Of a stretch of DNA of 25,462 nt, positions 1-25,462 are shown piece by piece. The notes below the pieces were generated by a model. That model searched no databases, had not been told where the DNA came from, and saw only the letters and a program-made list of their open reading frames with translations. Numbering within the stretch: position 1 is the first letter of the stretch; every line of letters begins with the position of its first letter. A program made the translations under genes and the position numbers. The DNA is from a virus, in IMG/VR virus record IMGVR_UViG_3300041403_000140, positions 1 to 25,462 of that record; one strand, 5' to 3'.

Positions 1-348
1 TTCATACTGCTGAAAATATTTATGTCCAAAAATCAATAAACCATAATTAGAATTGATTTCACCGTGTTTATTTGCAGTGTATTGCCAAGCTTCTGGTGGT
101 GCTTTATCTTTCGGATGATTTGGCAACCGATAGATATCATTGATATTAGTTGATTGAGAATAATACCAAGCAATCTCATCATCAATATAGTCCTGATTGG
201 GAGTACCAAAGATAGATGGCTCATCTGCTAGAAATGAAGCACCAATCAATTCAATTGTTTTCATGCCAGTTTTATCGATTGTAAACGCTTCATCTTTTAG
301 TTCGTCAATAAAGAATCGACGGATATCACTTACGGTGTATATTCGCAT
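1..348 (-). CDS. 42: dCMP hydroxymethylase, T4 gp42-like (N-terminal 116 residues; rest lies outside the window)
   Basis: The protein starts at the ATG at 348-346, behind a strong GGAGAGAG ribosome site, and runs off the left edge with no stop. The visible 116 residues match T4 gp42 closely: DKTGMKTIELIGASF, then ADEPSIFG, and near residue 100 GEINSNYG, the phosphate/nucleotide-binding neighbourhood of the thymidylate synthase fold. In T4 this enzyme uses methylene-tetrahydrofolate to turn dCMP into 5-hydroxymethyl-dCMP, so that phage DNA carries hydroxymethylcytosine. The start overlaps the end of the upstream nucleotidyltransferase gene by 23 nt. The catalytic cysteine and the residue that separates hydroxymethylases from thymidylate synthases lie outside the window, so the hydroxymethylase assignment rests on overall similarity to gp42. 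Confidence 0.85.
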   Translation of the reverse strand, partial: MRIYTVSDIRRFFIDELKDEAFTIDKTGMKTIELIGASFLADEPSIFGTPNQDYIDDEIAWYYSQSTNINDIYRLPNHPKDKAPPEAWQYTANKHGEINSNYGLLIFGHKYFQQYE

Positions 349-748
349 CTGCTACTCTCTCCCTCAAATCACTAGACGAGAACCGGTGGTCTCGCTTGTT
401 AAAGTAAAGTTCAATACCACGATTACGGCATTCATCTTTACCGGTAAAATCTTTTTGACGATACTCTTCGCCAAGTATCCGTATATTAATTGGATACATG
501 TTTATTATATCAAGTAAATCGGCTTCTGTACAATAAATAAGCACTTCATCGACATATTTTATTGCAGCCAATTGAGCCTGTCTTTCAACGATACTTTGAA
601 CAGGCGCATTCTTTTCTTTACGATCAAGAGTCGGATCAACCTGTAGAGCACAAATTAAGTAGTCACATTGAGATTTTGCTTCTCTCAACATGGCGATATG
701 ACCTGCGTGTAACAGATCAAATGTTGATGCAGTTAATCCGATTCTCAT
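326..748 (-). CDS. TagD-like cytidylyl/nucleotidyltransferase
   Basis: This 140-residue protein belongs to the small HIGH-type nucleotidyltransferases that activate glycerol-3-phosphate or sugar phosphates as CDP or ADP derivatives. The N-terminal TASTFDLLHAGH carries the nucleotide-binding HxGH motif (HAGH, residues 14-17). Residues 56-69 (RQAQL..IKYVDEV) match the family core, and RFSSSDLR at 122-129 takes the place of the C-terminal ISTTxxR motif. The ATG at 748 is preferred over an upstream in-frame ATG at 781 because it overlaps the previous stop as TAATG and keeps the motif close to the N-terminus, as in relatives. It lies directly upstream of the dCMP hydroxymethylase gene. Its substrate cannot be read from sequence; making an activated group for surface sugars or for DNA modification is inference. 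Confidence 0.8.
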   Translation of the reverse strand: MRIGLTASTFDLLHAGHIAMLREAKSQCDYLICALQVDPTLDRKEKNAPVQSIVERQAQLAAIKYVDEVLIYCTEADLLDIINMYPINIRILGEEYRQKDFTGKDECRNRGIELYFNKRDHRFSSSDLRERVADANIHRK

Positions 749-1041
749 TATGTCACTAATCCTGAAGTTGTTTTCTGCCAACCACTAGCGATCTGATCAT
801 TTGTTCTTAAAATATAAAGGATAGAGTTAGTTGAAAAGACGAAGTCTCCATTTGGTTGTTCACCTGTCATACTAATTCCTGGTACAAATCCGATAGTTAC
901 GCCAGTAGCAGATTCTTGTGGAGATACCATACGAGGTTTATAGATCGTGACAGTACCTTCACTCTTACCTTTGTATCGGCCAATTACTTCAGCACCATTC
1001 AAAAGTACGAGAGTAACAATATCATTTTCTTGGTAATTCAT
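748..1041 (-). CDS. Small conserved phage protein, possibly Sm-like fold
   Basis: This is a 97-residue protein. I favour the ATG at 1041 over one 12 nt upstream because it forms a TAATG junction with the preceding gene and has GGAA about 8 nt before it. The first half (VTLVLLNGAEVIGRYKG, then a strand-like stretch GTVTIYKP) looks like the strand-Gly-strand start of a small Sm-type beta barrel. The second half alternates hydrophobic residues and ends in a Gly/Thr-rich tail. A similar N-terminal arrangement occurs in the protein at 16715-17170. No enzymatic motif is visible and its function is unknown. The fold is inferred by eye from residue pattern only. Confidence 0.7.
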   Translation of the reverse strand: MNYQENDIVTLVLLNGAEVIGRYKGKSEGTVTIYKPRMVSPQESATGVTIGFVPGISMTGEQPNGDFVFSTNSILYILRTNDQIASGWQKTTSGLVT

Positions 1042-1247
1042 TAAACATTCCATTCCGTTTGTTCTTCAATTGCGTGTTGACTACATTGTATATAGTCACG
1101 ATCTTCTTCAGACAAGACAGACCAAAACTTACTGACTGTCGCAATATGTTCCGATACGACTTCTGGACGTTGTAGATGATAATTCTTTTCCATCCACATC
1201 TGAAGGATGTCCATACGTTGATTAATCTTTTCTCTAAGTTCAGCCAT
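1041..1247 (-). CDS. Small conserved hypothetical protein (68 aa)
   Basis: This is a 68-residue protein beginning MAELREKINQRMDI. The start at 1247 overlaps the cupin stop codon as TAATG; the frame stays open upstream, but only through coding sequence of the cupin gene. The protein looks fully alpha-helical and has a charged C-terminus rich in Glu and Gln. The two Met-Trp and Phe-Trp clusters (MWMEK, FWSVL) would sit on helical faces. I recognise no catalytic motif. Similar small proteins occur among early genes of T4-like marine phages, but no function is known to me. Translation probably depends on coupling to the cupin gene, because only a weak GGAAAG lies upstream. Confidence 0.7.
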   Translation of the reverse strand: MAELREKINQRMDILQMWMEKNYHLQRPEVVSEHIATVSKFWSVLSEEDRDYIQCSQHAIEEQTEWNV

Positions 1248-1585
1248 TAGTGATTGCGCTTTCCATCGAAGACACAAACAAAGTAGCATCCGTGCGGACC
1301 TGCGTGTACTCGATGGAACCATCCGTCAGGAATCAAAACAACATCACCTTCTTTTACATTGATGAAGAATGTAAATAAATGATTATCGAGTTCCATTTTA
1401 CCAGAGCCTTTAACAAAGTAATAGACTTCTTCTTGACCAGCATGAGCATGACCACTTGTAGACTTACCGGCATATAAGTCAGTGCTGCTTACGATAAGAT
1501 TATTTAGTGTCTTGTTGTCAACTACTCTATAGCGATCGTCTTCTTTGACGACTTCACCACCGATATCGTTAATATTAATTAACAT
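1247..1585 (-). CDS. Cupin-domain protein
   Basis: This 112-residue single-domain cupin shows both conserved motifs. Motif 1 is GHAHAGQEEVYYFVKGSG at residues 45-62, with metal ligands H46, H48 and a Glu at 52/53. Motif 2 is DVVLIPDGWFHRVHA at 81-95, with ligand H91. The set of three His and one Glu predicts a bound divalent metal. Small cupins act as dioxygenases, sugar isomerases or ligand-binding proteins, and the sequence does not decide between these. A GGAG site lies 7 nt before the ATG, and the gene overlaps the upstream DUF1599-like gene by 11 nt. The position among nucleotide-modifying genes suggests a role in nucleotide or sugar chemistry; this is inference. Confidence 0.8.
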   Translation of the reverse strand: MLININDIGGEVVKEDDRYRVVDNKTLNNLIVSSTDLYAGKSTSGHAHAGQEEVYYFVKGSGKMELDNHLFTFFINVKEGDVVLIPDGWFHRVHAGPHGCYFVCVFDGKRNH

Positions 1586-1922
1586 TGTTAGTCTCCACTG
1601 GACGATTTAGAAAATCACGATCTGGCTTTTGACCTTCCATTTCACCTGCAAGATAAGCTGCGAAGAAAGAAGCATAGTTAATGAGATCAATACAAGAATC
1701 TTCGAGTGATTCAAAGTTTATACCATAGTCTGGATCTTTTTCCATTGCTTCCATGACAGACTGCATACGAAGAACTTTGGCATGCATTGTATCGAGAATA
1801 GTGGAACAACCACGGACATAATAGTCTGCTTGTTTGATTCGTGAGTTTGGATTCTGATAATCAGAAGATTTCTTGTTTTGGATTTCAGCTGCACGCTGAA
1901 GAACTTTAAGAGAATATTTCAT
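1575..1922 (-). CDS. DUF1599-like (Nmad1-type) nucleotide-modification-associated protein
   Basis: This is a 115-residue helical protein. KKSSDYQNPNS at about residues 21-31 and the later stretch with NFESLEDSCIDLINYA resemble the DUF1599 family, described as a nucleotide-modification-associated domain and distantly related in pattern to all-alpha NTP pyrophosphatases. The likely acidic patch is E-x2-ED-x3-D. The start at 1922 is chosen because GGAG lies 7 nt upstream and it overlaps the preceding stop as ATGA; an ATG at 1934 has no ribosome site. Its neighbours are a cupin and, further downstream, a nucleotidyltransferase and dCMP hydroxymethylase, which fits a role in nucleotide metabolism. 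The exact reaction is not known. Confidence 0.65.
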   Translation of the reverse strand: MKYSLKVLQRAAEIQNKKSSDYQNPNSRIKQADYYVRGCSTILDTMHAKVLRMQSVMEAMEKDPDYGINFESLEDSCIDLINYASFFAAYLAGEMEGQKPDRDFLNRPVETNNVN

Positions 1923-2482
1923 GCTGCGCTCCATGCTTGTTGTGCTGCATCCATTGCTTTTTCCATGAATGCAGACTCTAATTTTTCTTTTATCTCTAAC
2001 ATTTCTTCTGTATTCAGATTTGGAATTAAAGACAAAATTCTATCTTTACTACCAGAATTACCACCAGATGCTCCAGCCCAAGCAAACTTAGCACCAAATT
2101 TTTCTTTGGTAGTATTTTGAATCTCAGTTTCAAATTCTTTAATTTGTTTTGGACTAAGATCTTCGTCTAAACAAAGATACCTAATTAGATAGTCATCTAA
2201 ATTTAAGTCATTGTTTCGCATATAAACACCACACCCATGACTACCATTAGGTTGTCTAATACTTACTGTTCTATACCAAACATCTTTTGAAGAACCACTA
2301 TAACCAATATCTTCATGAATTAATTGATCACCAATCTTATCTTTGTTGTCTTTGTGAAAGACTTGATAAACAGCTTTCAAATATTCGCGGTTACTACTAG
2401 CACTAGGGTTATCGCCCTTACCGATTTGAGATACCGGTATTTCAATAATATCTATGATTCGATCATCATTTACTGTAAGCAT
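1919..2482 (-). CDS. Hypothetical protein (187 aa)
   Basis: I do not recognise this 187-residue protein. It has a good ribosome site (GAGGAGA) before its ATG and overlaps the next gene as ATGA. The N-terminal 60 residues contain DIIEIPVSQIGKG and a polar, basic stretch. The middle (about 65-100) has possible beta strands around VWYRTVSIRQ and CGVYMRN. Residues 137-147 form a Gly/Ser-rich linker (AGASGGNSGS), followed by a charged C-terminal helical segment ending AAQQAWSAA. No transmembrane segment or catalytic motif stands out. Codon use and AT content match the neighbouring phage genes. Confidence 0.65.
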   Translation of the reverse strand: MLTVNDDRIIDIIEIPVSQIGKGDNPSASSNREYLKAVYQVFHKDNKDKIGDQLIHEDIGYSGSSKDVWYRTVSIRQPNGSHGCGVYMRNNDLNLDDYLIRYLCLDEDLSPKQIKEFETEIQNTTKEKFGAKFAWAGASGGNSGSKDRILSLIPNLNTEEMLEIKEKLESAFMEKAMDAAQQAWSAA

Positions 2483-2494
2483 TACGCATTCTCC

Positions 2495-2677
2495 TCAAGG
2501 ATCCAATGGATCCATAACATAGACGTTGCGTTCGCCAATGCGATCCCAGTAGTCAGTCTCTTTCAACAGACGGATACCCTCTGCACGAGCAGCATCACGT
2601 GATTCGGCTTGAACTTTATATTCAATAGTCATATACGCAACAGGACCATATTCGCCCCAAACAAGATAGGTTTTCAT
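2495..2677 (-). CDS. Small hypothetical protein (60 aa)
   Basis: This 60-residue protein begins MKTYLVWGEYGP. The ATG at 2677 is chosen over one 15 nt upstream because GAGGAGA sits 7 nt before it. It has an alternating strand pattern (TYLVWG, AYMTIEYKVQA), then a helix rich in Ala and Arg (RDAARAEGIRLL), and ends NVYVMDPLDP. It could be a small alpha-beta fold, but I cannot assign a function. A strong sigma70-type promoter lies directly upstream and predicts a 20-nt leader, so this is probably the first gene of the early transcript that runs on through the cupin, the nucleotidyltransferase and gp42. Confidence 0.7.
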   Translation of the reverse strand: MKTYLVWGEYGPVAYMTIEYKVQAESRDAARAEGIRLLKETDYWDRIGERNVYVMDPLDP

Positions 2678-2703
2678 TATATATCTCCTCAACTGTTAGA
2701 TAT

Positions 2704-2732
2704 ATTATATCAAAGTTTTTTTCATTTGTAAA
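2704..2732 (-). promoter_or_regulatory. Early sigma70-type promoter before the 60-aa gene
   Basis: On the minus strand TTTACA (2732-2727) is followed by 17 nt and TATAAT (2709-2704), with TG one base before the -10 box. Predicted +1 is near 2697, leaving a 20-nt leader that carries the ribosome site. Confidence 0.8.
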
Positions 2733-2748
2733 CAAAAAAGTTATCAAA

Positions 2749-3690
2749 TTATAAATTTTTATAAACGTATTCGAGAGCACGATCAGCTTCTTTATTAAGT
2801 GGACGATTCTTGTACCAGTTACCAGTGTCTTGGTCAAATTGTCGACATAGTTGAGAGATCTCGTCAGCAGTAATTGGATACTTATTACGTACCGCATTAC
2901 CGGCAGTGGCTACCATAATAGAATACATCTTGGCATACCAACCAGTTTTAGAAATAGCTTTGTATTCATTCGCAAGATGCTTTGGCCAGAACGGACAGTC
3001 ATGATAAGACGACCATTCAAAGCTGGCATCAAGATTATCTTTACGATATTGAACGATTTGTTCTTGTAGAGCTTCAGGCAAGCGATCAAAGAAGTTATTG
3101 AGGCTTGCTTTTTCTGGCATTGGATGCTTAAAGATTAACTCATCTGGATCAATAGCGTCACCGTCACGATTGCTGAATATAAAATTGTCAGCCATAATAT
3201 ATTTGCCAGGGATATAATACATGCGCGAGAAATCCTTAGTTTGTCGATCTCCGAGATCTCCAAGATCGGATTGGAGCGCGTACCAGAATTTTTGAATTCG
3301 ATCGGCTTGTACAGCTCTGGTAATTGGGAAGACCAACCTAAACTTAGGGTGATCAGCTTGTGAGCTGGCAGTACTATAGCAAACAAAACGATAACGAGAA
3401 AAACGGCTAAGTAAATCATCTTCTAGATCTCCTTCTGGTATCCAATCATCAACATCGACTGCACACCATCCAGTCCATTCAATAACATTATCATTCAATC
3501 TTGTTGTGCCTTTATTATATATCGCCGGTGACATCAATTGAGCGTCTTTTTTGCCTTTACGTTCAACTTCAGACAACTGATATAAAACACGTTCAAACGC
3601 ATTAAAATCTGCTAGATCAATACGCTTGTCAGTTTTAGTGTCAAATATATTATCAAAGAGCGTTAGGGAAATACCCTGTGTTATCGTCAT
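2749..3690 (-). CDS. Putative primase/primase-polymerase-like replication protein
   Basis: This 313-residue protein carries GWCAVDVDDW (about residues 74-83), a DxD pair in a hydrophobic strand. It is followed by RFVCYSTASSQ with PKFRLVFP (about 102-122) and DFSRMYYIPG (about 153-162). This sequence of features (DxD; a Ser/Thr-rich segment followed by a basic-hydrophobic strand; then D-x-SR-hydrophobic-Y-x-PG) is typical of the catalytic half of archaeo-eukaryotic-type primases and related plasmid and viral replication proteins. The C-terminal 100 residues are helical. The ATG at 3690 has AGGA 8 nt upstream and overlaps the MazG gene by 38 nt. T4 phages normally use gp61/gp41 for priming, so this may be an additional activity. 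No database comparison was possible. Confidence 0.45.
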   Translation of the reverse strand: MTITQGISLTLFDNIFDTKTDKRIDLADFNAFERVLYQLSEVERKGKKDAQLMSPAIYNKGTTRLNDNVIEWTGWCAVDVDDWIPEGDLEDDLLSRFSRYRFVCYSTASSQADHPKFRLVFPITRAVQADRIQKFWYALQSDLGDLGDRQTKDFSRMYYIPGKYIMADNFIFSNRDGDAIDPDELIFKHPMPEKASLNNFFDRLPEALQEQIVQYRKDNLDASFEWSSYHDCPFWPKHLANEYKAISKTGWYAKMYSIMVATAGNAVRNKYPITADEISQLCRQFDQDTGNWYKNRPLNKEADRALEYVYKNL

Positions 3691-4063
3691 GATCTGGTCC
3701 TGTCCATCCCTCAGGTTTAATCAAATCTGGAAGACCAAGCGGATTTGGACGTGATTCTTTTACGCCAGGTTGCTTAGCCATATTAGCACTATGAACTTCG
3801 TTCCAAGCTCGTTGAGCGTCAATACCGAAGGCGTCAAGTGTACCAATAGCTACCACACATAGATCGATCAAACCATCCACGATTTCTTGTGGATCTTGAT
3901 TGTCAATCGCGTTTTGTGTTTCATTGAGTTCTTCACGTAGAAAGTTCATACGAAACTCAAGAAACTTTGCTAGCTTTTCTTTGTCATCAATATTTTTGAT
4001 GATCCATTCGTGTACACCAAACTTGTAGTGCATATCCCAAATATCTTCGTGCCATTGTTTCAT
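3653..4063 (-). CDS. MazG-type nucleotide pyrophosphohydrolase
   Basis: This 136-residue all-alpha NTP pyrophosphohydrolase has the metal-binding pattern EExxE (E44, E45, E48) followed by ExxD (E60, D63) in FLREELNETQ and EIVDGLIDL. Such enzymes hydrolyse (d)NTPs to monophosphates and pyrophosphate; phage versions are thought to adjust nucleotide pools or lower alarmone levels in the host. The start at 4063 (MKQWHEDIWDMH) fits family length. Upstream in-frame ATGs at 4087 and 4120 lie at or beyond the promoter and lack ribosome sites. No Shine-Dalgarno sequence precedes 4063 either, and the predicted transcription start falls on the A of this ATG (see findings). The C-terminal 40 residues are Pro/Gly-rich and probably flexible. 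Confidence 0.8.
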   Translation of the reverse strand: MKQWHEDIWDMHYKFGVHEWIIKNIDDKEKLAKFLEFRMNFLREELNETQNAIDNQDPQEIVDGLIDLCVVAIGTLDAFGIDAQRAWNEVHSANMAKQPGVKESRPNPLGLPDLIKPEGWTGPDHDDNTGYFPNAL

Positions 4064-4069
4064 AATATT

Positions 4070-4098
4070 ATTATATCCTATTTTAGTCATTTTGTAAA
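4070..4098 (-). promoter_or_regulatory. Early sigma70-type promoter before the MazG gene
   Basis: TTTACA (4098-4093), a 17-nt spacer and TATAAT (4075-4070) lie on the minus strand. Counting 7 nt from the last T of the -10 box places +1 at 4063, the first base of the MazG start codon. Confidence 0.75.
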
Positions 4099-4103
4099 CA
4101 GTT

Positions 4104-6593
4104 TTATGCGAAAAAATCATCTAAACTTGCGACTGGTTCTGGATGCCAACCAATCGAGTCAAGAATCAGTTTGAGTGGTTCTACAAAAGTCTTGTCAAAT
4201 TGTAGATCATAGTCTATATAGTGGTCGAGTTTGAGTTCAGGTGGAAGAACTTCTGGAAACGCGATCACATTCTCTTGAATTGGATTTGGCATTTTCATAT
4301 AACAGAATTTGATTCGATTCGCATTTTGAATAAGCTCGTATTTCTTTGTGAGCTTGTTGTCCTTGCATAGCTTGTTATAGAGGAGACTACCGCGAACATG
4401 AATAGGCGATCCCTTCTTGTATATAGACTTCCGATCTGACCAGTCAGTAATATTCGAGACCGAACGCGGGAATGCAATTTTTTCAGCAGGAAGAGACTTG
4501 AATTCTGTCTTGAAGTCTTTGATATAAGCCTGTGTGTCATCTTCAGATCCAGATATGATGATCTTAAATATCTCCTTAAACTTATCTCGGCATACTTCGG
4601 GTGTTGAGCTTTTAATCGCTTCAATACCCATGATCTTGAGTTTTGGTTCAGCATATTGAACACCTTCAGAGTTATGTACATTTAAGATATAGCGCTTTTT
4701 AGCGGTCCATATACCACGATCAGCAATTACCTCACGCCCCATTTCAAGACGGTCTTTATAACAATTCATACGAGTAAAGAGTTTCTCATAAGCTTCTTTA
4801 ATCTTTGGCTCAACATGAGTACGACAAATACCATCGAGGAAATTGACTGGATTTTTTGGTTCAAACTTTTCAACCATTGGACCAAAGTTAACATAAAGCG
4901 AATCAGTATCGATTGCGATAACATAGTCAACATCTTCGGTCTTAAGTAATTCGTTCATGTACTCATTCACTGCACGTTCAGCCCACTTGATAGCGAGCTG
5001 GCCAGTAAGAGTTATGCCTTCAGCAAGACGAAGATCGAAATACTTAAAGTACTGATTACCGAGCGCGCCGTAAAGAGAGTTCATCAGATACTTAATAGCC
5101 ATTTGCTGGTTTTTCAGTTTGTTGATTTCTTTTTCAAGTTCAACTGTCTTTTCTTGTTGTTCCGCAGTCTCAGCAGCCAACATCATCTTCTTAATTGACT
5201 TACGATCATCATAGTAGTCGATAATAATATTAGGAATAACACCATCGACTTTCTTTGTATACGTGGATCCGTTAGCGGCAACACAGCAATCATCAGTAAA
5301 ATCTGGAGCATTCATATAGTACTCGACACCAGAAGCTTCGGCTTGACTAATCAGAGTTTCAGTACTCATATTCCATTGGACAATAATGTTTGGATACAGA
5401 GAATTTAAATCAAACGAAACTACCCAGTCATGAGCACCGACATGCGGTTCTTTGACATAACCGCCAGCAAACTTAGACTTACCGTGATCAGGGACAAAGG
5501 CTGGTGGCATACGCTTTTCAGAATGTAGCTTACGATAGATGATTGATTCCCAAATATTTGTAACACCAAACGTGTCACTATAGTTGACACCACCCCGATA
5601 AGCCATAGTCATAGCTAAGGTAATCAATCCCATCTTCTCTTCAAGCCGTTCGATAAGTTCAACGTCTTTCATATTATAGTCGATATACTTTTGGAAGTCA
5701 TCTTTATAAAGATTCTTCAGAGAACCGGATTCTTCGTATGAAAGCTTTTTATCTCCAAGTACGACATAGGCAATATGATCCAGTTTATAAGATTCTTGCG
5801 GGCCATACGAATAACCGAACTTTTGAAAGAGTTCCATATAATCGAGTTGTTCGATACCCTTGATATCGTAAGCGTCTTCGGTACGACCACGGCGCGTGAT
5901 TTCACGATGATCGACCATACGCCAAGGAGAGTAATGTTTGATTTGTTCTACACCAAGAATCTTAGCAGTACGATTAATAAGGTATGGTACATCAAAGAAA
6001 CGAATATTCCAACCAGTGATCACGTCTGGAGTCTTATCTGGGTCAGACCAGAAGTCAAGAAATTTGGAGAGGAGTGAGGCTTCATCGCGACACCGATAAT
6101 AGCGAACTGGCTGAATCAAAGACTTGTTCATGTCAAAATCGCCATAACCCCAGACGTGATATAGCTTCGATTTACTTGACTTGTAAGTAATCGAAAGGAT
6201 ACGCTGGCTCGCTTCACGTGGATGTGGAAAGCCATCGTCATATTCAGTTTCAATATCAAAAGTACCAACATCAATACGCTCACGCTTGAACTCGATATCG
6301 CGTGGAAAGCGTTGAGTAATGTATTGGTGAATATAATTACGGTTGCCATAGATCTTACGACCAGCAACGTCTTTATTTGCTTCGAGCCAGTACTTGGCTT
6401 CTCTCATGTTTGGCTGTTCGACCCGCGCAATTTGTGCGCCGTCTAGACCAGTCCATCCTGTAGGTATTTTTGTTTGAGTGTAGAAAACAGGCTTGAACTC
6501 ATTATCTTTTCGATAGATTCGTTTGCCGTGTTGATTATAGCCGCGATATAGCATTGAATTACCATAGCGACAGACATTAGTATAAAAAGACAT
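4104..6593 (-). CDS. 43: DNA polymerase, family B, T4 gp43-like
   Basis: The replicative DNA polymerase with proofreading is complete at 829 residues, against about 898 in T4. Exonuclease motifs: ExoI DIET (113-116), ExoII NIRFFD (196-201), ExoIII YNMKD (306-310). Polymerase motifs: A SFDLNSLYPNI (393-403, metal ligand D395), B through KYLMNSLYG (501-509), C DTD (562-564), and KKRY at 632-635. The C-terminus SLDDFFA looks like the short hydrophobic tail that docks on the gp45 sliding clamp. GGAGGT precedes the ATG, and the gene has its own promoter with a 16-nt leader. In T4 regA and 43 are adjacent; here the Hsp20-lysozyme-IscA block lies between them. Confidence 0.97.
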   Translation of the reverse strand: MSFYTNVCRYGNSMLYRGYNQHGKRIYRKDNEFKPVFYTQTKIPTGWTGLDGAQIARVEQPNMREAKYWLEANKDVAGRKIYGNRNYIHQYITQRFPRDIEFKRERIDVGTFDIETEYDDGFPHPREASQRILSITYKSSKSKLYHVWGYGDFDMNKSLIQPVRYYRCRDEASLLSKFLDFWSDPDKTPDVITGWNIRFFDVPYLINRTAKILGVEQIKHYSPWRMVDHREITRRGRTEDAYDIKGIEQLDYMELFQKFGYSYGPQESYKLDHIAYVVLGDKKLSYEESGSLKNLYKDDFQKYIDYNMKDVELIERLEEKMGLITLAMTMAYRGGVNYSDTFGVTNIWESIIYRKLHSEKRMPPAFVPDHGKSKFAGGYVKEPHVGAHDWVVSFDLNSLYPNIIVQWNMSTETLISQAEASGVEYYMNAPDFTDDCCVAANGSTYTKKVDGVIPNIIIDYYDDRKSIKKMMLAAETAEQQEKTVELEKEINKLKNQQMAIKYLMNSLYGALGNQYFKYFDLRLAEGITLTGQLAIKWAERAVNEYMNELLKTEDVDYVIAIDTDSLYVNFGPMVEKFEPKNPVNFLDGICRTHVEPKIKEAYEKLFTRMNCYKDRLEMGREVIADRGIWTAKKRYILNVHNSEGVQYAEPKLKIMGIEAIKSSTPEVCRDKFKEIFKIIISGSEDDTQAYIKDFKTEFKSLPAEKIAFPRSVSNITDWSDRKSIYKKGSPIHVRGSLLYNKLCKDNKLTKKYELIQNANRIKFCYMKMPNPIQENVIAFPEVLPPELKLDHYIDYDLQFDKTFVEPLKLILDSIGWHPEPVASLDDFFA

Positions 6594-6615
6594 ATTACCT
6601 CCAAATTCATATATT

Positions 6616-6644
6616 ATTATATACTATTTGAGGACGTTTGTAAA
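6616..6644 (-). promoter_or_regulatory. Early sigma70-type promoter before gene 43
   Basis: TTTACA (6644-6639), a 17-nt spacer and TATAAT (6621-6616) lie on the minus strand between the IscA-like gene and gene 43. Predicted +1 is near 6609, giving a 16-nt leader with GGAGGT. Confidence 0.8.
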
Positions 6645-6657
6645 TAGGAAAAGTGAA

Positions 6658-6939
6658 TTAAACCGCAAAAGATTCGCCGCATCCACATGACGCAGTCGCA
6701 TTTGGATTTACTACTTTCAAGTAAGATCCGCCGAGCTCGTTAACGTAATCTATGGTACAACCAATGACAAACATTTCTGCCATTGGATCAAGTGCTAGAT
6801 TTTCTATAGTTGGTTCTTTGTCTGTGACATCCCAAACGTATTGGAATCCAGAGCAGCCACCACCTTTGACAGATAACCAAACATTTGGTTGTCCGACTTT
6901 GTTTAAATATTCTTTTGCTGATTCAGTGATTTCAATCAA
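6658..6939 (-). CDS. A-type Fe-S carrier protein (IscA/ErpA/SufA family)
   Basis: This 93-residue HesB-like protein carries the three conserved cysteines: C29 in GGGCSGF and C85/C87 in SCGCGESF. These proteins bind an Fe-S cluster or iron and pass it to apoproteins. The N-terminus IEITESAKEYL matches the family, so the start is almost certainly the TTG at 6939, which overlaps the upstream oxygenase gene by 8 nt. No ATG or GTG fits, and no ribosome site is visible, so translation probably relies on coupling. Its placement directly after an Fe(II)-dependent oxygenase-like gene suggests metal or cluster supply to phage or host enzymes; that link is inference. Confidence 0.85.
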   Translation of the reverse strand: MIEITESAKEYLNKVGQPNVWLSVKGGGCSGFQYVWDVTDKEPTIENLALDPMAEMFVIGCTIDYVNELGGSYLKVVNPNATASCGCGESFAV

Positions 6940-7912
6940 ACTGTGCGTATGAGTAGACGAGTGTTACTCTTCTCTCATCCTCTTTTACTACTCTTGGTCG
7001 AGTCTTGTGGAATCTATTTGCTTGCCAATCGTATAGTGTTCCATTCGAATGAAACTCACACATGGTTTCTACGCTCAATCCATAGCCATGTTCAATTGGA
7101 AAGTCAGTTTCATCGAAACAATTTTCCATGATCCAATCATAATCTTCTTGTGTCATTGGCTTATTTGTAAAGTTTTCTACTTTCTTACCGAATCTTTCGA
7201 TACTATCACCACGACCTATTTTAATCATTTGTTTACGATCATCGTTCTCTAACCAGAATTCATTATATTCTCTTCCCATGTTGAGATATACTGAATAATC
7301 AAACATTTGATCAAAGATGATTGTGCCATCTTTAGTATCTGTTACGTCAATAGGAATAAGACCTTGATGAGTGTATGTCCACCCTTCATCATCTGGTGAT
7401 ATCCAATCTTCTGGTTTAAGATCGCTCCAATTTTCTGGGCGTGGTAATTTTTTACAATGTACGTCTGCTCCGTCTGTATGAGTCTCAAAATTAAAGTTTA
7501 GGTCATACAAAGCAATCATATAAGGTTTATTATTACCTGAAGTATCTCTGCCAACTTCAGGTAATTTTTTCTTTAATAGATCTACAATATAATAATGAAA
7601 TTCTTCTACATCAAATATAGATTTTTTCTTCTTAAGCCAATTAGGAAAGTTTGGATGGTTTTCAGGATGAATAGCTCTCCAGTGATTGATCGGTGTATAT
7701 TCTATATGAACTAAATCGTGATGAAATACACCGTCTCTTTTTCTTTCTGGATGTCGATGATGCCAGAAACCAAGAGTCTGAAATTCAGTGAGGTGTATAG
7801 GCCGGCCTTCCCATTCTTCTAGAAGACCAGCCATAGAATAAAAACCATCTTGAAGAGTTTTTACTTGCTCTTCAGATAAACACCCAGGTTCGTATATGGT
7901 TTCGTATTTCAT
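6932..7912 (-). CDS. 2OG-Fe(II) oxygenase-like protein
   Basis: This 326-residue protein has an HxD pair (H145, D147 in FETHTDGAD), a distal histidine H302 in ANRFHKTRP, and an arginine at about 315 in RRVTLVYS. The HxD...H...R order over a jelly-roll-like segment is the signature of 2-oxoglutarate/Fe(II)-dependent dioxygenases; the strand TIIFDQ between the motifs fits that fold. These enzymes hydroxylate proteins, nucleic acids or small molecules; the substrate here is unknown. A second His-rich segment (WHHRHPERKR, then FHHD, residues 50-66) is unusual. The ATG overlaps the lysozyme stop as TAATG. The family call is by motif only. Confidence 0.6.
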   Translation of the reverse strand: MKYETIYEPGCLSEEQVKTLQDGFYSMAGLLEEWEGRPIHLTEFQTLGFWHHRHPERKRDGVFHHDLVHIEYTPINHWRAIHPENHPNFPNWLKKKKSIFDVEEFHYYIVDLLKKKLPEVGRDTSGNNKPYMIALYDLNFNFETHTDGADVHCKKLPRPENWSDLKPEDWISPDDEGWTYTHQGLIPIDVTDTKDGTIIFDQMFDYSVYLNMGREYNEFWLENDDRKQMIKIGRGDSIERFGKKVENFTNKPMTQEDYDWIMENCFDETDFPIEHGYGLSVETMCEFHSNGTLYDWQANRFHKTRPRVVKEDERRVTLVYSYAQFD

Positions 7913-8424
7913 TATGCCATAGACAATGCCGCGTTTGTCGTTTCATTAACTCGGCGAGTCCATCCCTTACCAAATGTTTCAAATGTTGAAAGGCTTTCGT
8001 AGTATTCTTGACGAGCGTCTTGATAATTACGAATAGTTTTTTCTAAACCATTTTCTTCAACGTACGCATCTAATTTTGCTAATGTATTTGGTCCAATACC
8101 ACCATCAGCGACAGTACCAATCAATGTTTGAAGATATTTTGCTGCACGTCCAGTTCCAGCATTTACACCAAAGTCAAATACACAAAGATCTAAACCAGCT
8201 GGCAAATTATCGCCTTTAACTCGATCCCAATATGATTCTTTGTAAATTGGCTTTACGTCTTCAACTGTTAAGTCTTTCATATCTTTAGTACCACCATGTT
8301 CTTCATAAACACGTTTAGTAACTCCAAGATTTGTTTCTCCACCTGGATCTTTTGGATGATTAACATATCCACCTTCATGATGAAGAATCATCTCAATACA
8401 TGTATCCCAATTTTCTGCAGCCAT
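7912..8424 (-). CDS. Endolysin, glycoside hydrolase family 108-type lysozyme
   Basis: This 170-residue muramidase has the family opening HHEGGYVNHPKDPGGETNLGVT (residues 15-36), with catalytic E17, followed by SYWDRVKGD and a C-terminal region resembling the putative peptidoglycan-binding domain of this family (GVNAGTGRAAKYLQ, then DGGIGPNTLAKL). It would cleave peptidoglycan at the end of infection. There is no signal peptide or membrane anchor, so it should depend on a holin, none of which is evident here. AAGGAG lies within the end of the preceding Cys-rich gene, and the start overlaps that gene's stop as TAATG. A late-type promoter upstream of the pair fits late expression. Confidence 0.9.
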   Translation of the reverse strand: MAAENWDTCIEMILHHEGGYVNHPKDPGGETNLGVTKRVYEEHGGTKDMKDLTVEDVKPIYKESYWDRVKGDNLPAGLDLCVFDFGVNAGTGRAAKYLQTLIGTVADGGIGPNTLAKLDAYVEENGLEKTIRNYQDARQEYYESLSTFETFGKGWTRRVNETTNAALSMA

Positions 8425-8561
8425 TAAGTATTCTCCTTTGTAAAACTATCTGGTATATCTCTATCATTATTACACGTACAATTTACACAAACATCATTAA
8501 CACATTCTTCGCATTCACAACCACAATGACATTCGTGTCCACACGTTTTGCATTCGGCCAT
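8424..8561 (-). CDS. 45-residue Cys-rich putative metal-binding protein
   Basis: This small gene has a perfect AGGAGG ribosome site 7 nt before its ATG and a TAATG overlap with the lysozyme start, so it is very likely translated. The protein contains 10 cysteines and 2 histidines in its first 30 residues: C4, C7, H9, C11, H12, C13, C15, C17, C20, C25, C28 and C30. The pattern combines CxxC pairs with a CxCxC run, as in metallothioneins or compact zinc-cluster proteins. The last 15 residues are polar (NNDRDIPDSFTKENT). I do not recognise a family. Metal storage, a redox role or a zinc-binding regulator are all possible. Its neighbours include an Fe-S carrier and an Fe(II) oxygenase-like gene. 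Confidence 0.8.
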   Translation of the reverse strand: MAECKTCGHECHCGCECEECVNDVCVNCTCNNDRDIPDSFTKENT

Positions 8562-8578
8562 ACGCTCCTCCTGTAATT

Positions 8579-8606
8579 AAAGAGAGCAAGTTTCCCTGCT
8601 CTCTTT
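8579..8606 (-). terminator. Hairpin after the 13-codon micro-ORF, before the Cys-rich gene
   Basis: A perfect 10-bp stem (8579-8588 with 8597-8606) encloses an 8-nt loop. On the minus strand the 3' arm ends CTCTCTTT followed by AATTA, a modest U-run, so it could end transcripts from the hsp20 side. It overlaps a candidate late promoter (8613-8606). Confidence 0.65.
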
Positions 8607-8613
8607 ATTTATT
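8606..8613 (-). promoter_or_regulatory. Candidate late promoter (AATAAATA) for the Cys-rich and lysozyme genes
   Basis: AATAAATA on the minus strand differs by one base from the T4 late consensus TATAAATA and fits the relaxed NATAAATA form reported for marine T4-like phages. It overlaps the micro-ORF stop. Predicted +1 near 8600 lies inside the 5' arm of the hairpin. Confidence 0.4.
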
Positions 8614-8653
8614 ATTTTAAATAATCTGATTCTTCGTCAGTATAAGGCCACAT
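8612..8653 (-). CDS. Candidate 13-residue micro-ORF
   Basis: An ATG overlaps the stop of the upstream 45-aa gene as TAATG, the same junction used by six other gene pairs in this window. It encodes MWPYTDEESDYLK and stops 6 nt before the terminator hairpin. There is only a weak AAAGG about 13 nt upstream. It could be a real coupled peptide or chance; the Trp-Pro-Tyr start followed by an acidic helix is distinctive. Confidence 0.35.
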   Translation of the reverse strand: MWPYTDEESDYLK

Positions 8654-8790
8654 TAAAATAACTTTGCCTTTCCGAACTGAAGATTTTTCTGACGCTCTTC
8701 TAGATCATAACGATCTGTAGCTTGAGCAAGATATCTTTCAGTTGCTGACATATTAATCATTTTAATAAAATCCTTGAACCAATTACGCAC
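8653..8790 (-). CDS. Small helical protein (45 aa), DUF3563-like pattern
   Basis: This 45-residue protein reads from a GTG at 8790 with AGGA about 9 nt upstream and overlaps the preceding gene by 8 nt. It begins MRNWFKDFIK, an amphipathic helix with aromatic and basic residues. The segment ERYLAQATDRYDLEERQ resembles short bacterial proteins of the DUF3563 kind (xERYLAxAxDxxDLExR). The frame is open further upstream, but those starts lie inside the previous gene without ribosome sites. An ATG-only reading would begin at MINMSATERY and be shorter. The function is unknown; the N-terminal helix could associate with membrane. Confidence 0.6.
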   Translation of the reverse strand: MRNWFKDFIKMINMSATERYLAQATDRYDLEERQKNLQFGKAKLF

Positions 8791-9019
8791 GACCAAATTC
8801 CTTTCTAATCTTTTCAAAAGATTTTGAATTAAGTTCATGTGTAAGTGATTCAACTGTATGACCAGGATATTCGTGAATCATATGGGCAGCAATATATTGA
8901 TTTGCTCTAGCCTGACGAGACAGAATCCATCCTATCATTACACCTCGAAGAATGTTTTTAATTACTCTCCAAAATCCGTTAAGCAGACTCTGTGAGTAGT
9001 TCAGCGCTATTGTTGTCAT
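8783..9019 (-). CDS. Small hypothetical protein (78 aa) downstream of hsp20
   Basis: This 78-residue protein starts at the ATG at 9019 with GAGG 7 nt upstream and overlaps the hsp20 end by 41 nt. Residues 12-35 (LLNGFWRVIKNILRG, then VMIGWILS) form a moderately hydrophobic, basic segment that could be one membrane helix or an amphipathic helix. The C-terminal half is polar and helical (HEYPGHTVESLTHELNSK). I know no function. The tight packing with hsp20 and the next small gene suggests one transcript. Confidence 0.65.
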   Translation of the reverse strand: MTTIALNYSQSLLNGFWRVIKNILRGVMIGWILSRQARANQYIAAHMIHEYPGHTVESLTHELNSKSFEKIRKEFGRA

Positions 9020-9443
9020 TTTTTACCTCGTTGTTTCCAATAGAAATTTTACGAGGCAGCTTTTCTTCTGGAAGAATGACTTCAAGTTTGACAGTCAAGA
9101 TTCCGTCCGTTAGATCAGCTCCGGATACTTCGGTATATTCCGACAGTCTGAATGACTTGCTCCAATTTCGAGCACTGATACCTTTATGAACATAAAGTTC
9201 TTGAGGACGACGCATTGGTCTATCACCTTTGATAGTCAATACATGGTCTTTAATCTCAATGTCAATGTGTTCTTTACTAAATCCAGCCACTGCTAATTCG
9301 ATTTCGTAATGATACGCATCGTGTTTAACTACGTTATGTGGTGGATAGGTATCCTTCGCGTGGCTGTGAATGTTTTCCAGCTGATCGAAGATGTGGTCGA
9401 AACCAAGAAATGCGTTTCGTGGCAATAAAGTTGCTTTAGTCAT
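8979..9443 (-). CDS. hsp20: Small heat shock protein Hsp20 (IbpA-like)
   Basis: This 154-residue alpha-crystallin-type chaperone is expected to hold unfolding proteins, perhaps capsid or replication proteins, during infection. The alpha-crystallin domain spans about residues 36-125, with the beta strands YHYEIELAVAG and HVLTIKGD and the conserved GILTVKL at 114-120. The C-terminal I-x-I anchor for oligomer assembly is ISI at 133-135. Small Hsp20 genes are known in marine T4-like phages. The ATG has a near-perfect AGGAGGT site, but that site is predicted to be paired in a hairpin, and the gene carries a long structured leader behind its own late promoter. Confidence 0.95.
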   Translation of the reverse strand: MTKATLLPRNAFLGFDHIFDQLENIHSHAKDTYPPHNVVKHDAYHYEIELAVAGFSKEHIDIEIKDHVLTIKGDRPMRRPQELYVHKGISARNWSKSFRLSEYTEVSGADLTDGILTVKLEVILPEEKLPRKISIGNNEVKNDNNSAELLTESA

Positions 9444-9447
9444 TGTG

Positions 9448-9567
9448 ACCTCCTGTTAAGCAAGGTTATGTTGTGGACCCGAATTATTCGGCATCCACTA
9501 GGTCATCACGGGAGCGTAACTCCAATAAACTATCACCGATTAGAGACAGAGGCTTTCCCGTGACTAC
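9448..9567 (-). promoter_or_regulatory. Structured 5' leader of hsp20; candidate ROSE-like RNA thermometer
   Basis: The leader runs about 120 nt from the predicted start near 9566 to the ATG. Hairpin I: TCACGGGA (9563-9556) pairs with TCCCGTGA (9513-9506), and the stem can extend by G.U and two more pairs across one mismatch. Hairpin II: GTGGA/TCCAC (9498-9494/9477-9473) then CCGAA/TTCGG (9491-9487/9483-9479) around a TAA loop. Hairpin III: ACCUUGCUUAACAGGAGGU (9466-9448) pairs ACCUU with GAGGU and CU with AG, leaving G9461 bulged and UAAC as loop, so the ribosome site is masked. UUGCU opposite AGGA with a bulged G is the ROSE element signature. No folding program was run. Confidence 0.6.
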
Positions 9568-9571
9568 TTTA

Positions 9572-9579
9572 TATTTATA
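9572..9579 (-). promoter_or_regulatory. T4-type late promoter for hsp20
   Basis: An exact TATAAATA on the minus strand (9579-9572) begins one base after the regA stop codon. With T4 late spacing, +1 falls near 9566, just where hairpin I of the leader begins. Confidence 0.65.
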
Positions 9580-9580
9580 T

Positions 9581-9997
9581 TTAAGACTTATTTCCAATAT
9601 TATATTTTGGTTGTAAAGTCCAATTATTTTTTTCTTTGAAAGGAATAATTTTAATCTGACGTAGAGGTGCTAGTGGCTTAGCCTTGTCTCTATTGTCAAT
9701 TGACACTAATCCCCAATCACTCATGAGTGTCGCTATCGTGTTACGACGCGCAACATCATTTTCTTCTAAGTTGGACTTTTTCCCATCGAGCAAAAAGAGT
9801 TCTTTGAAATGAACGATAAAGTATCGTCCTTGTTTGTGGAGGATATGGCAGGATTGAAAGAGTGTATTATCTTTTCGTGATGCCACGCCAATTCGAGTCA
9901 GTGTTTCTCTTACTTTCAGAAAATCATCAGGCTCGTTCAAAGTCACCTCAAGCATGGAGGCGGGTGTCCATTCAACTATATTATTTTCTTTTTCCAC
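9581..9997 (-). CDS. regA: RegA translational repressor
   Basis: RegA binds the start regions of early phage mRNAs and blocks ribosome access. The core matches T4 RegA almost residue for residue: DDFLKVRETLTRIG, SCHILHKQG and YFIVHFKE, then WTLQPKYNIGN at the C-terminus. The annotated start is a GTG at 9997 with AAGG about 10 nt upstream, giving 138 residues with a 14-residue N-terminal extension relative to T4. The ATG at 9955 (MLEVTL) would match the T4 N-terminus exactly but has no Shine-Dalgarno sequence; which start is used is open. The GTG start overlaps gp62 by 17 nt. RegA represses its own synthesis in T4, so the unusual start region is worth noting. Confidence 0.93.
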   Translation of the reverse strand: MEKENNIVEWTPASMLEVTLNEPDDFLKVRETLTRIGVASRKDNTLFQSCHILHKQGRYFIVHFKELFLLDGKKSNLEENDVARRNTIATLMSDWGLVSIDNRDKAKPLAPLRQIKIIPFKEKNNWTLQPKYNIGNKS

Positions 9998-10376
9998 CTC
10001 GGTAAACCTTCTTTTTTAAATCGTCAATTTGTTCAGACGTAAGAAGGGGAAGGATCTGGCGTGCTTTTTCATTACTATAACCATAATACTCTTTAACCAC
10101 TTCCACGTCACTGTTTGTTTGAGCTTTTGCCCATTTGGAAAATCTTTTCTTTTTCCTTACTATATTTATAAGAAAATCAAATTGAAGGCGATTATCCAGA
10201 TGCGCGTTCAAATTCATCTCATTAGCCATCAAAACAGTATCATTAAAGTAAGACAGACTACGATTTACCATAAACGCGTTGTACGCTTTTTCGGTAATGT
10301 CATCAACCATAATGTTGGACTTACCGAAATTGATATCATTTACAAATTCAAAGGGATTCAAGATTTGTTTCTCCAC
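9981..10376 (-). CDS. 62: Clamp loader small subunit, gp62-like
   Basis: This 131-residue protein sits where gp62 lies in T4-like genomes, between gp44 and RegA. It is shorter than T4 gp62 (187) but matches the short form of marine T4-like phages: NPFEFVNDINF at the start, MANEMNLNAHLDNRLQFDFL in the middle and RKKKRFSKWAKAQ, the part most similar to T4 (RGKRYGKWAK). It would complete the gp44/62 complex that loads the gp45 clamp. The GTG at 10376 lacks a ribosome site, whereas a TTG at 10361 has GGAG 9 nt upstream and would begin MNPFEFV; either is possible. It overlaps the glutaredoxin gene by 19 nt if the GTG is used. Confidence 0.85.
   Translation of the reverse strand: MEKQILNPFEFVNDINFGKSNIMVDDITEKAYNAFMVNRSLSYFNDTVLMANEMNLNAHLDNRLQFDFLINIVRKKKRFSKWAKAQTNSDVEVVKEYYGYSNEKARQILPLLTSEQIDDLKKKVYRGGKRK
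10163..10170 (-). promoter_or_regulatory. Possible internal late promoter inside gene 62
   Basis: An exact TATAAATA on the minus strand lies within gp62 coding sequence, about 165 nt before the RegA start. In sequence this AT-rich the octamer can arise by chance, and no leader structure supports it. Confidence 0.2.
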
Positions 10377-10627
10377 TTGGATCTTTTGGCTTGTAGCATC
10401 TCCACAGTAAAATCAACAGTATTTACTTTATTAACATGTTTACCATTTACATAAAGTTGTGGAACGGTGCGATGCCCTTGTTCTTTAAGGAACTGCTTTT
10501 GTTCTGGCATCTTGTCAATATTGATTTCTTGATACGTGTATCCCCATTCTTTTAGATTGTTTTTCATGATATCGCAAAATGGACAACCATATTGAGTGTA
10601 CAAAATAATCTCATGCGAATTTGACAT
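10358..10627 (-). CDS. Glutaredoxin
   Basis: This 89-residue thioredoxin-fold glutaredoxin has the active-site CPFC (C15, C18) in QYGCPFCD and the cis-proline loop TVPQL (54-58). It would reduce disulfides, most usefully in ribonucleotide reductase, as T4 NrdC does, using glutathione or NADPH-linked reductases of the host. GGAGGT lies 8 nt before the ATG, which overlaps gene 44 by 17 nt. Its position between the two clamp loader genes 44 and 62 is unusual, since these are adjacent in T4. Co-transcription would tie redox supply for dNTP synthesis to replication. Confidence 0.9.
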   Translation of the reverse strand: MSNSHEIILYTQYGCPFCDIMKNNLKEWGYTYQEINIDKMPEQKQFLKEQGHRTVPQLYVNGKHVNKVNTVDFTVEMLQAKRSKWRNKS

Positions 10628-11540
10628 TTGCCATTACCTCCGTGAGACAAGCGACGACATTCAATTCATGATCAGCAACAAACGCGTTTTTGTATTGATA
10701 ATCAGCAAGAATAAGAACCAATTGTGGAATTGATTGTGGATCTACTTTATCATACATACGATCATAGATAGCGCGAAAGATTGCAGCTGCATCAGTATCT
10801 ATATTATTAACAACCCATGAGCGCATCTTCTTGAAGTCTTTTTCTTTTAGGTACTGGAATAGATCATCATAGCCAGTAGATACAGAATCAGAAACACCCA
10901 CAAACCCCAGAACAGAATGTCGCTGGAGTTCATTGAGGATTCTTCTCCAATCAGGCGCATGTTTAATAATAATCGGCGGAATAACTTTTTCATCGTATTC
11001 TACTCCTTCATTGTTTAGAATAAACTTAGCACGCTCAAAGAAGTTCTCAGCCAGCTTGACCATATCTTTCTTTGACGTATTGAATTCATATACACCACAC
11101 CGAGAATGAAGTGGCTCAATAATTCGATTTTTAAAGTTACAAGTGAGAATGAACCGGCAGTTGTTGGAGAACTCTTCGATGAAACCACGAAGAGCAGGTT
11201 GCGTTGACTGCGGGTTCAAGTAATCTGCCTCATCAAGGATCACAACCTTGTATCCACCTTGAAGTGAGACAGTTGACGCGAACTGTTTGATCTTGCCACG
11301 GAGTGTATCGATATTACCCTCTTCGGATCCGTTAATGATAATCCAATCAAGGTTGAGTTCGTTACACATCGCTTTGGCGACTGTGGTCTTACCGAGACCA
11401 GCTGTACCCGTTAACAGCATGTTGGGCAGTTCGCCAGAATCTACGATTTTTTGAAAAGTTTGTTTGAGCGATTCAGGAAGAATACACTCGGAAATAGTTT
11501 TGGGACGATACTTTTCGACCCAGAGGAAATCATTTGACAT
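10611..11540 (-). CDS. 44: Clamp loader large subunit (AAA+ ATPase), gp44-like
   Basis: This 309-residue AAA+ ATPase loads the sliding clamp onto primer-template DNA. Walker A is GTAGLGKTT (45-53), Walker B is VVILDEAD (99-106), and the arginine-finger motif SRC is at 146-148. N-terminal LWVEKYRPKTI is the RFC/clamp loader signature and the C-terminal half is the helical collar. T4 gp44 is 319 residues, so the length is normal. A GGAG site precedes the ATG. A terminator hairpin stands between this gene and the clamp gene unit upstream, and no clear promoter lies between that hairpin and the ATG. Confidence 0.96.
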   Translation of the reverse strand: MSNDFLWVEKYRPKTISECILPESLKQTFQKIVDSGELPNMLLTGTAGLGKTTVAKAMCNELNLDWIIINGSEEGNIDTLRGKIKQFASTVSLQGGYKVVILDEADYLNPQSTQPALRGFIEEFSNNCRFILTCNFKNRIIEPLHSRCGVYEFNTSKKDMVKLAENFFERAKFILNNEGVEYDEKVIPPIIIKHAPDWRRILNELQRHSVLGFVGVSDSVSTGYDDLFQYLKEKDFKKMRSWVVNNIDTDAAAIFRAIYDRMYDKVDPQSIPQLVLILADYQYKNAFVADHELNVVACLTEVMANVKFA

Positions 11541-11568
11541 TCACGTGCTCCATAATATAATAAAAGAT

Positions 11569-11590
11569 GGGGAGCTAACCGTGGCTCCCC
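11569..11590 (-). terminator. Terminator between the gp45 unit and gene 44
   Basis: A 7-bp GC-rich stem GGGGAGC/GCTCCCC (11569-11575 with 11584-11590) with an 8-nt loop is followed on the minus strand by ATCTTTTATT. This is a plausible intrinsic terminator that would reduce read-through from clamp to clamp loader. Confidence 0.75.
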
Positions 11591-11608
11591 CGCGAGTCTA
11601 TTGAGCGA

Positions 11609-11827
11609 CTAACCTTGTTCTTCAGAAGCTTCTTCCATAGCTGCTTCTTGTTCAGCCTGTTCGCACAGTTGAATAATTTGAATTGATTGATCGCGAAGAC
11701 CACCAATCGTGGAGAGTTCTTCTCCTTTAATTGCACCACGTTGAGTCATCGCGTCAATAACAGCAATCATAGAACGAGCTGTACGATTTGACAATTCACG
11801 TAGATTTGTTAGAGTCTCTGTCGACAT
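11609..11827 (-). CDS. Small helical hypothetical protein (72 aa) after gene 45
   Basis: This 72-residue, probably all-helical protein starts at the ATG at 11827, which has GGAG 7 nt upstream; an upstream in-frame start lies inside gene 45. It contains TLTNLRELSNRTARSMI, then a Gly turn (GAIKGEEL), a second helix (QIIQLCEQAEQEA) and an acidic tail ending EEQG. It shares the promoter of gene 45 and is the last gene before a terminator. It does not resemble RpbA or other T4 neighbours of gene 45 that I recall, and its function is unknown. Confidence 0.7.
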   Translation of the reverse strand: MSTETLTNLRELSNRTARSMIAVIDAMTQRGAIKGEELSTIGGLRDQSIQIIQLCEQAEQEAAMEEASEEQG

Positions 11828-11828
11828 A

Positions 11829-12506
11829 TTATACTCCAAAAGTTGAGGATTTTTCAAGAGCAATCCAGTATTTCACGTCTAGACTTGTATGACTGAATTG
11901 CGAAATGAGTTTAGATGAGATACCTACCTCATAATCACCAGGTAGAATCTTCAGGTTATTTATGCTCAGAATAAAGTTAAACACAGCATCTTTATCAAAG
12001 TCTCCATCGACGTCAATAGAGAAAGCATTAGATGTCATGTTTTGAGAATCAACCACAGAAAGACTGAGCACTCCGTCTTGACCAGAGATGGATACCTCAC
12101 TGTGTCCGAGAGTCGATGCAGCACGTTTAATTTTATTCATCGTGTCATTTGTCAAAGTAAACTTGACATTTGTCTCGGGCATGTTGAGATCTTTTTGTGG
12201 TGTGGTCAAAGTATCTTCTGATGAGAAGAAGTATTTTACCTTTGACCGGCCGGTTGAATCGTTGACAATAACATACTCGTCTTTGAAAGCAAGACGTGGA
12301 GTATCGACAAGACTCAAAACACCGATAAATTCGTTCAGGTCGTAGATACCAAAGTCAATTGGAAACTCTTCGGTCACATGAGCTGTGGCAAGTACAGTGC
12401 GTGCTTCAGAGATTGTTTTGATTGTATTACCCGTACGAATCATCATATTCTGATTGATACCTGAAAAGTTTTTCAGGACGTTAAGAGTATTTTCGCTGAG
12501 TTCCAT
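11829..12506 (-). CDS. 45: Sliding clamp, gp45-like
   Basis: The DNA polymerase processivity clamp has 225 residues against 228 in T4. The N-terminus LSENTLNVLKNFSGINQNM aligns with T4 LSKDTTALLKNFATIN. The central IYDLNEFIGVLSLV matches the T4 IYDLNGFLGILSLV strand-loop, and the C-terminal FNFILSINNLKILPGDYEV matches FNFIINMANMKMQPGNYKL. A trimer of this protein encircles DNA; it tethers gp43 and, in T4, also activates late transcription through gp55. AGAGG lies 7 nt before the ATG, and the gene has its own strong promoter. The short downstream 72-aa gene is probably co-transcribed. Confidence 0.95.
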   Translation of the reverse strand: MELSENTLNVLKNFSGINQNMMIRTGNTIKTISEARTVLATAHVTEEFPIDFGIYDLNEFIGVLSLVDTPRLAFKDEYVIVNDSTGRSKVKYFFSSEDTLTTPQKDLNMPETNVKFTLTNDTMNKIKRAASTLGHSEVSISGQDGVLSLSVVDSQNMTSNAFSIDVDGDFDKDAVFNFILSINNLKILPGDYEVGISSKLISQFSHTSLDVKYWIALEKSSTFGV

Positions 12507-12537
12507 AATATACCTCTTTGTGTTTCATTAATAAGTT

Positions 12538-12566
12538 ATTATAACATATAATAGTCTGATTGTACA
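12538..12566 (-). promoter_or_regulatory. Early sigma70-type promoter before gene 45
   Basis: TGTACA (12566-12561), a 17-nt spacer and TATAAT (12543-12538) lie on the minus strand with an extended TG at the -10. Predicted +1 is near 12531, giving a 25-nt leader. Confidence 0.8.
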
Positions 12567-12569
12567 CCA

Positions 12570-14279
12570 TTATTTTATTCTCGAGAAATTTTTATCTTTG
12601 ATGAATTCGATTTTGTTTTCGAACTTACCATCAAGAATTTCTCCCTTATGAGAGATGATAAAGATATTTGTATCATCACCGAGTGTATAGAGAATCTTAA
12701 GTAGATTATCCACACCTTCATGGTCAAGAGAAGAATCAAATGTTTCATCTAACATAAGAAGATTTGTGGCTACACTATTCTTCATCTTAGCGATCTGTCT
12801 CCAAGTAAAGAGTAGAGACAGATCAATTCTTTGTTTTTCACCTTCAGAAAAAGAGTCATAAGTAAAATCGTCTCTGTGCCGAGAACGAATTGTCTCATTG
12901 AATTCTTCGTCTAAATTGAAGTGGACATAGAAGTCCAGTACTTGAAGATACTGATTGACTAACTTATTCATGACTGGAAGATACTGCTTGATAATCTTTG
13001 TTTTGATTCCAGTATCTTTGAGCATTTCACCTATAGCAGACTTATAAGAATATTCTTCATTTGATCTCATCTTATCGTCCATAAGAGAAGAAAGGTGTGA
13101 TTTAATATTCTCTAGTTCTTCTTCAGCAGCTTTTAAATCAGCGGTGGCTGATCCAGCGATATCTTTTCTGAGATCTCCAATCTCGCCTTGGAGCCTATTG
13201 ATTTGTTGTATGTTAGAATGTAAGCTACTTTGTTTGTCTCGTATCTCGGAAAGTGCGTCATTTGTTGTTGAAATAGATTGTTCAACTTGATCTGACTCTT
13301 CAGCGAGCTTACCCATAGCGCTTTGTAATTCTTTTGCTTTAGACTTAGCCGTGGAGAGTTTTTCATCTCGTCTTTCCGAATCAATATCTTGATCGCAGGT
13401 AGGGCATGTTTCATTTTCTTCGTAAAATTTCGCATCTTTAACGACTGTTGCCATTTGCTGTTTGAACTGCGCGTTGTATTGTAAGAGCGATTGTTTCCGG
13501 TTGTGAAGTTGGTTAAGTTCATTCTGAATATTGTCCTGTTTACCTTCAATATCTTTACTCAATTGAGAGTTTTCAGTTTCTAAACTGTCGATCTGATTAC
13601 GCTTTGTAGAGATCTGAGTTTCTTTATAAGTGATGGCTTCATCAGTAATTTTCTTGACGTCAGTAATGTACTTCTTTTGAGTATCGACTTTGTTTTTAGT
13701 TAAATCAATTTGGTAAGAAACATCTTTTAGTTTGTCTTTGATATGAGTAACTTCTTCTTTAAGTAATTGGTTCATCTTAGAGAAGACACCAATGTCAAGA
13801 AGATCCTCAATCACAAGTCTACGGCTGTGTGGATTCAACTGCATGAAAGGAACAAAGTTAGATGAACCGAGTACCACAACCTGATGAAAAGACTTGTGAT
13901 TGAGTTTAAGAATATTTTGTTCGAGAATACGCTGATATTCTTTGTTATGAGAAGACTGGTTAATCATCTCATCGTTTTTCCAGATCTCAAACTTGGCCGG
14001 TCTATCTCCACGCACGATCTTAAATTGAGAAGCACCAATTTTAAACTCTACTTCAACTAGACTACCTTTACCGTTTATTGAGTTAATAAGTTGAGGTTTA
14101 CCAATTTTTCGGTGTGCTTTACCAAAGAGACCAAACGATAAAGCATCTAACATGGTAGACTTACCAGAACCGTTTTGGCCAACTACGAGAGTAGTCTTAT
14201 GACGAGTCAGATCGATTTCTGTAAAGTTATTACCGGTTGATAAAAAGTTTTTATAACGAATTTTCTGAAAAATAATCAT
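12570..14279 (-). CDS. 46: Recombination endonuclease subunit gp46 (Rad50-like ATPase)
   Basis: This 569-residue SMC/Rad50-type ATPase is the partner of gp47 in processing DNA ends for recombination-dependent replication. Walker A is VVGQNGSGKST (32-42). A long coiled coil (about 170-430) is interrupted by the zinc-hook CPTC at 292-295. Near the C-terminus come the ABC signature SFSEGEKQR and the Walker B segment LLMLDETFDSSLD, followed by IFIISHKG with its switch histidine. The length is close to T4 gp46 (560). The ATG overlaps the gp47 stop as ATGA, so the two subunits are translated as a coupled pair. Confidence 0.96.
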   Translation of the reverse strand: MIIFQKIRYKNFLSTGNNFTEIDLTRHKTTLVVGQNGSGKSTMLDALSFGLFGKAHRKIGKPQLINSINGKGSLVEVEFKIGASQFKIVRGDRPAKFEIWKNDEMINQSSHNKEYQRILEQNILKLNHKSFHQVVVLGSSNFVPFMQLNPHSRRLVIEDLLDIGVFSKMNQLLKEEVTHIKDKLKDVSYQIDLTKNKVDTQKKYITDVKKITDEAITYKETQISTKRNQIDSLETENSQLSKDIEGKQDNIQNELNQLHNRKQSLLQYNAQFKQQMATVVKDAKFYEENETCPTCDQDIDSERRDEKLSTAKSKAKELQSAMGKLAEESDQVEQSISTTNDALSEIRDKQSSLHSNIQQINRLQGEIGDLRKDIAGSATADLKAAEEELENIKSHLSSLMDDKMRSNEEYSYKSAIGEMLKDTGIKTKIIKQYLPVMNKLVNQYLQVLDFYVHFNLDEEFNETIRSRHRDDFTYDSFSEGEKQRIDLSLLFTWRQIAKMKNSVATNLLMLDETFDSSLDHEGVDNLLKILYTLGDDTNIFIISHKGEILDGKFENKIEFIKDKNFSRIK

Positions 14280-15337
14280 ACGATTTCCAAAGCTTGAGCC
14301 TGAGTCATCAGGTCTCTCATCATCACTTTGATACGATCTTTATCGAGATCAGTATCCACGCCTTCGATATAGTCATCCATTAATTGCGGAGTGTCATCAA
14401 TTTCTAGGCCTTCGTCATCAACGTTTGATCCAATAAACTCATTAAAGTTTTCAGAGATCTTCAAATCATAGATGTCTTGATTCTGAATACGATCAATGAA
14501 TCTATCAAAAGCAAACGTATCACCCTTATCCACTACCACAACTTTGACGAACTTCTTGTCTAATACCGACGTATCATAATTATTATAATCTATTTCTTTG
14601 TCATTGTAAACAATTTTATGAAACAAAGTGTAAGGATTTTGAATTTTTTCTATTTCACGAGTTTCTGTATCGATAATGTGAAAGTACTTAGGATCATGAG
14701 CATCTGACCAGAAAAACTCCATTTGGCTACCGAGATACCAGACGTTGTCTTTACGAGATGAAACGTGAAAGTGGCCAGTCAATACCAATTCAAACCTTTC
14801 GAACAACTTATGGTTCATGCCATGATTGTTTTCAACACCACGCATGAGTTCAAAGCCACCAAGTTCTAAGTGACTGCCGAGCCAATCAGCTTTACAGTTA
14901 GCAATAAACTCCATAGACTTGTCATAGTTATCCTGACAGATCCACGGTAACATAGCAATCTTCAAAGAACCGTATTCCATCACAGTCGGTTCCATGATGA
15001 TATTGATTTCATTCATAAAGTGACCGAGTAGTTCTTTCAAACTGTTCATGTCATTGGTATTCTTAAAATACGTATCGTGGTTACCAGGAATGATATCCAT
15101 AACCATACCACGTTTACGCATCTCATTAAGAAAACATTTACGATTATGATTCAGCGCTTTGATATTAACTACTTTACGATTATCGTAATAGTCTCCAAGG
15201 TGTACGATCTGAGTAATACCTTGCTTCTCACATTCCGGAAAGAAAACGTTCTTATAAAAGTCTTCAGCGTTATCTAGAAAGATTTGAGATGAGTTACGAA
15301 TTCCGCAGTGAGTATCATTTAAGACAGCGATCTTCAT
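14276..15337 (-). CDS. 47: Recombination endonuclease subunit gp47 (Mre11-like nuclease)
   Basis: This 353-residue metallophosphoesterase nuclease has the full set of motifs: NDTH (D8, H10), GDYYDNR (D49), GNHD (85-88) and GHFHVSS (H189, H191). With gp46 it resects double-strand breaks and supplies 3' ends for UvsX/UvsY-driven recombination. The length matches T4 gp47 (339). The ATG overlaps the gp55 stop as ATGA, and its own stop overlaps the gp46 start in the same way, so gp55, gp47 and gp46 form one coupled operon downstream of the gp55 promoter. Confidence 0.96.
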   Translation of the reverse strand: MKIAVLNDTHCGIRNSSQIFLDNAEDFYKNVFFPECEKQGITQIVHLGDYYDNRKVVNIKALNHNRKCFLNEMRKRGMVMDIIPGNHDTYFKNTNDMNSLKELLGHFMNEINIIMEPTVMEYGSLKIAMLPWICQDNYDKSMEFIANCKADWLGSHLELGGFELMRGVENNHGMNHKLFERFELVLTGHFHVSSRKDNVWYLGSQMEFFWSDAHDPKYFHIIDTETREIEKIQNPYTLFHKIVYNDKEIDYNNYDTSVLDKKFVKVVVVDKGDTFAFDRFIDRIQNQDIYDLKISENFNEFIGSNVDDEGLEIDDTPQLMDDYIEGVDTDLDKDRIKVMMRDLMTQAQALEIV

Positions 15338-15930
15338 TCTAAAAACTCCGACAAATCAGAATCAGCCGTGACAGAACGTTTCTTACGTTTCTTTTCTACC
15401 TTAGAGTATTCCTTTACTTCAGTATCAACAAACTTAACTCGATCAATACGAGTCTTGAGTGTATCAACAAATGCCTCAGCTATTAATCCAGAGGTATCAT
15501 CTCCATGCTCGTTAACCATAAAGGTTTCGAAGCCAGAATTAGCGATATATTTCATTTTAATGTCTTGTTGCTTTTTCTCTCGAGCAATACGACGAAGGAA
15601 AGCATACCAGGTAATCTGAGTAAAGTACGCAAAGGCGTTTGGTTTACCAGTACGAGTAGCTGCTTCGATGTCGTAGTTATTAATAGCCTTTAGACAGTTT
15701 TCGACAGCATCCATTACCATTTCTTCGCGATACGTGTAGCGAATAAAATTAGATTTGTGAGACAAACCCTCGGCGATGCGTAAGAAGCATTGCGCGACAT
15801 AATCTGGTACTTTTGGAATAGTCTTATTGTTTTCTCGAGCTTCGTTAACTATAGACACATAATCGACTACTGCTTGTGAGAATTCAGCATTGTTCACATA
15901 GTGAATGCTTTGTCTTTTTGATCTTGCCAT
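15334..15930 (-). CDS. 55: Late transcription sigma factor gp55
   Basis: This 198-residue sigma-like factor directs host RNA polymerase to TATAAATA late promoters. Similarity to T4 gp55 is clear: the N-terminal HYVNNAEFSQAVVDY (T4 YNYVNNKELLQAIIDW), IAEGLSHKSNF, YTYREEMVMDAVENCLKAINNYD and PNAFAYFTQITWYAFLRRIAREKK. The C-terminus DLSEFLE resembles the T4 tail DFLYE that binds the gp45 clamp. The start at 15930 has AGAGGA 7 nt upstream; the ATG at 15945 has none. It has its own early-type promoter. The late promoters found in this window are its expected targets. Confidence 0.95.
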   Translation of the reverse strand: MARSKRQSIHYVNNAEFSQAVVDYVSIVNEARENNKTIPKVPDYVAQCFLRIAEGLSHKSNFIRYTYREEMVMDAVENCLKAINNYDIEAATRTGKPNAFAYFTQITWYAFLRRIAREKKQQDIKMKYIANSGFETFMVNEHGDDTSGLIAEAFVDTLKTRIDRVKFVDTEVKEYSKVEKKRKKRSVTADSDLSEFLE

Positions 15931-15956
15931 AATAGTCCTCTTCATTATGTAAGTAT

Positions 15957-15985
15957 ATTATATCAAATAGAGGCGGTTGTGTACA
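15957..15985 (-). promoter_or_regulatory. Early sigma70-type promoter before gene 55
   Basis: TGTACA (15985-15980), a 17-nt spacer and TATAAT (15962-15957), with an extended TG, lie on the minus strand. Predicted +1 is near 15950 with a 20-nt leader. Confidence 0.8.
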
Positions 15986-16020
15986 CTGTTTAATTTTGTT
16001 ATCATACGAAAAAATAGTTG

Positions 16021-16048
16021 TGTACTTTTTCGCCAGATATGATATAAT
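16021..16048 (+). promoter_or_regulatory. Candidate plus-strand (antisense) promoter
   Basis: TGTACT (16021-16026), a 16-nt spacer and an extended -10 TGATATAAT (TATAAT at 16043-16048) point against all genes of the window. Predicted +1 near 16055 would give RNA antisense to the end of the gene at 16080-16715. Confidence 0.4.
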
Positions 16049-16079
16049 AAATTAAGGTTTTTTGGAGAGGGTAGTATAC

Positions 16080-16715
16080 CTATGCTCCGTCCTTAGTTCT
16101 ATAGTTCCATTCGTCGGTATGACCAACTGACCATTTTGGTTCAGTTTCTACTCTATAGTTTTGTGTACAAACCTTAAAGTCTGGCGTTTTTAACTTATCG
16201 GGCGTCAAACTCGAGTCACGCCATATAACTCTATTATTAGGTTGAGCAGCAAATTGTCCATTATCCAACATTATAACATTAAAAGATTTATGCTCTGGAT
16301 CGTGTTCAGAGAAATTAATATCCAAAATACTTTTATCAGGGTGAGCATTATCAATTGTAAAAAGATATTCGCCTGGATGCATCTTCTTATCTTTACCAAA
16401 GAATTCACAGCGAGAAAGAATTGGTTTTTCTACTACAGTCAAGTGATAGTCAAAACAATCCCAAAGCTGAAGAATATCAAGAGGCAACAACTCACCATGA
16501 TCTGTCTTCCATACAAATGCAGATATCGGAAGCTTATCATAGAGAGCACCGTATTCGGTTAGCAATGTTTCGAAATACAGAGCTTTGTACTGAGTTGATT
16601 TTACAGATATCCATATACCTGGTGTGAATTCGCCATGACCTTTTTGATGATCGTATAAGAATTCTTTACGAACAAACACGTTTTCTGGTGGTAATGGTGC
16701 TACTAAAAAAGACAT
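16080..16715 (-). CDS. Conserved hypothetical phage protein (211 aa)
   Basis: I do not recognise the function of this 211-residue protein. It opens MSFLVAPLPPENVFVRKEFL and contains PGIWISVKST, then SAFVWK, and a central segment LDILQLWDCFDYHLTVV followed by KKMHPGEYLFTIDNA. It ends with a Trp-rich polar tail (KWSVGHTDEWNY). It seems beta-rich with many aromatic residues and has no membrane segment or catalytic motif. The ATG overlaps the upstream stop as TAATG. It lies between UvsW and gp55, where marine T4-like phages often carry conserved unknown genes, so a role in replication, recombination or transcription is possible but unproven. Confidence 0.75.
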   Translation of the reverse strand: MSFLVAPLPPENVFVRKEFLYDHQKGHGEFTPGIWISVKSTQYKALYFETLLTEYGALYDKLPISAFVWKTDHGELLPLDILQLWDCFDYHLTVVEKPILSRCEFFGKDKKMHPGEYLFTIDNAHPDKSILDINFSEHDPEHKSFNVIMLDNGQFAAQPNNRVIWRDSSLTPDKLKTPDFKVCTQNYRVETEPKWSVGHTDEWNYRTKDGA

Positions 16716-17170
16716 TAGTGAAAGGTATCCTTTGGTCGTTTAAATTGTACTATATTTTCTCCGCGCGGATCTTTTTCTGGTTTTTCCATTTCTTCTTCCA
16801 TCGCATCAAGTAATTTCATATACTTTTCAAAATCTTCGTCACTTGACTCTTCTAGTTCTTCCATAGTTAATCCACCTTTAGAATATCGTTTCATTTTACT
16901 TAAGGTGCTATGATAGTGTTTCATAATATTTTCAGACGGAGTAGTCTCAACAACTATATGGGCCAAATTAAGAACTTGAAGTTTATCGGTGTTTTCTGTA
17001 AAAGACATGAGTGGCCGAAAAGCAAAGTAACTATATCCTTCGTCATAATTTTCAGCTTCTACGATCTTTAGAGCGTCTGACATGATTATAACACCTTCAT
17101 CCTCTTGAACATCTAAGATATTCGCGATGAATTCTTCGCCATTAGTGAGTTTGATTTGTTTATAAGTCAT
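16715..17170 (-). CDS. Conserved hypothetical protein with Sm-like N-terminus (151 aa)
   Basis: This 151-residue protein overlaps the UvsW stop as ATGA. Residues 1-75 (YKQIKLTNGEEFIANILD, then EGVIIMSDALKIVE and later LQVLNLAHIVVET) follow the strand order of a small Sm-type barrel. Residues 76-151 are helical and strongly charged, with an acidic run (MEELEESSDEDFEKYM) and a basic C-terminus (VQFKRPKDTFH). RNA binding or protein-protein contact are possible roles, but neither is shown. It resembles the protein at 748-1041 in its N-terminal pattern (LLNGAEVIGRYKG). Confidence 0.75.
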   Translation of the reverse strand: MTYKQIKLTNGEEFIANILDVQEDEGVIIMSDALKIVEAENYDEGYSYFAFRPLMSFTENTDKLQVLNLAHIVVETTPSENIMKHYHSTLSKMKRYSKGGLTMEELEESSDEDFEKYMKLLDAMEEEMEKPEKDPRGENIVQFKRPKDTFH

Positions 17171-18648
17171 AGGTCAATCTTGTAAGTTTTGTGATTAAAT
17201 TGTTCTCTCTGATATATCTTTAATCTTTCGAGACCATGAAGCCACGCAAAATTCTTTTGACTATCAGTACTAATATTATCTATAACATCGTATAAGACAG
17301 TCGTCGACCCATCGTCGCTTTTACGAAGACCGCGACCAATGGACTGTAAAACACGTATCTGTGATTTGGACGGTGAGGCAAATACAATGTTGTGTAAGTT
17401 TCGTATATTGATGCCAGTACTAAAAGTTCCAAGGCTAGCAACGATAATAGCATTTTTCTGTTTCTCCACTATTCCACGAATGGCTTCTCGATCTGACGTA
17501 GCGACGTCACCTGATACAAAGAAAACTCTTCGGCCTTCGGCTGCTTTACTTTGTATCGATTGAAAGAGAGGCTTACCATGTTTTTCTACATAATTAAAGA
17601 GAACAAGTGTATTACCTTTTAGATCTAATGACAGATTTGTAATAAACTTGTTACGCTTTTCGTTTGTTACAATTTCTTCTATTTCTTCTTGGTATGTTTT
17701 TTTACCAAATGCTTTTCTAAATTCTTCTGGCCAATTCAACTCTAGACGATTGATATCGAGTGGTGCTAGTGTTTCATTGTCCTGTAATTTTTTCGTCGTC
17801 GTTACTTTATATATCTTACCAAATAATCCTTGAAGTACAAGCTCATGTGTTTGAGTGCCATCAAGAGTACCAGTAGTTCCATACCTATAAACAGCTTCAG
17901 TAGCTTTATTCATAATATTCATAAGTGATTTAGATTTAAATCCGTGGCACTCATCACCGATAATCATACCAAATTGTTCGAACCAAGCTTTCGGAAGTTT
18001 ATAGATTGATTGCCATGTTGATACAATAATAGGAGCATCAGTATCTTTATCTTTACCAGAATAGATTTTATGAGCCAATCCTTTTGGCATATTATATTCT
18101 TCGAAGTCATTTGTCATCTGTTCAACAAGCGATGTTGTAGGTACAATCACTAAGACTTTCTTATCACTACTTCCTCTTAACATACCAAGATAATAAGATA
18201 AAAGAACATAGATGATAAGAGATTTACCAGAACCAGTTGGTGAAAGGAGTACACCTCTTTGACGTTTCAATCCTTCGATCACAGCAAGGAATTGATAGTC
18301 TCTCATTGTATGTGGAAGATTTAATTTAGAAATAAATGTGGCTAATTCTTTTGCGTCAATCTTATCTTCTGAGTAAGGCATACCATAAAGTGTACGTACT
18401 GCTTCATAGTTATAACCACGTGATTCTAAGAATTGAACTAAATGATATATCAAGCCGGCTGGCAATTCGCCTGTACGTTTATCAAACAAACGAATCTTTC
18501 CATCCCAGACTCTCCTCTTGAAAGCTGGCATGAATTTATAGCCTGGAACAAAAAACGAAAAGAATTCGTTGAGTTCTTCGGCTGTGCCATAATCACACTC
18601 AATGTGTAAATTAGCTTGATTTAGTTTCCGGACTCGAATTGCTTCCAC
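17167..18648 (-). CDS. uvsW: UvsW DNA/RNA helicase
   Basis: This 493-residue superfamily 2 helicase unwinds branched DNA and R-loops, which in T4 switches replication from origin-dependent to recombination-dependent mode. An N-terminal domain of about 100 residues matches T4 (ELNEFFSF...GYKFMPAF...WDGKIRLFD). Motif I is SPTGSGKS (136-143), motif II DECH (232-235), motif III YGTTGTLDG (255-263), and motif VI SIGRGLRK lies near 435. The start is a GTG at 18648 inside the end of uvsY, which aligns with the T4 N-terminus; only a weak GGGA precedes it, so coupling to uvsY is likely. T4 UvsW is 503 residues. Confidence 0.95.
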   Translation of the reverse strand: MEAIRVRKLNQANLHIECDYGTAEELNEFFSFFVPGYKFMPAFKRRVWDGKIRLFDKRTGELPAGLIYHLVQFLESRGYNYEAVRTLYGMPYSEDKIDAKELATFISKLNLPHTMRDYQFLAVIEGLKRQRGVLLSPTGSGKSLIIYVLLSYYLGMLRGSSDKKVLVIVPTTSLVEQMTNDFEEYNMPKGLAHKIYSGKDKDTDAPIIVSTWQSIYKLPKAWFEQFGMIIGDECHGFKSKSLMNIMNKATEAVYRYGTTGTLDGTQTHELVLQGLFGKIYKVTTTKKLQDNETLAPLDINRLELNWPEEFRKAFGKKTYQEEIEEIVTNEKRNKFITNLSLDLKGNTLVLFNYVEKHGKPLFQSIQSKAAEGRRVFFVSGDVATSDREAIRGIVEKQKNAIIVASLGTFSTGINIRNLHNIVFASPSKSQIRVLQSIGRGLRKSDDGSTTVLYDVIDNISTDSQKNFAWLHGLERLKIYQREQFNHKTYKIDL

Positions 18649-19064
18649 TTAATAATATTCCCAATTGTTTGATGTCTCCAATTAATATTAGAGACTATTT
18701 CTGTAAGTGTTTCTACTAGTGTCTTATAATATTGAATCTTTTCTTCTGACTTCAAAATCTCTGGATCTGAATCGTAATAATAAGACATGTCACCTTTCAT
18801 CACTTTTAAACCGTTAAACGGATCGTGATCCCAACCAAGTGATTCAACCGTTGCTTGATCCATTTTTCCGTTATACCACTCCCACTTTTGTTTGAGCAAT
18901 GTCTTTTGAGAAAACTCAGCTCTCTTCAAAAGCAGTTTAGCATTCGAAAGTTTTTCAAGATATTTCGCATGTAAGAGAGGGGTATTTCGAGAGTCTTCAT
19001 CAAGGTGCATACTAATTTTACTATCCTCACTCCATTGAGCAAGGACTTCTTTCAAGTCAATCAT
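18621..19064 (-). CDS. uvsY: UvsY recombination mediator
   Basis: This 147-residue protein matches T4 UvsY (137 aa) in overall plan: an N-terminal LLHAKYLEKLSNAKLLLKR aligned to T4 MLYSKWLNKHSSIKKEMLR, then QKWEWYNGKMDQ against ARLDYYSGRGDG, and a C-terminal helix ending IIKWKQFESGN against IQDMRAFEAGK. UvsY displaces single-strand binding protein and loads the UvsX recombinase on ssDNA. The ATG at 19064 has GGAG 7 nt upstream; an in-frame TTG two codons earlier is less likely. It sits directly before uvsW and overlaps it by 28 nt, as expected for a recombination operon. Confidence 0.88.
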   Translation of the reverse strand: MIDLKEVLAQWSEDSKISMHLDEDSRNTPLLHAKYLEKLSNAKLLLKRAEFSQKTLLKQKWEWYNGKMDQATVESLGWDHDPFNGLKVMKGDMSYYYDSDPEILKSEEKIQYYKTLVETLTEIVSNINWRHQTIGNIIKWKQFESGN

Positions 19065-19090
19065 AATCAATCTCCATCATATAGGATTAT

Positions 19091-19591
19091 CTATACTAGT
19101 TCAAAAAGCGTAAATCTAAATGTAATAGGACAAACAATAAATTCTGTACCAGATGCTGTTGCCTCAAACGGGATATCTCCTAGAGTAACAGGCATAGCAT
19201 CTATATATCGTATTTGTTTAATTACTGTGTTTGAGCTTGATAGAATAGACAGCGTAATATCAGCAACTGAATTGATAGTACTACCATCTCTATCTAAAGC
19301 TCCAACAAGAGGATTGTCGACAATTCGACGCATCCAATCGTGCATTTCGGTATAAGCATTCATTTCTTCGTCAAGAATAATGTTTGCTGAAAATTCACCA
19401 TATTCTAATGATCCACCAGGAATTGGAACACGAGTAAGTTTTCTGAAAGGTACTTCTGCCGGATTCAATGACATACTAGGATGATTCACTGACTGACAAA
19501 AGTATTCTAAGTTTGGATAATTCTTCCGATCGATCGTTAGCTTAAACGACGTGGGTTGAATATAGTTAATATTTGTAGTAAGTTCTGCCAT
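19091..19591 (-). CDS. Tail-tube-family virion protein downstream of gp23
   Basis: This 166-residue protein begins MAELTTNINYIQPTSFKLTI. Its pattern (DRKNYPNLEYFCQSVNHP, then GEFSANIILDEEMNAYTEMHDWM and a closing ITFRFTLFEL) resembles the gp19 tail-tube fold: a strand pair, an acidic D-E-x-x-A-Y helix, and a terminal beta strand. In related marine phages this position, between gp23 and uvsY, holds a tail completion/tube protein often labelled gp3; I cannot confirm that identity. The ATG at 19591 has no ribosome site, and the exact TATAAATA just upstream predicts +1 on the A of the ATG. The next upstream in-frame ATG lies inside the gp23 terminator and is unlikely. Confidence 0.75.
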   Translation of the reverse strand: MAELTTNINYIQPTSFKLTIDRKNYPNLEYFCQSVNHPSMSLNPAEVPFRKLTRVPIPGGSLEYGEFSANIILDEEMNAYTEMHDWMRRIVDNPLVGALDRDGSTINSVADITLSILSSSNTVIKQIRYIDAMPVTLGDIPFEATASGTEFIVCPITFRFTLFELV

Positions 19592-19596
19592 GATTC

Positions 19597-19604
19597 TATT
19601 TATA
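19597..19604 (-). promoter_or_regulatory. T4-type late promoter after gene 23
   Basis: An exact TATAAATA (19604-19597) on the minus strand immediately follows the T-rich tail of the gp23 terminator. Standard T4 late spacing puts +1 at 19591, the first base of the next start codon. Confidence 0.75.
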
Positions 19605-19614
19605 TGAAAAGAAA

Positions 19615-19634
19615 GGGCCATCCGAAGATGGCCC
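19615..19634 (-). terminator. Terminator after gene 23 with cUUCGg tetraloop
   Basis: An 8-bp stem GGGCCATC/GATGGCCC closes a UUCG tetraloop on the minus strand and is followed by TTTCTTTTC. This is a very stable intrinsic terminator. It ends about 50 nt after the gp23 stop. Confidence 0.85.
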
Positions 19635-19680
19635 AGTGTTTTCGCGTATTACTTTTACGATTGTTTTTAGCTTTTTGGTC

Positions 19681-21003
19681 CTATGAAAGGATGTTATTAA
19701 CCGCAAAGATTCTGTAATACTGGTTTGTACGAACAGCTGCAAGACCGTCGGATGGAGTGGAACCAACGAATGGGTTGGATACCATGCCATAACGAGTCTT
19801 GAATCCGATCCGTGGCTGGAAGTCTTCCTCGCCTACAGCCTTGACCATTGTTAATGGTACGTATGGGCAGTAGAACACACCGGCGTCATATGGGTTAGTA
19901 CCCTTATAACCGACGTTGATGTAGTCACGGCTTGAGTAAGGATCAATATAGACCTTAATGCGGCCGTTAAGAGTACCAGCGAAGGTGTTGCCGGTATCGT
20001 CAACGTTCATGCTTGAGCTCAGTGCTGGAGTGTAGTCCAACATGCCAGCAGCGTTAAGAGCAGCAGCAACGTCAGAGGAACACAGGATAAAGTTACCTTT
20101 ACCGCGACGTGTTTCTTTTGCGATTACGTTAGCTTCACGCTCGATCTGCATGATCATGCCTTTGTACTTTTCAACTGACCAACGGCCATCAGCGTCTGTT
20201 GCCAGATCGAAGATACCAAGTGTCTGGTTAGAAGTCTGACGAGCACCAATCTTAGCTTGTGAGTTAATCGTACGAACAACTTCACGGTTGATTTCAGCCA
20301 GAATTTCAGTTGAAAGGATGTTTGCCAGTTCTGTTTCAGCGTCCAGACCGTGGATAGCTTTCAGATCCTGAGCAAGTTCGAGGGTGTAGTTAGCGCGCAG
20401 AGCACGTGTCTTTGCGGTAACAGTTGCTTTTTCAATGGTGAAGCCCATTGGAGCGAGTTCTTCTTGGTTTGTTCCACCCAAGACTTCGCCTTCAGCAGCA
20501 GAGTAGTTATCGCCAACGTATGGTACGTGAGTTGAATCGGAGTCAAGGATTGTTGAATCCTGGTTACCGTCAAGAGTACCAGCAAGACCGGATGGGCCGC
20601 GTGTGCCGTTACCGGTTGTGCTTGAGTCACCGGAGTAACCGACTGGAGCTTCGTTAAAGAGAGCTTCGTCGCCGTTTGATACGCCAGCTTTGGTCTTCTG
20701 GAAGGTTGACTTCATTGCGAAGATCAGACCAGTTGGACCAGACATTGGCTGAACACCAGCGATGTCGTATGCTACGAGGTTAGGCATAGCACGACGTACG
20801 AGTGCGATCAGAACAGGGTTCCAACGCTCAGCGTCGCCAGTTACAGTTGTTTCGTTAAGCATGGACTCTTCACGAAGAGCCTTTTCTTGGTTCTCAAGGA
20901 TTGCTGCAGTAACAGCTTTCCGATGAGCGTCTTTAATGGAACCGGCAGATTCTTCATTCAGTACCGGTGCCCACTTTTCTACGAGATTGTCGTATGATTG
21001 CAT
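19681..21003 (-). CDS. 23: Major capsid protein, gp23-like
   Basis: This 440-residue major head subunit matches gp23 of marine T4-like phages: RWNPVLIALVRRAMPNLVAYDIAGVQPMSGPTG (about residues 60-92), the central LAQDLKAIHGLDAETELANILS and IGFKTRYGMVSNPF near the C-terminus. The N-terminal region of about 50-60 residues is charged and contains LNE sites (residues 15-17 and 48-50) that could be cut by the gp21 protease, as T4 gp23 is matured; the exact cut site is inference. A GGGAG site precedes the ATG. GC content and codon choice are higher than in neighbouring genes, as expected for a highly expressed protein. No gp24 vertex gene follows. Confidence 0.96.
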   Translation of the reverse strand: MQSYDNLVEKWAPVLNEESAGSIKDAHRKAVTAAILENQEKALREESMLNETTVTGDAERWNPVLIALVRRAMPNLVAYDIAGVQPMSGPTGLIFAMKSTFQKTKAGVSNGDEALFNEAPVGYSGDSSTTGNGTRGPSGLAGTLDGNQDSTILDSDSTHVPYVGDNYSAAEGEVLGGTNQEELAPMGFTIEKATVTAKTRALRANYTLELAQDLKAIHGLDAETELANILSTEILAEINREVVRTINSQAKIGARQTSNQTLGIFDLATDADGRWSVEKYKGMIMQIEREANVIAKETRRGKGNFILCSSDVAAALNAAGMLDYTPALSSSMNVDDTGNTFAGTLNGRIKVYIDPYSSRDYINVGYKGTNPYDAGVFYCPYVPLTMVKAVGEEDFQPRIGFKTRYGMVSNPFVGSTPSDGLAAVRTNQYYRIFAVNNILS

Positions 21004-21015
21004 TTTAGGACTCCC

Positions 21016-22053
21016 TTAGGATTTATTTTGCTTTTTAATGGCACTGAGGTATTTACCCATTACATCAGAAGCTTCAACCTCAAAGGTTTCGTCTTCCTCG
21101 GTAACGACTTCAGTTGTTGCCGGTTTGTTAAAGTAAGATTCTTTTACAGTAGCGACTTTCTTAGCAAAATCATCTGAGAAGTCGATATCTGCTACAAGAT
21201 TCTTAAGTTTTTCGATTTGAGTTTCAGCGAGATCTTTTGATGCTTCACGAATTACTTCGTTACGCTTAAAGGTCTCTAGTTCCTCGGTCATTTCGATGAT
21301 CTTGCCAGTTGATTCGTTAAGCTTGGTTTCAAGCTCATCAACTTCTTCAGCAAGTTCGTCAACTAGGTCGACTTTGGACTCTGGTACGTCGATGTAAGAT
21401 TCAACGAACAGATCTTTCAAGCTGTTCATGAACTTTTCGGCGATCTCGGTGCGAAGGCCAGCTTGTACAGCTACCTTGTTGTCTTCCATCCACTGTTCTA
21501 CAACATAGTTAAGATAGGAATCTACCTTTTCTACAAGATCAGCTTTGGTTGTTGAGATTTCTTCAGAAAGTTCTTCGTTGTACTTTTCTTCCAAACGATC
21601 GATTTCACTCGATAGCTTAGATTTAATAGCAGCTTCAAAGATTGTTTCTGCTTTTGCTTTGAATTCGTCGGAAAGAGTTGCTTCTTCTGCAACCAGAGCA
21701 TTTAGGTCTTCTTCGAAATTAGCTTCGTAAGTTACATCAGCTTTTGGAGCTTCAGAAATTACTTCACCTTCTTCGTCAACTTCAACACCTTCCATTTTGT
21801 ACATGGCTTGCAAAGATTTCTTATCCATCTTTTGCATCTTAGCCATCATACCTGCCATAAGAGCTGCTTTAGTCTTAGGCATTGGATCTTGTGCGGTGTT
21901 GTCACCTTTACGCTTTGGAGCTGAACCACTAGCATCACTAGCAGCATCTGCACTCTTTACCGAAGCTTCTTCGTCAGAACCGTTAGCTTCCATGATTTCA
22001 TTCTCGTCATCATGGAGTTCAACGTCATGATCGATGTTTTGATCTTCAGTCAT
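21016..22053 (-). CDS. 22: Prohead core scaffold protein, gp22-like
   Basis: This 345-residue, highly charged helical protein lies between the protease and major capsid genes, the T4 position of gp22. The N-terminal 120 residues are acidic and low-complexity, with a Lys/Met-rich stretch (MAGMMAKMQKMDKKSLQAMYKME). Residues 125-290 are predicted coiled coil, and the C-terminus ends MGKYLSAIKKQNKS, much like gp22 relatives that end in a YxxAI helix. It assembles the inner prohead core and is then degraded by gp21; several L/I-x-E sites are present. GGGAG lies about 7 nt before the ATG. It is longer than T4 gp22 (269) because of the acidic N-terminal part. Confidence 0.88.
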   Translation of the reverse strand: MTEDQNIDHDVELHDDENEIMEANGSDEEASVKSADAASDASGSAPKRKGDNTAQDPMPKTKAALMAGMMAKMQKMDKKSLQAMYKMEGVEVDEEGEVISEAPKADVTYEANFEEDLNALVAEEATLSDEFKAKAETIFEAAIKSKLSSEIDRLEEKYNEELSEEISTTKADLVEKVDSYLNYVVEQWMEDNKVAVQAGLRTEIAEKFMNSLKDLFVESYIDVPESKVDLVDELAEEVDELETKLNESTGKIIEMTEELETFKRNEVIREASKDLAETQIEKLKNLVADIDFSDDFAKKVATVKESYFNKPATTEVVTEEDETFEVEASDVMGKYLSAIKKQNKS

Positions 22054-22068
22054 AATTGACTCCCTTTT

Positions 22069-22722
22069 TTATCTAGTTTTGAGTAACGAGAGGAAATTTT
22101 TAAACTCACGGACCTGAGTCTCATAGAGATCAGCACGTGGAGCCTTCTTAATTTCAGTCTCCATTTTTTCAATTGTTTGTGCTTCAATAATGCCGTTATT
22201 CCAAACCCATTCTACGCCTTCCATGATTCCATTAACAAAGGCAGACGGTGCAGATGGATCTTGTACGATATCAATCGCATTTAGAAGAAAGTCGTTCTTA
22301 ACGACCATAGCGCCATTTTGTTGCATCAAACTTCCCATACCACGAGTCGAAACGCCCAGCTGAACACCACCTTCGAGTAGACCTTGTACAATCTGTCCCA
22401 TCGGAGTATCCAATACTGTGGCTTTGCCCATAACATCGTTTCCTTCAAATTGAAGTTTTTCGATCTTATGAGAAACTTTATCAAGATTAACGGTCGGTCC
22501 TTCAGGATGGTTTAATTCACCAACCGCACGTCCTTTTGAAACTTGCGTATCGTTATACTTACCGATAGCACTTTCCATGACTTCTATAGGATATACTCGA
22601 CCGTTTCTATTCTTTGCATTGGCCTGTGCAAAAACACCTTCAATAATATACTTTTTCTTACCGTCTTTTGCTTCGGTAATAACTTCAATATTTTGATCAG
22701 TAAATTCTGAAATGAGTTTCAT
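22069..22722 (-). CDS. 21: Prohead protease, gp21-like
   Basis: This 217-residue herpesvirus-like serine protease matures the prohead. The active-site histidine lies in GELNHPEG (H72) and the serine in GVSTRGMGS (S125), as in T4 gp21 (212 aa). N-terminal IIEGVFAQANAKNRNGRVYP is a conserved segment of the family. Likely substrates are gp22, gp23 and the gp67-like protein encoded next to it. The ribosome site (GGATG) is weak, but an exact late promoter lies 31 nt upstream and gives a 25-nt leader. Confidence 0.95.
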   Translation of the reverse strand: MKLISEFTDQNIEVITEAKDGKKKYIIEGVFAQANAKNRNGRVYPIEVMESAIGKYNDTQVSKGRAVGELNHPEGPTVNLDKVSHKIEKLQFEGNDVMGKATVLDTPMGQIVQGLLEGGVQLGVSTRGMGSLMQQNGAMVVKNDFLLNAIDIVQDPSAPSAFVNGIMEGVEWVWNNGIIEAQTIEKMETEIKKAPRADLYETQVREFKNFLSLLKTR

Positions 22723-22752
22723 TTTTACACATCCATTTCTGTTATTCTTATA

Positions 22753-22760
22753 TATTTATA
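22753..22760 (-). promoter_or_regulatory. T4-type late promoter for gene 21
   Basis: An exact TATAAATA (22760-22753) lies on the minus strand in the gap between the gp67-like gene and gene 21, with predicted +1 near 22747. Confidence 0.75.
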
Positions 22761-22773
22761 ATATTATTACTTT

Positions 22774-23070
22774 CTACTCAGAAGAATTTTCTTCTTCCTC
22801 TTCGTCAGACCCATCCTCTTCCTCTTCATCATCGACGTCTGTTTCATCGTCAACTTCGGCCTCTTCAGGATCTTCATCTTCTGGATCTCCGTTAAACATT
22901 TGACCAGCAATTTTAACTCGTTCTTGATCCATAATATCATTCAATTTAACACTAATGGCATCACCAAAGATTTCATTAGCTTTATTATAATCTTTATCTA
23001 AAGCAGCTTGAACCAATCCAGCAAGAGGATTTTCTTCATTCTCTACTTCAGTATTTTCAACATCACTCAT
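22774..23070 (-). CDS. 67: Acidic prohead core protein, gp67-like
   Basis: This 98-residue protein has a helical N-terminal part (GLVQAALDKDYNKANEIFGDAI, then LNDIMDQERVKIAGQMF) and a C-terminal half almost entirely Asp and Glu. T4 gp67, an internal core protein of the prohead, has the same plan (short helical head, Glu-rich tail) and the same place between genes 20 and 21. The start at 23070 has AAGGAG 7 nt upstream and overlaps gene 20 by 8 nt; an upstream in-frame ATG lies inside gene 20. It should be cut by gp21 into internal peptides. Confidence 0.8.
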   Translation of the reverse strand: MSDVENTEVENEENPLAGLVQAALDKDYNKANEIFGDAISVKLNDIMDQERVKIAGQMFNGDPEDEDPEEAEVDDETDVDDEEEEDGSDEEEEENSSE

Positions 23071-24556
23071 TTTCATCTCCTTGAGGTTGTTCTTCTTCAC
23101 CGGCTTGTTTTGCCAGCTGTTCGATGTCATCATCAGAGAACATCAGCACGTTCTTCATTACCCATTCTTTAGAGAAGAATTCACCAATATAATTACTCAT
23201 TTGGTCAAGTGTTTGGATTCTTTCTCTAAGAAGCTCAGATTCTTTCAATTCGGCAAAGTGATTATCACGCATAAAGTCAATAAGAATATCTTCTTTCATA
23301 TCAACCCAGTCTTGATCTGTCACGATCCCTTTAAGTATTAGTTGTGTCTTAAGAATACTCATAAACAAATGAGCAAACCGAGCACGCAATCTGTCAATAA
23401 ACTTTTGAAATTTAAGTTCGTCTCGTGAAATTTCACTTGATCTACCAAGACTAAACTGTGCTTCTTGTTCCAAACGATTAATCGGAACATTTAGAGCACG
23501 ATATAGTTTCTTTTGAAAATATAAGATATCGTCAATTTGACCTAAATTATCACCACCTGGTAGTGTACTAATCTCAGTACCTTTACCACCTTCACGACGT
23601 GGAAGCCAGAAGTCTTCAAGTAATGACTGGTGTTTACGATCATCTTTAATTTCACCAGATGTCGCGTCATAGACAAGCTTATTACGATAGCGAGTCATAA
23701 TGTCTTTCATATATTGTTCAGCTTTACCGCGTGGTAAGTTACCAACATCAATATAGAAAATACGGCGTTCTGGAGCACGTGCCAGACGATAGATGACTAG
23801 AGAGTCTTCCATCATTCTTAACTGGTTAATTGGCTTTAGTGCTTTATGAAGGTACGATAATACTTTCTTTCTTGTCTCATCTAAAAGACCAGATGTTATA
23901 TATGAAACTGAATCAAGCGAAAGCTTTACACCGGATGTTTGTGCTCCTGGTTTTTCTTGATAGATAAAGTATTCATCCACGTTTTCAATAAGATCTGCTC
24001 CAGTTGCTGGATCTTTTTTCTTCTTGACTTGTTTTACTTTACGAATACGAGCAGCGTCAATTGGACGAATATCTACAATGCCTGCTTTAAGATTTGACTC
24101 ATTCACTACGAGGTGATGATAGATTCTACCATCAACGTACCATCTTCTAAATATATCGTGACCAAGCTCATTAAAGTTGAGCATTGAACAAATACCATCA
24201 AATTCATCTTTAATTTGTTTCTTAATTGAATTAGATACGTCAAGATTATCCATATCAATTGTTACTGGATCTTCACCACCAACAATTGCTTCGTTGACAA
24301 TATCTTCAATTGCGGCATCCACTTCGGGATGCATTGCAACACCACGATACTTCATAATCAACTGATGATTATCTTTAGCATCGGTGCCGTCTAAGTTAAT
24401 ATATTGGCCGTAATGAGATCCTGAAGCAGTTACGTACCCCGCGCCGTCTTCGTCTCGCGCAGGTACAATAGAAGGAGCCTTCTTTGGATCTTCTTCAGGT
24501 CGACTTCTCTTTATCTCAAAACCAAATAATCTAAAACTGCGATCTGCTTCTGCCAT
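23063..24556 (-). CDS. 20: Portal vertex protein, gp20-like
   Basis: The 497-residue portal forms the 12-subunit ring at the DNA-entry vertex that nucleates head assembly and docks the terminase and the tail. Conserved stretches include RGVAMHPEVDAAIEDIVNEAIV (70-91), FRRWYVDGRIYHHLVV, LRMMEDSLVIYRLARAPERRIFYIDVGNLP (the most conserved gp20 segment) and NVPINRLEQEAQF. T4 gp20 is 524 residues, so the gene is complete. AAGGA lies 7 nt before the ATG, and the gene begins directly after a terminator hairpin that follows gp19. No TATAAATA lies between that hairpin and the start. Confidence 0.97.
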   Translation of the reverse strand: MAEADRSFRLFGFEIKRSRPEEDPKKAPSIVPARDEDGAGYVTASGSHYGQYINLDGTDAKDNHQLIMKYRGVAMHPEVDAAIEDIVNEAIVGGEDPVTIDMDNLDVSNSIKKQIKDEFDGICSMLNFNELGHDIFRRWYVDGRIYHHLVVNESNLKAGIVDIRPIDAARIRKVKQVKKKKDPATGADLIENVDEYFIYQEKPGAQTSGVKLSLDSVSYITSGLLDETRKKVLSYLHKALKPINQLRMMEDSLVIYRLARAPERRIFYIDVGNLPRGKAEQYMKDIMTRYRNKLVYDATSGEIKDDRKHQSLLEDFWLPRREGGKGTEISTLPGGDNLGQIDDILYFQKKLYRALNVPINRLEQEAQFSLGRSSEISRDELKFQKFIDRLRARFAHLFMSILKTQLILKGIVTDQDWVDMKEDILIDFMRDNHFAELKESELLRERIQTLDQMSNYIGEFFSKEWVMKNVLMFSDDDIEQLAKQAGEEEQPQGDENE

Positions 24557-24573
24557 GTTAATTCCTTATAAAA

Positions 24574-24600
24574 GAAGGAGCGAGCTTTTCCCGCTCCTTC
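24574..24600 (-). terminator. Terminator between genes 19 and 20
   Basis: A 9-bp stem GAAGGAGCG/CGCTCCTTC (24574-24582 with 24592-24600) with a 9-nt loop is followed on the minus strand by TTTTATAAGG. It lies just after the gp19 stop. Confidence 0.8.
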
Positions 24601-24613
24601 TATATATTATTAA

Positions 24614-25150
24614 TTAATCAGTGGTGTCTGACGTCCAGTACTGATACTGCCAAGTGATTGAGAATCTTTCGATGGTGTCGTTATCACCATAGCTCAATTC
24701 AATTGGAGCAACTTCTGAAGGCCAAGCATCTCTGAAACGATATGTCTTAATGACATTCTCGTCGCGATCAAACTGTTCAACCTTTAGATCTGCAAAGTAT
24801 AGATCAGGAGCCTGTGTACCACCGGCATCCGCATGGTTTGCAATGGCATTCATCCAACGCTCCATTGCGTTCCTAATCTTAAACTCTGTATCGTTGATTA
24901 CTGTTACTGTCCAAGCATCGAATGTACGATCACCAGCAACTTTTAACTGACGTCCACGGAAAGGAATTACAATTGTTCCTACCGTTGAGCCAGGAAGCTG
25001 TGCTGTTTCACACATAAACGATGCAAAGTCAACATCCAGACCAACACCGAGACCACCCCGTGGGTTAGCCAACGTCACCTGAAAGAGGTTACCGCGGGCA
25101 CCGCCACCGGTTAGTCGTGACTTAAATTCATCTACACTACCTAGTGCCAT
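24614..25150 (-). CDS. 19: Tail tube protein, gp19-like
   Basis: This 178-residue protein forms the inner tube of the contractile tail through which DNA passes. The core RQLKVAGDRTFDAWTVTVINDTEF matches T4 gp19 (RKINVAGDRTFDDWTVTVMNDE), and the C-terminal AWPSEVAPIELSYGDNDTIERFSITWQYQYW matches the T4 LWPTNVGELQLDWDSNNEI segment. Length equals the T4 form (163) plus a short loop. GGAGGG precedes the ATG, which lies 13 nt after the gp18 stop, so tube and sheath are made from one message. Confidence 0.96.
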   Translation of the reverse strand: MALGSVDEFKSRLTGGGARGNLFQVTLANPRGGLGVGLDVDFASFMCETAQLPGSTVGTIVIPFRGRQLKVAGDRTFDAWTVTVINDTEFKIRNAMERWMNAIANHADAGGTQAPDLYFADLKVEQFDRDENVIKTYRFRDAWPSEVAPIELSYGDNDTIERFSITWQYQYWTSDTTD

Positions 25151-25163
25151 TAGTTATCCCTCC

Positions 25164-25462
25164 TTAAAATGCCTGACCAGTTACTTCTTCGAAGCTAACG
25201 CCAGTTCTAACTGCTACAAAATTCAGAGTAATGTAGTTGATAGAACGAGCAGGCTTGATAAAGATATTAGCAATAAACTGATTGCTGTCTACAACAACTG
25301 GAGTGTTGACTGTTTCGTCAGCCACAATCCGGAAGTCTGTAATACCTCTACGACCTTTAACGTCTCTGAGTACTGGTTCAATAATGTTAACAAATTCTGC
25401 TCTCGTAAATTCATCGTTGAATTCAAAGAGTACATCTTTTGCAGCTCTCTCAATTGCTCTTT
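25164..25462 (-). CDS. 18: Tail sheath protein, gp18-like (C-terminal 99 residues; start lies outside the window)
   Basis: The open frame enters from the right edge and ends at TAA 25166-25164. It contains VLFEFNDEFTRAEFVNIIEPVL, then DVKGRRGITDFRIVADE and FIKPARSINYITLNFVAVRTG, ending in VTGQAF. This is the conserved C-terminal sheath domain that packs on neighbouring subunits and on the tube during contraction. It lies directly upstream of gp19, as in T4. No frame break is seen in the visible part. Confidence 0.93.
   Translation of the reverse strand, partial: RAIERAAKDVLFEFNDEFTRAEFVNIIEPVLRDVKGRRGITDFRIVADETVNTPVVVDSNQFIANIFIKPARSINYITLNFVAVRTGVSFEEVTGQAF

Follow-up and report, generated by a model that had tools for sequence, protein, structure and literature searches.

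The 25,462 nucleotides that we analyzed (hereafter the window; IMG/VR virus record IMGVR_UViG_3300041403_000140) are a fragment of a T4-like aquatic phage. They encode the portal protein gp20, a scaffold protein, the capsid protein gp23, UvsW, gp46, gp45, gp44, gp62, RegA, a small heat-shock protein (Hsp20), and the DNA polymerase gp43. The hsp20 gene (8979..9443, minus strand, with its ATG at 9443-9441) encodes 154 amino acids and matches Pfam HSP20 (PF00011, E=2e-16) and phrog_432. It is inserted between regA and gene 43, inside the T4 replication cluster (46-45-44-62-regA-hsp20-43), and its upstream neighbor encodes a regA-type translational repressor (9581..9997, minus strand). T4 late promoters read TATAAATA, and this -10 motif is present at 9572..9579 (minus strand).

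The part of the leader that adjoins the gene contains two hairpins. Hairpin II (9448..9466, minus strand) reads ACCTTGCTTAACAGGAGGT, and in it the anti-Shine-Dalgarno strand ACCUUGCU pairs with AGGAGGU, which includes the Shine-Dalgarno sequence AGGAGG (9449..9454, minus strand). The pairs are, in order, A-U, C-G, C-G, U-A, U.G, a bulged G (G9461), C-G, and U-A, and the loop is UAAC. A preliminary description of the window, which suggested a ROSE-like RNA thermometer at this site, had given just this pairing for 9466-9448, and on re-reading it is exact, including the bulge and the loop. The core motif of ROSE elements, U(U/C)GCU, is UUGCU here and faces AGGA (9459..9463, minus strand). Hairpin I (9473..9498, minus strand) has the form GUGGAU-G-CCGAA...UUCGG-GUCCAC: GUGGAU pairs with GUCCAC (the innermost pair is U.G), then comes a bulged G (G9492), and CCGAA pairs with UUCGG. 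So in both hairpins a U.G pair lies beside a bulged G and is followed by C-G. The ROSE-like class is recognized by a stable upstream hairpin, by U(U/C)GCU imperfectly paired with the Shine-Dalgarno sequence in the hairpin nearest to it, by a bulged G inside that helix, and by a position in the 5' UTR of a small heat-shock gene; the window has hairpin I at 9498-9473, the imperfect pairing of UUGCU, G9461, and hsp20 downstream.

The preliminary description also mentioned two further long hairpins. Both exist, but only hairpin I belongs to the conserved element. The larger one (about 69 nucleotides, 9499..9567, minus strand) lies between the promoter and hairpin I, and it is absent from all of the relatives that we checked except for one related contig (L014) and a contig that is nearly identical to the window. 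A 17-nucleotide piece of it recurs unchanged in L001/L088 (the near-identical contig) and L014/L552, and once in a coding context that is unrelated (L551). Because only one further relative has a copy, we view the larger hairpin as a lineage-specific insertion that lies outside the conserved element, and we rejected it as a part of the thermometer.

When Rfam was searched at its curated thresholds, there was no match anywhere in the window. When the leader was scored permissively, the sole meaningful match among 4227 families was ROSE_3 (RF02523; 30 bits, E=1.4e-4). The match runs from 9500 to 9438 and covers positions 1-69 of the model's 69, which is its full length with both hairpins. The gathering threshold for ROSE_3 is 43 bits, so we call the window's element ROSE-like rather than a curated member of ROSE_3. 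The leaders of other phages score 28-34 bits against ROSE_3 (31-34 bits for relatives); as controls, Pseudomonas leaders score 69-79 bits with ROSE_3 and Salmonella ibpA scores 95 bits with ROSE_2. Thus, the covariance search that the preliminary description proposed bears out its ROSE assignment as far as the full-length match and the resemblance to Pseudomonas ibpA go, but not at the curated 43 bits. We conclude that 9498-9438 (minus strand) is a ROSE-type translational control element, which most likely would be gated by heat.

We fetched three sets of loci from IMG/VR by the similarity of the Hsp20 proteins alone: relatives of the window, of pelagiphage Mosig, and of cyanophage S-RSM4. By a simple rule that is independent of any covariance model, both hairpins are present in 52 of 52, 54 of 54, and 56 of 56 distinct leaders from these protein-selected sets (162 of 162 in total), as compared to 22 of 768 control gene starts. 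(We left freshwater leaders that were selected by pattern out of this estimate of chance, because that pattern already requires some of the motif to be present.) Together with the ROSE_3 match, these counts show that the structure is not a product of chance. Among the relatives of the window, CTTGC..GGAGG..ATGA is found in all 80 loci. A covariance model built from 29 leaders of this set (R1) recovers 80 of 80 relatives, including 12 divergent leaders that were kept out of the model; these 12 have E<=2.4e-4, and 11 of them are below 1e-6. Similarly, model R2 recovers 79 of 79 pelagiphage-type loci at the leader, and found this set unaided, while R3 recovers 77 of 77 cyanophage-type loci at the leader, although some cyanophage leaders were used in building it. 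Across 267 distinct leaders, every one has the U(U/C)GC core facing GGA, and this invariant core leaves the bulged G without a partner in all 267. The preliminary description stated that its reading would fail if the pairing of UUGCU with the ribosome-binding site were not conserved; we found the opposite, and the flanking pairs covary as well.

The evidence that the pairing itself is under selection comes from compensatory changes, which the preliminary description had suggested looking for in related hsp20 leaders. In hairpin I, 8-9 of the 10 pairs have changed on both sides, and 92-93% of the cells in the alignment are paired; in the model-fitted alignment of the window's relatives, two-sided change is seen in 8 of 10 hairpin I pairs. 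In a broader alignment of 105 matches (four of which are probably due to chance), 13 of 17 pairs show two-sided change, with 302 two-sided cells as compared to 92 in shuffles and 45-61 if the structure is shifted by a single base. Alignments that are fitted to a covariance model lean towards that model, so we also did a count that avoids this bias by taking the U(U/C)GC and GGA words as its only anchors. By this count, the pair just outside of the core (C-G in 165 leaders, G-C in 56, and U.G in 43) is kept in 99% of the 267 distinct leaders, versus 66% in a shuffled control (maximum 74%). If we consider just the 62 distinct motif pairs, the flanking pair is kept in 97%, versus 76% when shuffled. 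These leaders are related to each other, so none of these counts are of independent events. In cyanophages, the Shine-Dalgarno sequence is GGAC and the strand facing it is GUC, which is a two-sided change within the ribosome-binding helix. So the pairs covary both in hairpin I and beside the core of hairpin II, and these patterns show that selection on pairing has kept both hairpins across very different phages. Such conservation proves that the RNA is structured, but it does not tell us what triggers it.

Another feature of some marine and freshwater leaders is a short sequence (AGUCA or GUCAU) that is complementary to the start region AUGAC(U) and lies either 5' of CUUGC or within the hairpin II loop (e.g., L035, L043, L072, L134, and L162). 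Among freshwater leaders, it is present in 25 of the 41 whose start is AUGAC as compared to 1 of the 20 with other starts, with related clades counted together. It is possibly a second lock on the start codon.

The late promoter is also shared. The motif TATA[AT]ATA occurs upstream in 49 of 56 distinct leaders, as compared to a background of 0.9% in upstream stretches used as controls. Of these 49, 48 have it ending 54-61 nucleotides ahead of the ATG, directly 5' of hairpin I, so the mRNA probably starts at hairpin I. (In the window, the inserted hairpin keeps the motif apart from hairpin I.) This fits with the preliminary description's view of hsp20 as a late gene, as a TATAAATA-type promoter adjoins the element in most of the relatives.

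How widespread is the element in phages? In scans of whole records, 24 of 26 viral records match, one to three times each and once in most of them, and wherever the reading frame was checked, the matches sit at hsp20 or dnaK. Among cultured phage genomes, 10 of 13 match once, at hsp20 (HTVC008M, Mosig, HTVC115P, S-RSM4, S-SKS1, Syn33, Melnitz, C48C1, Phosso, and Atu_ph07). These include cyanophages, pelagiphages, a Methylophilales phage, and rhizobial jumbo phages. In the cultured phage S-B68, the element is degenerate, and the hsp20 leader of Vibrio phage IBT_VpB-34 has no trace of it. In S-CAM3 (L380, 730-840), a UCGCU..AGGAG core precedes an in-frame ATG that is upstream of the annotated start of hsp20, and it looks as if the annotated start is too far downstream. 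There are also three records (MG065691, MG065686, and OQ572409, or H8, H9, and H11) that comprise two unannotated "Campylobacter phage" and the unverified "Pseudomonas phage Y7." The two "Campylobacter phage" records match as well as Salmonella IbpA does, and the "Pseudomonas phage Y7" record contains an ibpA of the Pseudomonas type, together with a full ROSE_3 at 69 bits. These are probably host DNA in phage records.

The element is not confined to hsp20. HSP70 is encoded by exactly 3 of the 25 viral records that were searched for it, and in each of the three, the element lies directly before dnaK. All three contigs also have the element before hsp20: the matches are at 471854-471791, 469890-469825, and 63993-64058 in G011 (L351, L340, and L348), at 26646-26707 in G022 (L349), and at 14267-14333 in G024 (L350). 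The dnaK and hsp20 copies neighbor each other in G011 and G022, and one of the three contigs is 524 kb and encodes a terminase. Also, members of one clade have a second copy ahead of a gene of about 90 amino acids (phrog_13789), which in L124 lies between gp45 and gp44. In this copy, hairpin II reads ACUUUGCAAAGGAG. These second copies are at 5411-5478 in L091, 5441-5507 in L109, 2973-3039 in L123, 4946-5012 in L124, 5779-5845 in L133, 2921-2987 in L161, 1678-1744 in L201, 11178-11248 in L203, 5164-5230 in L111, and 1146-1212 in L173. The window has an apparent homolog of this gene between gp45 and gp44 (11609-11827, minus strand; we judged the homology by eye), with no element in front of it.

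Some bacteria have the element as well. With R2, we found it in 15 of 385 alphaproteobacterial genomes, mostly of 1.1-1.6 Mb and about 30% GC, before hsp20. One of the elements in these 15 genomes is before dnaK (L362, G219:C5:13736-13801) and another is before a gene similar to rpoH, which encodes sigma-32 (L373, G246:C1:128723-128780). In one order of Alphaproteobacteria, 12 of 18 genomes have it. Given their genome size, we infer that these small AT-rich bacteria are SAR11-like. Among Gammaproteobacteria, 1 of 369 genomes has the element, and R3 gave no matches in 194 cyanobacterial genomes, where its sensitivity is limited. A loose pattern scan of bacterial genomes gave mostly chance matches, of which only those in Pseudomonas and Aurantiacibacter survived the covariance model. 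The likeness of the phage and host elements before hsp20 suggests either shared descent or strong convergence.

The small AT-rich Alphaproteobacteria have the same two-hairpin layout and core as the phages, but before cellular genes. Otherwise, the closest bacterial form is the ROSE-like thermometer of Pseudomonas ibpA (ROSE_3, RF02523; PMC3669281). Both elements consist of two hairpins in about 65 nucleotides, directly before a gene for a small heat-shock protein, and both have a hairpin I of the type GAUGCCGAA..CGGGUC with a matching bulged G. They differ in that the phage hairpin II is shorter or differently closed, the window's ROSE_3 score is 30 bits as compared to the curated 43, and the phage element often adjoins a T4-type late promoter and is also found before dnaK and the 90-amino-acid gene. 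ROSE_2 (RF01832), from enterobacterial ibpA, likewise has a hairpin with U(U/C)GCU and the Shine-Dalgarno sequence before ibpA, but it has more upstream hairpins, and the phage leaders do not match its model. In Pseudomonas, experiments showed that hairpin I of the ibpA leader stays closed while hairpin II melts as the temperature rises from 25 to 42 C (PMC3669281).

Hairpin II of the window, folded in isolation, has a predicted energy of -6.7, -5.2, -3.8, and -3.2 kcal/mol at 15, 25, 37, and 42 C. At 37 C, it is slightly weaker than its counterparts from the Pseudomonas ibpA leader (-4.8 kcal/mol) and Salmonella ibpA (-4.6 kcal/mol), and the medians for groups of hsp20 leaders range from -1.7 to -4.2 kcal/mol. 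These modeled energies are compatible with a thermometer but prove nothing. When whole leaders are folded with nearest-neighbor energies, the Shine-Dalgarno sequence is more hidden than in control genes only in the cyanophages, and not in the marine, pelagiphage, or freshwater sets. The result also depends on the stretch that is folded: in the window, the Shine-Dalgarno sequence is about 72% unpaired if 20 nucleotides of coding sequence are included, versus 1-5% with 6-9 nucleotides. The same approach does not predict any opening of the positive control from Pseudomonas (0.30 unpaired at 10 C and 0.22 at 42 C). For this reason, we set whole-leader folding aside as a test of the thermometer, and its outcome does not count as a negative. 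Finally, open-water hosts seldom meet strong heat shock, which counts against heat gating.

The heat-opened gate, as modeled on the Pseudomonas ibpA leader, is the best-supported mechanism. We think it likely that this is a two-hairpin, ROSE-type element that resembles those of the hosts by descent or strong convergence and that controls the translation of phage hsp20, and of dnaK in some phages, in response to heat. At the normal temperature of the host, hairpin II would bar ribosomes. Upon warming, hairpin II would open while hairpin I would remain closed, and Hsp20 would then be made when proteins, including new capsid proteins, are at risk of misfolding. In some phages, the element would have been placed or retained before dnaK as well.

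A different signal is conceivable: the leader might mainly bind Hsp20, from the phage or the host, so that Hsp20 represses its own translation until misfolded protein titrates it away, and the aggregation of proteins in the infected cell, not temperature as such, is sensed. Bacterial IbpA does repress its own mRNA via a 5' UTR that contains a ROSE element, and this requires Arg93 and an aromatic residue at position 34 (PMC10474464). That system, which has been shown for bacterial IbpA only, resembles ours in the type of leader, the downstream protein, and these key residues. The window's Hsp20 contains GISARNW (with the equivalent of Arg93) and TYPPHN (with the aromatic residue at position 34). 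The equivalent of Arg93 is kept in 54 of 58 marine, 37 of 37 pelagiphage, and 54 of 55 cyanophage proteins (distinct sequences) and in 62 of 62 from the pattern-selected set, and the aromatic residue is kept throughout the phage Hsp20s. Furthermore, Vibrio phage IBT_VpB-34, whose Hsp20 is the only cultured one that we examined with an element-free leader, has serine in place of this arginine, and copies of the element before dnaK and another gene would fit a shared operator. However, Arg93 is conserved in proteobacterial small heat-shock proteins in general, so it does not discriminate, and at the position of Lys98, another residue that is required in E. coli, the phage proteins have Ser, Ala, Asn, or other residues. 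As the main mechanism, we hold self-repression to be possible but would not bet on it; it may coexist with melting by heat, and we take it seriously as a complement. A still broader idea, which we rate as rather unlikely, is a post-transcriptional chaperone regulon of phages, in which one element on hsp20, dnaK, and phrog_13789 is shared with the host but now independent of it, and heat and the titration of free Hsp20 open its copies in concert.

Alternatively, there might be no switch; hairpin I would then do no more than guard the late mRNA at its 5' end, and hairpin II would do no more than set a fixed low rate of translation. In most of the relatives, the late transcript is predicted to begin at hairpin I, the stabilization of mRNA by 5' hairpins has been discussed for Pseudomonas (PMC3669281), and energy models give little response to temperature. 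But a fixed rate gives no reason for all 267 leaders to keep the exact U(U/C)GC/GGA core with a bulged G, or for an association that is almost entirely with chaperone genes, and the close bacterial relative is a switch by experiment. So static control seems improbable to us. We give almost no credence to the idea that the structure is not an RNA thermometer of any kind and is instead an operator for RegA, a terminator, or a promoter feature at the DNA level beside regA. It is true that the window's hsp20 is directly downstream of regA, but in Melnitz, HTVC008M, Mosig, Phosso, and Atu_ph07, the element precedes an hsp20 that is away from regA. Also, it is found before dnaK and in bacterial hsp20 leaders, hairpin I is not followed by a run of U's, and the compensatory changes include G.U pairs, as is expected for RNA. 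These occurrences at a distance from regA, ahead of other genes, and in bacterial genomes led us to reject all three readings.

In the openly accessible literature that we searched, we found no report of a ROSE element in a phage, which agrees with the preliminary description, whose author knew of no example. By the description in PMC4166951, ROSE elements invariably accompany the small heat-shock genes of bacteria. One RNA thermometer of a different type is already known from a phage: the lambda cIII thermosensor has two alternative conformations, and its ribosome-binding site is open at the lower temperature (Altuvia et al. 1989, summarized in PMC4166951). Like the cIII leader, the phage ROSE-type leader would gate the access of ribosomes by temperature, but no ROSE motif has been reported for cIII, which controls lysogeny. 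So, judging from sequence comparisons, the phage ROSE-type element appears to be a new setting for a known type of RNA.

Of the Hsp20-encoding phage records that we examined, most have the ROSE architecture ahead of hsp20, including those of cultured T4-like phages of Synechococcus and Pelagibacter. These leaders richly document how the ROSE fold covaries, down to a compensatory change within the ribosome-binding site. Phage chaperones have long been puzzling passenger genes, and heat gating would be a concrete and testable answer as to how and when they are switched on. It would imply that the infection programs of phages can respond to temperature or to folding stress without a protein regulator. 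And if the broader regulon were real, then RNA would give the phage a direct reading of the state of protein folding in the infected cell.
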